Of a DNA stretch of 64,000 nt, positions 1 through 64,000 are shown piece after piece. The stretch comes from Synechococcus sp. RS9909 (lineage in GTDB: Bacteria > Cyanobacteriota > Cyanobacteriia > PCC-6307 > Cyanobiaceae), in assembly GCF_014279595.1 (NCBI RefSeq), contig NZ_CP047943.1, forward strand, positions 1,302,001 to 1,366,000, given 5' to 3'. Every line of letters begins with the position of its first letter. Position 1 is the first letter of the stretch. A model generated the notes under the pieces. It was not told the DNA's origin, made no database searches, and saw only the letters and a list, made by a program, of their open reading frames with translations. A program made the position numbers and the translations under genes.

Positions 1-81
1 CAACAGCAGAGGCGGGCTGATGTGCGGCGCAAATGGCTGCAGGACGCAGAGCTGGCGCACCATCACCGCGTGACGTGCCAT
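1..81 (-). CDS. 5' end of an unidentified protein, cut by the window edge
   Basis: An open frame without stops runs from an ATG at 81-79 off the left edge. Its first residues are MARHAVMVRQLCVLQPFAPH. It starts one base after the TGA of the upstream kinase on the same strand, so the two are probably one transcript and translationally coupled. Only 27 residues are visible and I do not recognise the family. The close spacing is the main support that it is a gene. Confidence 0.45.
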   Translation of the reverse strand, partial: MARHAVMVRQLCVLQPFAPHISPPLLL

Positions 82-82
82 C

Positions 83-1240
83 TCAGGCCGGCTGCTGCGA
101 CAGCACGTCGCGGACCAGGGCTTCAATGCCATCCCACTGACGCTCGATCGAGTCGGTGAGGGCGAATTGCACCAGGGCCCGATCCAGGTTGTGGCCCGGA
201 CGCTCGGTGCGGAAGTAGCGATCTCCCTCCAGGTGATCGGTGAGGAAGCGCAGGCCCAGTTCAAAGGGCAGCAGGCGGATGCAGTCGGGCAGATAGTGGC
301 GATCGGCTGTGCTCAGAAACGAACGTCCCACGCCCAGATAGCCCTTAAGGATGGAGCGGCAGAGGTCGAGATCAAAGTGCACCGTGCTCCACTCACGGCA
401 TTCCTCTCCGGCTGGGTTGCAGCAGGAGCGCAGACAGTCGCCGATGTCGTAATGCACCAGCCCGGGCTTGACCGTGTCGAGGTCGATCAGGCCCACGGCC
501 TGGCCGGTGCGCTCATCGAGCATCACGTTGTTGATCTTCGGATCACCGTGGATCGGTCGGCGCTGCAGTTCGCCACGGGCACAGGCCGCCTCGAGCACAT
601 CCACCGCATGGCGGCGGCGTTCCACATGGTCGAGGGCCAGGCTCAGGGCCGCATCCGTGGATCCCTGTTGACAGGCCTGCCGCACCTGATCGAAACGGGC
701 CAGATAGGCCGGGGTGATGTGAAATCCCTCCAGTGTGTCCGCCAGATCGGCGATCGGCAGGTCACTCACCAGGTGGTGAAACATGCCCAGGCCATAGCCG
801 ATTTCACGGGCATGGGCTTCATCGCGGATCACATCGCTGGTGGTGGCGGCGCCGATGTAGCTGATCGATCGCCAGAACTGCCCTTCATGCTCCACCCAGT
901 GCTCCCCGTCGGCGCGCGCGCTGAGCACCCGGGGCACCTCCCAGCGACGCCCGGCCAGCTCCGCCGGTGCGTTGGCGAGGCGATGGTCGACATGACGGCC
1001 CAGGGTGAGCAGGTTGCCCATCACCAGATCGGGACGCTGGAACACGGTGGTGTTCAGCCGTTGCATCACGAAGGCGTCCGGTTCCCCCTCGCCGCGCAGC
1101 TGCACCAGGTAGGTGTCGTTGACGTTGCCCGTGCCGAGGGCGCGGATTCCGGCGATCCGCTCGGGCGCATGGAAGCGGCCGGCCACCAGCTGGAGGGAGC
1201 GTATAGACAGGGTGGCCCCATCCGCCATGGCTGATCGCAT
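83..1240 (-). CDS. APH-fold sugar kinase, NahK-like
   Basis: A 385-residue phosphotransferase of the aminoglycoside-phosphotransferase/choline-kinase fold. The N-terminal nucleotide loop reads GTGNVNDTYLV. The catalytic segment IHGDPKINNVMLD (about residue 230) and the metal-binding segment GLIDLDTV are intact. This layout matches bacterial N-acetylhexosamine 1-kinases (NahK), which phosphorylate free hexosamines, and related small-molecule kinases, so the substrate is inferred. A second in-frame ATG four codons in is an alternative start. The next gene on the strand begins one base after the stop. The gene is divergent from the nuclease operon at 1332. Confidence 0.75.
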   Translation of the reverse strand: MRSAMADGATLSIRSLQLVAGRFHAPERIAGIRALGTGNVNDTYLVQLRGEGEPDAFVMQRLNTTVFQRPDLVMGNLLTLGRHVDHRLANAPAELAGRRWEVPRVLSARADGEHWVEHEGQFWRSISYIGAATTSDVIRDEAHAREIGYGLGMFHHLVSDLPIADLADTLEGFHITPAYLARFDQVRQACQQGSTDAALSLALDHVERRRHAVDVLEAACARGELQRRPIHGDPKINNVMLDERTGQAVGLIDLDTVKPGLVHYDIGDCLRSCCNPAGEECREWSTVHFDLDLCRSILKGYLGVGRSFLSTADRHYLPDCIRLLPFELGLRFLTDHLEGDRYFRTERPGHNLDRALVQFALTDSIERQWDGIEALVRDVLSQQPA

Positions 1241-1331
1241 GCGTCTAAAGGGGAGAATGACGTGCTTCCCAGCCGCCGCCAGGCCCGAGTGTGCGGAACC
1301 TCAGGCAGCATGGGGCTGACCCAGGCCGTCA

Positions 1332-2549
1332 TTGCCCTTGCCCCGTCTGTTGCATACGGCCGACTGGCAGATCGGCAAGCCGTTCCGCTGGGTGGAGGAC
1401 ACCGCCAAACGCAGCCGGCTGCAGCAGGTGCGCATCGCCATGATCGAGCGCCTCAGCGCCCTGGCTCAGGAGCACAGGCCGGAGGCGCTGCTTGTGGCCG
1501 GAGATTTGTTTGATTCCGCTGCGGTGCCCACCGCCACGGTGTTGGAGGTGCTGGAGGCGATCGCTGCCATCCCCTGTCCGGTGCTGGTGATCCCTGGCAA
1601 TCACGATCACGGTGGCGCCGGGGGGCTGTGGCGGCGCAACGACGTGCAACGGGAGATGACCCGGCGCTGCCCGGATCTGCACCTGCTCCTGGAACGGCGT
1701 CCTGTGGAGATCGGCGATCTGGTGGTGTTGCCCTGCCCTCTGCTGCGTCAGCACGAAAGCGACAGCCCCACCGCCTGGCTGGAGTCGTTCGACTGGAGTC
1801 AGCTGCCTGCCGATCGCTGTCGTGTGGTGTTGGCCCATGGTTCTGTGCAGGGGTTCGGCGCCAGCGATGCGGACCTCAACGCCGCCACTGCCGGGCGCCG
1901 CAGCGATAGCAACAGGCTCTGTCTGGAGCGTCTGCCCCCGGCGGAGATCGATTACATCGCCCTGGGCGATTGGCATGCCCTGCATGCGGTGAGCGATCGC
2001 TGTTGGTACAGCGGCACACCGGAGCCGGACCGCTTTCCCCGCACACCGGAGGATCAGCGCGGTCAGGTGCTTCTGGTGGAGCTGGCGCGGGGCACCAGGC
2101 CGGCCGTGACCCCCCTGCCCACGGCATCGCTGCGCTGGCACAACGAACGGATCAGCCTGCGTTCCGCCGCCGATCTGCACCGGTTGGATCAATGGCTGGA
2201 GCACCGCATCGGTCGCCGGGTCGGGCGAGACCTGCTCCGGCTCGAGCTCGAAGGGCAGCTCGGTCTTGCGGAGCATCAGCGGCTCGGTGAGCGTCTGGAG
2301 GAGCTGCGCCAGGCGTTGCTGCATCTGCGTCTGCGCGGTCATTGCCATCGCCGCCCTGAGGCGGATGAGCTCCTGGCCCTGCGGGACTGCCCTGAGGGCC
2401 CCCTGATCCGGGCCGTGGCCGAGCAGCTCTGCCAGGGCCTCAAGGCCGCTGGCGAGCCAGGCGAGGTGGAGCGTCTGGAGACCGCCCTCTGTGAATTGCA
2501 TCGGCTCACGGACCTGGAGCGCAACGCCCAGGAGACGCCATGCGCCTGA
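1332..2549 (+). CDS. sbcD: SbcD/Mre11-type exonuclease subunit
   Basis: A calcineurin-fold metallophosphoesterase of 405 residues with the nuclease motifs in order: HTADWQIG at the N-terminus, VAGDLFDS, IPGNHDH, LAHGS and a final GDWHAL. SbcD/Mre11 pairs with an SMC-like ATPase to trim hairpin or blocked DNA ends during repair. The only initiator between the upstream in-frame stop (1317-1319) and HTADWQ is TTG, so a TTG start is used. It overlaps the ATPase gene by 10 bases, which indicates coupled synthesis of the two subunits. The length and motif spacing are closer to YhaO-type than to classical SbcD proteins. Confidence 0.88.
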   Translation: MPLPRLLHTADWQIGKPFRWVEDTAKRSRLQQVRIAMIERLSALAQEHRPEALLVAGDLFDSAAVPTATVLEVLEAIAAIPCPVLVIPGNHDHGGAGGLWRRNDVQREMTRRCPDLHLLLERRPVEIGDLVVLPCPLLRQHESDSPTAWLESFDWSQLPADRCRVVLAHGSVQGFGASDADLNAATAGRRSDSNRLCLERLPPAEIDYIALGDWHALHAVSDRCWYSGTPEPDRFPRTPEDQRGQVLLVELARGTRPAVTPLPTASLRWHNERISLRSAADLHRLDQWLEHRIGRRVGRDLLRLELEGQLGLAEHQRLGERLEELRQALLHLRLRGHCHRRPEADELLALRDCPEGPLIRAVAEQLCQGLKAAGEPGEVERLETALCELHRLTDLERNAQETPCA

Positions 2550-5236
2550 CCCACTGCCGGCTTGAGAGTGTGCGGCGCCATCGCCAGCTGGAGCTGGTGT
2601 TTGCCCCTGGCGTGACCCTGGTTGCCGGTGCCAATGAGAGCGGCAAGAGCACCCTGGTGGAGGCGATGCATCGCGCCCTGTTCCTGCGTGCCAATGCCAC
2701 CGGGGCGCCGATCCAGGCCCTGCGCTCGCAGCAACACCCCGGCCATCCCCAGGTGGAGATCGGCTTTGAGGCGGCAAACCGGGCCTGGACGCTCCAGAAG
2801 CGCTTCAGTGGCGCCAGTGGCACCGCATCCCTGCGAACAGCAGGGCAGGACGTGCTTCAGGGGGGCGAGGCGGAAGATCGCCTCGCCCAACTTCTCAGTG
2901 TTCCGGAAAGTCTGGGCAGTCGCCAGGTCAACCGCCAACTGCCAGGCCGCTGGGCCCATCTCTGGGTGATGCAGGGTGAAGCCGGGCGCGATCTGTTGGC
3001 CCAGGGCGCGGAGCATTACGCCCTGGCGGCCCTGATTGAGGCGCTGGAGGCGAAGGCGGAGGGGGCGTTGCAATCGCCCCTGGATCAACGCGTCAACGAC
3101 CAGCTCGAAAGCCTGGTGCAGGCGGCGTTCACCAGCCGTGGTGTGCGCACCAACAGCGTGCTCTGGCAATGCCAACAGACCAGCGCAGCGGCTCGAGAGG
3201 GCCTGGAGACGGCGATCGAGACCCGCGAGCGGTTCGAGCAGAGCGGGGAAGCGCTCGATCAGCTGGTGCAGCAGATCGACACGATCGAACGTCAGCAGCT
3301 GCCCGCGCTGCAGGGCCGCATCCGCAGCCAGAAGCAACGCATCAGCCTGCTGCAGAGCCTCGAACCGTTGCGGCTGCGGCGTGAGCCGTTGGAACGCCAG
3401 CGCGGCAGTCTGCAGCGCCTGGAGACGGAGGCGCGCAGCCAGGCGGAGCGTCAGGTCCAGCTGGACCTGGCGCTGGAACGCTTGCAGCAGGAGAACGACC
3501 AGGCGGTCCAGACCTGCCGGCAGCAACGCACGGACCTGCAGGCGCTGGAGCAACAACGCCAGGCTCTCGAGCAACGCGGCCAGACGCTGCGACGCCTGGA
3601 GGAACGTGCTGGCCTCGAGCAGCGCTGCCGAGAGCTGGAGATCCGTCGGACGACAGTTCAGGCGTTGCAGCGTCAACGCCAGCAGCTGCAGGAGAAGCTG
3701 AGGCGTTGTCGCTCCCTCAGTGCCGCAGAGCATGAGGCATTGCAGGAGCAGCGTCAGGCCCTGGAGGCCCTCAGGATCCGGCGCGAAGCGATGGCCACCC
3801 GGGTGCGTCTGCTGCGGGCTTCCTCGCCCGTGGCGCTGGGTGGCGCAGCGCTTCAGGTGGGGGAGGAACGCCTGCTCAGCCAACCCTTCGGCCTGACCGT
3901 TGGCGAAGGAGTGGAGCTGGAGCTGACGCCCGGGGGAGGGGCGGACCTGGAGGCACTCGAACGGGAATGCCAGCAACGGCGACAGCAGCTGGAGCAGATG
4001 CTTCAGCGCCATGACTTCGCCAGTGTTGAGGAGGCCGAAGCCCAGTGGCAGCAGCGCTTGCGTCTCGATGCCGAGCAGCGGCTGCTTGAGGGGCAGTGGC
4101 AGCAGGTTGCGCCAGCGGAGGATCTCGAGACGGAGCTGCAGACCCTGCGCCAGCGGCTGGCGGCACTCCAGGAGGAGGAGACGGCTGTTTCCAGTGGCCA
4201 ACCTGTATTGGATGACCAGCTGGAGCAGCTCGCGCAGCAACCCGACGCTCTGCATCGGGCTCTGGAGCAGTGCCGGATCAGCTATCGAACGGTTCAGGAG
4301 AGCTGGAAGCGCCTGCAGGGCCAACGGGACCCCGCGGAGGCGCGCCTGGCCCAGACCGCAAAGGACTTGCAGAGCCATCAGCTGCAACGGGAACGGCTGC
4401 TGACGGAGCAGGCCTCAGGCCTGAAGCAACGGCAGACCCTGGTGGAGGAGTGCGGTGATCTGGCCCAGCTGGATGCCGCCCTCGAGGCGCTGCGGCGCGA
4501 GGAGGACGCCCTGCGCCGCAGCGCCCAGGACCTCCCAGCCGAGGCGGGAGGGGTTGAAGCGGTGCGCGAGGCCGAAGCTGAGCTGCAGCGCCTGGAGGCG
4601 GAGGAGCAGCGTCTGGCACGCAGCCTGCAACAGCTCAGTGCTGAGCGGGGCGGATTGCAGGAACGCTGCCTGGCGCTGAGTGATGCCGACCCCTACGCGG
4701 CGGAGGAGGAGGCTGCCGCCCGCCTGGAGCAGGCGGAGGCGCGGGAGCGCAGTGAGCGGTTGGTGGTAGAGGCGCAACAGCTGTTACTGCACGAATTCCA
4801 ACGGGCGCGCAGCGATCTCTCCAGCCGCTACACGGTGCCGCTGCGCCGCAGCATGGATCGCGTTCTCGCCCCCCTCTTCGGCCCTGACGGGGCACGCACC
4901 GCTCTGGGGTACTCCGCCAAAGATGGCCTTGGCGACCTGGGGCTGGAACGGGATGGGCTGTTGTTGCCGTTTGCGGCTCTCAGTGGTGGCCTGCGCGAGC
5001 AACTCAACGCGGCCCTGCGCCTGGCGATCGCCGATGTGTTGCGTGTGGGCCACGACGGATGTCTGCCCGTGCTCTTCGATGACGCCTTCAGCAACAGCGA
5101 TCCGCAGCGTCTGCAGGCGGTGCTCACCATGCTCCGGCAAGCGGCGGATCGGGGGTTGCAGGTGATTGTGATGAGTTGCGATCCCGATCCCTACCGGGCC
5201 ATCGCCGATGCGGTGGTGGAGCTGCCAACCAGCTGA
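2540..5236 (+). CDS. sbcC: SbcC/Rad50-like AAA ATPase (YhaN type)
   Basis: An 898-residue SMC-like ATPase and partner of the overlapping nuclease. The Walker A motif GANESGKST lies near residue 33. Long heptad-like Gln/Glu/Arg/Leu-rich coiled coils fill about residues 200-760. The C-terminal half-site has the ABC signature LSGGLREQL and Walker B LPVLFDDAFSNSD. No CxxC zinc hook is obvious in the centre, which fits YhaN-type rather than true Rad50/SbcC. The complex probably processes DNA ends. A short hairpin follows the stop. Confidence 0.87.
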   Translation: MRLTHCRLESVRRHRQLELVFAPGVTLVAGANESGKSTLVEAMHRALFLRANATGAPIQALRSQQHPGHPQVEIGFEAANRAWTLQKRFSGASGTASLRTAGQDVLQGGEAEDRLAQLLSVPESLGSRQVNRQLPGRWAHLWVMQGEAGRDLLAQGAEHYALAALIEALEAKAEGALQSPLDQRVNDQLESLVQAAFTSRGVRTNSVLWQCQQTSAAAREGLETAIETRERFEQSGEALDQLVQQIDTIERQQLPALQGRIRSQKQRISLLQSLEPLRLRREPLERQRGSLQRLETEARSQAERQVQLDLALERLQQENDQAVQTCRQQRTDLQALEQQRQALEQRGQTLRRLEERAGLEQRCRELEIRRTTVQALQRQRQQLQEKLRRCRSLSAAEHEALQEQRQALEALRIRREAMATRVRLLRASSPVALGGAALQVGEERLLSQPFGLTVGEGVELELTPGGGADLEALERECQQRRQQLEQMLQRHDFASVEEAEAQWQQRLRLDAEQRLLEGQWQQVAPAEDLETELQTLRQRLAALQEEETAVSSGQPVLDDQLEQLAQQPDALHRALEQCRISYRTVQESWKRLQGQRDPAEARLAQTAKDLQSHQLQRERLLTEQASGLKQRQTLVEECGDLAQLDAALEALRREEDALRRSAQDLPAEAGGVEAVREAEAELQRLEAEEQRLARSLQQLSAERGGLQERCLALSDADPYAAEEEAAARLEQAEARERSERLVVEAQQLLLHEFQRARSDLSSRYTVPLRRSMDRVLAPLFGPDGARTALGYSAKDGLGDLGLERDGLLLPFAALSGGLREQLNAALRLAIADVLRVGHDGCLPVLFDDAFSNSDPQRLQAVLTMLRQAADRGLQVIVMSCDPDPYRAIADAVVELPTS

Positions 5237-5250
5237 GAAGCCCCGGCTTC
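5237..5250 (+). terminator. Short GC hairpin after sbcC
   Basis: GAAGC-CCCG-GCTTC follows the sbcC stop by one base. It is a 5-bp stem with a 4-base loop and has no T tract, so it is only a weak terminator candidate. It lies between convergent genes. Confidence 0.3.
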
Positions 5251-5277
5251 AGAGCACCGTCATCAGAGCACCGTCAT
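5250..5277. repeat. Two tandem 14-bp copies
   Basis: CAGAGCACCGTCAT occurs twice head to tail. A partial third copy runs into the stop region of the next, convergent gene. It is probably replication slippage between gene ends. Confidence 0.7.
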
Positions 5278-6809
5278 CAGAGCGCCGTTTCGATCACATT
5301 CATCGCCCGCAGGTAGGCGGGAGGTTCGGTGGCAGCGTCCAGCTCTTCGAAGCTGTTGTCGTCGCGGATCAGGCGACGGGCGTTGTCGGCAATCACCGCA
5401 TTCACCACCAGATCCATCGCCTCCGGTTGGTGCAGGTTCTGCAGCGCCTCGGCGTAACGGCGACTGTGGGTGGGACGCACCGATTCCTGGCAGTAGTTGG
5501 AGAGCTCCCGGCTGTCTGTCATCACCGAGAAGGCCACCTCCTTGGTGGAAGTTTTGCCGTAGATCGCCATGTAAAGCAGGTTCACCATCGAGGCGTCATG
5601 CACAGGGATGGCGTAATTCCGCACGATCTGCGGCCAGTAACGCAGCGCCTTCAGCCCTTCCAGTCCACCTTTACGCAGACCCGCCTGTTCGCACCAGTCC
5701 TCCACCTCTTCCATCGTGTGGGGGCAGCGCTGCACCTCGCGCATCCGATCCGCCAACACCTGTCCAGCCTGGAAATTGCGCGTCGGTTTCCCCGACACAG
5801 GCAGCATCATGCTGCCGCGCACATCCGCCACCATGGCGGTGAGCTGGGCGAAGGTGTGGTCACGCACCTTTTCCATGTCTCCGCCCCGCACCAGCGCCGC
5901 TTCGATCCGCTGCACGCCATAGCCGAGTTCGGTGAGGGCGAAGGGTTGACGGTTGTAGAGCCGCTGACGATCCCGCCTGGCCATCGACACGGTGGCCGCC
6001 TGATCCAGGCATTGATCCAGCAGAAGGGTGAGCAGGGTCGGCAAGACCCCCGGATTTTGCTGGTGATAGTTGTATCCGAAGCCGGCAAACACCGACGACA
6101 TGTTTTTCGCCGCCTTGATGTATTGCCCTTCGACGTTGTGCACGCCGGGGGACACTTGAATGTTGGGGGAGAGGCGATCGAGCATGCGTGCACCGAGCAG
6201 GGCGGTAAGCGCATTGGGATGGCAGAAGTTGGCAGTGAAACTGTCGAGTGGGTTGCGCAGGGCGCCGTGACGGTGGAAGCCGGAGAAGAAGGCCAGGTTC
6301 GGCACCTTCTCGCAGAGCACATACGACGCATTGGCGATGTGGTCGTGGCTGAAGGAGCCGGCAAGGCAGGCGAGCACCACCTGCTCACGTCCCAGCTCCT
6401 CCCGCAGTCGGCAGGCCTCCTGCAGGTCATCCTCCACGTGGTTGCTGTTGGCGCTGAGCACCACCAGTTCGCAGCGCTGCAGCAGGTCGGCCAGGGAATT
6501 GGGGCACCGCTCGCCAGCACCGGCGTCGTGGCTCGCCATCCGCTCCACGGCGGCCACATGCTCGGGATCCATGCCGGCGAGGGCGTCGGCGTTGAAGGCA
6601 CCGAGCAGGCTGCGGCCGGGGCGGGCCGCCAGCAGCAGATCGCCTTCGCCCTCCTGCTGCATGGCGCAGTTGTAGGCCAGGGAGGCCGGGTAGAGCCCCA
6701 CGCTGTAGAAGCCCACCTTGCCCACCTCCAGCTCACGGATGCGTTGACGCACCAGCTCGGCGTCGAGGCTGCGGGGGAAGAAGGTGTTGCTCTTCAGCGA
6801 GGTCTGCAT
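5277..6809 (-). CDS. Conserved protein of unknown function, possibly a Rossmann-type dehydrogenase
   Basis: A 510-residue protein from the ATG at 6809 (MQTSLKSNTFFPR). A longer reading to 6881 would overlap the divergent GST gene and adds only low-complexity residues, so the inner start is preferred. The N-terminal third alternates strands and helices (VGKVGFYSVGLYPASLAY, then ELVVLSANSNHVEDDL), and the middle has GVHNVEGQYIKAAKNMSSVF. This faintly recalls the NAD-binding and lysine-containing parts of glycerol-3-phosphate-type dehydrogenases. That resemblance is inference; I cannot name the family. There is no signal peptide or membrane segment. Confidence 0.75.
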   Translation of the reverse strand: MQTSLKSNTFFPRSLDAELVRQRIRELEVGKVGFYSVGLYPASLAYNCAMQQEGEGDLLLAARPGRSLLGAFNADALAGMDPEHVAAVERMASHDAGAGERCPNSLADLLQRCELVVLSANSNHVEDDLQEACRLREELGREQVVLACLAGSFSHDHIANASYVLCEKVPNLAFFSGFHRHGALRNPLDSFTANFCHPNALTALLGARMLDRLSPNIQVSPGVHNVEGQYIKAAKNMSSVFAGFGYNYHQQNPGVLPTLLTLLLDQCLDQAATVSMARRDRQRLYNRQPFALTELGYGVQRIEAALVRGGDMEKVRDHTFAQLTAMVADVRGSMMLPVSGKPTRNFQAGQVLADRMREVQRCPHTMEEVEDWCEQAGLRKGGLEGLKALRYWPQIVRNYAIPVHDASMVNLLYMAIYGKTSTKEVAFSVMTDSRELSNYCQESVRPTHSRRYAEALQNLHQPEAMDLVVNAVIADNARRLIRDDNSFEELDAATEPPAYLRAMNVIETAL

Positions 6810-6870
6810 CGTGCTGGCATCACGTGGGGCCTCGGGGCCATGATCCCCCGACACCTTACGCAGCGATCCG

Positions 6871-7455
6871 ATGACGCTCACGCTCTACGGCGGGCAGCGC
6901 ACCCGCGCTTCGATGCCGCGCTGGTACATGGAGGAGAAGGGCATCGCGTACCGCCTGGAGGAGCTGGATCTCCAGGCCCAGGAGCAGCGTCAACCGGAGT
7001 TTCTGGCGATCAATCCCTTCGGCAAACTGCCCGCCCTGGTCGACACCACGGTGCAGGGGGCCGATGGCCAGCCGCTGACGTTGTTTGAAAGCGGCGCGAT
7101 CCTGCTCCATCTCGCCGACTGCCACAGCGACGACATCACCACCGCGGCGGAGCGGGCCCTCACCAGCCAGTGGCTGCTGTTTGCCAATGCCACCCTGGCG
7201 ATCGCCCTGTTTGTTCCCAGCAACCGGGAGCGGGACTTTCCCCGTCTGATGGGGGTACTCAACGAGCAGCTCGAACCCGATCGGCCTCTGGTGGGGCGCT
7301 GCTGGGGTGCGGCTGACTGCGCGGTGCAGGCCTATCTGGCCTACCTGCCGATCTTTTTCCCCGACATCGATCTGAGCCCCTATCCCAGGATCCAGGCCGT
7401 GATTGACGCCGTGCAGCAGCGACCGGCCTATCAAACCGCCATGGGAGCGCGCTGA
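6871..7455 (+). CDS. Glutathione S-transferase family protein
   Basis: A 194-residue soluble protein. The N-terminal thioredoxin-like domain (LTLYGGQRTRASMPRWYMEE) has the GST pattern NPFGKLPALVD about residue 50 and the glutathione-contact segment LFESGAILLHLAD near residue 72. An all-alpha domain follows. GSTs conjugate or reduce electrophiles and peroxides with glutathione. It is divergent from the 5277-6809 gene with about 60 bases between them. StpA begins 5 bases after its stop, so the two may be cotranscribed. Confidence 0.85.
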   Translation: MTLTLYGGQRTRASMPRWYMEEKGIAYRLEELDLQAQEQRQPEFLAINPFGKLPALVDTTVQGADGQPLTLFESGAILLHLADCHSDDITTAAERALTSQWLLFANATLAIALFVPSNRERDFPRLMGVLNEQLEPDRPLVGRCWGAADCAVQAYLAYLPIFFPDIDLSPYPRIQAVIDAVQQRPAYQTAMGAR

Positions 7456-7460
7456 AGCCG

Positions 7461-8669
7461 ATGCAGACCCTCAGTCTCAACCAGCTGCATGACGAGCTCG
7501 CCGCCAGCCCCGATCTGTTGATCATTCAGGACCTCGATGGGGTCTGCATGCCCCTGGTGCAGGATCCCCTCACCCGGAAGCTTCCGGCCGACTACGTGCA
7601 GGCAGCGGCGGAGCTTCATGGCCATTTCAATGTGCTCACCAATGGCGAACATGAGGGGCGCCGTGGCGTGAACCGCCTGGTGGAACAGGCCCTGGGCGAT
7701 CGGGAGCGTCCCGGTCGCGAGGGCTTCTACCTCCCCGGCCTCGCTGCCGGTGGTGTGCAGCTGCAGGATCGCTACGGCAGCCTCAGCCACCCGGGCGTCA
7801 GTGAAGCGGAGATGGCCTTCCTCGCCGCTGTGCCCGCCACGATGGCGGCGCTCCTTGCCGAGCAGTTGCCGCCGCTGCTGCCCGAGCTGGGGGAAGGGGA
7901 GCTGAAGCTGGAGATCGAGCGGGCGATTCTCGACACCCAGGTGTCGCCCACGATCAACCTGAACAGCCTCTTCGCCCGGCTCCCCGACGCTGTCGAGCGG
8001 CAACGTCAGCTGCAGACGATGCTCGCGGCTGTGATGGCCTCCCTGATGGACCAGGCGGCGGCGGCGGGATTGGCGGAGTCGTTTTTTCTGCATGTGGCGC
8101 CCAACCTGGGCCGGGATGCAGAGGGGCAGGAGCGCCTCAAGCCGGCCCAGCCTGGGGATGTGGGCAGCACCGACATTCAGTTCATGCTTCGCGGCGCCAT
8201 CAAGGAGGTGGGGCTGCTGGTGTTGATCAATCGCCACATCGCCGCCCGCAGCGGTGAGGCTCCCCTCGGCGCTGACTTCAACGTGCGCTGCGCCCCCCAC
8301 GATCACGCCGCCCTGCTCGATCTCTGCCATCGCCACATCCCGGCCGATCAGATGCCCCATCTGGTGGGGGTGGGTGACACGGTCACCTCCCATCCCTGTC
8401 CGCAGGGGTCGGGCTGGCTGCGTGGCGGCAGCGATCGCGGCTTCCTCACCCTGTTGCAGGAACTCGGCGAGAGCTATGGCCAGCCCAACCGCGTTGTGTT
8501 GGTCGACAGCAGCGGTGGCGAAGTGGATCGCCCCTCGCTCGCCGATGGATCGTTGGCGGGGATCAGCGATCCGGAGGATCCGCTCCGCTTCGATGTCTGC
8601 GTTCCCGGTGGCCCGGAGGCCTACGTGACCTGGTTCAAGACGTTGGCATCCGCCCGGAAGCGGACCTGA
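7461..8669 (+). CDS. stpA: Glucosylglycerol-3-phosphate phosphatase
   Basis: A 402-residue HAD-like phosphatase with the nucleophile segment IIQDLDGVCMPLV near residue 20 and strong resemblance to cyanobacterial StpA (salt-tolerance phosphatase). StpA removes phosphate from glucosylglycerol-3-phosphate, the last step in making the compatible solute glucosylglycerol. Late segments VGVGDTVTSHPC and VVLVDSSGGEVDRP fit the HAD acidic motif region. The length is near that of the characterised Synechocystis enzyme. It starts 5 bases after the GST gene. Its 3' end overlaps the convergent gene by 35 bases. It supports a marine or brackish lifestyle. Confidence 0.88.
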   Translation: MQTLSLNQLHDELAASPDLLIIQDLDGVCMPLVQDPLTRKLPADYVQAAAELHGHFNVLTNGEHEGRRGVNRLVEQALGDRERPGREGFYLPGLAAGGVQLQDRYGSLSHPGVSEAEMAFLAAVPATMAALLAEQLPPLLPELGEGELKLEIERAILDTQVSPTINLNSLFARLPDAVERQRQLQTMLAAVMASLMDQAAAAGLAESFFLHVAPNLGRDAEGQERLKPAQPGDVGSTDIQFMLRGAIKEVGLLVLINRHIAARSGEAPLGADFNVRCAPHDHAALLDLCHRHIPADQMPHLVGVGDTVTSHPCPQGSGWLRGGSDRGFLTLLQELGESYGQPNRVVLVDSSGGEVDRPSLADGSLAGISDPEDPLRFDVCVPGGPEAYVTWFKTLASARKRT

Positions 8670-9573
8670 GACTTCGGGGCAGGACCCGCATCATGAAGGG
8701 CAGGGCGGTGATCGACGGTTTGCCGCCACTGACCCACACCGCCTGCTCTTCGCTCCACATCCTGCGGCCCGGCACGATCAGGCGCGATTTGGAGGCATGG
8801 TCGGGCAGGAACGCCGCCGTGAAACCTCGGGCCTGCACAAAGCGATGCAGGTCATCGAACAACACACCATCGTCGGTTTCGATCACCTCCAGGCGGCCAT
8901 CGGGCCGGAATCCATACACGATGCGCACATCGGCCAGACGCATCGGGCCATACACGCCCCGATAGCTGCTGGGCGGGGTGGCTTGGGGATGGGCGAAGGC
9001 ATGCAACCCACCGATGAAGAGGCGGTAGCGCTCCTGGCGCGCGGGGGTGAGATCACCGAAGCCGTAGCGCAGCTCGCCCGCCTCGGTCACGGCGATGTAG
9101 GCACGCTCGGAGGCGGCGGCCCGATTGCCGGCACGGCGGATGCCATCGCTGAGCATCAGATCGCCATGGAGCACCATGCCGAGCGGTTCGTTCGGATGAC
9201 CCTTTTCAAAGGTGGGTCCGGTGAAGAACAGCAGGGCCTCGCCATCCCGATTCGCCTCGAACTCCCTGTTCCAGCCGCCGAAGAATTCCAGATCCACCCA
9301 GCGGGGATCGAGGATCACACTGGAATACCCCACCGACACCGTGCTGCCGTCATCGCGGCTGAGCTGCTGCACCCGGTCGGCTTGGAAGACGGCGATCTCC
9401 TCTGGCGGGGGTGGTTGGGGAGGAGGCTCCGGCAGGAGCCAGGCCAACGACTCGATGGGGCTGGCTTCGGGATCAGCCTTCTGCGCGACCCGCCAGAAGG
9501 GTTGGCTGGCGGCCACCAGGGCACCGAGACAGGCGGAGGCCACTCCGATCGCCACAAGGGTGCCCGTCCTCAT
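8635..9573 (-). CDS. Exported or membrane-anchored protein, phosphodiester-glycosidase-like
   Basis: A 312-residue protein. An N-terminal hydrophobic segment (residues 5-24, Ala/Val/Leu-rich) looks like a signal anchor, followed by a proline-rich spacer. The body contains ALLFFTGPTFEKGHPNEPLG and AYIAVTEAGELRYGFGDL, a pattern like proteins of the NAGPA/DUF2233 phosphodiester-glycosidase group that hold an FTGPTFE-type turn. That assignment is tentative and no catalytic residue can be pinned down by eye. It is convergent with stpA, overlapping its last 35 bases. Confidence 0.75.
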   Translation of the reverse strand: MRTGTLVAIGVASACLGALVAASQPFWRVAQKADPEASPIESLAWLLPEPPPQPPPPEEIAVFQADRVQQLSRDDGSTVSVGYSSVILDPRWVDLEFFGGWNREFEANRDGEALLFFTGPTFEKGHPNEPLGMVLHGDLMLSDGIRRAGNRAAASERAYIAVTEAGELRYGFGDLTPARQERYRLFIGGLHAFAHPQATPPSSYRGVYGPMRLADVRIVYGFRPDGRLEVIETDDGVLFDDLHRFVQARGFTAAFLPDHASKSRLIVPGRRMWSEEQAVWVSGGKPSITALPFMMRVLPRSLRSASGRMPTS

Positions 9574-9720
9574 GATCCGAAGGGGATCTCGGCATTGTGA
9601 TTCTGTCGCGATCCGGCGCGAGGCTGCGGCATTTTCACCGAAGCCTCATCCAATCGTGTGGACGCAGAGCGTCCTGGGCTTCCAGAATGACGTTATGGCG
9701 ACAGGGGGGCTGATCGCACC
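9574..9720. promoter_or_regulatory. Intergenic region upstream of a small ORF
   Basis: Divergent promoter space between the exported protein gene and the downstream plus-strand genes. AT content rises slightly at 9621-9665. No clear -35/-10 pair is visible. Confidence 0.25.
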
Positions 9721-9945
9721 ATGGGACAGGTTCATCCACCTCTGTCGCTGCCGCGGCACGCCAGCCTCTGTCTGGCGGTCGGTCCCGACAGCGGCGATGC
9801 CGATCTGGGTCCGACCCGGGCCAGCCATGGCCACCTCAGCCTCGAAGACGCGCAGGGCCATTTCGGGCAGCGGCGTCGGGTGCGTGTGCTCTGGCATCGA
9901 CGCGACATGGGCCACAGCTGCCTCGGTCTTGGCTTCACGTCCTGA
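9721..9945 (+). CDS. Possible small protein, 74 residues
   Basis: ATG-initiated frame MGQVHPPLSLPRHASLCLAV ending with TGA at 9943-9945. Third codon positions are mostly G/C, as in neighbouring real genes. Its stop lies inside the AGGAG ribosome-binding site of the next gene, a typical coupled arrangement. The protein is His/Arg/Gly-rich, has no membrane segment and matches no family I know. The opposite strand is also open here, so this may be a chance frame. Confidence 0.4.
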   Translation: MGQVHPPLSLPRHASLCLAVGPDSGDADLGPTRASHGHLSLEDAQGHFGQRRRVRVLWHRRDMGHSCLGLGFTS

Positions 9946-9958
9946 GGAGAACGCCCTG

Positions 9959-10741
9959 GTGCTGCCTTACCGCCTGCTGACGCTCCGCCTGCTGACGCTC
10001 ACCGGGGCCCTGGGGGCCTCTGCCCTCGCCGGGCCGCTGGCCCGTGCCGCCGAGCCGCCTGCGGCCTGTGCCGCACCACAGCCCGGTCAGTATCTGGTGG
10101 TGGCGCGGGGCAGCCGCGACGGTGTGCCGGTGGGCCGGCTCAATCTGGAAACCTGGCAGGCGGATGGTTCCGTGCGCGGTCGCCGTTTCCTGCGCGTGGG
10201 TCGCAGCTACAGCGCCTCCAGTTATGAGGGTCGCTGGTCCACCCTGGGTGGATGCGGGGTGACGGTGAGCCGTGGGGATGCCGGGCCGTCGAGCCAACTG
10301 TTGCTCAATCAGGTCGGTCGGCCCCGGGTGGGCCTCACCATGGCCGCAGACACGGTGGTGAGTGAGCGCTGGATTCACCAGCCCGACACAGCCTGCACCG
10401 CCACCACGCTCGAAGGCACCGTGCTCAGCGATCAACAGGGCTTCAATGCCAATGGCGCCGACTGGGTGGCCAATGCCGTGATCCAGCGGGAGGTGTGGTC
10501 GAACTGGGGCATGGCCGGCCTGGCGGTGTCGTCCTATGGCGGCAAGGCCGAGGTGGCGGCCTATCAGGGTCGCTTCACCCAGGAGGAGGGCTGCCTGGGG
10601 CGCATCCGCCAACAGGACGCCAAGGGTGTCACCTATGCCTATGTGGCGATCCTGCGCTCTGATGGCCAGGGCTATGCCTATCTGCAGACCCAGGGGGATG
10701 GCCTCACGGTGGCTCTGCTTCATCGTGAAGGCACGTTGTGA
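9959..10741 (+). CDS. Secreted protein of unknown function
   Basis: A 260-residue product from GTG at 9959, chosen because AGGAG sits at 9945-9949 with 9-base spacing. The N-terminus (LLTLRLLTLTGALGASALAG) is a signal peptide with a likely cleavage after the ARA segment near residue 28. The mature part is rich in Tyr, Gly, Gln and Thr and has several cysteines (ACAAPQPG, LGGCGV, DTACTATT, EGCLGR), suggesting disulfides in the periplasm. I do not recognise the family. It may be coupled to the small ORF just upstream. Confidence 0.7.
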   Translation: MLPYRLLTLRLLTLTGALGASALAGPLARAAEPPAACAAPQPGQYLVVARGSRDGVPVGRLNLETWQADGSVRGRRFLRVGRSYSASSYEGRWSTLGGCGVTVSRGDAGPSSQLLLNQVGRPRVGLTMAADTVVSERWIHQPDTACTATTLEGTVLSDQQGFNANGADWVANAVIQREVWSNWGMAGLAVSSYGGKAEVAAYQGRFTQEEGCLGRIRQQDAKGVTYAYVAILRSDGQGYAYLQTQGDGLTVALLHREGTL

Positions 10742-11012
10742 TGCGACAGATTGTTCGTGAAGAGACCTGAAGCTGAGTGAAGAAATCGGCGGATCTCGCC
10801 CTTACCGGTTGCTTGATCAGGGCCCTTGATCAACACTGAGATCACTGATTCGGAGGCTCCTATGTCGGATGACACTCCACCCCGCCAGCAACGAGGAGTT
10901 GGCTGACGTGTTCGGACCCTGCTCCAACAGTCTCACTTGATTTCTGAAGTCTTCAGCTGGACAAAGTCCCTGCGAATGGACGGTTCTGCTGAGTCCCGAT
11001 GCATCGCCCTAG
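10742..11012. other. Intergenic stretch without a supported gene
   Basis: Only very short reading frames are present, such as a 14-codon frame from the ATG at 10862. A terminator at 11157 on the plus strand implies that some transcript crosses this stretch. It could be an untranslated RNA, a leader, or the start of the small ORF at 11013. Confidence 0.3.
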
Positions 11013-11171
11013 GTGCCCCCGGGTGAACAAGACTTCCCACCTGAAACGTCATGGCCCCAGGGCCCTTCGCCGGCAACTCCGCCACACATTGTCGACTCCA
11101 TTCATTTCACGGTTCACGATCACAACGATCCGCTGCATCGACAGCACCTTGAACTGGAGGCCCGGCCCTAG
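11013..11171 (+). CDS. Possible small ORF ending inside a terminator hairpin
   Basis: A 52-codon GTG-initiated frame. Its C-terminal half (IVDSIHFTVHDHNDPLHRQH, then LELEARP) looks protein-like, whereas the N-terminal half is Pro-rich. The stop TAG lies in the loop of the hairpin at 11157-11181. There is no ribosome-binding site at the GTG. It could equally be the tail of a decayed longer gene. Confidence 0.3.
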   Translation: MPPGEQDFPPETSWPQGPSPATPPHIVDSIHFTVHDHNDPLHRQHLELEARP

Positions 11172-11190
11172 GTCGGGCCTCTCTGTTGTT
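11157..11190 (+). terminator. Rho-independent terminator
   Basis: A perfect 8-bp stem GAGGCCCG/CGGGCCTC with a 9-base loop, followed by the T-rich run TCTGTTGTT. It lies on the plus strand, just before the ArsS gene. It must end a transcript that starts upstream, since no large gene precedes it closely. Confidence 0.7.
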
Positions 11191-11288
11191 CGCCAGAATG
11201 CGTTGGCGCCTCAAGCTGCCCGCTGACCTGCTCCTCGACGTCTCGTCTGTTTCCGCCCCTGCAGCGCCGTCGGCTGCACACCCTGCAG

Positions 11289-12173
11289 GTGAATCTCGGC
11301 TACCGCTGCAATCAGAGCTGCAGCCATTGCCACGTCAACGCCGGGCCGTGGCGCACCGAAGCGATGGCGGAGGAGCAGATCGAGCAGGTGCTCGAGGTGT
11401 TGGCCCATCCCAGCATCGAGACCCTCGATCTCACTGGTGGCGCTCCGGAGCTGCACCCCCGCTTTCGCTCCCTGGTGCAGCGGGCTCGGGCCCTGGGGCG
11501 GCAGGTGATCGATCGCTGCAATCTCACCATCCTGCTGGAACCAGGCCAGGAGGACCTGGACGCCTTTCTTGCCGATCAGGCTGTGCACGTGGTGGCCTCC
11601 CTGCCCTGCACAGAGGCGGAACGGGTGAACCAGCAGCGGGGTGATGGGGTGTTCGAGCGCAGCATCGAGGCACTGCACCGCCTCAATCACCTCGGCTACG
11701 GAGATCCCACCGGCCCGTTGCGACTCGATCTCGTTTACAACCCCTCAGGCGCCAAGCTGCCGCCGCCGCAGGCCAGTCTGGAGGCCCACTACCGCGAGGC
11801 CCTCGCCCGGGATTACGGCCTCCGCTTCAATCGCCTGCTGACGATCACCAACATGCCGATCGAGCGCTTCGCCCGCGATCTCGCCCATCGCGGTGCCCTC
11901 GACGACTATCTCGAGCGGCTCCAGCAGGCCCATCGGCCCGAGAATCTCGAAGCGGTGATGTGCCGCGGTCTGATCAGTGTGAACTGGAAAGGGGAGCTGT
12001 TTGATTGCGACTTCAACCAGCAGCTGGGACTGCCGTTGGGCGGACGCCACCGCCACCTCAGTGATCTGCTCGATCAGGTCGGCGACCTGGAGGGGGAGTC
12101 TGTTCGGGTGGCGACGCATTGCTTCGGTTGTACGGCTGGTCATGGCTCCAGCTGCGGTGGCGCCTTGAGCTGA
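11289..12173 (+). CDS. arsS: Radical SAM protein, ArsS-type
   Basis: Radical SAM enzyme with the cluster motif YRCNQSCSHCHVNAGP at the N-terminus. The C-terminal DUF3641-like domain has more cysteines: VMCRGLISVNWKGELFDCDF and HCFGCTAGHGSSCGGAL. ArsS acts with ArsM in arsenosugar biosynthesis and probably adds the deoxyadenosyl group to dimethylarsenic. GTG 11289 is the first standard start, but it falls inside the conserved segment. Upstream in-frame codons read LFPPLQRRRLHTLQ, as family members do, so the true N-terminus is probably about 15-25 codons earlier at a non-standard codon such as CTG 11247. Confidence 0.85.
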   Translation: MNLGYRCNQSCSHCHVNAGPWRTEAMAEEQIEQVLEVLAHPSIETLDLTGGAPELHPRFRSLVQRARALGRQVIDRCNLTILLEPGQEDLDAFLADQAVHVVASLPCTEAERVNQQRGDGVFERSIEALHRLNHLGYGDPTGPLRLDLVYNPSGAKLPPPQASLEAHYREALARDYGLRFNRLLTITNMPIERFARDLAHRGALDDYLERLQQAHRPENLEAVMCRGLISVNWKGELFDCDFNQQLGLPLGGRHRHLSDLLDQVGDLEGESVRVATHCFGCTAGHGSSCGGALS

Positions 12174-12200
12174 GAGCATGGACCGAACACCGACTTGAGC

Positions 12201-12662
12201 ATGGAGACCCCGGGGCCGGCCCACTGCGGCAGCAAACCGAAACGCATCGCCGTGGGAATTGCCCCGCTGGGCACGATTTCGATCGGCATCGTGCCGATGG
12301 GAGTGGTGTGCATCGGCATCGTGCCGATGGGGGTGGTCTCCATCGGTGTGGTGGCGATGGGGGTGATCAATTTCTCCGTGGTGGGCATGGGCCTGCTTGC
12401 CGTGGGGCTGAACACGATGGGGGTGTGGACAGCCGGTCCCGAGAGCCATGGATTGGTGGATTTGGGTGGCGGCCAGGGGGGGCACCACAACCATCAGGGC
12501 CATCATTCCGGCCCCGAGGGCGCAGCAACCGGAGCTGAGGCCAACATGCTGGCCTACCCCACCCGGGAGGAGGCGGAGGCGAAAGCGAAACAACTCGGCT
12601 GCTCAGGGGTGCATCGCATGGGCAGCTTCTGGATGCCCTGTGAGAATCATCCAGGCAGCTGA
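12201..12662 (+). CDS. Decapeptide-repeat protein with DUF3721 tail
   Basis: A 153-residue protein. After a short hydrophilic start come six hydrophobic Gly/Met decapeptides of the type xSIGIVPMGV (about residues 16-75), which would form a compact glycine-rich membrane or beta-type structure. A His/Gly-rich linker (GGQGGHHNHQGHH) follows. The C-terminus, AYPTREEAEAKAKQLGC then SGVHRMGSFWMPC, matches cyanobacterial DUF3721, a small domain with two conserved cysteines. The His-rich linker suggests metal binding, an inference favoured slightly by the convergent Fur-type regulator gene. A TTG two codons upstream is an alternative start. Confidence 0.75.
   Translation: METPGPAHCGSKPKRIAVGIAPLGTISIGIVPMGVVCIGIVPMGVVSIGVVAMGVINFSVVGMGLLAVGLNTMGVWTAGPESHGLVDLGGGQGGHHNHQGHHSGPEGAATGAEANMLAYPTREEAEAKAKQLGCSGVHRMGSFWMPCENHPGS
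12246..12425 (+). repeat. Six tandem 30-bp repeats coding for decapeptides
   Basis: Units start at 12246, 12276, 12306, 12336, 12366 and 12396. Copies 2 and 3 are almost identical (core GGCATCGTGCCGATGGG). They encode IAVGIAPLGT, ISIGIVPMGV, VCIGIVPMGV, VSIGVVAMGV, INFSVVGMGL and LAVGLNTMGV. Confidence 0.85.
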
Positions 12663-12667
12663 GCGAT

Positions 12668-13123
12668 TCAGCTGCGGCAGTCGGGGCAGATGCCGCGCAC
12701 GTTGAGGCTCGATTCGATCAGGTCGAAGCCAAACAGACGGGCAGCGTCCTGGCCGGCTTCGATCACCGGCGTGCTCTCGAATTCCTCGGTGCGTCCGCAA
12801 CGCACGCACACCAGATGGTGGTGGTCGTGATGGTCGTCGCAACGGAGCTCGAAACGGCGACCGGCGTCGGTGAGTTCCAGCTCCTGCAGGAAACCCATCT
12901 CCACCAGCAGACGCAGGGTGCGGTAGATCGTGGCCAGCGACACCCGAGCATCCGCTTCGAGCAGCTGCTGGTGCACGTCTTCAGCGCTGAGGTGCCGGCC
13001 GGAGCCGATGCGTTCAAACAGATCGAGGATCCGCCGCCGCTGGGGCGTCAGACGGCGCCCATCCTCATGCAATCCACGCTCCAGGGGCTCTTCAACACGA
13101 GCCGACGTCGATCCTGAAGGCAT
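12668..13123 (-). CDS. Fur-family metalloregulator
   Basis: A 151-residue Fur superfamily repressor. The winged helix includes LTPQRRRILDLFER and SLATIYRTLRLLVEMGF. The dimerisation domain has the metal-binding run DDHHDHHHLVCVRCG and a C-terminal CPDC, so both CxxC pairs of a structural zinc site are present. Whether it is Fur, Zur or PerR cannot be told by eye. The start MPSGSTSA at 13123 avoids the longer frame that overlaps the divergent gene. It is convergent with the DUF3721 gene. Confidence 0.88.
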   Translation of the reverse strand: MPSGSTSARVEEPLERGLHEDGRRLTPQRRRILDLFERIGSGRHLSAEDVHQQLLEADARVSLATIYRTLRLLVEMGFLQELELTDAGRRFELRCDDHHDHHHLVCVRCGRTEEFESTPVIEAGQDAARLFGFDLIESSLNVRGICPDCRS

Positions 13124-13202
13124 CGGCCATGACCCAATCTTCTCAACAGTAACGACTAATGAGAGGAGGCGACAATGGCTGGAGGCCACGGCGCTCCCCA
13201 GT

Positions 13203-13961
13203 ATGCGCATCCTTCAGCTCAGCGATCCCCATCTCCTGGCCGATCCCCAGGGGCTGGTGCGGGAGCGCCCGGCCCTCAGCCTCTGGCAGCGGGCCCTCGC
13301 CCAGGCGCGGCAGACCCGGCCCGACCTGCTGCTGGTCACGGGCGATCTCTGTCAGGACGAAAGCTGGGGCGGCTATGGCCAGCTGCGCGAGACCCTCACA
13401 GACCTTCCCGACGAGACGGCGGTGGCCCTGGTCGCCGGGAACCACGACCAGCCGACGCTGCTGCGCGCCGCCCTGGGGCGCCAGGCCATGGTGGGACCGG
13501 CGGAGATCGTCCGCGGCCAGGGCCGGCTGCTCCTGCTGTCCAGTCACCTGGCAGGCCAGTGCGGTGGCGGCCTGGGAACGCCGCAATTGCGCTGGTTGGA
13601 ACAACGGCTCAACGATCCGCGCCACACCAGCACCGCCACCTTGGTGGCCCTGCACCATCCACCGCTGCCGATCGGTGACCCCGGTCTGGATCGGATCGGT
13701 CTGCGCGATGGCGAGGCGCTGATCAGCCTCCTGCAACGGGCGCCAGCGCTGAAGGCGGTGTTGTTCGGCCACATCCATCAGCACTGGCAGGGGCGCTTGC
13801 CCGGCCGAGCCGATGTGGTTCTGCTCGCCTGTCCCTCCACCCTCAAGTCGTTTCAGGCGGTGCAGCCCTGTCCACTGGGGCGCCCGGACGATCCGGGGGG
13901 GCGATGGCTGGATCTGAAAGCGGACGGTGCCCTGGAGACAAGCCTCTTGCGCTGGTCTTAA
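13203..13961 (+). CDS. Calcineurin-type metallophosphoesterase
   Basis: A 252-residue enzyme with LQLSDPHLL, LLVTGDLCQD, LVAGNHDQ, ALHHPP and LFGHIHQHW in order, the full dimetal phosphoesterase set. The family (CpdA-like and others) hydrolyses cyclic nucleotides or other phosphoesters; the substrate is unknown. The ATG at 13203 is used. A stronger GAGGAGG box sits before an ATG at 13174, but that frame does not encode the motifs. It is divergent from the fur-type gene with about 80 bases between them. Confidence 0.85.
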   Translation: MRILQLSDPHLLADPQGLVRERPALSLWQRALAQARQTRPDLLLVTGDLCQDESWGGYGQLRETLTDLPDETAVALVAGNHDQPTLLRAALGRQAMVGPAEIVRGQGRLLLLSSHLAGQCGGGLGTPQLRWLEQRLNDPRHTSTATLVALHHPPLPIGDPGLDRIGLRDGEALISLLQRAPALKAVLFGHIHQHWQGRLPGRADVVLLACPSTLKSFQAVQPCPLGRPDDPGGRWLDLKADGALETSLLRWS

Positions 13962-14020
13962 GGTGCCGCACTCTGATACGGCTCTGGCGAACGACGGTGG
14001 CAGGCTCCTGGCAAGTGGTG

Positions 14021-14233
14021 ATGCGCTGTGTCGCCAGCGCCATGTTTCTGCTCGCCCACGGCTTGCTGGTGCTCGAACACGTGGCGATCGGCACCGCACT
14101 CCACGGTGTGGCCGAACTGTTCCTCGCCCCCTGGGCGGTGCGTCACCGCGCTTGGGACATCATCGTGATTGGTGTGGTGTTTTGTGTGTTTGATCTCTGG
14201 GGAACGGTGCGGCTCACGGGGGCGATCAGCTGA
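14021..14233 (+). CDS. Small membrane protein, 70 residues
   Basis: Start ATG 14021 gives a protein with a first hydrophobic segment around SAMFLLAHGLLVLEHVAIG and a second around IIVIGVVFCVFDLWG, so two predicted membrane helices. It lies 59 bases downstream of the phosphoesterase on the same strand. I do not recognise the family. Longer upstream readings have no membrane-protein character and would overlap the phosphoesterase. Confidence 0.6.
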   Translation: MRCVASAMFLLAHGLLVLEHVAIGTALHGVAELFLAPWAVRHRAWDIIVIGVVFCVFDLWGTVRLTGAIS

Positions 14234-14267
14234 GGGAGAGCGGCTTCAGGGCGCCGATCCCCTCTCC

Positions 14268-14645
14268 TCAAGGCGATCCAGCCACGACCCGTTCCACCCA
14301 CCAACGCTCGACCACGCCGCCGATGCGCTCCCCTGAGGACGGCGTGGTTGGGGCAGGGATCGTGACAACCGACAGTTGGCGGCTGTTGCGGCGATAGTCA
14401 AAGCGGCAGAAGCCGGCGCCGGTGCCGGAGCAGGCCGACAAGCTGGTGAGAGGCACCCCGGCCCGCTCCTGATCCAGGGGCAGGGCTGGACCGATCGGAT
14501 GCGGACGCCAGCCTGAGGACACCAGCACCGCATCCGCTTCCAGGATCGACTGGCCTGCGCTGAGCGGCAGACCGCGGCCCGGCTGGGCGAGCACGGGCGC
14601 CATGCCCAGGGCCAGCAGCATGACCAGGATGGACGAGCGGGGCAT
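14268..14645 (-). CDS. Secreted protein of unknown function
   Basis: A 125-residue protein from ATG 14645. The signal peptide is SSILVMLLALGMAPVLAQ with cleavage likely after VLA. The mature part begins with a Gly/Leu-rich segment and carries a conserved-looking core ADAVLVSSGWRPHPIG, then two cysteines in SACSGTGAGFCRFDY that could form a disulfide. The longer frame to 14699 is not needed. Its family is unknown to me. Confidence 0.6.
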   Translation of the reverse strand: MPRSSILVMLLALGMAPVLAQPGRGLPLSAGQSILEADAVLVSSGWRPHPIGPALPLDQERAGVPLTSLSACSGTGAGFCRFDYRRNSRQLSVVTIPAPTTPSSGERIGGVVERWWVERVVAGSP

Positions 14646-14705
14646 GCCGGTGGAGGCGACCACCCTGATCCATAGCCACGGTTTGGCGGCCCCGACCACA
14701 GACCT

Positions 14706-15167
14706 TCAGGCGGGCACCGTCCCCTCGCTCAAGCAGAGGCTGGTGAGCTTCTGCACGGTGCCAGGCAGGTTGCGCGACACCGGGCAGAGGGCCATGCGCT
14801 GGCGGATGTGATCGAGGACAGCGGCATCGGCCTTGGCGTGATCGTGAGGCGTGGCCGCGGGGTCGAGGCTGATGCGGAAGTCACCCTGGAAGGCGGTCAG
14901 AATCCAGTCCTCGCCGGTCGTGACCTTGATATCGCCTTCGACGCGATGGAGGGGAAGCCCCATCTCCCGGGCATTGGCGACGAGATAGAAGTGTTGGCAC
15001 AGCAACAGTGAGAGCAAGAAGAGCCGAAATCCCGGCGTGGTGAGGCTTGGATCCTGGGGTTCCCACTGCCCCTCAGCATTGAGAAACTCCACCGCCAACG
15101 CTTCGGTCTGTCGGTCCGGCGCCGGGTGGTCGCTGCGTAGGCGGAACTGGAAGACGCGATCGGCCAT
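14706..15167 (-). CDS. OsmC-like protein
   Basis: A 153-residue protein from ATG 15167 (MADRVFQFRLRSDH). The middle LLLCQHFYLVANAREMGLPL then VEGDIKVTTGEDW follows the OsmC pattern, with a catalytic cysteine in a helix followed by strands. A second cysteine lies in MALCPVSRNLPG, as in OsmC/Ohr peroxidases, which reduce organic hydroperoxides. The assignment rests on this two-cysteine layout and is moderate. It lies downstream of pdxH in the same direction with an 86-base gap. Confidence 0.6.
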   Translation of the reverse strand: MADRVFQFRLRSDHPAPDRQTEALAVEFLNAEGQWEPQDPSLTTPGFRLFLLSLLLCQHFYLVANAREMGLPLHRVEGDIKVTTGEDWILTAFQGDFRISLDPAATPHDHAKADAAVLDHIRQRMALCPVSRNLPGTVQKLTSLCLSEGTVPA

Positions 15168-15253
15168 GGTGAGGAGGGTGATCCACTGGAAGACCCATGA
15201 TATGCCTTTACCGGCATAAACGCATCCAGGGATTGATCGGATCACCTCTGCAT

Positions 15254-15886
15254 TCAGGGGGCGAGTCGCTCCACGTGCCAGCTCTCGCCCTCGCGCTGGT
15301 AGCGGAAGCGATCGTGCAGGCGATCCGCGCCCCCCTGCCAGAACTCGATCGTCTGCGGACGCACCCGATAACCACTCCAGAACGGTGGCAAGGGCACCGC
15401 GCCAGCTTCAAACCGCTGCCGCATCGCCGCCAGCTGCTGCTCCAGCAGTTGGCGACCGGAAATCACCGAGCTCTGTTGGGAGACCCAGGCACCCAGCTGG
15501 CTGCCCCGGGGCCGGGAGCGGAAGTACGTCAGGGTCTCCAGGAGGGCAATGGGCGACGCTTCACCCTGGATTTCCACCTGGCGTTCGAGGCCATACCAGG
15601 GAAAAAGCAGGCCAACCCGGCCATTGGCAGCGATCTGCCTCGCTTTGCGGCTGCTGCTGTTGGTGAAGAAGACAAAACCCCGTTGGTCATAGGCCTTGAG
15701 CAGCACGGTGCGGCTGCTCGGCTGATCCGCCGCCACGGTGCTGAGCACCATGGCGTTGGGTTCGAGCAGCTCAGCTGCAATGGCCTGCTCGAACCAGAGG
15801 CGGAACTGGGCGATCGGGTCATCCTCCAGATCGCGGCGGCGCAGTGCCGCCGATCCGTAGTGACGACGCAGTTCCGCCGGATCCAT
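15254..15886 (-). CDS. pdxH: Pyridoxamine 5'-phosphate oxidase
   Basis: A 210-residue FMN enzyme that oxidises pyridoxine or pyridoxamine 5'-phosphate to pyridoxal 5'-phosphate with O2. Family signatures are present: [57 protein letters not shown], and the C-terminal [17 protein letters not shown] with RLHDRF. Length and start match the bacterial enzyme. It follows sqr on the same strand with only 5 bases between them. Confidence 0.95.
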
Positions 15887-15891
15887 GCCGA

Positions 15892-17202
15892 TCAGGAGTG
15901 GCCCGCCGTGGCCTTCGGTTCGCGATAGTCGAGCCCCATCGCATGCACCAACGGTTTGAACGGCTTGAGATAACGGGCCTCATGGGGTTCGCCCGGCAGC
16001 ATCCGATTCCAGTAAAGCCAGGGCAGTATCTTGGTTTTCATCAAATACATGCTCCAGCGCTCCTTGGTGGGATCCACCAGGAAGGAACTCACCGGCTTGT
16101 TCTCGTAATTGAATTCCGCCATCAGGGTCCGGTTGTAGCCCGTGATCAGGGGGCAGACGGTGTAACCGTCGTAGTGGGCCGTCAGCGGATGCCCCTCCAG
16201 CTGAGCGATCAGGTTCGCTGCGGCAATCGGCGCTTCGCCACGCACCGCCCCCGCGGTTTTCGAGGTGGGCAGCTTGGCCACATCGCCGAGGCAGAACACA
16301 TTCGGCCAACCCGGGTGTTGCAGGGTCTGTTTGTCGGCTGCGGCCCATCCGCCGGGGCCTTCGCCAGCCAGGGGACTGTTGGCCACCACCTCCGGTGCCG
16401 TCATCGGCGGCACGGCGTGGAGCATGTCGAAATGGAGCTCCTGCCGGTGGGGTTCGCCCTCCTCGGGGGTCACCTCAAACACCGCCACTTTCTCCTCACC
16501 GCGCACCTCGACGAGATTCCAGCGGAAGCGGGCATCGATGCCGCGCCGGGCCACCACCTGCCGGAGGGTGGCGGCATAGGCGGGTACCGAAAAGATGCCA
16601 GCGGTGGCGGTGCAGAACATCACCTTGGTGTTCACCCCCACGCCGCTGCGACTCTTGAAGCGGTCATCGGCCATGTACATCACCTTCTGGGGCGCCCCAC
16701 CGCATTTCACGGGGGTGCCGGGCATGGTGAAGATCGCGGTGCCGCCCTGGAAGGCTTCGATTGTTTCCCAGGTGTAAGGGGCGTAACGGTTGGAGTAGTT
16801 GCTGCAGACGCCATTGCGGCCGAGGCTCTCCACCAGGCCAGGAATCCAGTCCCAACGGCATTGCAGCCCGGTAGCCAGCACCATGGCCTCGTACTGGATG
16901 CGCTGACCTGCATCGGTGATGACCGTGTTCTGGTCGGGATCAAACGTGCTGGCCGCCGCCTGAATCCAGGTCACACCCTTGGGAATCAGATCCACTTCGT
17001 TGCGGCGGGTGCGCTCCACCGGCATCAGTCCGCCACCCACCAGGGTCCAGCCAGGTTGATAGAAGTGATCGCTGCTCGGCTCCAGGATCGTGAGCTGCAG
17101 CGAAGGACGCTGTTTGCGAAGGAGGTTGGCCACGGTGATGCCAGCGGCACCACCGCCCACGATCAACACCTTGGTGGAGACGGTCGCAGGGGAATCAGAC
17201 AT
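15892..17202 (-). CDS. sqr: Sulfide:quinone oxidoreductase, type II-like
   Basis: A 436-residue membrane-associated flavoprotein. The FAD-binding [13 protein letters not shown] is N-terminal; [13 protein letters not shown], a cysteine in [26 protein letters not shown] and [18 protein letters not shown] follow. This is the pattern of type II SQRs, which oxidise sulfide and pass electrons to quinone, often for detoxification. The C-terminal amphipathic part would bind the membrane. A TTG-FMSD extension exists; ATG 17202 is preferred. It lies 47 bases downstream of a Rieske gene on the same strand, so both probably share a promoter. Confidence 0.88.
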
Positions 17203-17249
17203 GAACAATCAGCGATACCCAAAAGGTATGCAGGCATGCGCGAAATGGC

Positions 17250-17804
17250 TCAGATCCACCAGGGAGCGCTGCCATCACGGAAATCGGTCTCCGTCCATGG
17301 CATTAGGCGCACCTGGTCGTCGTCCACCTGCACGTGGTTGAGGGCGAGGGAGAGGGGTGCCGGTCCGCGCACCACTTTGCCCGTGTCGTCGTATCGGGAG
17401 CCATGGCAGGGGCAGATGAACTGGTTGGCACCGCTATCCCAGGGCACGACGCAGCCCAGGTGGGTGCAGATCGCATTGAGGCCGTAACGACCGATCGCAT
17501 CCTCGCCGGTGACGATCAGATAGGTGGGGTCGCCCTTGAGCCCCTGCACCAGGGAGCGATCGCCAACGTCATGGTCGGCGAGCCAACCGGTGAGAGCGAT
17601 TGGTTCACCCTGAGCGTTGCGAGCGAGGACGCCACCTGCCGCAGACGGTTCCCGGCTGGGGGTCAGCATGCGCAGCACGGGATAGAGCGTGCCGAGGGCC
17701 ACACCACCGACGGCGCCGAAGCTGAGCCAATTGAGCAGCTGACGGCGTGAGGGGCTGGGCACCGAGTCCGGCAGGGGAGCACCACTGGAGGAGGCCTGGG
17801 TCAT
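17250..17804 (-). CDS. petC: Rieske iron-sulfur protein, PetC paralogue
   Basis: A 184-residue protein with one N-terminal membrane helix ([20 protein letters not shown]) and the two cluster motifs CTHLGC and CPCHGS, flanked by the b6f-type box [12 protein letters not shown]. PetC carries electrons from plastoquinol to cytochrome f. In cyanobacteria the main petC usually sits beside petA. Here the neighbours are sqr and a K+ channel, so this is more likely an accessory copy. Differences from typical PetC cluster near the linker ([14 protein letters not shown]). It is transcribed with sqr from a promoter near 17840-17867. Confidence 0.9.
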
Positions 17805-17835
17805 GGCGGGAAGAGCCTGAATCAGCAGGCTAGCT

Positions 17836-17867
17836 ATTATTGTTGTATCACTGTGATGTGATGTCAA
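17836..17867 (-). promoter_or_regulatory. Promoter and operator-like palindrome before petC-sqr
   Basis: On the minus strand TTGACA (17867-17862) is a perfect -35 box. Possible -10 boxes are ACAATA (17843-17838, 18-base spacing) or AATAAT (17841-17836, 20-base spacing). Between them lies the 11-bp palindrome ATCACAGTGAT (17857-17847). A repressor bound there would block the promoter. Confidence 0.5.
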
Positions 17868-17886
17868 TCTCGGCGCTAGATCTGGA

Positions 17887-18798
17887 ATGAGATCTGGATG
17901 GGATGGGCAGCGCCTGATGGGCCGGAGTCAGCGTCTGAGGCGCCATCGCGGCATCCTCGAAACGGAGCGGCGCAGCAGCTGGTTGCAGCATTGGCGCGAG
18001 CCTTACCTGCAGGCCCTGGCGATGTCTTGGCCTGTGTTTCTCGCCCTGGTCGCCTTCGCCTATGGCGTGATCAACGCCTTGTTTGCCGTGCTCTATCGCT
18101 TCGACCCCACCGGGATTGCCGGCGTCAGGGCGGCAGGCTTGAGCTGGGCTGAGGCGTTCTTCTTCAGCGTGCAGACCCTGGGCTCGATCGGCTATGGGGC
18201 CATGCATCCGATCAGCCTCTACACCAACCTGATGGTGACCGTGGAGGCGCTCTGCGGCCTGCTCTTCATCGCCCTGACCACCGGTCTTGCCTTTGCTCGC
18301 TTCGCCCGGAGCACGGCCCGGATCCGCTTCTCTCAGTTGGCGGTGGTGCATGCCTACAACGGCGTACCCACCCTGGTGTTCCGGCTCGCCAATGAACGCC
18401 GCAATGGTCTGCTCGATGCCCGCCTGCGCGCCTTCCTGGCCGTCGACGAAGTGAGCAGCGAAGGGCATCGCATGCGTCGCCTCCTCCCCCTGGCCCTGGA
18501 GCGGGATCAGAGCATCGCCTTCCAGCTGATCTGGACGGGAATGCACCGGATCGATGCCAGCAGCCCGCTGTGCGGCCTGGATGGGGCGGCGCTGCAGCGC
18601 CTCAACGCCGAGCTGGTGGTGGCCTTCGCCGGGGTGGATGAAACCTTGGAGCGCCCGGTGCATGCCCGCCACAGCTGGCCTGTGGAACGGATCGCCTTTG
18701 GGCGTTGCTTTGAAGACATGCTCGAGCATCAGGCCGATGCGACCCACATCCACTGGGAATCACTCGATCGCACCAGCCCCTGTTCATTGACGGGGTGA
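17887..18798 (+). CDS. Inward-rectifier (Kir/KirBac) potassium channel
   Basis: A 303-residue membrane protein. Two transmembrane segments (about residues 44-66 and 118-140) flank a pore loop with the selectivity filter [12 protein letters not shown]. An immunoglobulin-like Kir cytoplasmic domain fills the C-terminal half ([38 protein letters not shown]). Kir channels pass K+ and respond to ligands or lipids. ATG 17887 is the first start; ATG 17917 ([12 protein letters not shown]) is equally possible. It is divergent from petC-sqr. Confidence 0.9.
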
Positions 18799-18844
18799 CA
18801 GCGATCCCGACACAGGGCAGCATGGGGTGCTTGAACGGAGACGC

Positions 18845-19678
18845 ATGCGACGCACTGCTCTGCTGCTGGGCGGCCTTCTGTCCTTGGCTGTACCGGCCCA
18901 TGCGGGGCTGATGGACATCCTCGAGAGCATGCGCCCGGCCCAGCCCCAGCGCCTCGAGCCCCAGTTACCACCGTTGCCGGCCCGCCCCGGCCGAGGCAAA
19001 AACTGGATCGGCCGTCGGGCCCCCAACGCCAAGCTGCCGATCCTGGTGATGGCCGGTCATGCCGATTCCCAGCGCATGCATGGCGCTGGCACCCCCGGGC
19101 GAGCGGTGGATCTGGGCGGCGCTGCACCGATGCAGGCGGGAATCACCGATGAGCTCTACTGGAATCTGCGCACCGCCAGAGCCGTGGTGGCCGAGGGGCA
19201 GAAGCAGGGTCTCAACATCCGCTTCTACGACCCGGGGATCCGCACGCTGCGCAATGAAAACGATCCCCGCTCGAACTGGAGCGTCGGTGCCGAGCACGCC
19301 TCGCAGGGTGGGTATGTGGTCGAGATCCACTACGACGCCTACAGCCCCCATGGCATCGGCCCCGGCATCATCCCGGCGGTGTCCTACGGCTTTTCGGTGA
19401 TCGACGAAGCCCTGGCGTCTGAGTTTGGCGCCTATCCCTACGACTACCGCGGCATGCTCGGTGCGCCGCGTCGCGGCATCGCCATGCTGGAGATCGGTCA
19501 GCTCGAGGGTGCACTGGAGGCCAGTCTGCGCGATCCCCGGCGCCGTGACACCACGTTGACTCAGATCGCCGCGCGGGTGGTGAAGGCGCTCCAGCACGGC
19601 CAGGAGCTGGCAGCCAAAGCCGCCGAGCCGACCGCCGTGTCTCAGCTCGCCAAGCCCGACATCAACCCTCTGGAATGA
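18845..19678 (+). CDS. Exported amidase_3-like protein (N-acetylmuramoyl-L-alanine amidase fold)
   Basis: A 277-residue protein from ATG 18845 with signal peptide TALLLGGLLSLAVPAHAG. The folded part has LPILVMAGHADSQRM (first zinc His), a downstream acidic region, GGYVVEIHYDAYSPHG (second His) and AMLEIGQLEG (late Glu). This is the order of zinc ligands and catalytic Glu in amidase_3 enzymes that cleave the peptide stem from peptidoglycan. The sequence is diverged, so the substrate is not certain. Its 3' end overlaps a gene fragment on the other strand. Confidence 0.65.
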   Translation: MRRTALLLGGLLSLAVPAHAGLMDILESMRPAQPQRLEPQLPPLPARPGRGKNWIGRRAPNAKLPILVMAGHADSQRMHGAGTPGRAVDLGGAAPMQAGITDELYWNLRTARAVVAEGQKQGLNIRFYDPGIRTLRNENDPRSNWSVGAEHASQGGYVVEIHYDAYSPHGIGPGIIPAVSYGFSVIDEALASEFGAYPYDYRGMLGAPRRGIAMLEIGQLEGALEASLRDPRRRDTTLTQIAARVVKALQHGQELAAKAAEPTAVSQLAKPDINPLE

Positions 19679-19728
19679 ACACGGCGTACATGCCGCGCAG
19701 ATCACCGACCTTGAAGTTGAAGGCCCGG
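19662..19728 (-). pseudogene. C-terminal fragment of a Tll0287-like cytochrome gene
   Basis: On the minus strand the frame reads RAFNFKVGDLRGMYAVFIPE, then Gly and stop. This matches the C-terminus of the heme protein encoded at 25408-26037. Homology stops at 19728. Upstream sequence does not continue the protein, so this is a duplicated or left-behind 3' fragment, not a gene. Confidence 0.75.
19681..19728. repeat. 48-bp exact repeat, copy 1
   Basis: Identical over 48 bases to 25460-25507, beginning ACGGCGTACATGCCGCGCAG in both copies. The sequence diverges at once on both sides. Confidence 0.9.
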
Positions 19729-19948
19729 CGTGAGGAGCAGCGGCCTTGCCTGGTTCATGCTGATGACCCGGCCTACCAACACCGCACTCCGGCAATCCAT
19801 CCGTTTGTGCCCGGCCTGGATTGGCTTGGAACGCATGCAAAACCTGTGTGGCTGAATGCAATCCTCTTCTTGATCGAGGTTGATTCCGGCTCCAATAATT
19901 GTATGATTCGGTTGCCATCTGATTGATTGCTTGCCCATTTCTAAGCTC
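19729..19948. other. Intergenic stretch entering AT-richer DNA
   Basis: No gene is supported. Base composition shifts from GC-rich to clearly more AT-rich toward the next gene, especially from 19860 on. The promoter of the outer-membrane-like gene should lie here; TTGATT...TATGAT-like boxes occur around 19870-19910, but they are not decisive. Confidence 0.3.
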
Positions 19949-20890
19949 ATGAATCAATCAGTGAGCAACCAGCTGCTTCGGATATTTCTGGCGGTCGGAG
20001 CCTCTTTGGTATTGGCGCCGTCTTCGTTCTCGTCTGTGTTGTGCGGGAAGCGTGAGGGTGTTTTCTCTGCAAAGCTATTTTCGGGTGCTCAGCTGTTCAC
20101 AAATTCCCCCACAGTCTATGAATCGATTTCGGCTTCTTCGGCTGGGAGTGTGTCGCGCACGGAGAGGGAGTCGAGCTTGGATTCGAGTAATGGCTCTCTT
20201 GTGGGGGCAGAGTTGCTTTATGCCTTTCCGCGCTCCAGATTTTCAGCGGGAATTTCATATTCTTATTCCTCTTTTGATACTGCGTCATACGAAAGGAGGT
20301 CTGGATCTTATAGGTCTTCGGCTGAGAGGGGGTCGTATGACGACTCGAGCAGCTCCTTTCTGACTGAGGATGGATCCTCGGTTCGGCTTAGTGTCTACTA
20401 CGACATGTCGCGGCAGGATTGGCGGGCTAGACCTTATCTGATTGCCGCGTTTGGTGCCAGCGATATCCGCAAAAATTCATCCTTGCAAAGCCTTGAATAC
20501 AGTGGTAAAGGCTCAGGTAGGGAAAGATATAACGACTCGGTTTCGGGGGTTGGGACTTTGAGTGGATCTACCAGCTGGGTGTTCAGTCCAGAGCTTGGTC
20601 TTGGTCTTGATGTTCCCCTGTCTAAGAAGCTGAGCTTTGGAAGTGAAGTGCGATTCGCGCCGCAAAATAGTGAGACGCCGTTCCCTTTTCAGGTTTTGGG
20701 TTATTTCAAGTATAGCTTCGTTCGTGCCTCGAGCGGAAAGAGTTCTGTTGTATGTGATGTAATTGAGGTGAAGGGGGAATCTGCTGAAGCGGTTAAAGTG
20801 CTCTTGCGTGAAGCGACTGTGGATGAAATTCAAGAGCTCGCTGACTATCTCAAGACAAAGCGTTTGATGAATGATCAAATTTCTCCTTAA
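19949..20890 (+). CDS. Outer-membrane beta-barrel-like protein, atypical composition
   Basis: A 313-residue protein from ATG 19949 (MNQSVSNQLLRIF). The signal peptide is FLAVGASLVLAPSSFSSV. The body alternates short amphipathic strands rich in Ser, Tyr and Gly (GISYSYSSFD, SVRLSVYYDMS, PYLIAAFGASD, PELGLGLDVPL, VLGYFKYSF), as in 8-10 stranded outer-membrane porin or OmpA-type barrels. A C-terminal helical tail (EATVDEIQELADYLKT) would be periplasmic. The codons are much more AT-rich than any neighbour and Ser is very frequent, which suggests horizontal acquisition. I cannot place it in a named family. Confidence 0.75.
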   Translation: MNQSVSNQLLRIFLAVGASLVLAPSSFSSVLCGKREGVFSAKLFSGAQLFTNSPTVYESISASSAGSVSRTERESSLDSSNGSLVGAELLYAFPRSRFSAGISYSYSSFDTASYERRSGSYRSSAERGSYDDSSSSFLTEDGSSVRLSVYYDMSRQDWRARPYLIAAFGASDIRKNSSLQSLEYSGKGSGRERYNDSVSGVGTLSGSTSWVFSPELGLGLDVPLSKKLSFGSEVRFAPQNSETPFPFQVLGYFKYSFVRASSGKSSVVCDVIEVKGESAEAVKVLLREATVDEIQELADYLKTKRLMNDQISP

Positions 20891-20994
20891 GCTGCTAGGT
20901 TCGTGAGTATCTGTTTAACGTGCTGTTGGACCTTCTGATTCGTGCTTGCTCGTCACAGCCCTGAATCCAGCCAGTTGGAGAATGCCTCCAGGTG

Positions 20995-21375
20995 CTACAT
21001 CGATCCCTGAAGTAGCCGGCTGTATGTCTCGCCCAGGGATGTGCCCTCCAGGCCAATTATCGCTGACTGTAGATCTGCGATGTCGGTCTGCTCCACCACG
21101 ACACCCACCTGCAAAGCCTCGGCAGCCCCCTGGCTGCCCTGGTCCAAGAGCCTGTCGCATAGCTGCTTGAGCTCGGGGTTGGCATACGTTCCACTCGGCA
21201 AACCCGTGATTGCCTCAACATCCAGATGCACTGCTTCTGCGATGCGGAGCAGTGCGCTGGCATGGCGGTCCTCAGATCCACCGATTCAGCAGAAGATCTC
21301 CAGCCCGGTTTGGTCCGCGAAGGCCTCGGCTTGCCGTGCCGAACCAGGCCGCCGGGATTGCCGCTGTGGAGCCAT
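20995..21375 (-). pseudogene. DUF2202 (ferritin-like) pseudogene
   Basis: Reading the minus strand in one frame from the ATG at 21375 gives ...RQAEAFADQTGLEIFC, a TGA at 21288-21286, then IGGSEDRHASALLRIAEAVH, YANPELKQLCDRLLDQGSQ and VVVEQTDIADLQSAI. This is the DUF2202 pattern (SExxH, then EALxVGxxxEExDixDL). The stop codon inside the conserved IFxxIxxSExxH segment and the lack of the usual N-terminal helix show a broken gene. Translation from the GTG at 21231 could yield only a C-terminal half. Confidence 0.75.
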
Positions 21376-21422
21376 GAGGCATCCGCGCCTTATGTTGTCA
21401 TAACAGTTACGTTCTGCAAGCG

Positions 21423-22049
21423 TCAGGTGTGATCTGGCTGGGAGGTCACCAGCTCGACGACAAGCTTCGCTATGGACGACTTGCAGGACGGTGTCAGGTC
21501 TCCGCCATGCAGGACGTCCTCAAAGAGGATGGTCTGCATCAGGGCGCCGATGAAGATGCGAGCCCTCAGTTCCGGCTGATCCGTGATGACGGCCAGGATC
21601 TGTGTGAGCCGCGTGAGCGCGCGCTGTTGCACTTCGGCCACGAATCCCTTGGCCAGATCAGGGAAACGACCGGATTCGCCGATCACCAGCCTCAGAAAAT
21701 CCAGCATCTCCGGTTGGCGCTCGTTGACCTCCACGATGCGCGCCGCAAGCTGCGCGAGCTGCCGGCGCGCCTGTTTCGGCCCGGGGGGTGCCGGTGAGCT
21801 GGGCCCGAACACGTCTTCCACACGCCGCTGCACCATCCAGCAAGTGAGAGCCCGGAACAGCGACGCCTTGTCGCCGTAGTGGCTGTAGATGGTGGGCTTG
21901 GACACGCCGGCCGTGGCGGCGATCCGGTCCATCGATGCAGCGGCGTAGCCCCGTTGCAGAAATTCCTGGCGGGCCCCCTTCAGGATCGCATCGGCCTTGC
22001 GGGGCGAACGCTGGCGACCCCTTGAATGCCCAGCCGGAGCAGCGTTCAT
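21423..22049 (-). CDS. TetR-family transcriptional regulator
   Basis: A 208-residue regulator from ATG 22049. The N-terminal helix-turn-helix is ILKGARQEFLQRGYAAASMD then AATAGVSKPTIYSHYGDKAS, a textbook TetR segment. The C-terminal helices form the ligand and dimer domain (AefR/AcrR-like). It is divergent from a DevBCA exporter operon, with the palindrome ACTACACGGTGTAGT between them, so it most likely represses that operon and itself until an exporter substrate binds. Confidence 0.93.
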   Translation of the reverse strand: MNAAPAGHSRGRQRSPRKADAILKGARQEFLQRGYAAASMDRIAATAGVSKPTIYSHYGDKASLFRALTCWMVQRRVEDVFGPSSPAPPGPKQARRQLAQLAARIVEVNERQPEMLDFLRLVIGESGRFPDLAKGFVAEVQQRALTRLTQILAVITDQPELRARIFIGALMQTILFEDVLHGGDLTPSCKSSIAKLVVELVTSQPDHT

Positions 22050-22062
22050 CCGTCGCAATTGC

Positions 22063-22077
22063 ACTACACGGTGTAGT
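22063..22077. promoter_or_regulatory. Operator-like palindrome between TetR gene and exporter
   Basis: ACTACAC-G-GTGTAGT is a perfect 7+1+7 inverted repeat in the 57-base divergent intergenic region, the usual site size for a TetR dimer. Confidence 0.7.
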
Positions 22078-22106
22078 TTAAACAGATCCGGTGGACGTGG
22101 TTCCGC

Positions 22107-23222
22107 ATGCTCAAGCTCGAGTGGTCACGGTTGGCTGCCCTGCGCGGGGAACGGCGTCGGCCCTGGCTGGCTGGGATGGCCCTGGCGACATTGGTCGCCG
22201 CCACCGGCGCTGGGCTATGGCACCAGCGTTCTGAGCGCCTGGCCCGCGATCGTGAGCGACAGGAGGCGCTGAGCGCTCCGCTCACCACGGTCACGGCGCT
22301 TGGCCGGATCGAGCCCGTGGGGGAAGTACGCAATGTGGTGCCGCCGGCCGCCGCTGCGGCCGGCGCGCAGGTGCGACTCAGGCGCCTGCTGGTGGAGGAG
22401 GGAGCCTGGGTGGAGGCCGGCCAGTTACTGGCGGAGATGGATTCCCTGCCACGGCTCACCCGGGCTGTGGAGGAGGCTGAAGCCCAGGTGGCGAGTGCAC
22501 AAACCCAGCTGCAGGTGGCGATCGCCAGGCAGCGCAGCCAGCTCGAATCCCAGCGGGCGCGGGTAGCCAGTGCGGAAGAGAAGCTGCGCACCGCTGCCGC
22601 CGAAGAACGGCGCTACCGCCTGATCGTCGAGCAGGGGGCAGCCTCGGTGTCGCTGTATGAGAGCAAGCGACAGGAGCTCGAAGCCGCCAGGGCGCAGCTG
22701 CGGGAGGCCAGAGCGGATTTGCAACGACTGGAGACCTCGGTGACCACGTCCTTCGGACCGATCAGCCTGGAGGAAGCCACGGCCCGCCGGGATCTGGAGG
22801 CGGCTCGCGCCCATCTGCAACGCAGACGGGCCGAACGCAGTGATGCCCTGGTGCGCTCACCGATCCGCGGTCGCGTGCTCAGTGTGTTGACCCGTCCGGG
22901 CGAAGCGGCGGGGGCCGAGGGATTACTGGAAGTCGGCCAGACCGATCGGATGCAGCTCGTGTCGGAGGTGTACCAGAGCGATCGTCAACGGCTCCACGTT
23001 GGGCAGGCGGTGCGCATCACCTCCCCCGCCCTCGCCATGCCCCTGGAAGGGAAGATCACCCGGATCGGCGCGATTGTGCGTCGTCAATCGATGATCAACA
23101 CCGACCCCAGCGCCAATACCGATGCCCGGGTGATCGAGGTACACGCCGAGCTCGATCCGGCGAGTAGCCGCAGAGCCGCCGATCTCTCCAACCTCCAGGT
23201 CACGGCGGTGTTCGGAGCATGA
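22107..23222 (+). CDS. devB: DevB/HlyD-type membrane fusion protein
   Basis: A 371-residue periplasmic adaptor with one N-terminal membrane helix (WLAGMALATLVAATGAGLW). The lipoyl-like half-motifs ALGRIEPVGEV and VRSPIRGRVLSVLTRPGE flank a long coiled-coil hairpin (about residues 120-230, Glu/Ala/Arg-rich). It would link the inner-membrane DevCA pump to an outer-membrane channel. In filamentous relatives DevBCA exports glycolipids; in unicellular strains the substrate is unknown. The last four bases overlap the permease gene. Confidence 0.9.
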   Translation: MLKLEWSRLAALRGERRRPWLAGMALATLVAATGAGLWHQRSERLARDRERQEALSAPLTTVTALGRIEPVGEVRNVVPPAAAAAGAQVRLRRLLVEEGAWVEAGQLLAEMDSLPRLTRAVEEAEAQVASAQTQLQVAIARQRSQLESQRARVASAEEKLRTAAAEERRYRLIVEQGAASVSLYESKRQELEAARAQLREARADLQRLETSVTTSFGPISLEEATARRDLEAARAHLQRRRAERSDALVRSPIRGRVLSVLTRPGEAAGAEGLLEVGQTDRMQLVSEVYQSDRQRLHVGQAVRITSPALAMPLEGKITRIGAIVRRQSMINTDPSANTDARVIEVHAELDPASSRRAADLSNLQVTAVFGA

Positions 23223-24391
23223 CGATCTGGCAGCAGCTGAAACGGCGCACACCGCTGGGCTGGTTGCAGCTCAGACACGATCGAAGCCGGCTTCTGGTGG
23301 CCCTGGCCGGGATTGCGTTTGCCGATGTGCTGATGTTCACACAGTTGGGCTTTCAGGCCTCGATCTACGACAGCAATACACGCTTTCACCGCTCCCTCAA
23401 CGCCGACATCGTGCTGCTCAGCCCGAAGGCGCAGAACCTCCAAAATCTTTCGACATTCCCTCGCCGTCGCCTGTTGCAGGCCCAGGACGTGCCAGGCGTG
23501 ATCGATGCCCATGGGCTTTACGTGAACACCCTCACCTGGAAGAACCCGGATACCCGCCTTGACGCCACGGTGCAACTATTCGGTTTTGATCCAGATGTGC
23601 AGGTGTTCCGGCTGCCGGAGGTGAACCAACAGCAACAGATCCTCAAACAGGTGGATAAGGTGCTCTTCGATCGTGGGTCCCGCGGGCCCTACAAAGGCAC
23701 GATCGCGGCCCTGGCCAAGGGGCAGACACTCACCACCGAATCGGAGCGGCGCACGCTCATCATCCAGGGGCTCTACAGCCTCGGCGCCAGCTTCGGCTCC
23801 GACGGCACGTTGATGGCCAGCGATATCACCTTTCTGCGTCAGTTCCCCAGGCGTGAAGCCGGCAGCCTCAGCCTTGGCCTGGTGCGGCTGCAGCCTTCAG
23901 CGGATCCTGATCTTGTGGCCGAGCGGCTGCGCCACCATCTGCCCAACGACGTGAAGGTGCTCACGCGTGCGGGCTACATCGCCTTTGAACAGGCCTACTG
24001 GCGCCGCGCCTCGCCGGTGGGTGTGATCTTTGGCCTCGGCACGGTGATGGCGTTCGTTGTGGGCGTCGTGATTGTGTATCAGGTGCTCTCCACCGATGTG
24101 GCTTCCCACCTGGCTGAATACGCCACCTTTCGGGCGATGGGTTATCGCACACGCTTCCTGCTCGGTGTGGTGTTTGAGGAGGCCTTGGTGCTTGCCAGTC
24201 TCGGCTTCATCCCTGGTTTTGTGTTGCCGCTGGGCATCTATGCCATGGCTTCCAAAGCCACGTTTTTGCCCATCGCGATGACAGCGGAGCGTGCGATCAA
24301 GGTGTTTGTGCTCACGCTGGTGATGTGTGCGGCCTCGGGAGCGATTGCCACGCGCCGGTTGCAGGCAGCCGATCCGGCGGAGCTGTTCTGA
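23219..24391 (+). CDS. devC: DevC-type ABC permease
   Basis: A 390-residue MacB/FtsX-type permease. The N-terminal helix is about residues 24-44, a large periplasmic domain follows, and three helices lie near the C-terminus (VIFGLGTVMAFVVGVVIVYQ, LVLASLGFIPGFVLPLGIYA, FVLTLVMCAASGAIATRR), ending PAELF as DevC proteins do. It overlaps devB by 4 and devA by 1 base, so all three are one translationally coupled unit. Confidence 0.93.
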   Translation: MTIWQQLKRRTPLGWLQLRHDRSRLLVALAGIAFADVLMFTQLGFQASIYDSNTRFHRSLNADIVLLSPKAQNLQNLSTFPRRRLLQAQDVPGVIDAHGLYVNTLTWKNPDTRLDATVQLFGFDPDVQVFRLPEVNQQQQILKQVDKVLFDRGSRGPYKGTIAALAKGQTLTTESERRTLIIQGLYSLGASFGSDGTLMASDITFLRQFPRREAGSLSLGLVRLQPSADPDLVAERLRHHLPNDVKVLTRAGYIAFEQAYWRRASPVGVIFGLGTVMAFVVGVVIVYQVLSTDVASHLAEYATFRAMGYRTRFLLGVVFEEALVLASLGFIPGFVLPLGIYAMASKATFLPIAMTAERAIKVFVLTLVMCAASGAIATRRLQAADPAELF

Positions 24392-25089
24392 TGGCAGCCT
24401 CGATTCAGATCGATGCACTGCAACACCACTATGGCCGCGGTGCTCTGCGGCGGCATGTGCTGCACGACATTCAGCTGCAGGTGTTGGAGGGTGAGATCGT
24501 GCTGCTCACGGGCCCCTCCGGTTCCGGCAAGACGACGCTGCTGAACCTGATTGGCGGTTTGCGGCAGGGGGAGTGCGGCAGCCTGCGTGTGCTCGGTCGC
24601 GAACTGATCGGCGCTGGCGATCGTCAGCTCAGCGAAGCCCGCCGCGAACATGGCTACATCTTCCAGGCTCACAACTTGCACCGAAGCCTCACGGCGCTTC
24701 AGAACGTGCGGATGGGGTTGGAGGTGCAGGGCACGCTGTCGGCCGCGGAGATGAACCATCGGGCAGCGGTGATGCTCGAGCAGGTTGGGCTGGCGGATCA
24801 GCTGCACCAGTTTCCTGATCAGCTGTCCGGCGGTCAGAAGCAGCGGGTGGCCGTGGCGCGCGCCCTGGTGCATGAGCCACCGCTGGTGCTGGCGGATGAG
24901 CCCACGGCAGCACTCGACAGCCGCTCCGGCCGTGATGTGGTGACGCTGATGCAAGCGCTGGCGCGAGAGCGCCACAGCACGATTCTGCTGGTGACCCACG
25001 ACAACCGCATCCTCGACATCGCCGATCGCGTGATCACGATGGAGGATGGCTACCTGCGCGGGTGGCCAAAGGCTTGCCCAAAGACGTGA
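24391..25089 (+). CDS. devA: DevA-type ABC ATPase
   Basis: A 232-residue ATPase with Walker A GPSGSGKTT, Q-loop IFQAHNLHRSLTA, signature QLSGGQKQRVAVARAL, Walker B LVLADEPTAALD and switch VTHDNRI. It powers the DevBC exporter. The last dozen residues (YLRGWPKACPKT) look foreign: the same DNA in another frame starts the helicase debris at 25062. The natural C-terminus may therefore have been replaced by a junction. Confidence 0.93.
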   Translation: MAASIQIDALQHHYGRGALRRHVLHDIQLQVLEGEIVLLTGPSGSGKTTLLNLIGGLRQGECGSLRVLGRELIGAGDRQLSEARREHGYIFQAHNLHRSLTALQNVRMGLEVQGTLSAAEMNHRAAVMLEQVGLADQLHQFPDQLSGGQKQRVAVARALVHEPPLVLADEPTAALDSRSGRDVVTLMQALARERHSTILLVTHDNRILDIADRVITMEDGYLRGWPKACPKT

Positions 25090-25371
25090 GCGCCGAACGC
25101 GGCCGGGGCTACGACTTCGAATCGATCGATGCCGACGGCAACCTTTTCTTTATCGAAGTTGAAGGGCCGCGTTGATGGCGACGAATCGGTGACGCTCACG
25201 ATCAACGAGCTGAGCACTGGCCGCAACGCCCCCCGACGCTTCCGGTTGGCGCTGGTGAGCGGGGTGGACTGGGGCCTACCAGGCTTTGGCGACACGCAGA
25301 TCACCAAGAACCTGCAGCAGCTGCTCGCCACCCCAGCCTCTGGATCATCTCCCCGACTCAGCTCCCCTGAA
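25062..25371 (+). pseudogene. C-terminal remnant of a DUF3883-bearing helicase
   Basis: In one frame from 25062 the sequence reads VAKGLPKDVSAERGRGYDFE, then DADGNLFFIEVEG. After a one-base shift near 25164 it continues RVDGDESVTLTINEL, then RFRLALVSG and FGDTQITKNLQQLLA. This is the DUF3883 domain at the C-terminus of SNF2/DEAD-type helicases (family form GxDVES, IEVKGR, VTVTRNE, FxLALV). The rest of the helicase is gone and the frame is broken. Such helicases often belong to phage-defence loci. Confidence 0.65.
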
Positions 25372-25407
25372 TCGATGCAAGCGCGAGCGTCCATGCCTTC
25401 GTTTTGG

Positions 25408-26037
25408 TCAGCCCATCGGACTTTGCGCCGCCAGCGCAGCCTGAACTTCAGGGATGTAAACGGCGTACATGCCGCGCAGATCACCGACCTTGAAGTTGAA
25501 GGCCCGGTCGTTGGGGTACTTCTCCTGAATGAAGGCTGGCCGGCTGTCTCGGCTGCCATGACACGCCAGGCAGCTCGCCTGGACGTCGATCCGCCGGTAG
25601 TAGTTCACGCCCGCACCCTGTTCAGCGCTGGCTGGCTCCCAGAGCCCATTGATTTCCGGGTGCTTGGCGAAGAGATCAATCACCTCGGTCTCCTGAGAGC
25701 CGATGGGGGCATGATCGGGATTGCGATATTTGCTCGCCACCTGACGGACGGTCCAGCCGTTGTCCTGGCCAATCGCCATGGCTCTCTTGCCTACGGGCAT
25801 GCACACTTCACGCATCGTGTCCATGGTGGGCTCTTCCGTGCTGCCCTCCAGGGACGAGGCAAGGGAGATGCGCATGCGATCCAGCGCTTCCATCTGATCC
25901 ACGGCTTTCGCCAAGACAGCCGGGTCGACGGGAGCAGTCCCCTGGTTGGCCAGGGCGATGGCAGGCTGAACGGTGAAGAGCAGCCCTGCGATCAAAGCAG
26001 CGAGTAGCTGCGAGAGGGCAGACGTGAGGTTGTTCAT
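25408..26037 (-). CDS. Exported single-heme Tll0287-like protein (DUF3365)
   Basis: A 209-residue protein with signal peptide LLAALIAGLLFTVQPAIALA. The mature domain has the DUF3365/Tll0287 pattern: VCMPVGKRAM, TVRQVASKYRNPDHAP, and a c-type heme site SCLACHGSR, then YPNDRAFNFKVGDLRGMYAV. Proteins of this type bind one c-heme in a PAS-like fold and may sense redox state or small ligands, or carry electrons, in the periplasm or lumen. It lies downstream of the D1' gene on the same strand and starts by TGATG overlap with a short frame between the two, so cotranscription with psbA is plausible. Confidence 0.85.
   Translation of the reverse strand: MNNLTSALSQLLAALIAGLLFTVQPAIALANQGTAPVDPAVLAKAVDQMEALDRMRISLASSLEGSTEEPTMDTMREVCMPVGKRAMAIGQDNGWTVRQVASKYRNPDHAPIGSQETEVIDLFAKHPEINGLWEPASAEQGAGVNYYRRIDVQASCLACHGSRDSRPAFIQEKYPNDRAFNFKVGDLRGMYAVYIPEVQAALAAQSPMG
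25460..25507. repeat. 48-bp exact repeat, copy 2 (inside the heme-protein gene)
   Basis: This is the source-like copy of the repeat at 19681-19728. Here it codes in frame for the segment RAFNFKVGDLRGMYAV. Confidence 0.9.
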
Positions 26038-26153
26038 CAGGCATTGAGCAAGGTGTTCAAGATGGCCACGCCGCTGATGACCTGACAGACGAACAGGGCC
26101 TGGAGGATCCAGGCCCGGATGCCCTGATCAGCTGGGCGGGGTTCAAAGCCCCA
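26037..26153 (-). other. Short open frame after psbA, in frame with it and coupled to the heme-protein gene
   Basis: Directly after the psbA stop TAG the same frame stays open for 38 codons: WGFEPRPADQGIRAWILQAL, then FVCQVISGVAILNTLLNA and TGA, which overlaps the next ATG as TGATG. The second half looks like a membrane helix. There is no ATG, and no GTG or TTG before the last third, so it is either a decayed small gene, a gene with a rare start, or a possible readthrough tail of D1. Confidence 0.4.
26096..26116. terminator. GC hairpin between psbA and the heme-protein gene
   Basis: An 8-bp perfect stem GGGCCTGG/CCAGGCCC with a 5-base loop. No T run follows, so it may slow or process the transcript rather than end it. 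Confidence 0.35.
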
Positions 26154-27233
26154 CTAACCGATTGCAGGTGCTGTGAGCGCCACGGGTTGACTGTCGACCG
26201 CTGCCAGATCGAGCGGGAAGTTATGCACGTTGCGTTCATGCATCGCTTCGATGCCAAGACCGCCACGGTTGAGCATATCGGCCCAGGTGCTGATTACCCG
26301 ACCCTGGTTGTCGAGGATCGACTGATTGAAGTTGAAGCCATTGACGTTGAAGGAGAAGCTCACCACCGCCATGGAGGCGAACCAGATGCCGATCACCGGC
26401 CAGGCCGCCAGGAAGAAGTGAAGGCTGCGGCTGTTGTTGAAGGAGGCGTATTGGAAGATCAGGCGACCGAAGTAACCGTGGGCAGCCACGATGTTGTAGG
26501 TCTCTTCTTCCTGGCCGAATTTGTAGCCCCGGTTCTGGGATTCCGCTTCGGTGGTTTCACGCACCAGGGAGGAGGTCACCAGGGAGCCGTGCATGGCGGA
26601 GAAGAGGGCTCCACCAAAGACGCCGGCCACACCCACCATGTGGAAGGGGTGCATGAGCACGTTGTGTTCCGCCTGGAGCACCAGCATGAAATTGAAGGTG
26701 CCGGAAATACCGAGGGGCAGGGGATCGGAGAAGGAGCCCTGGCCGATGGCATACACGAGCAACACGGCGGTAGCTGCAGCCACAGGGGCGCTGTAGGCAA
26801 CGGCGATCCAGGGGCGCATGCCAAGGCGATAGGAGAGTTCCCACTCGCGCCCCATGTAGGCGTAGATGCCGATCAGGAAGTGGAAGATGATCAGCTGATA
26901 GGGGCCGCCGTTGTAGAGCCACTCATCGAGGCTGGAGGCTTCCCAGATCGGATAGAGGTGCAGTCCGATCGCGTTGGAGGTGGGCACCACCGCTGCGGTG
27001 ATGATGTTGTTGCCATAGAGCAACGAACCGGTCACGGGCTCGCGCACGCCGTCGATATCAACGGGGGGTGCGGCGATGAAGGCGAGGATGAAGCAGATGG
27101 CTGCCGTGAGCAGGCAGGGAATCATCAGCACACCGAACCAGCCGATGTAGAGGCGGTTGTCGGTGCTGGTGATCCAGTTCTTGAAGGCATCCCAGGAGCC
27201 AACGCGCCTGCGGGACAGGGTTGTTGAAGACAT
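26154..27233 (-). CDS. psbA: Photosystem II D1 protein, D1' (low-oxygen) isoform
   Basis: A 359-residue D1. Five helices and all oxygen-evolving ligands are present: Asp170, Glu189, His332, Glu333, His337, Asp342, Ala344, plus Tyr161, His190, His198, His215 and His272. Numbering has no gaps against standard D1. At the positions that mark the micro-oxic D1' group it has Ala80 (for Gly), Leu158 (for Phe) and Ala286 (for Thr). It also has Glu130 (high-light type), Ala144 (for Cys), Ala162 (for Pro) and Pro171-Leu172 after Asp170. Because the Mn ligands are intact it is a working D1 variant, not a rogue D1. Low oxygen is known to induce such genes elsewhere. Confidence 0.95.
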
Positions 27234-27268
27234 GAGGTAAGGAAGACAGGATGGGAACAGGCGGTGAA

Positions 27269-27306
27269 GAAAAATCCTCCGATCGGCTGGGGGCTGAGCG
27301 GAGGAT
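27269..27306 (-). promoter_or_regulatory. Hairpin plus U-run in the psbA leader
   Basis: On the minus strand ATCCTCCG (27306-27299) pairs perfectly with CGGAGGAT (27281-27274), a stem of 8 bp with a 17-base loop, followed at once by TTTTTC. It sits between the likely promoter (TTATAA near 27321-27326) and the ATG. It looks like an intrinsic terminator or attenuator. Confidence 0.5.
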
Positions 27307-27364
27307 CACCGTCCCATTCACTTATAACAGTAGCGCAATGACGTGCAGATGGGGAGTTTTGGCG

Positions 27365-27862
27365 ATGCGTACAAACGCTCAATTGTTCAGACGACCGGCC
27401 CAGGTGCTGTTGGCTCTGGTCCTCAGCCTTCTCGTGGTCCTGGGGGCAGTGGCCGCCACCAGCGCGGCCGCCCAGCGCTATCGCCTTCACGACCAGAACG
27501 GTGAGGCCTGGCTCGCTGTGGTGATCGAGACTGAGCCAGCGGATGCCATCCCCTGGCAGCTGCGGCTCACGGCCAGCGGCATGGACCAGCACCTGGACCA
27601 CAGCGCCCCCCTCGCCCTGGCGGATGGCGTGGACCAGACCTGGTCGCTCAGCAACACCAGCGCCATGATGGTGCCTTCAGAGCAGGCCGCGTTACCGGCC
27701 GGTTCGGCCCAGTTCAGCCTGGAAGAGCTCGATCCGGCGCCCTCGGAGAGCCGTCCCCTGCTGTTGCACATCCCCCTGGAGTCGGGGGGCGAAGCCGTGA
27801 TCATCAGCGACCCAGCCCTCACCGCAGCGTTGCATCGGGCTGGTGTTGCCTCGGATCACTGA
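27365..27862 (+). CDS. Exported DUF3122-like protein
   Basis: A 165-residue protein from ATG 27365, chosen for the GGGGAG box 8 bases upstream. The N-terminal hydrophobic helix LLALVLSLLVVLGAVAATSA is a signal peptide or anchor. The mature start QRYRLHDQNGEAWLAVVIE, then LRLTASG and HSAPLALADG, resembles cyanobacterial DUF3122 (short beta-rich lumenal or periplasmic proteins). It is divergent from psbA and convergent with the pentapeptide gene. Confidence 0.65.
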   Translation: MRTNAQLFRRPAQVLLALVLSLLVVLGAVAATSAAAQRYRLHDQNGEAWLAVVIETEPADAIPWQLRLTASGMDQHLDHSAPLALADGVDQTWSLSNTSAMMVPSEQAALPAGSAQFSLEELDPAPSESRPLLLHIPLESGGEAVIISDPALTAALHRAGVASDH

Positions 27863-28521
27863 GCCCGTTCTTCAGGCAGAAAAGCGCCATCCAGCACCGT
27901 TCCGCTCAGATCGGCGCTGCGCAGGCGCGTGTCGCGCAGGTCGCAGCCACTCAGGTCGGCACCGCGCAGGTCGGCCCCACTGAGATCAGCGCCATAGAGG
28001 CAGCTGTGTCGCAAGTTGGCGCCCTGCAGGTTCACCCCCTGGAGCAGGGCAAAGCTGAGATCGGCGGCAGCGAAATCGGCGCCGCCGAGATCGGTGAGCT
28101 GGTCGAGCCCGGAGCGGAAATCCGCTTCCACCAGGCGGGCGCCGCGCCAGAGGCTTCCGGCGGCCACCACGCCCCGCAGGCAGCAGCGGTGCAGGAAGGC
28201 GCCACTGAAATCGGCCTTCTGCAGGCGGGAGCCGGAGAGGTCGGCGTCATGCCAGGAGGAGCCCTGGGCGAGCACGCCGGAGAGATCGGCGCCCCAGATC
28301 AGCGACTGCTGGAAGCAGCAGCCTTCAATGTTGGTGCCGGCCAAGCAGGCGTGGCCGAAACGGGCCTCCTTGAAACAGCCGCCGTGAAGATCACATCCGG
28401 CCAGATCGAGATCGACGCCATCAATCTCACCGAGGCGCAGACCAGGAAATCGGGTCTGCCCGGAGTTCAGTTGATCCCGCAGCTCCTCGACCGTGGTAGG
28501 CAGGGCGCTGAAACCAGCCAT
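27856..28521 (-). CDS. Pentapeptide-repeat protein
   Basis: A 221-residue protein. After about 35 N-terminal residues the rest is pentapeptides of the form A(D/N)LxG, for example GADLSGADLRGADLSGCDLR and VNLQGANLRHSCLYGADL, which fold into a right-handed quadrilateral beta-helix. Six or more cysteines (CCFQQ, HRCCLRG) are unusual for the family and could be redox-active or bind metal. It overlaps the ArsR-type regulator by one base (TGATG), so the two form an operon. Confidence 0.88.
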   Translation of the reverse strand: MAGFSALPTTVEELRDQLNSGQTRFPGLRLGEIDGVDLDLAGCDLHGGCFKEARFGHACLAGTNIEGCCFQQSLIWGADLSGVLAQGSSWHDADLSGSRLQKADFSGAFLHRCCLRGVVAAGSLWRGARLVEADFRSGLDQLTDLGGADFAAADLSFALLQGVNLQGANLRHSCLYGADLSGADLRGADLSGCDLRDTRLRSADLSGTVLDGAFLPEERAQ

Positions 28522-28826
28522 CAAACGATGGCGCTGAGGGCATCGAGCTGTTGACGCCGGGAGGCGAGCAACAGCTTCTCGGCCTGGGCCACGAAGCGGA
28601 ACACCGAGCGATCGATCACGTCGTAGAACACCAGCGATCCTTCCGGGCGACGCTCCACCACGCCGGCGATCGTGAGCAGTTTGAGGTGCTTGGAAACCAG
28701 GGCCTGGCTCAGACCGGTTTTCTCCACCACGGCGGTGACATTGATCGGCCCATCGCGCAGGGCTTCCAAGACCGCCAGACGGTTGGGTTCGGAAAAGACC
28801 TTGAAATAATCGGCGAGATGCTCCAT
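28521..28826 (-). CDS. ArsR-family winged-helix regulator
   Basis: A 101-residue regulator: ADYFKVFSEPNRLAVLEALR, then EKTGLSQALVSKHLKLL (recognition helix) and the wing ERRPEGSLVFYDV. It has no cysteine, so it lacks the ELCVCDL metal site and the Cys pair of sulfide sensors. The signal is unknown. It is divergent from the cyclase operon with about 100 bases between them, which makes it the prime candidate regulator of the low-oxygen genes. Elsewhere a MarR-type Fe-S protein (ChlR) does that job. Confidence 0.88.
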   Translation of the reverse strand: MEHLADYFKVFSEPNRLAVLEALRDGPINVTAVVEKTGLSQALVSKHLKLLTIAGVVERRPEGSLVFYDVIDRSVFRFVAQAEKLLLASRRQQLDALSAIV

Positions 28827-28906
28827 CGGGCCGCGTCACAAGCTTCAGACGCAATCATCATGGCACGGATCCGTTGATCGCCGATTCCGTGTCATCACGC
28901 TTTCGT

Positions 28907-28915
28907 TATGGCATA
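28907..28915. promoter_or_regulatory. TATGGCATA motif before the cyclase operon
   Basis: TATG-G-CATA is a perfect short inverted repeat 15 bases upstream of the first ATG of the cyclase. The core ATGGCATA recurs in the ho2 promoter at 31757-31764, and a partial copy CATGGCA lies at 28859-28865. It could be a regulator site overlapping the -10 region. Confidence 0.4.
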
Positions 28916-28929
28916 GTCCTCGAAGCGAC

Positions 28930-29994
28930 ATGCCCTGCGCTCTCGACGCCATGACAGCCACCACCAGCGGAGCACCGGCGGCTCCCCATCTTCGTGAAGA
29001 CCTGCTCACACCTCGCTTCTACACCACGGAGATCGCCAAGGCCGCCCGCACGGATCTCGAGGAGCAGCGCTCCTCCTTCGAGGCGATGCTCAGTGAAATG
29101 GAGGCCGACTACAACCGCGATCACTTCGATCGGCGTGCCCCGCTGGATCGCCTGCGCGACCTCAATCCCGAGCAGAAGACGGCGTATGAAAGCTATCTGG
29201 TGCGCTCCTGCGTGTCTGAATTCTCCGGCTTTCTCCTGTTCAAGGAGCTCTCCCGCCAGCTGCGCGACGCCAAGCGCCCGGAGCTCAGCCGTCTGTTCAA
29301 CCTGATGGCCCGCGATGAGGCTCGCCACGCCGGCTTCCTGAACCGGGCCCTGGTGGCGGAAGGGATCGAAATCGACCTGCCCTCCCTCAGTGGCAAGCGA
29401 CCGATCACCTGGTTCCCGCTCAACTGGGTGCTCTATTCGGTGTATCTCTCCGAGAAGATCGGCTACTGGCGCTACATCCTGATCGACCGACATCTCAAGG
29501 CCCATACGGAGAACGCCTTCGCGCCACTGTTTGATTTCTTCGAGCCCTGGTGTCAGGACGAAAACCGCCATGGCGACATTTTCAACATGCTGATCCGTTG
29601 TTGGCCTGGCCTCAACAGCGGCCTGCGCGGCTCCCTGCTCAGCCGCTTCTTTCTCTGGAGCGTGTTCCTGACCCACAGCCTCACGGTGTGTGAGCGCGGT
29701 GACTTCTACCGTCTGCTCGGCATGGATCCCGACCGCTTCGATGCGGAGGTGATGCGCCAAACCAATCGCACGGCCCGGCGCGCCTTCCCCCGGGTGTTTG
29801 ATCTGGAGAACTCCCAGTTCCTGGCCCTGCGCGATCAACTGGTCGACACCTTCCGGCGCCTGAACAACAGCAAGCGGGATCAGCCAGGACTGGCCGGTGC
29901 CTGGACTCGCCTCGGCCTCAGGCTGCGCTTTGGTCAGTTGTTGCTGCGCCAGTTTCTGCAGCCGATGCAGGCCAGCAACGAGGTGGCGGCATGA
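28930..29994 (+). CDS. acsF: Mg-protoporphyrin IX monomethyl ester oxidative cyclase (second, low-O2 type)
   Basis: A 354-residue diiron enzyme that forms the fifth ring of chlorophyll using O2. Diiron motifs are present: VSEFSGFLLFKEL, NLMARDEARHAG and WCQDENRHGDIF. The conserved N-terminal LLTPRFYTTEIAKAART is also there. Cyanobacteria often have two copies, and the one next to ho2 and hemN (ChlAII) serves micro-oxic cells; the same company is seen here. ATG 28951 (MTATTSGAPA) is an alternative start. It overlaps the glycosyltransferase gene by 4 bases. Confidence 0.93.
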   Translation: MPCALDAMTATTSGAPAAPHLREDLLTPRFYTTEIAKAARTDLEEQRSSFEAMLSEMEADYNRDHFDRRAPLDRLRDLNPEQKTAYESYLVRSCVSEFSGFLLFKELSRQLRDAKRPELSRLFNLMARDEARHAGFLNRALVAEGIEIDLPSLSGKRPITWFPLNWVLYSVYLSEKIGYWRYILIDRHLKAHTENAFAPLFDFFEPWCQDENRHGDIFNMLIRCWPGLNSGLRGSLLSRFFLWSVFLTHSLTVCERGDFYRLLGMDPDRFDAEVMRQTNRTARRAFPRVFDLENSQFLALRDQLVDTFRRLNNSKRDQPGLAGAWTRLGLRLRFGQLLLRQFLQPMQASNEVAA

Positions 29995-30692
29995 CGCCCA
30001 CCGATCAATGTCCCCGCGTCTTCATCGGTTTTGATCCGCGCGAAGACGTGGCGGTGAATGTGCTCACCGATTCGATGCAGCGCCACGCCAGCGTGCCGGT
30101 GCAGATCGCCCAGATCCGCCTCTCCCAGCTGCGCTCGGTGTACACCCGGCCGCACAATCCACTGCAGAGCACGGAGTTCTCCTTCAGTCGCTTTCTGGTG
30201 CCCTGGCTCTGCGGCTACGAGGGTTGGGCTCTCTTCATCGATGCCGACATGCTCTGCCTCGGTGATCTGGCAGAACTCTGGGCCCTGCGCGACGACCGCT
30301 ATGCGGTGCAGTTGGTCAAGCATCAGCACGACTGCGAGTCGGGCACCAAATTCCAGGGCATGCCCCAGACCCCCTATCGCCGCAAGAACTGGTCGTCGGT
30401 GATGTTGTTCAACTGTGGGCGCTGCAGGGCACTCACCCCCCAGGTGGTGAACACGGCCAGCGGTCTGGAGCTGCACCAGTTCCAGTGGCTCGAGGATGAC
30501 GCAATCGGCGAACTGCCGCCGCAATGGAATGTGCTGGTGGGCGTGCAGGACGTTCCAGAAGACGCCCGCATTCTCCATTACACCCTGGGCGGTCCCTGGT
30601 TTGACGACTGCCAGACCATGCCTCGCTCCGAGCTCTGGACGCAGGCCCGCGAGGCCCTCAACCACCCTTTAGCGCTTCAAGCTTCTTCGTGA
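29991..30692 (+). CDS. GT-A-like glycosyltransferase family protein
   Basis: A 233-residue soluble protein: VFIGFDPREDVAVNVL, the conserved run TEFSFSRFLVPWLCGYEGW, a DxD-type FIDADMLCLGDL, then GTKFQGMPQTPYRRKNWSSV and MLFNCGRC. This is the GT-A fold with a metal-binding DxD, like GT8-type enzymes; donor and acceptor are unknown. It overlaps the cyclase upstream (ATGA) and the oxygenase downstream (TGATG), so the three proteins are made together. Its role among tetrapyrrole genes is unclear. Confidence 0.75.
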   Translation: MTPTDQCPRVFIGFDPREDVAVNVLTDSMQRHASVPVQIAQIRLSQLRSVYTRPHNPLQSTEFSFSRFLVPWLCGYEGWALFIDADMLCLGDLAELWALRDDRYAVQLVKHQHDCESGTKFQGMPQTPYRRKNWSSVMLFNCGRCRALTPQVVNTASGLELHQFQWLEDDAIGELPPQWNVLVGVQDVPEDARILHYTLGGPWFDDCQTMPRSELWTQAREALNHPLALQASS

Positions 30693-31372
30693 TGACCCAG
30701 CTCGACTTTGCCAGTGCGGCCTACCGCGAGGCCTACAGCCGGATCAACGGCGTTGTGATTGTGGGCGAAGGTCTCGCCAATCGCCATTTCCAGATGTTGG
30801 CGCGGCGCATTCCCGCTGATCGCGACGAGCTGCAGCGGCTCGGACGCATGGAGGGAGACCATGCCAGCGCCTTTGTGGGCTGTGGTCGCAACCTCGGTGT
30901 GGTGGCCGATCTGCCCCTGGCCCGGCGCCTGTTTCAGCCCCTCCATGATCTGTTCAAACGCCACGACCACGACGGCAATCGGGCCGAATGCCTGGTGATC
31001 CAGGGGTTGATCGTGGAATGTTTCGCCGTGGCGGCTTACCGCCACTACCTGCCGGTGGCCGATGCCTACGCCCGGCCGATCACCGCAGCGGTGATGAACG
31101 ATGAATCGGAACACCTCGACTACGCTGAGACCTGGCTGCAGCGCCATTTCGATCAGGTGAAGGCCCGGGTCAGCGCGGTGGTGGTGGAGGCGTTGCCGCT
31201 CACCCTGGCGATGTTGCAATCGCTTGCTGCAGACATGCGACAGATCGGCATGGATCCGGTGGAGACCCTGGCCAGCTTCAGTGAACTGTTTCGGGAAGCG
31301 TTGGAATCGGTGGGGTTTGAGGCTGTGGAGGCCAGGCGACTGCTGATGCGAGCGGCCGCCCGGATGGTCTGA
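30692..31372 (+). CDS. Aldehyde-deformylating oxygenase paralogue
   Basis: A 226-residue ferritin-like diiron protein. It starts with AYREAYSRINGVVIVGEG, as aldehyde-deformylating oxygenase (ADO) does. All six iron ligands of the characterised enzyme can be placed: Glu in VGEG, Glu and His in RMEGDH, Glu in LIVECFA, and Glu and His in NDESEH. ADO turns fatty aldehydes into alkanes plus formate using O2. The usual partner, acyl-ACP reductase, is not adjacent, and several second-shell residues differ (MEQRH becomes MEGDH), so this is probably a second copy with a changed role. GTG 30689 is an alternative start. Confidence 0.85.
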   Translation: MTQLDFASAAYREAYSRINGVVIVGEGLANRHFQMLARRIPADRDELQRLGRMEGDHASAFVGCGRNLGVVADLPLARRLFQPLHDLFKRHDHDGNRAECLVIQGLIVECFAVAAYRHYLPVADAYARPITAAVMNDESEHLDYAETWLQRHFDQVKARVSAVVVEALPLTLAMLQSLAADMRQIGMDPVETLASFSELFREALESVGFEAVEARRLLMRAAARMV

Positions 31373-31385
31373 TCGCTTGGCCTGA

Positions 31386-31724
31386 TCAATCCAGGGCCGC
31401 AGGGGCAGCCGCCGGAGGCAGCCCACTGGCATTGCGGTTGAGCCACTCCGGTTCGAGCGACAGGGGTTGGGGGGCGACGCCGAAGCGAAGCTGCAGCCAG
31501 GAGGCCACGCTGGGATCCTGCACCACCACCGCCTCCCGACCGGCCACACCGAACACCCCTTCCGACCAGGCCTCGGGGAGATACCAGATCCCGGCGTCGC
31601 TGGGGGAGGAATGGGCGTGGCGTTCCTTGATCAGTTCGCGCAACTGGCCATCGCCACTGAGGCGCCCGACGGGGGCGACCAGAGCCTGCAGGCCGGAGGA
31701 GGAGTTCTGAGGGGCGCGAGTCAT
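31386..31724 (-). CDS. Small conserved-looking protein of unknown function
   Basis: A 112-residue protein from ATG 31724 (MTRAPQNSSSGLQALVAP). It has a globular core (GIWYLPEAWSEGVFGVAGRE, VVVQDPSVASWLQLRFG) and a low-complexity Ala/Pro tail. It has no signal peptide and no cysteine. It is divergent from ho2 across the shared promoter region and convergent with the oxygenase. I do not recognise it. Its position inside the low-oxygen cluster hints at a linked role. Confidence 0.6.
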   Translation of the reverse strand: MTRAPQNSSSGLQALVAPVGRLSGDGQLRELIKERHAHSSPSDAGIWYLPEAWSEGVFGVAGREAVVVQDPSVASWLQLRFGVAPQPLSLEPEWLNRNASGLPPAAAPAALD

Positions 31725-31749
31725 GACAACAGACAACAATCCGAAAACA

Positions 31750-31779
31750 TTGAACCATGGCATAACGGCAGCGTATTAA
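31750..31779 (+). promoter_or_regulatory. Promoter of ho2 with embedded ATGGCATA motif
   Basis: TTGAAC (31750-31755), an 18-base spacer and TATTAA (31774-31779) make a sigma-70-type promoter, 27 bases before the ATG. The spacer contains ATGGCATA (31757-31764), shared with the cyclase promoter. A second TTGACA at 31782 lies too close to the ATG to serve as a -35. Confidence 0.5.
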
Positions 31780-31806
31780 CGTTGACACATTGGTTGCTTC
31801 GTTGCC

Positions 31807-32487
31807 ATGACCGCCAGCCACTCGATTTCCGATCACGCCAAGCCCGCCGATGCCGACATGCGTCGCGGCTTTGGCCCCAGGGTGCGCAAGCTGCACAGCC
31901 GAATCGGCAAAGCGCATCACAAGGCCGAAGGCATGACCTTCTCCAGGGCCCTTCTCGCCGGTGATGCGTCGCCTCGCCAGCTGGCGGCCCTGATGCGGGC
32001 GCTGGCGCCGGCCTATGCCTTCCTTGAGCAGGAAGGGCCCGATCTGGCCTTCTCGCTCGGATCCGATTCGATTCCCTGGCACGATCTGGCCCGCACCACC
32101 GCCCTGTGCCACGACCTTGCCATCCTCGCCAGTGTTACCGCCACGCCGGCATCGGCGGCGGCGGCGATCTGGATGGAGCAATTGCAGCAGTTGGCCCGCC
32201 AGGCCCCCCATCGGCTGATGGCCCATGTGTACGTGCGCTACGGCGGCGATCTCTCCGGCGGGCAGCAATTGGCGGCCCAGGCCAACGCCATCCTGCACAA
32301 GGCCGGCCTTCCCGCCCTCAGCTTCTGGTCGTTCTCGGCACCGATCACCGAGCTCAAGCTGGCGCTCCATGACGGCTTCGAAGAAATGGAACTGTCCGCA
32401 GCCGAGGAGGAGGAACTGCTGGATGAGGCGGTGCAGGCCTTCCACGCCACCCAGCGCCTGCTGGCGGAACTGGCCCAGCTCGACTGA
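31807..32487 (+). CDS. ho2: Heme oxygenase (HO2-like)
   Basis: A 226-residue enzyme that opens heme to biliverdin, releasing CO and iron, the first step to phycobilins. The proximal histidine lies in KAHHKAEGMTF, and the distal helix AHVYVRYGGDLSGGQQLA carries the flexible GG hinge. The N-terminal extension is slightly longer than in HO1. Its position directly before hemN and after acsF fits the low-oxygen-induced second isozyme. The hemN start follows after 41 bases. Confidence 0.93.
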   Translation: MTASHSISDHAKPADADMRRGFGPRVRKLHSRIGKAHHKAEGMTFSRALLAGDASPRQLAALMRALAPAYAFLEQEGPDLAFSLGSDSIPWHDLARTTALCHDLAILASVTATPASAAAAIWMEQLQQLARQAPHRLMAHVYVRYGGDLSGGQQLAAQANAILHKAGLPALSFWSFSAPITELKLALHDGFEEMELSAAEEEELLDEAVQAFHATQRLLAELAQLD

Positions 32488-32528
32488 TCACCCCAAAGCA
32501 CCTCCACCGCCAACACCCAGCCATCGCC

Positions 32529-33890
32529 ATGACAGCAACGCCCCAGACCAGCCGTGCCCTCGCCTTGCTGCTCAAACACGATCGGCCGGTGCCCCGCTAC
32601 ACCAGCTACCCCACCGCCGCTGCGTTTTGCGCCGATGTTGGCGACCTCCAGTTGCGGCAACAGCTGGCGGACGTCACAGACGCGCCCCTGTCGCTGTATG
32701 TCCATGTGCCCTTCTGTCGCCATGCCTGCTGGTACTGCGGCTGCAACCGGATCACCACCCAGCTCGGTTCCAAGGTGGTGGAGCCCTATCTCGCCTCGTT
32801 GGCACAGGAACTGGAGCTGATCACCGAGGCCATGCCCCAACGGCGGCGACTGTCGCAGATGCATTGGGGCGGCGGCACCCCGAACTATCTCAATCGCGAG
32901 GAAACGGCCCAGCTCTGGGAGTTGATTCGTCGCCATTTCGATTTCGACGACGACCTGGAGGCCTCGATTGAGGTCAACCCGGAAGGTCTCAGCCGCGATG
33001 CGGCCTGCCAGCTGCGGGAGCTGGGCTTCAACCGCATCAGTTTCGGCATCCAGGATGCGGATCCGGATGTGCAGAACGCCGTGAACCGGGTGGTGCCGGA
33101 AACCCAGTTGCGCTGCGCGATGCTCTGGCTACGGGAAGCGGGGTTCGAGAGTGTGAATGTGGATCTGATCTGTGGTCTGCCCCTCCAGACCCCGGAGCGC
33201 TTCCATCGCACGCTGGAGCTGGTGCAGGAGCTGCGTCCGGATCGGATCTCGCTCTTTTCCTTTGCCTACCTGCCCGAGCAGTTGCCGATGCAGCGGAAGA
33301 TTCAGGCGGAAGATCTCCCCAGCCAGCGGCAACGGCTGAGCATGCTCGAGCACGCCAATCAGCTTCTCTGCGCCAACGGCTACGACGCGATCGGCATGGA
33401 CCATTACGCGCTGCATGACGATGGTCTGGCGGAGGCCGCCCGGGAGGGCCGGCTGCATCGCAACTTTCAGGGCTACACCACTGGCGGTGAGCTGGATCTG
33501 CTCGGGATCGGGCCGAGCGCGATCAGCCAGTTCCGCCATCTGTTCAGCCAGAACGAACGGGATCTCAAGGCCTATGGCGCCGCTCTGGCCCAGGGGCAGT
33601 TGCCCGTGGAACGGGGTCTGGTGGTGACCGATCCGCAGGTGTTGCAGCGCCGAGAGCTGATCCGCGAGGTGATGTGTCAGTTTGAAGTGCAGCTGCCGCC
33701 AACCGGTTTTGAGCAGGAACTGGCTGATTTCAAGCGGTTGGCGTGCGATGGCTTGGTATGTCTGAGCCAGGGTGCCGATGGAAGCATCACCGTGCGCGTG
33801 ACCAAGGATGGCCGCTGGTTGATCCGCACGATCGCTGCCGTGTTGGATCCGAATCAACGGCACAAGGCCAGCGGCTCGCGGTTGATCTGA
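32529..33890 (+). CDS. hemN: Oxygen-independent coproporphyrinogen III oxidase
   Basis: A 453-residue radical SAM enzyme. PVPRYTSYPTA at the N-terminus is the true-HemN mark that separates it from HemW. The [4Fe-4S] site is VPFCRHACWYCGC, followed by HWGGGTPNYLN and the SAM-binding strand EVNPEGLS. It decarboxylates coproporphyrinogen III without O2, bypassing HemF in micro-oxic cells. The next gene begins 13 bases after its stop. Confidence 0.95.
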   Translation: MTATPQTSRALALLLKHDRPVPRYTSYPTAAAFCADVGDLQLRQQLADVTDAPLSLYVHVPFCRHACWYCGCNRITTQLGSKVVEPYLASLAQELELITEAMPQRRRLSQMHWGGGTPNYLNREETAQLWELIRRHFDFDDDLEASIEVNPEGLSRDAACQLRELGFNRISFGIQDADPDVQNAVNRVVPETQLRCAMLWLREAGFESVNVDLICGLPLQTPERFHRTLELVQELRPDRISLFSFAYLPEQLPMQRKIQAEDLPSQRQRLSMLEHANQLLCANGYDAIGMDHYALHDDGLAEAAREGRLHRNFQGYTTGGELDLLGIGPSAISQFRHLFSQNERDLKAYGAALAQGQLPVERGLVVTDPQVLQRRELIREVMCQFEVQLPPTGFEQELADFKRLACDGLVCLSQGADGSITVRVTKDGRWLIRTIAAVLDPNQRHKASGSRLI

Positions 33891-33903
33891 GCAGGCCGCG
33901 GTG

Positions 33904-36048
33904 ATGCCGCCTGATCAGCTTGCAACCACCACCCTGCAGCGGCTGGCTCCCTACCTGGTGGCGCGGCCGCGACGGGGCGTGGTGGGCACCAGTCGCCAGG
34001 CCAAAGAGTTGCGGGAGGCGATCCGCAGCGCTGCCGCCAACCAGGAGCGCCAGGCTGTGTTGCTCTTCGGCGAACCGGGCCTGGAGAAAGACAACCTGGC
34101 GGCGCTGATTCATTTCGGATCTGCGGATCGCCATCGCCTGATGCTGCGGATCGATGGCGCGCGGATGCGTTCGGATGGGGCGGACCTCTTCGGGTCCACG
34201 TCCCACGCGGAAGAGCCGCCCCTGTTGCAGCTGGTGGCTGATGGCTCTCTGCTGATCGACAACCTGGATCAGGTGCCGGAGCCGGCCCGGCAGGCCTTGC
34301 TCGATCTGGCCCGCACCGGTGCCTGGCGTCCGGTGGGCTCCACCAATCCGCCGCATCGGTTTCAGGGACGCCTCTTCTTCACGGCCGAAACCAGCCAGAC
34401 GCCTTTTGATGCTTGCTGCAGCGTGATTCGGGTGCCGCCCCTGCGGGTGCGGCGTCAGGATCTGGGCGAATGGTTGCGCTATGGCGTGCGCCAGCGCAGC
34501 CGCAGTCTCGGCTGGGAGCCGGCGCCGGAGGTGCCGATGGCGGTGGTGAAGCAGCTGCAGACCCATGAGTTCCCCAACAACCTGCGTGAACTGGATGCGC
34601 TGATCGATCGAGCGATCCAGCAGGTGCGCCATCAGGAGTCCCATCAAGCCCACCAGAACCGAGCGGGGCGGCCACCGAAACAGTTGCCGGAGGAGGTGTT
34701 CTGGACGTCACCGCGGCAGGAGAACGCCCGCTTCGATCTCTGGCGCTGGAAACCGCCACTGCGCGATTGGATGCGATCTCCCCGGCTCTGGAACGGCCTG
34801 CTCTTCGGCCTGGTGAGCTGGGTGTTTGTGCTGGTGAATCTCTGGCTCTGGCTGGGCCCCCAGGATCGGGCCCACAACGGCGCCCTGAATCTGTTCTGGG
34901 CCTGGTGGTGGCCCTTGATCCTGATCGGCTTTCCGCTGGTGGGTCGGCTCTGGTGTTCCTTCTGCCCGTTCATGGTGTGGGGGACGATCACGCAGCGCCT
35001 GGCGCAAAGGCTGGGCTGGGAGCCGCTGGCCTGGCCCCGAGGTGATCACGACCGCTGGGCCTCGCGTTGGCTCAGCGCTGGTTTCGCGTTGATTCTGATC
35101 TGGGAAGCGGTGTGGGACCTTCCCAACACGGCCTGGTTGAGCAGTTGCCTGCTGCTGTTGATCACCGCTGGTGCCGTGATCGGCTCCCTGCGCTTAGAAA
35201 AGCGGTTCTGGTGCCGCTACCTCTGCCCGATCGGTGGCATGAACGGCCTGTTCGCCAAGCTTTCAATCCTGGAGCTGCGCGCCCAGGCCGGCATCTGCAG
35301 CGGCAATTGCAGCAGTTACGCCTGCTTCAAAGGCGGTCCGGCGGAAGGGGAGGGTCTGGCCACGGAGGGTTGCCCGCTCGGCACCCATCCCGCCCACCTG
35401 CGCGACAACCGCAACTGCGTGCTTTGCCTCAGCTGCGCCCAGGCCTGTCCGCATCGCTCGGTGCGTCTGGCAATCCGGCCGCCGGCGGCGGATCTGCAAC
35501 GGGAAATGGTGACTCCAGCGGGAGAACCGGCCCTGCTGCTGATCCTGCTGGGAAGCGTCGCCCTGGGCCATTGGCAGCGCCTGTGGCCGTGGAGTGGTCT
35601 CGCTCCAGCCAGCCTCAGCGAAGGACCCTTGCTACCGCGTCTTGCTGTGGCATCGGCGACGTTGGCCCTGCCCGCCCTGTTGTTTTGCCTCGCCCGGCCG
35701 TTCGTGAGTGGGATCCGGCTTGAACGCTGCCTGTACGGCTTGCTGCCGTTGGTCTGGGCCCTGCTGCTGGCGCACCATCTGCCGCTGGGGATGACGGAAG
35801 CGGGACTGTTGCTGCCCGTGAGCCTGTCGCCCTGGCCTGGCGTTGCGGCCCTGCCCTTGCCCCACTGGCAGGCTCAGCCCGCGGTGATCGGCTTCTGCCA
35901 GAGCGGTGTGGTCGCCCTCGGCGCGATCTGGAGCCTGGTGATCCTGCGCCGCATGTTCAGCAGCCGCCTGAGCGCCTGGACCGGTGCCTCCACCCTGATG
36001 CTCACTCTGGCGATCTGTGGCCGCTGGCTGGTGAATGGATCGGGGTAG
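33904..36048 (+). CDS. Degenerate sigma-54-activator AAA+ domain fused to a NosR/NapH-like membrane polyferredoxin
   Basis: A 714-residue two-part protein. Residues about 25-240 follow a bacterial enhancer-binding AAA+ domain (LLFGEPGLEKDNLAALIH, DLFGSTSH, LVADGSLLIDNLDQVPEPAR, PPLRVRRQDLGEWL, EFPNNLRELDALIDRAI). Walker A has lost its GxxGxGK form, Walker B has Asn for Glu, and no GAFTGA loop is left, so ATPase activity is unlikely. From about 300 a NosR/NapH-type part has several membrane helices, cysteine turns WCSFCPF and WCRYLCPIGGMN, CSGNCSSYACFKG, and a ferredoxin site NCVLCLSCAQACP. It would move electrons across or along the membrane. It probably belongs to the ho2-hemN transcript. 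Confidence 0.8.
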   Translation: MPPDQLATTTLQRLAPYLVARPRRGVVGTSRQAKELREAIRSAAANQERQAVLLFGEPGLEKDNLAALIHFGSADRHRLMLRIDGARMRSDGADLFGSTSHAEEPPLLQLVADGSLLIDNLDQVPEPARQALLDLARTGAWRPVGSTNPPHRFQGRLFFTAETSQTPFDACCSVIRVPPLRVRRQDLGEWLRYGVRQRSRSLGWEPAPEVPMAVVKQLQTHEFPNNLRELDALIDRAIQQVRHQESHQAHQNRAGRPPKQLPEEVFWTSPRQENARFDLWRWKPPLRDWMRSPRLWNGLLFGLVSWVFVLVNLWLWLGPQDRAHNGALNLFWAWWWPLILIGFPLVGRLWCSFCPFMVWGTITQRLAQRLGWEPLAWPRGDHDRWASRWLSAGFALILIWEAVWDLPNTAWLSSCLLLLITAGAVIGSLRLEKRFWCRYLCPIGGMNGLFAKLSILELRAQAGICSGNCSSYACFKGGPAEGEGLATEGCPLGTHPAHLRDNRNCVLCLSCAQACPHRSVRLAIRPPAADLQREMVTPAGEPALLLILLGSVALGHWQRLWPWSGLAPASLSEGPLLPRLAVASATLALPALLFCLARPFVSGIRLERCLYGLLPLVWALLLAHHLPLGMTEAGLLLPVSLSPWPGVAALPLPHWQAQPAVIGFCQSGVVALGAIWSLVILRRMFSSRLSAWTGASTLMLTLAICGRWLVNGSG

Positions 36049-36115
36049 AGGCTGCGGCCAGCCCAAGCAAGATCACGCCGTCTACTCTTATGCGTACACA
36101 CCTGGAGGCGGGGTG

Positions 36116-36340
36116 ATGGCGGGGGTTCCCAGTCGGGTCTTCATGATCTGCAACAGCCAAGCGGTGCGCATTCCAGCCGAGTACAGGCTCAACACGGATC
36201 GCGTGCAGATCAGCCGCACCGCCGATGGCGATCTACTGATTCATCCCTGACCCACCCAGCGGGGCCAGGCGCTGCTGCAGACCCTGGCGGGTTTCGATGC
36301 CGATTTTGCGACCTGCCTTGAGCACCAACAGGCTCAATGA
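36116..36340 (+). pseudogene. Broken VapB-type antitoxin
   Basis: ATG 36116 starts a SpoVT/AbrB-like fold: SRVFMICNSQAVRIPAEYRL, then VQISRTADGDLLIHP. A TGA at 36248-36250 stops it, but the same frame continues PTQRGQALLQTLAGFDADFA, the usual VapB C-terminus that grips the toxin. A 44-residue DNA-binding half may still be made. A CTGGAGG ribosome site lies upstream. Confidence 0.7.
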
Positions 36341-36413
36341 GGCCCGCATCCAGGGCTTGCGCCTCGAAGACTGGGTCTCAGGCTGGGACAACCACTGTGA
36401 GGACAATCCCTGA
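36333..36413 (+). pseudogene. C-terminal tail of a deleted VapC toxin
   Basis: Overlapping the end of the antitoxin frame, as VapC genes do, the +1-shifted frame reads ARIQGLRLEDWVSGWDNH and stops. VapC PIN proteins end in RxxGLxxExW. All catalytic acidic residues are missing, so the toxin is deleted. Confidence 0.5.
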
Positions 36414-36430
36414 GAAGTGGATCGGGGTAG
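36408..36430. repeat. Direct repeat of the tRNA-Pro 3' end region, left copy
   Basis: CCCTGAGAAGTG-GA-TCGGGGTAG matches 41956-41978 except for the middle two bases. The right copy spans the last 9 bases of the tRNA-Pro gene. The pair could be the attachment sites of an integrated element. Confidence 0.6.
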
Positions 36431-36454
36431 GGACGGCTGCAACGTGGCATGGGC

Positions 36455-37177
36455 TCATTGGTTCGCCAGCAGCTCCTTGAGGCGCCGGGCTGCAGTGGGC
36501 CCGATCGCCAGTGGCTGCTCAAAGCCATGAAACAAGAGCAGCGTGAGCGAACGGGACACGCGCTTCACGGTGCGCAGCGCCGCCAGGCTGATGATCGTGG
36601 AACGATCAAGACGTGGAAATTGATCCTCCGGCAACACGCCATCCCACTCGCCAAGCAGGCGGTTCAACACCAACGGATCACGATCCAGCAGCTGGAGATG
36701 TGAGCTTTTGCCCATGGCTACCACCCACAGCACCGCATCCAAGCGGATCTGATCGCGCCAGCCTGAGCGATCAAGCCAGAAGCCTTCGGTGTCACTGAAG
36801 CCGGGATCGTTAGCATCGGCGTCGCTCCTCGCCGCAAGCAATCGCTCCAAGCAGAGGCTGAGCCGCTCTGGACGAATCGGCTTGAGCAGGTAATCGCGCA
36901 CACCGGCATCAAAGGCCTGGATGGCGAAATCGCGGTAGGCCGTGGTGATCACCACCTGGCAGGTTTCGGGAAGCATGGATAGAAGCGCTGATCCGTGGAC
37001 GCTTCCGAGGCGAAGATCCAGAAACACAAGATCTGGTGGCGACGCCTGCACCGCAGCAATAGCCTGCTCCAGGCAATGTGCCTGGGCCTGCACTCTCACC
37101 TGGGGATGCTGCTGCAATAAGGCCATGAGATGCCTCATGGCAGCGGGCTCATCCTCCACCAACAAGGCCTCAAGCAT
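36455..37177 (-). CDS. LytTR-family response regulator
   Basis: A 240-residue regulator. The receiver domain has the acidic pair near residue 9, phospho-acceptor Asp54 in VFLDLRLG and the Lys in DYLLKPI. The C-terminal half is a LytTR DNA-binding domain (SSHLQLLDRDPLVLNRLL, FPRLDRSTIISLAALRTV). Its start overlaps the end of the kinase gene by 8 bases, so they are a matched pair. LytTR regulators often control surface or secreted factors; the 1134-residue protein next door is an obvious target. Confidence 0.92.
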   Translation of the reverse strand: MLEALLVEDEPAAMRHLMALLQQHPQVRVQAQAHCLEQAIAAVQASPPDLVFLDLRLGSVHGSALLSMLPETCQVVITTAYRDFAIQAFDAGVRDYLLKPIRPERLSLCLERLLAARSDADANDPGFSDTEGFWLDRSGWRDQIRLDAVLWVVAMGKSSHLQLLDRDPLVLNRLLGEWDGVLPEDQFPRLDRSTIISLAALRTVKRVSRSLTLLLFHGFEQPLAIGPTAARRLKELLANQ

Positions 37178-38267
37178 GGCTGAGCTGTCCCTGCCTGACG
37201 GGTAACTCCACCGTCACATAGGTGAGATCATCGTTGTTGCTGACGCGCAATGTGGCAGCCGACCCATAGAACAAATCCAGTTGCTGTCGGATCGCCTCCA
37301 AGCCGTAGCCTCCCCCATGGGATCCCTGCCAGCAACCTGTATTCGCCACAGACAAGATCAGGCGCTGGCCCTCACAGCGACAGCGCACCTGAATCCGTAG
37401 CAAGCCATCGAAACCAGGAGAGCCATGCTTGAACGCATTTTCCACCAGGGGTTGCAGCAGAAACCGAGGCACCCGGTGCTGCAGCACGTCCTTGTCAACA
37501 AGGAATTCTGAGCGAAACCGTTCAGCAAAGCGAAGCTCCTGAACACCGATGTAGCCCTCGAGAGCATCCAGTTGCAACTGCAAAGGCTCCAGCAACTCAG
37601 GCTTTGCGATCGTGTAGCGAAGATAATCTGCCAGGGCGTTTGATCCATCCTGCACCGCATCGGGATCATGGCGACATGAGGCGATGGCGGTGAGACTATT
37701 CAACAAAAAATGGGGCTGAAATGCTGAGGTGAGAAAGCGCAACTGGGCTTGAACCAACGCCTTTTCCTGCTGGCCTCGCCTGACTTCGCTGTGCTGCAGG
37801 TCACGTGCATTCAGAAACAGAAGGAAAAATCCAGCCCAAACCAGAAGACGTAGAAGTAACCCGCCATACGTAATCCAGGTTTTCGCGGCGAATTGCAAAT
37901 CCGTAGAGGCATATCGATCAGCGCTGATCGGCAGCAGACGCATCAAGCCATGCGCAACGCCAATCAGGAGGCTGACGAACAGAACCATGCTGACGAGCAA
38001 GACCACGGTTCGTCGCCTGCTCCGCAGGACGCTCCAGCCTGGATTGCACAGGAACCGTCGTTGCATCCAAGCGCAGAACAGGAACCCAGGAATCGCCCAA
38101 AACAACATCAATGCAACGCCGGATTCGGGCTGGATCGGCACATTCGCCCAACCCCAGGTGGTGGCAAAGGCATCAAGACCGATGACGAGCCAGAAGAGGG
38201 CGTTGAATAACAACAGACGATGGGTTCGAATCCAGCCGTTCCATTGGCGCCACCTCATCGTCAACAT
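37170..38267 (-). CDS. LytS/YehU-type sensor histidine kinase
   Basis: A 365-residue kinase. Four hydrophobic segments fill the first 160 residues. The phospho-acceptor region FLTSAFQPHFLLNSLTAIAS (His in QPHF) is His_kinase family type. The ATPase domain has PLVENAFKHG (N box), SVANTG and GGGYGLEAIRQQL (G boxes). It has no recognisable periplasmic ligand domain, so it probably senses a membrane or turgor-like signal. It is divergent from the large surface-protein gene. Confidence 0.92.
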   Translation of the reverse strand: MLTMRWRQWNGWIRTHRLLLFNALFWLVIGLDAFATTWGWANVPIQPESGVALMLFWAIPGFLFCAWMQRRFLCNPGWSVLRSRRRTVVLLVSMVLFVSLLIGVAHGLMRLLPISADRYASTDLQFAAKTWITYGGLLLRLLVWAGFFLLFLNARDLQHSEVRRGQQEKALVQAQLRFLTSAFQPHFLLNSLTAIASCRHDPDAVQDGSNALADYLRYTIAKPELLEPLQLQLDALEGYIGVQELRFAERFRSEFLVDKDVLQHRVPRFLLQPLVENAFKHGSPGFDGLLRIQVRCRCEGQRLILSVANTGCWQGSHGGGYGLEAIRQQLDLFYGSAATLRVSNNDDLTYVTVELPVRQGQLSHA

Positions 38268-38455
38268 GATTCAGCGTGCAACAACGTGAGCATGCCATGG
38301 ATCCAGGTGCCATGGCGCCAGCAGTCGTCGCCCTCGCCCCATGCTGATGACACATTCATTCCCTGAAACGACCGATTCATTCCAGGCAGGCCCATCAGTG
38401 CTTGCCGGTGCGGGCATGCATTCACTAAGAGTGCGTTTACTGCTTACCGACATCG
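38268..38455. promoter_or_regulatory. Divergent promoter region between sensor kinase and surface protein
   Basis: 188 bases without a supported gene. Direct LytTR-type repeats would be expected here; no convincing pair is visible by eye. Confidence 0.25.
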
Positions 38456-41400
38456 ATGACCAACACAGCAGCCCTGTCAACGTTGTGCGTCGCCCAGAAG
38501 GCTGGAACTCCAACTGGTGTGCTGCTGGTGGCCGATGGCAGCTGCGCCAAGATCCGCGAGCTCCTGGCGGAAGCGCTGGTGCCTGTGCTCTGGCTGGACG
38601 GCACTCAGGATCCGCTGCAGATCGTGACCGCCGCGTTGGCAGAACGGCGGCGGCAGGGCCAGCCGGTGCAGACGCTGCACTGGGTGAGCCATGGGCGGCC
38701 GGGAGTGCTGCAGGTGGGCGCAACGTGCGTTGATCGAAATGCCCTGCTGGTGGCAAGCAAGCAACTGATCGAATGGCAGGTGGATCAACTTGCGTTCTGG
38801 GCTTGCGATTACGGAGTCGACAAGTCTGTCGTGGGCCTTTGGGAGGAAGTTGTAGGTGCGTCTGTTTACTCATCAGGGGGCACATTGGGCCTCGACACTG
38901 ACGGCCAAAAACACTGGACTCTCGATTCGAAACGGACCAACAAAACAATCATTTGGCCACGGCATTTCGGCGACACGAACACATGGAAGTACCAACTAGG
39001 GATTGTGTCTTACGCGACTTTTGAGGAAGGACCTTCTGAAGACAGTGAGCCATTATCAAATAGTGAGCCTATTGCAGGTGTTGGCCATGCAAGTATGTTT
39101 ACGTCCTTGCCAACTGGCGTTCTCGACTCCATTGATAATCTTAACTATGAAAACAATAACGATTTTTCATTCTTAGATGAAAAAATACTCGCAGATTTTG
39201 TCTATATTTCGCTTCCAGAATCACTGCCAAGTGCTGAACAAACCAGCAATCTAAAAGAATTTGTTCAGTCCGGAGGAACACTGCTTATCAATGGGGAGAT
39301 GTCTAGTAGCAGTTGGGCCGATATCAACAAAAATTTTTCTCAAATACTTGAAGATCTTGGATCTTCAATTTCGATAAGGGAATCACCAATAAGCGTGAAA
39401 GATGATAATTTATTTGCAACAAAAGAAACTGATGAATCACTAATAGAAATTGGTAACTTTGATATTACATCGGGATTGCAAAGTGTAAAAACTGGAACTT
39501 TTGGTGTCCTTGATATCGACAATGAATCCGCTGAAGCGATTCTAGTTACTAGCAACTCAGAAGCTAATATCGTGATGGCTAGTGAGTCCATTGGCAGCGG
39601 CAATGTGATCGCATTTGCCGACATCAATATCTATGATAAAAACTCACCTGACAATATTAATCTAATCAGCAATATTATCATCCAGTCGAAACAAAATCTA
39701 GCCAACGCAAATTCTGTACCGGTGAACACTGTTCCCGGGGCTCAGAGCGCCACTGAAGATACCGCTCTCTCCATCACTGGCATCAGCGTAAGTGATGCGG
39801 ATGGCAACCTCGCTACCACCCAGCTCAGCGTCACTAACGGAACGCTCACCGTTGACATCAACGATGGTGCCACGATCAGCAGCGGCAGTAACAACTCCGC
39901 CGATCTCACTCTCAGTGGCAACCAAACGCAGATCAATGCAGCTCTGGCAACACTCTCATACACACCAATAACCAATTACAACGGTAGCGATACCCTCACC
40001 GTTGTCAGCACCGATTCTGGTGACGCGCCTCTAAGCGACACCGATACGGTGACCATCACCGTCAATGCCGTCGATGATTCGGCCGTCGTTTCCGGCGATA
40101 TCACCGGTTCAGGCGATGAGGACACCACCACCGCAATCACAGGCACACTCAAGGCCACGGATGTCGACGGACTCACCGATGGCACTGTTTTCTCCATTGC
40201 CGATGGCAACGGCCCGGCCAATGGCACCGCAACGATTGATGAGGCCTCCGGTGCCTGGTCCTATGTGCCGAATGCCAATTTCAATGGCACCGATCAATTC
40301 ACCGTCACCATCACCGACGATCTGGGCGGCACCACACCTCAAACGGTGACCATTACCGTCAATGCCGTCGATGATTCCGCCGTCGTCTCTGAAGGCACCA
40401 CAGACTCCGGATCCGCCCCCAGTACAGTAGCCGACGACTCCACCCAAGTCTCTGTCGCATCAAACGGCGGCACTCAAACTCCAGCTGCTCAAATTGTAAC
40501 AACATCAGAAGTTGCCAATGGCAGTAGCTTGAGCAACTTACGTGACCTTGAAATCGCCCTCAGCAATAAAGCTATCGACTTCGAGGTTGAGCTTGACGAT
40601 GATACTTCAACCGCAACCGCCAATATCCCCCTTGCTGTCCTTGAGGATGACCTCACGCTCACATCAGACGATGGAGAGCGTGATTCCTCCATCGCACCGA
40701 TTTACTACGCCATTAATGACCAGGGTGCTCTCACACCCCTTTCCTACGACCCCCTCGTCAATGCCGGTGCGCGCTTCTACGACACCGATGGTGATGGCAT
40801 CGCTGATTTCCTCTCACTGACTCTGGTTGATGGCGGATTCGGCGACAAGGATGGTGTCAAAAATGGAGTGATCGATGATCCCTCTGCACTGGGCACCGTC
40901 ACCCTCGATCCCGTGCTCACCGCGCTCGACAACGGCTTTCTTCAGGTGGCTGATGCCACCAATGCTGCGCCCGCTGCCCTCGCCCTGCAGGCGTCCCTCA
41001 CCAGTCGCGCCAATGCCGTGACGGAAATCGGTTACGTGATCCTCAACGCGGGCGAGGAGGCCTCCACCGTCAGCGACATCACCGCCCTCCAGGAGCGCGC
41101 TCACCTCCTCTTCTCCGCCCTGGAAAACAACGACGTCACCCTCGCCGAGGCAATGACGTTCAACAGCGAGTTCTTGCTGCGCAACGGGCAGAGCATCCGC
41201 TTGTTCGCGGTGACCAACGGCACTCTCGCCGATCTCACCAGCCTCGATGATTCACGCGTCTCCTTCCTTGATGGCAGCGTCGATGCCACCACTGGTGCGG
41301 CCTCCTTCTCCAGCGCCAGCGGCATCGGCTTGGATCTGACCCTGCTCAACAGCGATCAGAACCTCAGCGCTCTGATCGCCCAGGAGCAACACTCGGTACC

Positions 41401-41860
41401 CCTGCTCGATTTCACCGCCTTCACCAACGACGAAACCATCACCGGCACGATTGTTCAGGCCCGGGAAGCCGCATACGACGCCGTCACCGGCTTCTATCGC
41501 GTGCTCGACACTTCCGGCAGTGTGCGTGCCGCCGATGGCTCCCTGCTCACGCCCGGGGATGCCGGCTATGCCGCCGCCGCTCTGCTGGAGGCCAATCGCA
41601 TCAGCGCTCTTGGCGATCTCTCCATCGCTGATGGTGAATCCTCGTCCACCGCGTTCAGCCTTCAGGACTCCTCCTACATCGCACCCTTTGCCCAGGTGGA
41701 AGGCAACACCTTCTTTGCCTTCGCTGATGCCAACACCGATGGCCTCTCCCACTTCCGCTCCCTCGGCACCAACCTCTTTGGCCTGGAAGACCAACTCGGT
41801 GGCGGTGATCTCGATTACGACGATCACATCGTCGGTTTCAACGTTGAGTCGATCTCCTAA
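38456..41860 (+). CDS. Large surface or secreted protein: DUF4347, cadherin-like repeats, DUF4114
   Basis: 1134 residues. Residues about 20-160 are a DUF4347 domain (VLLVADGS, TLHWVSHGRPGVLQVG, LAFWACDYGVD). Residues 190-415 form a compact AT-rich-coded domain with strands like ADFVYISLPESLPSAEQTSN and GGTLLINGE, possibly a glutamine-amidotransferase-like fold (inference). About 420-640 are two cadherin/VCBS-type repeats ending VTITVNAVDDS. The C-terminus is DUF4114-like (FAFADANTDGLSHFRSLGTN, LGGGDLDYDDHIVGF), a calcium-binding type. It has no N-terminal signal peptide, so type I secretion or a similar route is likely. The segment 39000-39720 is much more AT-rich than the rest, so the gene is mosaic. 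Confidence 0.85.
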   Translation: MTNTAALSTLCVAQKAGTPTGVLLVADGSCAKIRELLAEALVPVLWLDGTQDPLQIVTAALAERRRQGQPVQTLHWVSHGRPGVLQVGATCVDRNALLVASKQLIEWQVDQLAFWACDYGVDKSVVGLWEEVVGASVYSSGGTLGLDTDGQKHWTLDSKRTNKTIIWPRHFGDTNTWKYQLGIVSYATFEEGPSEDSEPLSNSEPIAGVGHASMFTSLPTGVLDSIDNLNYENNNDFSFLDEKILADFVYISLPESLPSAEQTSNLKEFVQSGGTLLINGEMSSSSWADINKNFSQILEDLGSSISIRESPISVKDDNLFATKETDESLIEIGNFDITSGLQSVKTGTFGVLDIDNESAEAILVTSNSEANIVMASESIGSGNVIAFADINIYDKNSPDNINLISNIIIQSKQNLANANSVPVNTVPGAQSATEDTALSITGISVSDADGNLATTQLSVTNGTLTVDINDGATISSGSNNSADLTLSGNQTQINAALATLSYTPITNYNGSDTLTVVSTDSGDAPLSDTDTVTITVNAVDDSAVVSGDITGSGDEDTTTAITGTLKATDVDGLTDGTVFSIADGNGPANGTATIDEASGAWSYVPNANFNGTDQFTVTITDDLGGTTPQTVTITVNAVDDSAVVSEGTTDSGSAPSTVADDSTQVSVASNGGTQTPAAQIVTTSEVANGSSLSNLRDLEIALSNKAIDFEVELDDDTSTATANIPLAVLEDDLTLTSDDGERDSSIAPIYYAINDQGALTPLSYDPLVNAGARFYDTDGDGIADFLSLTLVDGGFGDKDGVKNGVIDDPSALGTVTLDPVLTALDNGFLQVADATNAAPAALALQASLTSRANAVTEIGYVILNAGEEASTVSDITALQERAHLLFSALENNDVTLAEAMTFNSEFLLRNGQSIRLFAVTNGTLADLTSLDDSRVSFLDGSVDATTGAASFSSASGIGLDLTLLNSDQNLSALIAQEQHSVPLLDFTAFTNDETITGTIVQAREAAYDAVTGFYRVLDTSGSVRAADGSLLTPGDAGYAAAALLEANRISALGDLSIADGESSSTAFSLQDSSYIAPFAQVEGNTFFAFADANTDGLSHFRSLGTNLFGLEDQLGGGDLDYDDHIVGFNVESIS

Positions 41861-41907
41861 ACCACATCGTTGATCGGCGGCCATGTCCATGCCTATGGCC
41901 TCAATCA

Positions 41908-41933
41908 CCCCTGCCCACCTCTGCGGGCAGGGG
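41908..41933 (+). terminator. Strong GC hairpin after the surface-protein gene
   Basis: A 9-bp perfect stem CCCCTGCCC/GGGCAGGGG with an 8-base loop, 47 bases after the stop. No T run follows, so termination would rely on the stem alone. Confidence 0.5.
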
Positions 41934-41955
41934 TAGCGCCTGCGGATCGGCTGAA

Positions 41956-41978
41956 CCCTGAGAAGTGAGTCGGGGTAG
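41956..41978. repeat. Direct repeat including the tRNA-Pro 3' end, right copy
   Basis: CCCTGAGAAGTG-AG-TCGGGGTAG; positions 41970-41978 are the last nine bases of tRNA-Pro. See the left copy at 36408-36430. Confidence 0.6.
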
Positions 41979-42043
41979 AGGGATTTGAACCCCCGGCATC
42001 CTGCTCCCAAAGCAGGCGCGCTACCAAACTGCGCTATACCCCG
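41970..42043 (-). tRNA. tRNA-Pro(TGG)
   Basis: A 74-base cloverleaf. The acceptor stem CGGGGTA pairs with TACCCCG, with discriminator A. The anticodon stem-loop CCTGC-TTTGGGA-GCAGG gives anticodon TGG. The T arm is GGGGGTTCAAATCCCTC. CCA is not encoded. The 3' end is duplicated at 36422-36430. Confidence 0.97.
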
Positions 42044-42054
42044 GAGTTACCACT

Positions 42055-42306
42055 CTAACGCCAGGGTTGTTCGCTGCTGAGGTCTGCGCTCTGGCGGCGG
42101 AACAGACCACCCAGGTAGTGACGCACCACTGAACGCTCCTTGCAGCCCTGCTGAAACAGGAATCCGGCGATCGCGGCCTGCACCAGGCGGTACTGGTCCC
42201 ACTGGGGGTGGTCAGCGATGAACATCCCCATGGCGCGATAGAGATCCTCCGGCAACTGGTTTTCCACACTCACGTGAACCGGGATCGCATCAGGTGTCTC
42301 CTTCAA
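42055..42306 (-). CDS. DUF2811 protein
   Basis: An 83-residue protein matching cyanobacterial DUF2811: VHVSVENQLPEDLYRAMGMF, then DHPQWDQYRLVQAAIAGFL. The fold is helical and soluble, and the function is unknown. The upstream end uses a TTG; an internal GTG (VSVENQ) is an alternative start. Its stop lies 12 bases before the tRNA-Pro 5' end on the same strand. Confidence 0.75.
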   Translation of the reverse strand: MKETPDAIPVHVSVENQLPEDLYRAMGMFIADHPQWDQYRLVQAAIAGFLFQQGCKERSVVRHYLGGLFRRQSADLSSEQPWR

Positions 42307-42603
42307 CTCGCTCTCTCGCCGTCAACCCATCCATCACGCCACGGCAACCGGTGGACTGTCAAAACAGCTACACGGGAAGCGACGCAGCGGCTGCGGCCGA
42401 GCAGATTGCCGGCCATTACTGGGTTTTGGGGATGCCGATGTGTGCTGGGACACCATTCGGAGGCGGCCTGGAGCCCGCCGTCAAGGGGAGAGAGGGTTTT
42501 CCCGAGCTGCCCGCCACATCCCCGCTTGGCCATTCGATTGCCGTGATTGCACCTGTGGAAAAGCTGTGGAAACGATCGAATGTGAGGGGGAAAGGAGCTC
42601 TGT
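42307..42603. other. Intergenic stretch without a supported gene
   Basis: A long plus-strand frame crosses it but has no protein-like pattern. I see no RNA gene and no clear promoter. Confidence 0.3.
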
Positions 42604-42681
42604 TCAAGGCTGCTGATCGATCCGCTCCGCTGGCTCAGCAATCGCGATCAGCAGCAGCGCCAGGATCAGGCAGTGCACCAT
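42604..42681 (-). CDS. Possible 25-residue membrane peptide
   Basis: MVHCLILALLLIAIAEPAER then IDQQP: a short hydrophobic helix with a polar tail, ATG start and a weak GGGGCGG box upstream. Small single-helix peptides are common in cyanobacteria, but this could be chance. Confidence 0.3.
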   Translation of the reverse strand: MVHCLILALLLIAIAEPAERIDQQP

Positions 42682-42724
42682 GCCGCCCCGTCAATCCAGG
42701 CTTCGTCGGACCCATTGCTGTTCG

Positions 42725-43009
42725 TCATCCATTGGTGTTTTCCATCAGCACCTGAAGGATCAGATCGGCGTTGACCCAGCGGATCACGCCACTATCCACA
42801 TCGGCGATCTGAAACAACGTCCAGGCCTTGGGATCCCGGGCGCCGCCACTGCAATGCACCACCTGACCCATCCACCAGTCCTGATCCAATGCCTCACCAG
42901 GAAGCGGGTCATGGCGCACGACCACGGTCATCCCCGGCTGCAGCTTCAGGAAGTCCGGGGGTGATTCCGCCGGCAACGACGGCGGTGGAGACAAGTGGTC
43001 AACCGACAT
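42725..43009 (-). CDS. DUF3104 protein
   Basis: A 94-residue protein with the DUF3104 pattern LQPGMTVVVRHD, DQDWWMGQVVHCSGGARDP and LFQIADVDSGVIRWVNADLI. It is a small beta-barrel-like domain found mostly in marine picocyanobacteria; the function is unknown. The N-terminal 20 residues are Pro/Ser-rich. Confidence 0.8.
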   Translation of the reverse strand: MSVDHLSPPPSLPAESPPDFLKLQPGMTVVVRHDPLPGEALDQDWWMGQVVHCSGGARDPKAWTLFQIADVDSGVIRWVNADLILQVLMENTNG

Positions 43010-43061
43010 CGAGATGGTGCGCCTGTACTACAAGCTACGCGAAAGTTGGTGGTCTGGCGAA

Positions 43062-43571
43062 TCAGCCGCCGTAGGACCAGCCGGTGCTGCTGAGCTCCAG
43101 CGCTTCACCATCGCGGTGGAGTGTGGCCGTTTTCACCTCCCCCACAAACACGGTGTGATCGCCATGGGCGACCTGGCCCACCAACGCACACTCGACGGCG
43201 CCGAGGGCCTCCTTGAGGATTGGCAAGCCCAGGTCACCGAGGCTGTAGGGCGCGGCTTCAAAGCGACCACCCACCCCCTGTTGTGGCTTGAAGAACACGG
43301 CCGCCAGCTCCTTTTGATCCACCGCCAGCACGTTGAGCGAAAAACGGCCGGTGCGCTGGATCATGCCGTTGCTCGTGCTGTCGGCTCGAACGGCCATCAC
43401 CACAAGAGGTGGTTCAAAGGAGCCCTGGGTCACCCAGCTGGCGGTGAAGCCGTTGATCTCCTCGCCTTCGGCCACGCCGCAGATGAAGAGGCCATGGGGG
43501 ATCTTGCGCAGCAGGGTCTTTTTGGCCTCGGCATTCAGGGGCATGGAGGTCACCACAACAACTCCATTCAT
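43062..43571 (-). CDS. Flavin reductase-like FMN-binding protein
   Basis: A 169-residue protein with the split-barrel flavin reductase pattern: NGFTASWVTQGSFEPPLVVM, then FSLNVLAVDQKELA and VECALVGQVAHGDHTVFVGE. Such proteins reduce or bind FMN for partner oxygenases; this size is typical of the short form found next to flavodiiron systems. No partner is adjacent. Confidence 0.85.
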   Translation of the reverse strand: MNGVVVVTSMPLNAEAKKTLLRKIPHGLFICGVAEGEEINGFTASWVTQGSFEPPLVVMAVRADSTSNGMIQRTGRFSLNVLAVDQKELAAVFFKPQQGVGGRFEAAPYSLGDLGLPILKEALGAVECALVGQVAHGDHTVFVGEVKTATLHRDGEALELSSTGWSYGG

Positions 43572-43711
43572 CTTGGCGAGGGAGGGAATGGGGTGTCGGT
43601 TCAGGCGGCATCATCACTGGAGAGTTTCGTGCCTATTCGGAAGCAACTGACTCCGGTGGTCGCCGTGCGCTGAGAACGATTCCCTCCAGTTGCCACTTCG
43701 GATGAATGGAT

Positions 43712-43837
43712 TCAAAAGCGGAACTGGGTGCCGACCACCACAATCAACAGTGGTTCAATGTCTTGGCAATGGTCAATCTTGGGGGTGAGGGAGTAGCAAG
43801 ACTCCTTGCGGTTCACTAAAGAGCGCGTTTTGAACAT
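43712..43837 (-). CDS. Possible 41-residue protein with beta-barrel-type C-terminus
   Basis: ATG 43837 starts MFKTRSLVNRKESCYSLTPK, continuing IDHCQDIEPLLIVVVGTQFRF and TGA. The end (VVVGTQFRF with terminal Phe) is like the last strand of an outer-membrane barrel, so this may be the tail of a lost porin-like gene or a real Cys-containing small protein. It starts 6 bases after the stop of the upstream LprI-like gene on the same strand. Confidence 0.4.
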   Translation of the reverse strand: MFKTRSLVNRKESCYSLTPKIDHCQDIEPLLIVVVGTQFRF

Positions 43838-43843
43838 TGCGGC

Positions 43844-44212
43844 TCAATTGCCCAAGCCTCTGAACTCCTTCAGGAGTGCCCGATTGAGGTTGTCATCACA
43901 GCCCACCACCAGCTGCGGATAGATCGTTCCTTCCAGGTAGGAGGCATAGGCGGCAGCGCATAAGGCCTTTGTGGCGTCTTGCCACTGCTGCATCAGCTCA
44001 GGGGACACCTTCTCGCGCAACTGGGCATCAGATCGTCTCCAGGCCTGTTCAGCGCAGTAGCGCATTTCAGGTGTGGTGTCGCCAGGGCACTGAATCGCGG
44101 CAGGCTGGGCACTGACGACATCGGGGAACAGCGTCAGGCCGGCAACGAGAAGCAAGCGCTTCAAGGCTTCACTGACGCAGGTATGCGAAAACGTCATCTT
44201 GAATGCTGTCAT
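43844..44212 (-). CDS. LprI-like (DUF1311) secreted protein
   Basis: A 122-residue protein from ATG 44212 with a signal peptide (LLLVAGLTLFPDVVSAQ). The mature part has the DUF1311 cysteine pattern: IQCPGDTTPEMRYCAEQAW, DAQLREKVSP, LCAAAYASYLEGTIYPQ and GCDDNLNRALL. LprI-type proteins are small disulfide-bonded periplasmic proteins, some acting as lysozyme inhibitors. The inner ATG at 44197 is also possible. Confidence 0.75.
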   Translation of the reverse strand: MTAFKMTFSHTCVSEALKRLLLVAGLTLFPDVVSAQPAAIQCPGDTTPEMRYCAEQAWRRSDAQLREKVSPELMQQWQDATKALCAAAYASYLEGTIYPQLVVGCDDNLNRALLKEFRGLGN

Positions 44213-44255
44213 GGTGTTGCAGGGCAAGAGGCACCTGATTCACCATGCAAACAAA

Positions 44256-44329
44256 TGGCTCGGGGGAGACTTGAACTCCCGACCTTGGGGTTATGAATCC
44301 CACGCTCTAACCAGCTGAGCTACCGAGCC
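44256..44329 (-). tRNA. tRNA-Met(CAT), elongator type
   Basis: A 74-base cloverleaf: acceptor GGCTCGG/CCGAGCC with discriminator A, D arm GCTCAGCTGGTTAGAGC, anticodon loop TTCATAA (anticodon CAT), T arm GGGAGTTCAAGTCTCCC. The standard acceptor pair argues for elongator Met rather than initiator. A CAT tRNA modified to read Ile is less likely by its loop. Confidence 0.95.
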
Positions 44330-44365
44330 GTGTGAAAGGAGTTTAAACGATCGCCAGAACGGCCT

Positions 44366-45370
44366 TCAGGCGCGGCGGCTGGGCAGGAACGGCATGGGGT
44401 CGGTGGCGGCACCGCCGGGCTTCCGGATTTCGAAATGGAGGTGCGGCCCAGTGCTGCGGCCCGTGCTCCCCATCAACGAGATCGTGGTGCCCTGGGGCAC
44501 CATCTGGCCCTTGCGCACGACCAGTCGGCTGTTGTGGGCATAGCGCGTGGCCGTGCCATCACCGTGGGCCAGCTCAACCAGATAGCCGTAGCCACTGCTC
44601 CAGCCGGAGAACACCACGAGGCCATCCTTGGCGGCCACGATCGGCGTGCCGACGTTGTTGGCAATGTCGATTCCTTTATGCATGCGCCCCCAGCGCCAGC
44701 CATAGCCGGAGGTGAACACGCCCTTCGCCGGCCAGATGAAGGCCTGACGCTCAGCCTGGGGGCGAGAGGCGCCTGGCAGGTTGGGCAGGTCAGGCCAGCT
44801 GGCACCACCAGAGACACTGGGGCGAATCGCCAACAACTGCCGCGGTGCGGCTTCGGCCACACGCACGGAGGACCCCACCACCAGGCGGGCCAGGTCCATG
44901 CCTGGGTTGAGCTTGCGGAACTGGGTGAGGCTCAGACCATGGGCCTTGGCAATCGTGGCAATGGAATCGCCACGCTGCACCTTCACTTCCGCGACTGGTG
45001 CCGGAGGAGCCAACACGGGCGCCGTTCTGCGGATGCTGGAGGTATCGAGGGAGAGGCTGCGGCTAAGACGGCGTTCCACCTTGGTGGGCAGGATCAGCCA
45101 CTGCCCTTTGCTCAGTGTTGCCGAGGGCGCTTGCTCGTTGAGTTCAGCCAGAGCGATGAGCGGCAGATCCAGTTCAGAGGCCAGCGCTTCCAGGCTGGTG
45201 TCACGACTGGTCTGGATCCAGAACTTGGTCTGCAGGGTGGGCAGCGAGGCCAGGAGTTGTTGCTGGCTGACTGGTCTTGCCCCATCGGCGATACCAGGCT
45301 GGTGCCCAAGGGCAATCAAGCCAAGAACGGGAAGCGCTGACGTGGTGGTGAGAACCAGCAGGGGCTTCAT
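44366..45370 (-). CDS. M23 family metallopeptidase with LysM-like repeats
   Basis: A 334-residue exported protein. The N-terminal membrane segment is LVLTTTSALPVLGLIALG. Two LysM-like modules follow (TLEALASELDLPLIALAELN-type and VQRGDSIATIAKAHGLS, then LTQFRKLNPG). The C-terminal M23 domain has zinc ligands in MHKGIDIAN and GPHLHFEIRKPGG. Such enzymes cut peptidoglycan cross-bridges during growth or division. ATG 45370 is used; a longer frame to 45445 is unsupported. Confidence 0.92.
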   Translation of the reverse strand: MKPLLVLTTTSALPVLGLIALGHQPGIADGARPVSQQQLLASLPTLQTKFWIQTSRDTSLEALASELDLPLIALAELNEQAPSATLSKGQWLILPTKVERRLSRSLSLDTSSIRRTAPVLAPPAPVAEVKVQRGDSIATIAKAHGLSLTQFRKLNPGMDLARLVVGSSVRVAEAAPRQLLAIRPSVSGGASWPDLPNLPGASRPQAERQAFIWPAKGVFTSGYGWRWGRMHKGIDIANNVGTPIVAAKDGLVVFSGWSSGYGYLVELAHGDGTATRYAHNSRLVVRKGQMVPQGTTISLMGSTGRSTGPHLHFEIRKPGGAATDPMPFLPSRRA

Positions 45371-45478
45371 ACCAAAAGGAGGAAACAACAACTCCGGAGA
45401 AGCCGCCACGACCCGGAGACGCGCCGAAAGTAACGGGCCGAACACCCCGGTGCAAGGGGGCGTGGTTCAGCCTGTCAA

Positions 45479-45964
45479 TCACCACAAGCCGAGTTGCAGA
45501 CCAGCCTGGAAGCTCACAAGCGCAGCTGCCACCGACAGATTGAGGCTGCGCACCGCTGCACCACCGGGCATCGGAATCGTGCAGAGCTGGTCGCAGCGGC
45601 GACGCACGCTCTCCGGCAGGCCGAGATCCTCCCGACCAAACAGCAGCACATCCCCCGGTTCAAACCGCATCTGAGGCAGGGCCGTGCCGCCATGGCGACT
45701 GCAGCCGATCAGGCGGAACGGCGTGGGCAGGGCTTCGAGAAAAGCGTCGACATCGCTGTGGCTGCTGAGCTGCACATGGGGCCAATAGTCGAGACCGGCC
45801 CGTTTGAGATAGCGATCCTCAAGGCTGAAGCCCAACGGCTCGATCAGGGCCAGGGGTAGCTGGAAGGCCGCTGATGTGCGGGCGATGTTGCCGGTGTTGG
45901 GCGGGATCTGCGGCTCATACAGGGCGATGCGCAGGGGGGCAGCCGTCAACTTGGTTGTCGTCAT
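45479..45964 (-). CDS. trmL: tRNA (cytidine/uridine-2'-O-)-methyltransferase TrmL
   Basis: A 161-residue SPOUT methyltransferase: RIALYEPQIPPNTGNIAR at the N-terminus, LLFGREDLGLP in the middle and the knot IPMPGGAAVRSLNLSVAAAL at the C-terminus. TrmL methylates the wobble base 34 of certain leucine tRNAs. Its start overlaps the cobU stop by 4 bases (ATGA). Confidence 0.92.
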   Translation of the reverse strand: MTTTKLTAAPLRIALYEPQIPPNTGNIARTSAAFQLPLALIEPLGFSLEDRYLKRAGLDYWPHVQLSSHSDVDAFLEALPTPFRLIGCSRHGGTALPQMRFEPGDVLLFGREDLGLPESVRRRCDQLCTIPMPGGAAVRSLNLSVAAALVSFQAGLQLGLW

Positions 45965-46527
45965 GGCACCCGCTGCCCCACCTCGTGCAGATCGATGGCG
46001 CGGCCCTGCACCACCAACCAGCTGCGGCTGGATAACGCCTCGAGACGTTGGGCCAGAGCGCCGAGCCGATCGCGGAACAGGCCGCCGATCGCGGTGGGGG
46101 GCACCAGGCCCCAACCCGTCTCTTCAATCACCAGCACCACCGGTTGCTTTCGGATCTTCAGAGCACTGAGCAGATCCGACACGCTGGCGTGCCATTGGGC
46201 CTCGGCCTCCTCCAGGTGCCAGGCCACAAACCCACCGAGAGAATCAATCAACAGGGCCCGATCCGCTGCAATTGTCTCCAGGCCTGACGCCAAAGCAGGG
46301 CCGCATTCGAGCAGCTGCCAGGCCTCGGGTCGACGCAGACGATGCAGGCGCAAGCGCTCCTGCCAGGCGGGATCCTCGGGCCTGGGATCGGAGGTGGCCA
46401 CGTAGGTCACGGCGGCATGGTGGCCGAGCAGGTGTTCCGCCCAACGGCTCTTGCCGCTCCGGCTGGGACCACTCACGAGGATGAGATCCCGCACGCCGCA
46501 GGCCTCAAGCCGATCAACCACCCCCAT
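45961..46527 (-). CDS. cobU: Adenosylcobinamide kinase / guanylyltransferase
   Basis: A 188-residue enzyme with P-loop LVSGPSRSGKSRWAEHLL, then YVATSDPRPEDPAW, LLIDSLGGFVAWHL and VIEETGWGLVPPT. CobU/CobP activates adenosylcobinamide in the last part of (pseudo)cobalamin synthesis. It starts inside the end of the pxcA gene (14-base overlap) and ends inside trmL, so the three are one transcript. Confidence 0.93.
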   Translation of the reverse strand: MGVVDRLEACGVRDLILVSGPSRSGKSRWAEHLLGHHAAVTYVATSDPRPEDPAWQERLRLHRLRRPEAWQLLECGPALASGLETIAADRALLIDSLGGFVAWHLEEAEAQWHASVSDLLSALKIRKQPVVLVIEETGWGLVPPTAIGGLFRDRLGALAQRLEALSSRSWLVVQGRAIDLHEVGQRVP

Positions 46528-47656
46528 TCATGCCGCGCAGCGTTGCCACGGAGGAGGGGCTGACGCGGTTGAGATAGCGGAAGATCCAATACTTGAAGAT
46601 CGTCGCCAGGATCACAGGGAAGGTGGCGATGAACAACAGGATGAAGTTATCCCGTGCCGGAAACCCGAAGTGATTGGCGATGCCATCAAGCAGCACCGTC
46701 CAACCCTCCGGGCTGTGGAAGCCCACGAAGATGTCGGTGAAGAGGATGATCGCGAAGGCCTTAGCGGAATCACTGAGGCCATACACCGCTTCATCAAAGA
46801 AGCCACGCAGCACCCGCAGTTCCTCCCGACTCACCAGACACACGCCCACGAAGGCAAACAGGGCGGCAATGTCTGAGAACACATTCTTGACGGCGTGGGT
46901 GCTCTCGGAATCCGCCTCCTCCTTCAGTTCCTCAGCCTTGGTGCTGAGGGCCTGTTGCAGGTCTTCCTCACTGGGAATGCCCTTGCCGCGCAGAAGCGCA
47001 TCGAATTCAATCTCCGCCTTATACACCCGCAGTTTCTCCACCGCCTGCTCCTCCAACTGCGGTTTCGGATAGCTGAGGAACGGAAGATCGGGGGCGTAGC
47101 GATCCACCAGGGGGCTGATCACATAGGTGCGGCTCACCTGTTGCACCAGCAGGGGCACCAGGATCAACAGCAGCAACACCTTGAGTGAGATCAAGGTGGA
47201 ATCACGGCGTCGCCGGAATCCGGCCACCAGGGTCGCTTCGGCGGTGGGATCCAACTGACGCCGCACGGTGTCGACCACACCGAGCAGAGAGCGGGGCAGC
47301 GGATCAGGCGCCCGGCTCATGGTGGGGGCGGCCGCTGTGCGTCGCGGTGAATAGCGACTCACCACACTTTCAATCAGCTGCAGCTGACGCAGCTCCTGCA
47401 TGTCGAGCTGAGCGCGTTGCCCCTCGAGTTTGTCGAGGCTGGTGCGACACACACTCAGGGCCGCCCGGAACTTGCGCAACACGGTGGCCTGCACCGAGCG
47501 AGGCACCGATAGCTCAAGGTCGGTGCGGATCGGACGATCGCCGTAGTACTCCAGCTCCAGGCTCTGGATCAGCAGGGCGGCTTCGTAGCCCCGATCCAGA
47601 TCGCTGTTCACATCGCGGTCGTTCGCCCGACCGAAGGTGCTGATCCAGTTGCGCAT
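46514..47656 (-). CDS. pxcA: Proton extrusion protein PxcA (CemA family)
   Basis: A 380-residue inner-membrane protein. The soluble N-terminal half (GYEAALLIQSLELEYYGDRP) is followed by four membrane helices (ISLKVLLLLILVPLLVQQ, VFSDIAALFAFVGVCLVS, AFAIILFTDIFVGFHSPEGW, ILLFIATFPVILATIFKYWI). PxcA/CotA drives light-dependent proton release, and the plastid homologue is CemA. ATG 47656 is used. The Psb32-like gene lies just upstream on the same strand. Confidence 0.93.
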   Translation of the reverse strand: MRNWISTFGRANDRDVNSDLDRGYEAALLIQSLELEYYGDRPIRTDLELSVPRSVQATVLRKFRAALSVCRTSLDKLEGQRAQLDMQELRQLQLIESVVSRYSPRRTAAAPTMSRAPDPLPRSLLGVVDTVRRQLDPTAEATLVAGFRRRRDSTLISLKVLLLLILVPLLVQQVSRTYVISPLVDRYAPDLPFLSYPKPQLEEQAVEKLRVYKAEIEFDALLRGKGIPSEEDLQQALSTKAEELKEEADSESTHAVKNVFSDIAALFAFVGVCLVSREELRVLRGFFDEAVYGLSDSAKAFAIILFTDIFVGFHSPEGWTVLLDGIANHFGFPARDNFILLFIATFPVILATIFKYWIFRYLNRVSPSSVATLRGMNGGG

Positions 47657-47676
47657 GATCGTATTCTCAGGCGAGG

Positions 47677-48348
47677 TCAGCGGGAGAAGACCCACCAGGT
47701 GGCCATCGGCACGATGGTGCCCACCACCAGCAGCACCACCACCCAGGTGAAGGCATTGCTGCTCTGGGTTTCCTCTTTGGAGGGAATGTTGGTGGGCAGG
47801 GTGGTGCGCTCCACCTCCACCGGCGGACCGGGGTCTTCACCGCCATCGAGCACCACGGCGAGACGCTCGATGCCATCCAGGCTGGCCTGCCGGTAGCGAT
47901 CACCATCCCGCAGAGGCTGGCTCATGGTGGTGCGCCCGGTGCTGCGCAACAACTCGGCGGGCAAGCGCTGGCTGAGGGAGGGATCGGCCACCACAGCGGC
48001 CTGCTTGTTCTGGGCCTCGATCAGAAACAGCAGGATCGGATCACTGGAGCCCTGGCTCGACCATTGCGCAATCAGATCCTCTCCGAAGGCGGGAAGGCTG
48101 AGGCCGTAGTCGAGCCGACGCACGGTCACCAAGCGAGCATCGAGGCGCTGTTCATCAAGCTGATCCAGCCTGGCGCTGAGTTCACTGCGGCTGGCGCGGC
48201 TGAGCACATCCGCAGCATCCAGCACCGGGACTTCCGGAGCCACCACAGGAAAATCCTGAGGCGCCACCGCCAGGGCCGCAGGCACCAACAACAGCAACGA
48301 CAGGCAGGCGGCGGCGAGTCCGGCCAGCAGCTTCGAGATCCTCGGCAT
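47677..48348 (-). CDS. TPM-domain protein, Psb32-like
   Basis: A 223-residue protein with signal peptide LLAGLAAACLSLLLLVPAAL, a TPM domain (VLDAADVLSRASRSELSARL, LLFLIEAQNKQAAVVADPSL) and one C-terminal membrane helix (WVVVLLVVGTIVPMATWW). This layout matches Psb32, a thylakoid protein that protects PSII from photodamage and speeds its repair. It is followed by pxcA 20 bases downstream. Confidence 0.88.
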   Translation of the reverse strand: MPRISKLLAGLAAACLSLLLLVPAALAVAPQDFPVVAPEVPVLDAADVLSRASRSELSARLDQLDEQRLDARLVTVRRLDYGLSLPAFGEDLIAQWSSQGSSDPILLFLIEAQNKQAAVVADPSLSQRLPAELLRSTGRTTMSQPLRDGDRYRQASLDGIERLAVVLDGGEDPGPPVEVERTTLPTNIPSKEETQSSNAFTWVVVLLVVGTIVPMATWWVFSR

Positions 48349-48381
48349 CGGTGGAAAAGGCCTGATGCGGGCAGTCTGCCG

Positions 48382-48789
48382 TCAGTCGGCCAGGCTGTCG
48401 CGGTTGAGGGCCATGATCGCTCCGATCACAGCCTCGGCGCGACCTTCCGGCAACACCAATTTGGCGCCGAGTTTGCTGAGAAAATCAGCTTCTGACGCTC
48501 CCACCTTGCGATCGGCATGCACCAGCTGGGCCGCCACCGCCAGGGCGGTTTCCTGCTGATGGGGCTTGAGCTGGGGCAGGGCCTGGGTGATCAGCTGATC
48601 GATCCCCTGCTCCCGCAACACGGTCAGCAGCGTGTCAAACAGCGCCGCCATCTCCTCTTCGCTCCGGTCTTTGTAGGGCGAGCGATATTCGAGTTGGCGC
48701 CGCAAGGCGTGCGCTTCGTCCTTGCCAAGGACGCCATCACAGGCCACGGCTCCGAGAGCCACGGCGGCAAAGGCTTCGGCCTCAGTCAT
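48382..48789 (-). CDS. TerB-like protein
   Basis: A 135-residue all-helical protein from ATG 48789 (MTEAEAFAAVALGAVACDGV). The repeat-like halves GVLGKDEAHALRR and HADRKVGASEADFL have the acidic metal-binding pattern of TerB tellurite-resistance domains. The function in cyanobacteria is unknown. It lies upstream of the Psb32-like gene on the same strand, 33 bases away. A GTG 8 codons upstream is not needed. Confidence 0.8.
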   Translation of the reverse strand: MTEAEAFAAVALGAVACDGVLGKDEAHALRRQLEYRSPYKDRSEEEMAALFDTLLTVLREQGIDQLITQALPQLKPHQQETALAVAAQLVHADRKVGASEADFLSKLGAKLVLPEGRAEAVIGAIMALNRDSLAD

Positions 48790-48857
48790 CCCTGCTGGTG
48801 CGTGCGCCCCCATTTGAGCAAGAGTGCAGCGATCTGACAGCCTTTTCGCGTCCCTTC

Positions 48858-49517
48858 ATGCCAACCGCCGCCCGCATCACCCTGACTGCCGGCGTGCTGG
48901 TGCTCGTTCTGGCCGTAGTCAACGGCGTCACGGCCGCAACGATCGAGCCAAGCCTGCAGCGGGCGGAGGTGATCGCCGGCCTGGCCGGGGTGGGGCTGAT
49001 GCTGGTGGCGGTGCTCTGGACCCGCGCCGTGCCCCGGGCGGCGGAGGCGGTGGCACTGAATGCGGAGCAGGGCTTTGTGCTCAAGCCGGATCTCACCGGG
49101 GCGGAACGGCTCGAACTGGCCTGGGGCAGCCAGATGCTGCTCACCGCCACCTCCGCCGCCACGATCCTGGTGAGCTGGGACGGGGAGGTACTCCTGAGGC
49201 GGGGGCTGATCAGCGATCGCCCGTTTCACCCCGGCGCGATCTGCAGCCGCGCCCGGGAGCAACAACAGCTGGTGTCGCTGGTGAAAACGGCGCTGTATCC
49301 CGGCCGCGACGAATTTGATGCGGTGGTGCCCCACTTGCCGGCCGTGATGGTGCATCCCCTCGGCCAGCGGGGCTGGGTGGTGCTCGGCGGCTGGTCGGAA
49401 CGCTGCTTCAGCCGCGCTGATGAGCGTTGGTTCAGCGGTTGGTGCGTACGGCTCAGAACGACACTGGAGCCGGCTTCCGCTTCTGCTCAGGGCCTGGACG
49501 ACTCTCCTCCAGGCTGA
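48858..49517 (+). CDS. CCB-type cofactor assembly protein (CCB2/CCB4-like)
   Basis: A 219-residue protein with two N-terminal membrane helices (LTAGVLVLVLAVVNGVTAAT, VIAGLAGVGLMLVAVLWT) and a soluble domain (ELAWGSQMLLTATSAATILV, WVVLGGWSERCFSRADERWF). This matches cofactor-assembly-of-complex-C proteins, which attach heme ci to cytochrome b6. ATG 48858 is chosen as the start of the hydrophobic region. The 3' end overlaps the convergent lptC gene by 65 bases. Confidence 0.82.
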   Translation: MPTAARITLTAGVLVLVLAVVNGVTAATIEPSLQRAEVIAGLAGVGLMLVAVLWTRAVPRAAEAVALNAEQGFVLKPDLTGAERLELAWGSQMLLTATSAATILVSWDGEVLLRRGLISDRPFHPGAICSRAREQQQLVSLVKTALYPGRDEFDAVVPHLPAVMVHPLGQRGWVVLGGWSERCFSRADERWFSGWCVRLRTTLEPASASAQGLDDSPPG

Positions 49518-50631
49518 GCTGGGAGCGCACCTTGTCGCCCGGGGCGGAGAACACCACCAGACCTTTCTTGCCCACCTTGCCCTCAAGCCTCTGGCTGCGG
49601 GTGATCTGGTCATTGGCCTGGCGCCGCAACACCACCTGGCCTTCGGCGAGCACCGCGTCATCGCTCCAATTCCAGAGGCATCGCTCCGCATCGAGCTGAT
49701 CACCGGGCTGCTTCAGGCGACAGCCACCGGTCACCAGCACGGTGGTGTCCTTGAGGTTGACGCGGAAGTTCTGGCCGCTCAGGCTCGATTGCTCCATGCG
49801 GGCCTGAAACGGTTCGCTGCTGGTGAGGGTCTCCTTCTGAAAGTTCCAACGGGTGGTGAGGGCCTCAAGCACGCCTTGGCGTTTGGGGATCCGCACCTGC
49901 ACCGGTTCGATCAGATCGATGAATCCCTTCTGGGTGTTGCCCGTGAGCCGACTGGCCTGCAATTGCTGCAGGGTGTTCTGGTCATCCCGCCGCTGACCGA
50001 GGACGGGTCCGCGGGCCTTGAGATCACCATCGCCGAGATTCCAATCGGCCAAACCAGTGCGGATTACCGTGGTGGGATCGGCTTGTTTGTTGACCTTACC
50101 GGTCCATTGTTCGAGCTGCACCACGCCCTTGAGCGTCAGTTGCTGGGTGTCCTGGCGCAGCTGGGCCGTGGTGGAACGGATGCGACTGCTGGCGTCATCG
50201 GCCTGGGGGCGTTGTTCCATCACCAGAAGGGATTGGCCCGGGGTCCAACGCAACCGATCGCCGCGGATCAACACCTTCTGGCCCTGCAGCTGCTGCAACT
50301 GCACCTGCCCCTCCAGGATCACGAGCTCGCCGTCGTTGAACACCATCGCCGACTGGGCACGGATTGAAAAAGCCGGTCGGTTGTTGCGATACAACAGCCC
50401 GGCAGGATTTCGGGCCCGCACCAGGCGCTGCCTCACGTTGTAACGGGCCTCAGGGCTGGTGAGATCCCAATCGCGCTGCCCATCCGCCTGTTTCTGACGC
50501 AGGTCGAGGGAGCGGAACACGAACGGGGGCGTCTCCGGCGTGGAGATCTCGGGTGACGACTGGCAACCACTCAGAACCAGGGGCAGCGCGAGCAAGCCAC
50601 CGGCCAGGGCTCGCCCAGGGATGGGGTGCAT
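49453..50631 (-). CDS. lptC: LptC-like LPS export lipoprotein
   Basis: A 392-residue protein with lipobox LALPLVLSGC and beta-jellyroll repeats typical of the LptC/LptA/OstA fold (AMVFNDGELVILEGQVQLQQ, TTVLVTGGCRLKQPGDQLDA). Cyanobacterial LptC is longer than the proteobacterial form. It passes lipopolysaccharide from the inner-membrane ABC pump to LptA in the periplasm. It overlaps metG by one base (TGATG). Confidence 0.85.
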   Translation of the reverse strand: MHPIPGRALAGGLLALPLVLSGCQSSPEISTPETPPFVFRSLDLRQKQADGQRDWDLTSPEARYNVRQRLVRARNPAGLLYRNNRPAFSIRAQSAMVFNDGELVILEGQVQLQQLQGQKVLIRGDRLRWTPGQSLLVMEQRPQADDASSRIRSTTAQLRQDTQQLTLKGVVQLEQWTGKVNKQADPTTVIRTGLADWNLGDGDLKARGPVLGQRRDDQNTLQQLQASRLTGNTQKGFIDLIEPVQVRIPKRQGVLEALTTRWNFQKETLTSSEPFQARMEQSSLSGQNFRVNLKDTTVLVTGGCRLKQPGDQLDAERCLWNWSDDAVLAEGQVVLRRQANDQITRSQRLEGKVGKKGLVVFSAPGDKVRSQLSLEESRPGPEQKRKPAPVSF

Positions 50632-52175
50632 CAGAGAGGAGCGTCGAGTTCGAGGCGGGCCATCACCGGCTGGGGCTGGGTCAGGGGAGAACCGGCTCTC
50701 AGCTTGCCCCAGATCAACCGCTCCTTCCAGGTGGAAGCCACAGGCGCTTCACCGAGTTGGTCGAGGATGCGCTGACTCAGATCTGGCACCAGGGGCTGCA
50801 GCAACAGGCCCACGAGCCGGCAGCACTCGAGCACGGCGTAGAGATCACTGGCCACGCTCGCCTCGTTGCCGGGTTGCTTCATCTGGCGCCAGGGTGCCTG
50901 CGCATTGAGATACCCATTGGCCTGGATCGCCAGGGAAAGAATCGCCTCACAGGCCTGCTGAAAGTGCAACTCGGGCATCGCCTGCCGCACCCGTTCGATC
51001 GTCTGCTCCGCGTCGGCCTGAAGCGCATGCCCCGCAGACGCGGTGGAATCGATCGGCGGCACGGCGTCGTTGAACCATTTACGCGCCATCGACGCGGTGC
51101 GGTTGAGCAGATTGCCGATCGTGTTGGCCAGATCGTTGTTGACCAGATCGGTGAAGCGTTGCTGCTGAAAGTCACCGTCGTCGCCGAATTGAATGTCGCG
51201 CAGCAAATACCAACGCACCGCATCGGCGCCGCAGCGCTCCAGCAACACCTCGGGATCGAGCACATTGCCCAGGGATTTGCCCATCTTCTGGCCTTCTCGG
51301 GTGAGAAAACCGTGGCCAAACACCCGTTTTGGAACCGGCAATCCGGCCGACATCAACATCGCCGGCCAATACACGGCATGAAAGCGGAGGATGTCTTTGC
51401 CGATCACCTGCACATCGGCAGGCCAACCCGCTGCGCCCAATCGGTTCAGATCCACATCGCCACCGTCGTCGAGCAGGGCGGTGAGATAGCCGAGCAGGGC
51501 ATCAAACCACACATAAAAGGTGTGGCCCTCGTGGCCGGGAACGGGCAATCCCCATGCCACATTGACGCGGGAAATCGAGAAATCGCGCAAACCGCCCGCC
51601 ACAAAATTCTGAATCTCCTTGCGGCGGCTGGCGGGTGCGATGAAGCCCGGTTGGTTGATCAGCGTTTCGATCCGCTCCTGGAAATGGGACAGGCAGAAGA
51701 AGAGGTTCTCCTCATCGCGCCATTCCAACGGCTTCTGGTGCAAGGGGCAGCAGGGCTCCTTGGCCTCAGCAGGCTCGTCTTTGAATTCCTCGCAACCGAC
51801 GCAATACCAGCCGGTCTGGCGGCCGCTGCGAATGTCGCCGGCCGCTTCACAGCGCTGGAAGAAGGCTTGCACCAGGGGGCGATGGCGCGGCTCAGTGGTG
51901 CGCACGAAGCGGTCGTTGCTGATGCCCCACTGCCGCCAGGCCTCCAGATAGCGGGCGGTGATGCGATCGCAGTGCTCGCGGGGTTCGATCCCCTGCTCTG
52001 CTGCGGTGCGTTGGATTTTCTGGCCGTGTTCATCGACACCGGTCACAAACAGCACCGTTTCCCCCTCGAGCCGCTGAAAGCGGGCCAGGGCATCGCAGGC
52101 GATCGTGGTGTAGGTGCTGCCGAGGTGGGGGCGGTCGTTGACGTAATAGAGCGGCGTTGTGAGGCTGTAGGTCAT
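50631..52175 (-). CDS. metG: Methionyl-tRNA synthetase
   Basis: A 514-residue class I synthetase. It has YYVNDRPHLGSTYTTIA (HIGH-type motif as HLGS), a zinc knuckle of four cysteines (GWYCVGCEEF and PCCPLHQKPL), FYVWFDALLGYLTAL, and the KMSKS motif as KMGKSLGN. It lacks the C-terminal dimer domain, like other short cyanobacterial MetG proteins. It lies upstream of lptC in the same direction. Confidence 0.96.
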   Translation of the reverse strand: MTYSLTTPLYYVNDRPHLGSTYTTIACDALARFQRLEGETVLFVTGVDEHGQKIQRTAAEQGIEPREHCDRITARYLEAWRQWGISNDRFVRTTEPRHRPLVQAFFQRCEAAGDIRSGRQTGWYCVGCEEFKDEPAEAKEPCCPLHQKPLEWRDEENLFFCLSHFQERIETLINQPGFIAPASRRKEIQNFVAGGLRDFSISRVNVAWGLPVPGHEGHTFYVWFDALLGYLTALLDDGGDVDLNRLGAAGWPADVQVIGKDILRFHAVYWPAMLMSAGLPVPKRVFGHGFLTREGQKMGKSLGNVLDPEVLLERCGADAVRWYLLRDIQFGDDGDFQQQRFTDLVNNDLANTIGNLLNRTASMARKWFNDAVPPIDSTASAGHALQADAEQTIERVRQAMPELHFQQACEAILSLAIQANGYLNAQAPWRQMKQPGNEASVASDLYAVLECCRLVGLLLQPLVPDLSQRILDQLGEAPVASTWKERLIWGKLRAGSPLTQPQPVMARLELDAPL

Positions 52176-52262
52176 CGCTTCGGCGGTCGCTCCCGGCCTC
52201 AGGCATGACGCTGGATCCTAACGACCGCTCTTCGCTGCACTCTCCAACCGCGATCGTTCCCC

Positions 52263-52910
52263 ATGGCCTCCCCTGAGCCGCTCGATCCCTCGCTCCAGGT
52301 CTGGTTATCAGCCCTGCACCAACTGGCCCTGGCCGATGGCGATTTTGATGCGGAGGAGCGGCGGATGCTCGCCGAACACCTCTCGGAAACCCTGCCGGAA
52401 TCAGCGCTCGATTGGGAGGCGCTGGAGCCGGTGGACGACGGGGAACTGTCGCGCCTGCTGGCGGCGGATCCCACCGTGGCCGAGCAGTTTCTGCGCACCG
52501 CTGTGGTGGTGGCCCTCGCCGACGGCCATCTCAGCCGCTCTGAACTCGATCTGCTGCAGCACTGGGCCGATCTGCTGGGTTGTGATCAGGCGCCGCTGGC
52601 GGGCCTCAAGCCCTGCATCGACCACCTCAGCGACGACGATTGGCAACCTCTGGAGCCTCTCAAGCATTGGCTGGATGATCTCGACCCCAGCGATCCGCGG
52701 GTGGCGGGCTTCATTGTGAACCTGATCCCGGCCCAGTGTCCGTTTGAACGCGACATCGTGCTGTTCGGCCACAAGCTGGTGCACATCCCGCCGATGTGCA
52801 AACTGAATCCGCTTTACGACCAACTGGTGGGGCTTCGTTTCCGCTGCCTCGGCCATCTTCCGGAAGAGCAACAACTGCGGATCTGCCGCAAAGACTCCGC
52901 CCAGGCATGA
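52263..52910 (+). CDS. TerB-like domain plus Mo-dependent nitrogenase C-terminal domain
   Basis: A 215-residue protein. The N-terminal half is TerB-like (LHQLALADGDFDAEERRMLA, VVVALADGHLSRSELDLLQ). The C-terminal half has AQCPFERDIVLFGHKLVHIP then PMCKLNPLYDQLVGLRFRCL, the domain named Mo-dependent nitrogenase C-terminus, which is widespread in cyanobacteria that do not fix nitrogen. The three cysteines may bind a metal; the function is unknown. It overlaps the flavoprotein gene by 4 bases, so the two may act together. Confidence 0.85.
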   Translation: MASPEPLDPSLQVWLSALHQLALADGDFDAEERRMLAEHLSETLPESALDWEALEPVDDGELSRLLAADPTVAEQFLRTAVVVALADGHLSRSELDLLQHWADLLGCDQAPLAGLKPCIDHLSDDDWQPLEPLKHWLDDLDPSDPRVAGFIVNLIPAQCPFERDIVLFGHKLVHIPPMCKLNPLYDQLVGLRFRCLGHLPEEQQLRICRKDSAQA

Positions 52911-54721
52911 GCGCCTCCCTCGACTCAGTCGATGTGCTCGTGTGGGGCGGCGGCACAGGCGGGGTGGCGGCAGCGATCCAGGCGGCCCGCGGGGGCACCT
53001 CCACACTTCTGTTGACTCCTGGCCCCTGGCTCGGCGGGATGGTGAGCGCCGCCGGGGTGTGCTGCCCGGATGGCAACGAGCTCACCCCCTGGCAGACGGG
53101 CCTGTGGGGCGCCTTTCTGCGGCAACTGGAGCGACGTGAGCCTGAGGGGCTCGATCACAACTGGGTGAGCTGTTTCGGTTACCGGCCCACCACCGCGGAG
53201 CAGATCCTCCAGGACTGGGTGGCTGCTGAGCCAAGGCTGGTCTGGTGGCCGGGATGCCGGTTGCTGGAGGTGGAGCGAGAGGGGGCGTTGATTCCCGCTG
53301 TGCGCGTTGAAGTCGACGGAGAGCAACGCCGGGTTGGCTGCCGGGTGGTGATCGATGGTAGTGATCGCGGCGATCTGCTGCCCCTGGCCGAGGCTCCCTT
53401 CCGCTTCGGCTGGGAGCCCCAGGAGCAGTGGGGTGAACCGAGTGCCCCCAGTGCCGCGCGGCTCAACACGCAGCCCTTCTTCCGCGAGCAGCCCGTGCAG
53501 TCGCCCACCTGGGTGGTGATGGGGCAATTGCAGAGTGAGTACCTGGAGGCGGATCCAGTCCGCGGCATTGATCCCGCCGCTGGCCCCCAGCTACCAGCAC
53601 CGTTTGAAAGCGCCTGTGAGGCCTTTGGCCTGGAGCGCACCCTCAGCTATGGCCGCCTGCCCGGTGGCTTGGTGATGCTCAACTGGCCGCTGCATGGCAA
53701 CGACTGGCACTGGGGCCTGGAACGGGCCTTTGAGGGGAATCCACAGCAGGAAGCGGAGCTGTATGACGAGATGCAGGCCCTCAGCCTGCGTTTTGCCGAA
53801 GCCTTAAAAGAAGCAAGCGGAGGCTGGCTGCAACTCGGCGATGCGTTTCCTGCCGAATCAGGCAGCCCGTCCCCCTGGCTGGCGGCCATGCCCTATTGGC
53901 GGGAGGGACGTCGCATGGTGGGACGCGCCACGGTGATCGAGCAGGATCTGCTGCCCCTTGGCGAGGGGGCCTCGTGCGCTGCCTTGCCGCGCGATGCAGC
54001 CGGTGCGCTGCAATCGATCGCTGTGGGCACTTACGCCAATGACCATCACTATCCCGGGCCGGATTGGCCCTTGGCAGCCAAGAGCTGCCGTTGGGGTGGG
54101 CGCTGGACGGGGACGCCGTTCTGTATCCCCTACGGAGCGCTGGTGAGTGCCGAGATCGACAATCTGCTGGCGGCCGATAAGGCGATCAGCACCAGCCACA
54201 TGGCCAATGGCGCCACACGACTGCAGCCGTTGGTGTTGAACGTGGGCCAGGCGGCCGGAGCAGCGGCAGCGCTGGCGGTGCAATCAGGACGACGGCCGGC
54301 GCAGGTGAGAGCTGACGACCTGCAAACACGCTTGCTGAGCGATGCCCACGCACCAGCGGCGGTGGTGCCCGATTGGCACACGCCCTGGCATCACCCGCAA
54401 TGGCGTGAGCGTCAGTTGCAGTTCCTCAACGGCACCAGAGATGAGACGATTGGCCTCACGCACGAGCAGCCATTCATCAGACAAGGGCAACCAGCGAGTC
54501 CGCACTTGCAATGTCTGAGAGGTCTGGTGGAACCGATGCCAGACCAGACCTATCGCCTCGTTCTGAGTGATGGAGCAACAGTGCCGATCATCACCCTCGA
54601 GCCAGCTGTTGAGCACTCACTCCACGCGGTCTCGAAACCGGAATACAACGTTGTTGAGGGGACATGGAACCAGGCTGGCCCATGGTTTTTGGTGACGCGA
54701 TGGGGTGAGGTTGAGCCTTGA
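52907..54721 (+). CDS. FAD-dependent oxidoreductase
   Basis: A 604-residue flavoprotein with N-terminal VDVLVWGGGTGGVAAAIQAA (dinucleotide loop) and GPWLGGMVSAAGV, then CRVVIDGSDRGDLLPLAEAP and a late cofactor segment LAADKAISTSHMANGATRLQ. This is the FAD-dependent oxidoreductase group of PF12831 type; the substrate is unknown. The start by ATGA overlap with the upstream gene excludes the longer frame from 52796. Confidence 0.85.
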   Translation: MSASLDSVDVLVWGGGTGGVAAAIQAARGGTSTLLLTPGPWLGGMVSAAGVCCPDGNELTPWQTGLWGAFLRQLERREPEGLDHNWVSCFGYRPTTAEQILQDWVAAEPRLVWWPGCRLLEVEREGALIPAVRVEVDGEQRRVGCRVVIDGSDRGDLLPLAEAPFRFGWEPQEQWGEPSAPSAARLNTQPFFREQPVQSPTWVVMGQLQSEYLEADPVRGIDPAAGPQLPAPFESACEAFGLERTLSYGRLPGGLVMLNWPLHGNDWHWGLERAFEGNPQQEAELYDEMQALSLRFAEALKEASGGWLQLGDAFPAESGSPSPWLAAMPYWREGRRMVGRATVIEQDLLPLGEGASCAALPRDAAGALQSIAVGTYANDHHYPGPDWPLAAKSCRWGGRWTGTPFCIPYGALVSAEIDNLLAADKAISTSHMANGATRLQPLVLNVGQAAGAAAALAVQSGRRPAQVRADDLQTRLLSDAHAPAAVVPDWHTPWHHPQWRERQLQFLNGTRDETIGLTHEQPFIRQGQPASPHLQCLRGLVEPMPDQTYRLVLSDGATVPIITLEPAVEHSLHAVSKPEYNVVEGTWNQAGPWFLVTRWGEVEP

Positions 54722-54790
54722 CCAACAGCAAGCCAGGACAGCGCGCGCTTGAGGCTGCTCTCAGCCAGATCAACCAATTCGACTGGCGAA

Positions 54791-56764
54791 TCAGCTGGTT
54801 GACGCCACCAGCTTCAGCTGATCGCGCAGGGAATCCACCTGCTGCACGCGAAGGAGCAGCGCTTCGCCAGGGTGGGTGTTCTGGGGGCACTCCGCGGCCA
54901 GGTCCATGGCCAGCTCCTCGATGCGTACCAGACCGAGACGATCCTGGGGGCGAAGCCAGCGCAGGAAATCGGCTTGCCACTGTTCGCTGCTGTGGGCTTC
55001 AAACCACACCTGCTGCCAGTGGCGCTGATCTTCTCTGGAGATCGCGATGCCTTCGCGCACGGCGCTATCGACACTGTTCAGCAGCTCCTGCAGAGCGTCC
55101 CCGCCAAGGGGAGTGGTGCCGCTGAGCTGCGCCTGGATCTGGCGTTGCACCACCAGATCGCCGTAGCGACGGATCGGTGAGGTGGCCTGGGCGTAAGCCG
55201 GCAGACCCAGGCTGAAGTGGGGCGCTGCAGTCGTGCCCATCAGCCCGCGGCCGAGACAGCGCTTGATCGCCGCAAAGCGCACCGCCCCGTCAGGAAGCTC
55301 ATCCAACTGAGCGGGCGACGGCAGATCCGCCGGCAACTGGCTGCGAAACGGCAAGGCCAGGTTGTGCTCCACGCCAAAACGGGCCGCCACCGCCCCGGCC
55401 AGGATCATCGCCTCGGCCACCATCAAACGCGAGGGGCTGGGCTCGGTGATCGCCACGCTTGGATGATCATCGTCACGGCAGCGGATCCGCCCTTCCGGTA
55501 GGTCCATCAACAGCGCCCCCTGACTGACGCGCCACTGACGGCGGCGCTCCAGCAAGTCGTTCAGCTCCGCCAGGTCCGCCTCTTCCGGCGGAGCAAAATC
55601 AATCAACTCATCGGCATCCTCGTAACTGAGCCGGTAGCGCGGTGTCACCCAGCTGCGCGCAATGCCATAGGCCTCGATGGCACCGCTGTCGTCCAGCTCC
55701 ACCCAGGTGCTCCAGGCGGGATTGCGCTGTCCGGCCCGGAGGCTGAAGGGACCGGTGGAGAGGATGTCCGGGAACATCGGCAGGATCCCCCGCACCAGAT
55801 ACAAGCTGCTGCCGCGACGGCGTGCCTCCAGATCGAGAGGAGACTCCGCTGCCACCAACCGCCCCGGATCGGCCACATGGATCCAGATCCGTAGTTTGCC
55901 ATCGGGCCTGCGCTCCAGAGCCAGGCCGTCATCGATGTCGCGGGTGTCGTCATCGTCGATGGTGACGCAGCGCTGCTGGGTGCAATCGAGCCGCTCCTCA
56001 TCGCCGGGCAGGATCTGGTCGTGCAACGCGAGCAATCGCTCCGCCTCCGCGATCAGCTCGGCGCTGAAACCCTGGCTCCAGGTGGTGCCGCCCATCGACA
56101 CCAGGTGATGGGGGTCCCACTGCCCCAGGTCCACAAGCCAATGGCGCAGGCTGCCGCGGTCGTCATCGAGGTGGAGCTGTTTCAGTGCGCTGCGCACCAG
56201 GGGGTCGCAGTCATCGAGATCCAACTGGGATGCGGCCACCTGTTGCATCTGCAGCAGAGCGGCTTGCGACCAGGCATCGAGGCCGGAGGCTTCCACAGGC
56301 TGGCGTTGACGCAACAGCGTCAGCCAGCGCTGCTCCTGGCGATCACGCAACAGCAGCCGATAGCGCTCGCAACGTCGTTGGCGCACATCGGCGAGGCTGC
56401 GGGGTTCCACCACCCCCTGGCGAAGGCGAAACAGATCCTGCCCAGCCTGCAGAGCCAGCCACACGGCAGCACGGGCCACGGCCGAATCAGCGGCGCCCAC
56501 AAGGGAGGCAAAGCCAGCAAGATCGAGCGTCTCACCCGTGTCCGAAAGCAAGACCCAGGCTTGGCCCCAGTCGCGTCGCTTGGGACTGACTTCTGTGAGC
56601 TGCTCAGGCCTGAATGACCATGGAAAGACCCCCAACCGGGCCGGTGGGTCCACACCGGACGGCAGGGGGTGAATGGGATCGATCTGACGCGCAGGAAGCA
56701 CCTGTTCCCGCGCCTTGAAACCGACCTGAAGGCGGACTTTGCTGCCCTGAACGGCCAGAACCAC
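54791..56764 (-). CDS. RNase II/R-family exoribonuclease (RNB domain)
   Basis: A 657-residue 3'-5' exoribonuclease. The catalytic box is CVTIDDDDTRDIDDGLALER, with the conserved YAQATSPIRRYGDLVVQRQI late in the RNB domain, and an S1-like tail. Position 56764 is the first standard start (GTG), but the frame is open upstream to the rpsR stop and encodes HHPGDLVGINDQKSPALAVV, a segment this family has at its N-terminus. A CTG at 56833, three bases after the rpsR stop and preceded by GAGGG, may be the real start, giving about 680 residues. Confidence 0.9.
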   Translation of the reverse strand: MVLAVQGSKVRLQVGFKAREQVLPARQIDPIHPLPSGVDPPARLGVFPWSFRPEQLTEVSPKRRDWGQAWVLLSDTGETLDLAGFASLVGAADSAVARAAVWLALQAGQDLFRLRQGVVEPRSLADVRQRRCERYRLLLRDRQEQRWLTLLRQRQPVEASGLDAWSQAALLQMQQVAASQLDLDDCDPLVRSALKQLHLDDDRGSLRHWLVDLGQWDPHHLVSMGGTTWSQGFSAELIAEAERLLALHDQILPGDEERLDCTQQRCVTIDDDDTRDIDDGLALERRPDGKLRIWIHVADPGRLVAAESPLDLEARRRGSSLYLVRGILPMFPDILSTGPFSLRAGQRNPAWSTWVELDDSGAIEAYGIARSWVTPRYRLSYEDADELIDFAPPEEADLAELNDLLERRRQWRVSQGALLMDLPEGRIRCRDDDHPSVAITEPSPSRLMVAEAMILAGAVAARFGVEHNLALPFRSQLPADLPSPAQLDELPDGAVRFAAIKRCLGRGLMGTTAAPHFSLGLPAYAQATSPIRRYGDLVVQRQIQAQLSGTTPLGGDALQELLNSVDSAVREGIAISREDQRHWQQVWFEAHSSEQWQADFLRWLRPQDRLGLVRIEELAMDLAAECPQNTHPGEALLLRVQQVDSLRDQLKLVASTS

Positions 56765-56836
56765 GGCCAGCGCTGGGGACTTCTGGTCGTTGATGCCGAC
56801 CAGATCACCCGGGTGATGGACCGCTGCAGCCAGAGA

Positions 56837-57058
56837 TCAGCCCTCGGGATTCACAAAAGGCAGAAGCGCCACAATGCGGGCGCGCTTCACCGCGTTGGTG
56901 AGGTCACGCTGCTGCTTGGCGGTGAGGCCGGTGAGACGACGGGGAAGGATCTTGCCGCGCTCAGTAATGAACTTCTTGAGCAGATCCACATCCTTGTAAT
57001 CGATGGGATCGCCGGGTTTGATCGGGGAAAGACGCTTCTTGAAGAAGGAGCTGGACAT
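56837..57058 (-). CDS. rpsR: 30S ribosomal protein S18
   Basis: A 73-residue protein: [20 protein letters not shown], then [19 protein letters not shown] and [12 protein letters not shown] are the universal S18 blocks. It lies 38 bases downstream of rpmG, the usual cyanobacterial pair. Confidence 0.97.
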
Positions 57059-57096
57059 GACTCAGGAACGCTGGTGGATGGGGAAGACCTGCAAGG

Positions 57097-57291
57097 TCAC
57101 TTGATCTCCTTATGGGGAGTCGACTTGTTGCAGTGGGGACAGAACTTCTTGATCTCCAGCCGTTCGGTTGTGTTCCGGCGATTCTTCTCGGTGGTGTAGC
57201 GAGACACACCGGGAGAGCGCTTGGCGGGATTGGACCGGCATTCGGTGCACTCGAGAGTGATCACGATCCGGACGCCCTTGTTCTTGGCCAT
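57097..57291 (-). CDS. rpmG: 50S ribosomal protein L33
   Basis: A 64-residue protein: [20 protein letters not shown], then [20 protein letters not shown] and [13 protein letters not shown]. The two CxxC pairs mark the zinc-binding form. It is divergent from pheT, with the promoters of both between 57292 and 57399. Confidence 0.97.
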
Positions 57292-57399
57292 AAAGGACGT
57301 TGCGCCGCAGTTGCGTAGCGAAGTGACAAACAACGAGCCTACAGGGCCGTTGCCCTCCCTTTGGCCTCCGTAGGATCAATCGCCGTTCCGATCGTCCCG

Positions 57400-59850
57400 A
57401 TGCGGGTTTCCCTCTCCTGGCTGCAGGATCTGGTGCAGGTGACTGAACCCGCCGAGGCTCTGGCCGAACGCCTCTCGATGGCCGGCTTCGAGGTTGAGAC
57501 AATCGATGATCTCAGCAGCCTGGCCCAGGGCGTGGTGGTGGGGCACGTGCTCGAGCGGGAGAACCATCCCAACGCCGACAAGCTCAGCGTCTGCCGCGTC
57601 GATGTGGGTGCAGCCGAACCGCTGCAGATCGTTTGCGGTGCCAGCAATGTGCGCGCTGGCATCCACGTGCCCGTGGCCACCGTCGGCGCCGTGTTGCCTG
57701 CGGTGAACCTCAAGATCAAGGCCGGAGAGCTGCGCGGTGTGGCCAGCAACGGCATGATCTGCTCCCTCACGGAACTGGGGCAACCCAGTGCGGTGGATGG
57801 CATCGCCGTGCTCGAGGAGCTCAGCAGCGCGCCCTTGGTGGTGGGGGCGCCGATCGCCCCGGTTCTCGGTTTGGATGATGTGGTGCTGGAGCTGGCGATC
57901 ACCGCCAACCGACCCGATGGCCTCTCGATGACCGGCATTGCCCGCGAAGTGGCCGCCCTCACCGGAGCCGATCTCAGCCTGCCGGCGTTGACGCCCCCAG
58001 CGGAGCAGGGCGCCCTGGCGGTGGATCCGGCCAGTGCGGAGGCGATGCGGGCCGGCGGGATCTACGCCCTCACCGAAATCAACGGCGTCAACGCCTCTGG
58101 CCCTTCGCCCGACTGGTTGCAGCGACGTCTGCAACGGGCGGGCATGAACAGCGTCAATCCGGCGGTGGATCTCACCAACCTGGTGATGCTGGAACTGGGC
58201 CAGCCCCTGCACGCCTTCGACGCTGATGCCCTCGAGCGCCTCTGCGGCAACGGCGTGCAGGCAGCGGATTTCGGGCTGCGTCAGGCCCGGCAGGGCGAGA
58301 CGTTCCGAGGCCTCGATGGTCGAGATCTGAGCCTCGATCCGCGGGCCCAGGTGGTGACCTGCAACGACATGCCGATCGCCCTGGCCGGCGTCATGGGCAG
58401 TGAGGCGAGTGGCGTCACCGCCCAGACCACCAGAATCTGGCTGGAGTCGGCGATGTTCTCGGCAGCCTCGGTGCGCAACACCGCCCGCTGCGCCGGGCTG
58501 CGTACGGAGGCGTCCAGCCGGTATGAAAAAGGTCTGCCCCGAGAGGTCACCCTGCTGGCTGCACAGCGGGCCTGCAGCCTGATTCAGGAGCACTGCGGTG
58601 GCCAGGTCGGTCCCACCCTGGTGTGCGAGGCGCCGATGGCGGCCGCCCAGCCCCTGCTGTTACGGCGTGATGCCCTGCACCAGCTCCTGGGACCGCTGGA
58701 CACGCCGGAGGGGCCGGAGGATCTGGAGGACGGAGCAATCGAGCGCTGTCTTGAGGCCCTCGGCTGTGATCTCACCAGCATCGAGGCGGGCTGGCAGGTG
58801 GCGATTCCACCGTCGCGGCGTTGTGACCTGGTGCGGGAAGTGGATCTGATTGAAGAAGTGGCCCGCCTGATCGGCTTTGATCGCTTTGGCTCCCATCTTC
58901 CCGATCCCCTCAGCCCCGGTGGCCTGACACCCCAGCAGACCGCTGAACGGCGCCTGCGCCAACTGCTCTGCGCCACCGGTCTGCAGGAGGTCACCACCCT
59001 GTCGCTCACCGGACCCTCCGACGACGACGACCGCATCGCCATCGCCAATCCGCTGCTGGCGGAAACCAGTCACCTGCGCACCAGCCTCTGGGACGAGCAT
59101 CTGCGCATCTGTCAACGCAATCTGCAAGCGTCCCAACCCGGTTGCTGGATCTTTGAACTGGGCCACGTGTTCTCTCGCCAGGGCGAGAGCGGAACGATCG
59201 AACAACGCGGCCGCCTCGGCGGCATGATCTGCGCCGAGCGCCGCCTGGAGCGTTGGAGCAGCAGCGGCAAACCCGAGCCCCTCAACTATTACCAGGCCCG
59301 CGGTCTGCTGACGCGCCTGTTTGCCGGCCTGAGGCTCGAGGTGTCTGATCGCCCCCTGCGCAACGACGTGCGGCTCCATCCCGGCCGCAGTGCCGAGCTG
59401 ATCCTGGAGGGCCGTCCCCTGGGCTGCTTCGGGCAGCTGCACCCCCTGGTGTCGGAGCGGTTTGATCTGCCGGAGCAGACCTATGGCTTCGATCTGGATC
59501 TGGAGCGGTTGCTCCAGGCCGCCACCCGCAGCAACCGATGGGTGCCCGCCTTCAAGCCCTATCCCACCGTTCCCGCGATGGAACGGGACCTGGCGGTGCT
59601 CGTGCAACGCAGGCAGACCTCCGCTGAGCTGATTCAGGCGATCCGTAAGGCGGGCAAACCGCTACTGGAGAGCGTCGAGCTGATCGATCGGTTTGAGGGC
59701 GGCCAGCTGCCGAGCGATCAATGCAGCCAGGCCTTCCGGATCCGTTACCGCAGCCAGCAGGCCACGCTCACCGACGATGCTGTGCAACCGGTGCACGACA
59801 AGGTGCGTCAGGCCCTGGTGAAGCAATTCGGCGCCGAACTCAGGAGCTGA
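57400..59850 (+). CDS. pheT: Phenylalanyl-tRNA synthetase beta subunit
   Basis: 816 residues from ATG 57400. The N-terminal tRNA-binding domain (GHVLERENHPNADKLSVCRV), B3/B4 (AMFSAASVRNTARCAGLRTE), B5, the core fold and the C-terminal ferredoxin-like anticodon domain (VPAMERDLAVLVQRRQTSAE) are all present. It forms the alpha2-beta2 enzyme with PheS, which is encoded elsewhere. The last 11 bases overlap the convergent rlmD gene. Confidence 0.96.
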   Translation: MRVSLSWLQDLVQVTEPAEALAERLSMAGFEVETIDDLSSLAQGVVVGHVLERENHPNADKLSVCRVDVGAAEPLQIVCGASNVRAGIHVPVATVGAVLPAVNLKIKAGELRGVASNGMICSLTELGQPSAVDGIAVLEELSSAPLVVGAPIAPVLGLDDVVLELAITANRPDGLSMTGIAREVAALTGADLSLPALTPPAEQGALAVDPASAEAMRAGGIYALTEINGVNASGPSPDWLQRRLQRAGMNSVNPAVDLTNLVMLELGQPLHAFDADALERLCGNGVQAADFGLRQARQGETFRGLDGRDLSLDPRAQVVTCNDMPIALAGVMGSEASGVTAQTTRIWLESAMFSAASVRNTARCAGLRTEASSRYEKGLPREVTLLAAQRACSLIQEHCGGQVGPTLVCEAPMAAAQPLLLRRDALHQLLGPLDTPEGPEDLEDGAIERCLEALGCDLTSIEAGWQVAIPPSRRCDLVREVDLIEEVARLIGFDRFGSHLPDPLSPGGLTPQQTAERRLRQLLCATGLQEVTTLSLTGPSDDDDRIAIANPLLAETSHLRTSLWDEHLRICQRNLQASQPGCWIFELGHVFSRQGESGTIEQRGRLGGMICAERRLERWSSSGKPEPLNYYQARGLLTRLFAGLRLEVSDRPLRNDVRLHPGRSAELILEGRPLGCFGQLHPLVSERFDLPEQTYGFDLDLERLLQAATRSNRWVPAFKPYPTVPAMERDLAVLVQRRQTSAELIQAIRKAGKPLLESVELIDRFEGGQLPSDQCSQAFRIRYRSQQATLTDDAVQPVHDKVRQALVKQFGAELRS

Positions 59851-61225
59851 CCCGCTCCAGCAGAGCCAGGCACTCCAGGTGGCTGGTCTGGGGGAAAAAG
59901 TCGAACGGTTGGAGCCTGTGGATCCGATAGGGCGCCTCCGGTCCCGCCAACCGCGCCAGATCCCGCGCCAGCGTGGCCGGATCGCAACTGAGGTAGGCGA
60001 GCCAACGGGGCGGGCAGGCGAGGATCTGCTCCGTTACCGACGGATCCAGGCCCTTGCGGGGAGGGTCCACCACCAGGGCCTGATGCTGCGGCAGAGCTTC
60101 GGCCAGGTGGTGCTGCACATCGCCGGCGAGGAAGCACACACCGGTCAAGCCGTTGTGCTCGGCGTTACGCCGGGCCTGCTCCACCGACGCCTGGTGCACT
60201 TCCAGCCCAAGCACGCTGTGGCCTGCGGCGGCGAGGGGTAAGGCGATCGTGCCGATCCCGCAATAGGCATCAATCACGGCGATCGGCCCCGCCTGCGAGA
60301 GCAACCATTGGCTCAGGCTCAGCACCGCCCGCTCCGCCTCGGTTGTGTTCACCTGAAAAAAGGTGGTGGAGGCCAGGGTGAGCTGCAGACCGCAGAACGT
60401 CTCCTCCACGGTGCCGGCTCCGGCCAGGGTGAGGGTCTGCGGGCCGAGCACGGTGTTGGTGCGTCTGGGTTGGAGGTTGAGGGTCACACCCTTTACCTGG
60501 GGCCAGCGATCACACCAGCCCTGGGCCAGCCTGTGCACGCCGGGCAGTTCGGCGGTGCTACTGATCAAGGTGATCAGCACCTCGCGGCTGCGGGTGGCAA
60601 GACGCAAGCCCAGGTGGCGCAGGCCATCGCCCTGGTGCAGATCGGCATCGGCGGGCCAGCCTGTGGCTTGCAGATCCGCCTTGAGCGGCGCCAACAACTC
60701 ATCGAGGCCGGGATCCAGCACCGGGCAATGGTTCAGATTCACCAGCTGGTGACTGCCTCGCTTGTAGTACCCCAGGCGCAGCTGCCCCTCCGAATCACGC
60801 TGCAGCGGCAGCAGGGCGCGGTTGCGATAGCCCAAGGGTGGGCCCATCTCTGATGGCTCCAGCGGGTCCACCGGGTGATGGAGGCCACCGATCCGGCTGA
60901 GGGTCTGCACCAGGCGATCGCGTTTCCAGGCGCTCTGATGGGCATTGTCCCAATGCTGAAGGGTGCAGCCGCCACAGCGCCTGACGAGGATGCAGGGGGG
61001 CGTGCGGGCGCCTGGGGCGGCGAAAAGGGTTTCGAGGCGTCGGCCGATCCATTGCGAGCGCCGCCGCTGCACCAGCTGCACCCGGGCCAGTTCACCGGGG
61101 AGCAGCTCGGGGATCACCAGCACCCAGCCCTGCCAGCGGGCGATGCCTTCACCACGCAGGTTGAGATCCTCCCCCTTCACCGTGAGGGTTAGACCGGGAC
61201 GGGGGGCGGTTGCGTTCTCGGCCAT
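59840..61225 (-). CDS. rlmD: 23S rRNA (uracil-5-)-methyltransferase RlmD/RumA type
   Basis: 461 residues from ATG 61225. A TRAM-like N-terminus is followed by a [4Fe-4S] cysteine set (RRCGGCTLQHW and NHCPVLDPG), the SAM motif IDAYCGIGTIALPLAAAGHS, DPPRKGLDPS and the catalytic YLSCDPATLARDL. The family methylates U1939 or U747 of 23S rRNA, or U54 of tRNA; the exact target cannot be assigned by sight. Confidence 0.9.
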   Translation of the reverse strand: MAENATAPRPGLTLTVKGEDLNLRGEGIARWQGWVLVIPELLPGELARVQLVQRRRSQWIGRRLETLFAAPGARTPPCILVRRCGGCTLQHWDNAHQSAWKRDRLVQTLSRIGGLHHPVDPLEPSEMGPPLGYRNRALLPLQRDSEGQLRLGYYKRGSHQLVNLNHCPVLDPGLDELLAPLKADLQATGWPADADLHQGDGLRHLGLRLATRSREVLITLISSTAELPGVHRLAQGWCDRWPQVKGVTLNLQPRRTNTVLGPQTLTLAGAGTVEETFCGLQLTLASTTFFQVNTTEAERAVLSLSQWLLSQAGPIAVIDAYCGIGTIALPLAAAGHSVLGLEVHQASVEQARRNAEHNGLTGVCFLAGDVQHHLAEALPQHQALVVDPPRKGLDPSVTEQILACPPRWLAYLSCDPATLARDLARLAGPEAPYRIHRLQPFDFFPQTSHLECLALLERVSS

Positions 61226-61306
61226 TGCAAAGGCGTTACACCCAGGCCATCCACCGCGGTCGACAGGCCGGAGAGCACTAAACTCACCCTCAGCATGCCA
61301 GCTGCC

Positions 61307-61801
61307 ATGAGCGTTGTTCGGGATCTGATTCTCCAGGCCGATGACGATCTCCGTTATCCGACCAGCGGCGAATTGCGCTCCATGGTCGATTTCCTGGGGC
61401 AGGGAGCGATGCGCCTGGCGGTGGTGCGGATCCTCACCGACAACGAGAAGAAAATCGTCGATGAGTCGGCGAAACAACTGTTCAGCCGTAAGCCTGAATA
61501 CGTCGCCCCCGGTGGCAACGCCTATGGCCAGAAGCAGCGGGCCCAGTGTCTGCGCGACTACAGCTGGTATCTGCGCCTGGTGACCTACGGCGTCCTCGCC
61601 GGTAGCACCGAGATGATCCAGAGCATCGGTCTGATCGGTGCCCGCGAGATGTACAACAGCCTCGGCGTGCCGATGCCCGGGATGGTGGAAGCGATGAAAG
61701 CGATGCGGGAAGCCTCTCTGGCCTTGCTCTCCGATGAGCAGCAGTCGCTCGCTTCCCCCTACTTCGATTTCCTGATTCAGGGCATGCAGACCACCACCTG
61801 A
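61307..61801 (+). CDS. apcD: Allophycocyanin-B alpha subunit
   Basis: 164 residues from ATG 61307 (MSVVRDLILQADDDLRYPTS). The chromophore cysteine lies in AQCLRDYSWYLRLVTYGVLA and the C-terminus has YNSLGVPMPGMVEAMKAMRE, the ApcD version rather than ApcA. ApcD is a terminal emitter of the phycobilisome that passes energy mainly to photosystem I. An ATG 4 codons upstream is less likely by comparison with other ApcD proteins. A strong terminator follows, so the gene is probably monocistronic. Confidence 0.93.
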   Translation: MSVVRDLILQADDDLRYPTSGELRSMVDFLGQGAMRLAVVRILTDNEKKIVDESAKQLFSRKPEYVAPGGNAYGQKQRAQCLRDYSWYLRLVTYGVLAGSTEMIQSIGLIGAREMYNSLGVPMPGMVEAMKAMREASLALLSDEQQSLASPYFDFLIQGMQTTT

Positions 61802-61838
61802 GCACAACCTTCACGCCTCTCTGTGAATCGATTCAGCG

Positions 61839-61864
61839 CCGGCCCAAGGGCCGGTATTTTTTTT
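61839..61864 (+). terminator. Terminator of apcD
   Basis: CCGGCCC-AA-GGGCCGG (the innermost pair opens to form the loop) followed by TA and eight T. A classic intrinsic terminator 37 bases after the stop. Confidence 0.9.
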
Positions 61865-62337
61865 GCACTCAAGTCTCACTCACCCTGCATGAGACGCAGC
61901 TCAGGTCTAGTGCCTATTCTTATCCAAGACACAAGAGAACTTATCTCCGATCGCCCTAGTCCGATCTCCGCCGCCTCGGCTGACGTCCCGGTGCCCTCCA
62001 ATCGCTTGCGTATCTGCTTCTACAGCAGATACGCAAAAGCTAAAAAGACCGTCAGCACAAGGATATCCAATGGCACTGCGTGGCCTGGACAAGGACAACC
62101 GCCGTCATGGACGCTGCCTGGGGAAACAATGGCCGCACATCACCCCACGCCTGCACCCCGTGGTCGCCAGCGCAAATCACCTGAAAAGTACAACTAGAAA
62201 GCCAACCCTACTACTAAGCCCGGACCCGCCGATTAAAACTGCACGATTTTTCATTGTTGATGAGAAACAGAGAGTCTCAGGCATCTCTAACAAGACACTC
62301 TCTCGGTCCAGGTATGCATCTCATCAGGGATACATGA
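61865..62337. other. Intergenic region, AT-richer, with strong hairpins
   Basis: No supported protein gene. Frames crossing it have no family pattern and overlap the J-domain gene. It holds the long stem-loop at 62006-62036 and a weaker inverted repeat AGAGAGT...ACTCTCT around 62267-62305. It may host a small RNA. Confidence 0.4.
62006..62036. other. 12-bp perfect stem-loop
   Basis: TTGCGTATCTGC-TTCTACA-GCAGATACGCAA: a 12-bp stem with a 7-base loop. No T run follows on either strand, so it is not a standard terminator. It could be part of a structured RNA or a protein-binding site. Confidence 0.6.
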
Positions 62338-63348
62338 TCAGTGATCGCGATAGAGCTCGCGCAGCATCTGATAGGCCTCATTCAGACGGCGCATGCCATC
62401 GGTGGATCCACCCGCGTCGGGATGGCTCTGCATCGCCTGCTGCTTGTAAGCTTCGCGAATCGCACGCAGGGTCAATGACGCACCCGCCTGCGTCGGCAGG
62501 CCAAGAAGCCGCAGGGCACCATGCACCGTCATCGTGGATTCGAGCGTTTCGAAGGAAGTGATCCGGCGACTGCGCTTGAAGCGATTGACGAAGCGGCGAA
62601 TCAGGGTGGGGATTCGGTTCTGGAGATCAGAGGTGGCGAAGGGGTCTTCCAGCACGCCGGCCACCACCATCACCTGGGCAAAGGAAGGCTCAGCCAGAAG
62701 CCAGCCCGGGCAGCGGGGCTGAAGTTGTCGCCCCAGCTCCGACCAGGTGAAGATCCGGCCCTCCAGGCCTTCCGCATGTGGCCAGATGTCGCGCGCCAGC
62801 CAGAGCATGGCGGCTTCCAGCACGGTGGCACCCGGAGCCTGGCCATAGAGGTTCACCCAGTGCGCCTGGGCCAACTCGGCGCAATGCTGCAACAGGTCCG
62901 GCTCAATTGCCGGCAACACCATCGCCTCCTCCAGCGACTCTGGTGCTTCTGGCTCGCGCCGCAAGCTCTCGCGCAGAGTGCGACTCTTGCGTCGCACAAA
63001 GCCGGGCAGGTCAATCCCAGGGCGTGTCGCAGGCTCAACAGGCGGGAGTGAATCTGCGGCGTCGGCGGAGGATTGGCCATCCAGACGGCGCAACACCTGA
63101 CCTCCGATCAACACCAGGGCCCGATCGTCGCGATAGGTGCCTGGCTCGTTCGCTTCTGGTGCGGGATCCTGTGGCGAGGGCAGCACGTCCTCACCATCCG
63201 TGGGGAACACCTCTTCCAGCAGACGGGTCAGACAATCACCCCGACCGCGCAGTCCCCACTCGCTGCGCAGGGAATCAAGCCATTCGACGAGATGTTCCGG
63301 CAGCTCGACACTGATGCGTCGACGACCGTCTCCTGCAGGCGCGCTCAC
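62338..63348 (-). CDS. Ribbon-helix-helix-like plus J-domain protein
   Basis: A 336-residue protein. The first 50 residues (RRRISVELPEHLVEWLDSLR) look like a ribbon-helix-helix DNA-binding segment. A disordered Pro/Glu-rich linker follows, then a helical middle domain (ATVLEAAMLWLARDIWPHAE, LVEVFP-type surroundings). The C-terminal J-domain has LTLRAIREAYKQQAMQSHPD then AGGSTDGMRRLNEAYQML, with the HPD tripeptide intact. It would recruit a DnaK to some DNA-linked or assembly task. The combination is unusual; I know no named family. Confidence 0.8.
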   Translation of the reverse strand: MSAPAGDGRRRISVELPEHLVEWLDSLRSEWGLRGRGDCLTRLLEEVFPTDGEDVLPSPQDPAPEANEPGTYRDDRALVLIGGQVLRRLDGQSSADAADSLPPVEPATRPGIDLPGFVRRKSRTLRESLRREPEAPESLEEAMVLPAIEPDLLQHCAELAQAHWVNLYGQAPGATVLEAAMLWLARDIWPHAEGLEGRIFTWSELGRQLQPRCPGWLLAEPSFAQVMVVAGVLEDPFATSDLQNRIPTLIRRFVNRFKRSRRITSFETLESTMTVHGALRLLGLPTQAGASLTLRAIREAYKQQAMQSHPDAGGSTDGMRRLNEAYQMLRELYRDH

Positions 63349-63374
63349 TCAGCCGTCGTCGCTTGCGGCCAAGA

Positions 63375-64000
63375 CTATCGGCCCTGCAGACGTTTGAGCC
63401 ACTCCTGCTGGGCACGGATCGCATCGCGATAGCGCTGTTCCAGCGATTGATTGAGGCGATTGGGCATGATCATCGCCGGCGGCATCGGATTGAGACCACC
63501 GCTGGGGGCCACCAGCACGGGCGGCGGTGGTACGGGGGCCGTCGGTGGCTGACGCTTGGGCTTGGCCACCGGCTGGGCGGCGGGCTTCACGGCAGGCTGG
63601 GCGACAGGTTTCGCGGTGGGTTTGGCTTTCGTTGTGGCGGGCTTGTCGGTGGCGGGCTTCGGTGCGGCGTTGAGATTGGGCGGAGCCTGGGCTGGGGTGA
63701 CCTGACGCTTTTTCGCCTCCTGCTGAGCCCGTCGCGCCGCCTGTAACATCTCCTCGCGCTTGCGGAGCATGGCCAGCTGCTGCACTGGCACCACACTGAG
63801 CAGGTGGCCCGGTGTGGCATCGGCGGGATAGACCAGGCTGACGCGCACCGGGTTCACCTGGCCGCCCTTGAGATTGAGCTGGGCGATCGGCAGGCTCTGG
63901 CCCGACTTGAGACCCACATGGACTTCCTGATAGCCCTCCTCGGTTTTGATGCCGATGGAGCCACGGAAGGCGGTGAATGGCGCCCGGCCGGAGGCGACGG
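63375..64000 (-). CDS. Protein of unknown function, 5' end beyond the window
   Basis: The frame is open from the right edge (ASGRAPFTAFRGSIGIKTEE) to a stop at 63375. The visible part has a beta-rich start, a Lys/Arg/Gln helix (MLRKREEMLQAARRAQQEAK), a long Pro/Ala/Lys linker (KPVAQPAVKPAAQPVAKPKR) and a C-terminal helix (LEQRYRDAIRAQQEWLKRLQ). PK-rich linkers like this often span the periplasm or tether proteins. No family is recognised. It ends 26 bases before the J-domain gene on the same strand. Confidence 0.7.
   Translation of the reverse strand, partial: VASGRAPFTAFRGSIGIKTEEGYQEVHVGLKSGQSLPIAQLNLKGGQVNPVRVSLVYPADATPGHLLSVVPVQQLAMLRKREEMLQAARRAQQEAKKRQVTPAQAPPNLNAAPKPATDKPATTKAKPTAKPVAQPAVKPAAQPVAKPKRQPPTAPVPPPPVLVAPSGGLNPMPPAMIMPNRLNQSLEQRYRDAIRAQQEWLKRLQGR

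Follow-up and report, generated by a model that had tools for sequence, protein, structure and literature searches.

The closest described counterparts of the protein analyzed here are the enhancer-binding proteins NtrC, PspF and FleQ, with their AAA+ domain, and the NapH/MauN/NosR/CcoG-type polyferredoxins, with their Fer4_5 domain, CxxxCP-type motifs and long helices. NapH supports Nap and CcoG supports the cbb3 oxidase, while VpsR, TyrR and the NtrC of R. capsulatus are soluble DNA-binding regulators in which the enhancer-binding-protein fold has been reused without sigma-54. The gene neighborhood also has a described counterpart, the cyanobacterial chlAII-ho2-hemN cluster, which unites AcsF, heme oxygenase and HemN and is reported, together with psbA1, as a set of low-O2 genes under ChlR control (in the available parts of PMC4500134).

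The window, i.e., the whole 64,000-nt stretch of the Synechococcus sp. RS9909 genome analyzed in this work, contains an intact ORF at 33904–36048 with a further in-frame GTG at 33901. To judge from sequence and predicted fold, its 714-aa product is an NtrC/PspF-type AAA+ fold fused to a NapH-like membrane polyferredoxin. We found the gene in single copy in its 2.6-Mb single-contig genome, where no other gene matches Fer4_5 at E ≤ 0.01, and the nearest named relatives of the protein belong to Synechococcus, Vulcanococcus and Cyanobium. The head shares with NtrC, PspF and FleQ the AAA+ fold with lid, the Walker A lysine and the order of elements, but it differs from them in the absence of the Walker B Glu, of GAFTGA and of the arginine-finger motif, in that no DNA-binding domain was found, and in that no sigma-54 was found in its genome. 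VpsR was among the structural matches of the head; in contrast to VpsR, TyrR and R. capsulatus NtrC, however, this head is joined to a membrane redox module. The membrane part, in turn, resembles the NapH/MauN/NosR/CcoG-type proteins but scores far below the NapH cut-off, has extra C-terminal helices and a cytoplasmic AAA+ head, and yielded no FMN domain in searches with domain models. No description of such a fusion was found in text searches of an open-access library, including the available parts of PMC5295598, PMC6776005, PMC13421787, PMC4500134, PMC4582080 and PMC5776472, and public records label members, for example, "nitrogen assimilation regulatory protein" or "cyclic nucleotide-binding domain-containing protein". 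A fusion that is common in cyanobacteria and, as far as could be seen, uncharacterized is of real interest.

Domain architecture of the fusion protein

The features of the protein are as follows (all on the + strand).

33904–36048, +: whole gene, 714 aa, from the ATG at 33904 (possible GTG start at 33901)
33973–34641, +: AAA+ core and lid of NtrC/PspF type, residues 24–246, catalytic motifs lost (Pfam, PDB sequence matches, predicted fold)
34069–34092, +: altered Walker A, GEPGLEKD, residues 56–63, with Lys62 invariant in the family (family alignment)
34246–34263, +: altered Walker B, SLLIDN, residues 115–120, with Asn in place of the catalytic Glu (family alignment)
34729–36045, +: membrane polyferredoxin module, residues 276–714, NapH-like, with a standalone homologue on a Deinococcus plasmid
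34954–34968, +: CxxCP motif with Cys351 and Cys354, among the 12 Cys invariant in 133/133 sequences
35212–35229, +: CxxxCP motif with Cys437 and Cys441, Cys invariant in 133/133
35296–35451, +: ferredoxin-like segment with Cys465, 469, 474, 490, 505, 508, 511 and 515 (family alignment)
35494–36045, +: C-terminal helices with invariant Glu541, Tyr611, Glu632 and Gln666 (family alignment)

The Pfam model PF00158 matched the AAA+ part above its cut-off (E = 6e-8), but this model is unspecific, matching all 14 control genomes and five places in the window's own genome, of which ORF 33904–36048 is the best. The lid model PF25601 scored below its curated cut-off in the window protein (20.7 versus 27 bits) and matched at E up to 0.001 in all 60 members scanned. 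Since PF00158 alone is unspecific, the AAA+ assignment rests on the PDB sequence matches, 33 of 36 of which are NtrC-type activators, and on the predicted fold. The latter was obtained with AlphaFold2 from 67 family members, with pLDDT mostly above 90 in the head, and the top structural matches of the predicted head (VIA-align) were FleQ (6jdi) and NtrC1 (1ny5), with Z of 22 and rmsd of 2.4 over ~228 residues. Both lines of evidence bear out the first-pass annotation, made from the sequence alone, in that the N terminus keeps the overall order of a sigma-54 activator ATPase and is predicted to fold as an AAA+ domain with the lid of enhancer-binding proteins.

To describe the motifs across the family, we used 133 sequences, among them that of the window protein; the 150 matching loci gave 142 frames of more than 600 aa with closed ends, of which 133 were left after duplicates (by the last 500 residues) had been dropped. 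The same annotation had listed Walker A, the Walker B Glu and GAFTGA as lost. The last two losses hold throughout, with the Walker B Glu missing in 133/133 sequences and GAFTGA present in 0/133, but Walker A is altered rather than gone, as its lysine is kept in every sequence; the glycine just before this lysine is Glu in 114 of them and Gly in 17. The Asp preceding the Walker B Glu is kept in the window protein and in 83/133 sequences overall. A loss additional to that list is that of FRxDL, which we take to be the arginine-finger motif of enhancer-binding proteins and which none of the 133 sequences contains; the segment for the expected arginine-finger helix is 25–26 residues long in 131/133, i.e., ~12 residues shorter than in the NifA alignment. 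Besides Lys62, the invariant residues of the head are His70, Ser73, Asp186, Asn226 and Glu229, and a replacement motif close to EPGLEKDN recurs across families. A divergent clade (5 of the 133 sequences) has a normal P-loop, GTGKT or GSGKT, without the Walker B Glu, the arginine-finger motif or GAFTGA, so that no homologue in the set combines all of the intact ATPase motifs.

The sigma-54 model PF04552 matched none of the 40 genomes searched, including the window's own, and matched 4 of the 14 control genomes, in agreement with the earlier statement that cyanobacteria lack sigma-54. No HTH or Fis model was among the nine Pfam families listed for the window protein at E up to 0.1, and its Pfam matches included no other output domain. 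Because five defining features of a sigma-54 activator (the Walker B Asp-Glu, GAFTGA, the arginine finger, a DNA-binding domain and sigma-54 in the genome) were looked for and not found, the window protein is not such an activator, although it has the NtrC-type AAA+ fold with lid. The head looks catalytically dead throughout the family, as judged by its motifs, and would neither hydrolyze ATP in the normal way nor contact sigma-54; since Lys62 is invariant, it may still bind something nucleotide-like.

The membrane module belongs to the broad NapH/NosR-like kind of polyferredoxins, given a Fer4_5 match above the cut-off and CxxxCP-type motifs whose cysteines are invariant in 133/133 sequences, though it is not a NapH by the curated cut-off of the NapH/MauN model TIGR02163 (E = 8e-10; 38.7 versus 213 bits). 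The first-pass description of a membrane ferredoxin part thus stands, while its "CxxxCP motifs" need correction to one CxxCP, one CxxxCP and a ferredoxin motif C-x2-C-x2-C-x3-CP, to which Cys465, 469, 474 and 490 are added. The twelve invariant cysteines would suit three [4Fe-4S] clusters. Glu541, Tyr611, Glu632 and Gln666 of the C-terminal helices were invariant in all 67 sequences compared (67/67) and may belong to a site for quinone or protons. Many long helices, typical of membrane proteins, were predicted in residues 276–714, and this predicted part had no PDB relative above background, which is not evidence of a new fold.

A standalone homologue, WP_027463891.1, encoded on the Deinococcus ficus plasmid pDFI1, aligned along the membrane module (hhalign probability of 100 over 394 columns) and has neither an AAA+ nor a cNMP-type head, which indicates that the module can serve without a head. 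Haloarchaeal plasmids hold relatives of this standalone protein at ~24–25% identity. Directly before the Deinococcus gene lies an ORF (L153, 8027–8950, +) for a histidine-rich, exported-looking protein with no Pfam match, which hints at metal handling.

Selection, family spread and the cNMP-type domain

The first-pass annotation had called the head a "remnant". We found this too strong, because the head is under purifying selection: dN/dS of the AAA part was 0.12–0.33, below neutrality in 7/7 pairs, all of which come from the window's family and partly overlap, some sharing a member. In the same seven pairs, dN/dS of the membrane/Fe-S part was 0.06–0.12, and the mean column entropy was 0.65 in the Fe-S part compared with 1.65 in the AAA core. 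Of the whole protein, the membrane/Fe-S part is thus under the strongest constraint.

A survey of 386 genomes drawn from the phylum revealed 110 with a match. Of these, 104 are among the 186 Cyanobacteriia genomes, one of them (G284) matching as a C-terminal piece only, and the six outside Cyanobacteriia match the polyferredoxin part only. More than half of the sampled Cyanobacteriia therefore keep the protein, and the fusion is widespread in cyanobacteria, not a local oddity, often with a third, cNMP-type domain. Specifically, 36 of the 60 members scanned with Pfam have an extra N-terminal domain of the cNMP-binding type, which accounts for the greater length of the majority of full-length relatives from other families (~720–950 residues, many near 850). 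The window's lineage, a single starred clade of 24 rows in the tree, lacks this domain, and the pattern of its presence and absence requires at least five changes (both scored by length).

The window protein lacks the cNMP-binding domain expected of a protein regulated by cyclic nucleotides. Nor was the domain found upstream in the window's own gene or in the 12 named loci of the lineage with a far-upstream first start, and a relative's domain matched nothing in the window's own genome in a search that had no positive control. Where the domain does occur, the position of the phosphate-binding Glu, as placed from alignments and what is known of the cassette, is in most cases occupied by another residue (of 38 sequences, 30 have Leu, 4 Tyr and 2 Trp), and that region has no conserved arginine. 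Given this replacement, the domain looks unable to bind a cyclic nucleotide and would be a pseudo-sensor.

Two genomes of the same family have the gene split into two overlapping frames, possibly by a frameshift (G257:C1:2174882–2176850 and G342:C8:7149–9181), and a second gene copy, in G116:C175, contains three stops.

Gene neighborhood in the window and in relatives

Upstream of the gene on the same strand are AcsF, a glycosyltransferase, an aldehyde oxygenase, a heme oxygenase and hemN, and the opposite strand near these genes encodes a pentapeptide protein, psbA and a Tll0287-like heme protein. The main neighbors are listed below.

25408–26037, −: Tll0287-like heme protein (domain match to PF11845), next to the D1'-like psbA
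26154–27233, −: psbA with Ala286, Ala80 and Mn-ligand motifs present (model match and alignment)
28930–29994, +: AcsF, Mg-protoporphyrin monomethyl ester cyclase; the genome has a second AcsF match
31807–32487, +: heme oxygenase, HO2-like by context (domain match)
32529–33890, +: hemN, O2-independent coproporphyrinogen oxidase (TIGR00538 above cut-off), ending 10 bp before the GTG

We take the Ala286 and Ala80 of psbA, in both numbering and residues, to be those of a low-O2 D1'. The stretch upstream of the gene is read as a low-O2 tetrapyrrole island, and the 10-bp distance from hemN makes co-transcription with the 714-aa gene likely. A Tll0287 protein has been reported with PsbA2-photosystem II (title of a reference in PMC4582080). 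In the available parts of PMC4500134, the fusion gene is absent from the chlAII-ho2-hemN clusters. ChlR control was considered for the window and not supported, since the exact motif (as given in the available parts of PMC13421787) does not occur in the window with either spacing and matches with one mismatch are at chance level.

Among 80 named relatives' loci, an AcsF2 relative (73–84% identity) was found in six, most of which also have heme oxygenase, ADO or HemN alongside, and a seventh locus has ADO only; the gene lies on different sides of the island in several arrangements. The remaining 73 show no island gene in the available DNA, though only 48 of the 80 span 5 kb on both sides. The loci with island genes group together on the tree, with three changes at the fewest, two of them forced by starred branches, so that they represent few independent events. 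Within the window's family, a second AcsF occurs in 7/20 genomes with the gene and 0/37 without it, these being related and not independent genomes. A family-wide specificity for low O2 was rejected, as a second AcsF occurs outside the window's family in 57/84 genomes with the gene compared with 31/45 without it. Two genomes of the window's family (G141, C36; G264, C1) have their single AcsF match ~2 kb from the gene in opposite orientation, which the copy count missed; the match in G141 reads one TAG.

We also explored whether main-clade loci share other neighbors, taking the two closest ORFs (80 aa or longer) on either side (n = 124, from a simple ORF caller, so that some are spurious) and excluding 20 neighbors from five divergent-clade loci; an earlier clustering of neighbors had suffered from long spurious ORFs where loci are GC-rich. 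No Pfam family recurred at E up to 1e-6 in more than four of the 124, which led us to reject a conserved main-clade operon. The survey of fusions in cyanobacterial low-O2 clusters that had been proposed at the outset thus places them mostly elsewhere. Since a second AcsF is independent of the gene outside the window's family and main-clade neighbors are not conserved, the low-O2 link may be local.

A link to genomic context is clearer for the divergent clade than for the main clade. In 6 of 11 divergent-clade loci, cysK is next downstream on the same strand, at a gap of 5–164 bp in five and, in the sixth, of 534 bp that include a small ORF; in comparison, cysK occurs anywhere in the stretch in 2/33 main-clade loci. 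Similarly, psbA is in the stretch in 4/11 divergent-clade but 1/33 main-clade loci. Single divergent-clade loci also have cydB and nifH, and petC, rhodanese, DsrE or Tll0287-like genes occur on two divergent-clade plasmids. The neighbors in the window and in several divergent-clade loci belong to low-O2 or sulfur-related photosynthesis, whose redox inputs are still being mapped.

The psbA in the stretch of the divergent-clade gene on the Pseudanabaena galeata plasmid pPg_03 (L152, 18365–19438) lacks several Mn-cluster ligands, unlike the window's psbA, and we assume from the ligand positions that it encodes a D1 of the rogue or sentinel type. The same Pseudanabaena plasmid stretch also contains a relative of the window's Tll0287-like protein at 55% identity. 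Elsewhere in the window, a LytT-type response regulator and a LytS-like histidine kinase form a pair downstream of and convergent with the gene (36455–38267, −), followed by a 1,134-residue ORF (38456–41860, +) with repeated segments that look cadherin/VCBS-like by eye, and a TetR-type regulator upstream of the island is divergent from a DevBCA-like ABC exporter (HlyD, FtsX, ABC; 21423–25089).

Functional interpretation

We tentatively favor, at a probability of roughly 0.4, a membrane relay that exchanges electrons with quinone and carries a pseudo-regulatory head for docking, used at low O2 in the window. The C-terminal module would hold up to three [4Fe-4S] clusters in the membrane and carry electrons between the quinones of the membrane and a partner in the cytoplasm. 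The head would keep its enhancer-binding AAA+ shape without hydrolyzing ATP or contacting sigma-54, and may serve for docking and gating, as a platform to which the soluble partner binds or through which subunits are joined. As the first-pass annotation proposed, the redox centers may control the head. The window gene, presumably co-transcribed with the low-O2 tetrapyrrole genes, would work when oxygen is scarce. We prefer a relay with a docking or gating head because the membrane module is the conserved engine of the protein and exists headless elsewhere. The twelve invariant cysteines, the AAA+ fold kept despite its lost motifs, the altered cNMP-type domain of relatives and the gene contexts also speak for it, whereas the lack of conserved main-clade neighbors, the independence from a second AcsF outside the window's family, the missing ChlR motif and the invariance of Lys62 speak against it. 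The constraint on the membrane module and its headless homologue argue against the main rival, a pure membrane redox sensor whose clusters read the quinone or ferredoxin pool while the head signals to a regulator, electron delivery being no part of its job; nor was a DNA-binding or other output domain found through which it would act. The sensor has in its favor that the head is made of signaling-type domains (the enhancer-binding type of AAA+ and, in 36/60 members, the cNMP type) and is under purifying selection, that the gene keeps company with condition-specific photosynthesis genes in the window, as do some divergent-clade genes, and that NosR and RdxB were once called regulators, but on balance we regard it as somewhat doubtful.

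The invariance of Lys62, together with that of His70, Ser73, Asp186, Asn226 and Glu229, and the full P-loop of the divergent clade would fit a relay in which ATP or ADP, bound by the head at Lys62 but not hydrolyzed, switches the redox module. Such nucleotide gating seems unlikely, as the P-loop Gly is Glu in 114/133 sequences and the second Walker B acid is gone in all, and Lys62 may be structural. The position of the gene directly behind hemN, and the same island in 6 or 7 of the 80 named relatives' loci in several arrangements, would suit a support protein, by analogy with NapH and CcoG, that delivers electrons to AcsF2, heme oxygenase or HemN or matures one of them; with 73/80 loci lacking any island gene, few independent island events, and gene presence independent of a second AcsF outside the window's family, we consider this improbable. 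The erosion of the catalytic motifs in 133/133 sequences might suggest, finally, an accidental fusion whose head is now decaying as a passenger, but this is largely refuted for the window's family by dN/dS, with purifying selection in 7/7 pairs, and the EPGLEKDN-like motif common to families and the confident fold prediction leave it hardly credible.

The occurrence of two pseudo-nucleotide-binding domains, the cNMP type and the enhancer-binding AAA+, both without their usual catalytic or ligand residues, raises a broader idea, which is speculative and on present evidence rather unlikely: these proteins may be cyanobacterial membrane redox receptors in which both domains, reused, form a scaffold that reads the redox state of a three-cluster membrane polyferredoxin and adjusts photosynthesis and pigment production when oxygen is low or sulfide is present. 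Because none of the 40 cyanobacterial genomes searched showed the regulatory system from which the AAA+ domain stems, the fusion may be a case of a transcription motor that lost its chemistry but was retained as a scaffold. The Synechococcus elongatus control genome has a Fer4_5 match (a model match, not necessarily above the cut-off or of this family), and given this match a tractable strain may carry a relative.
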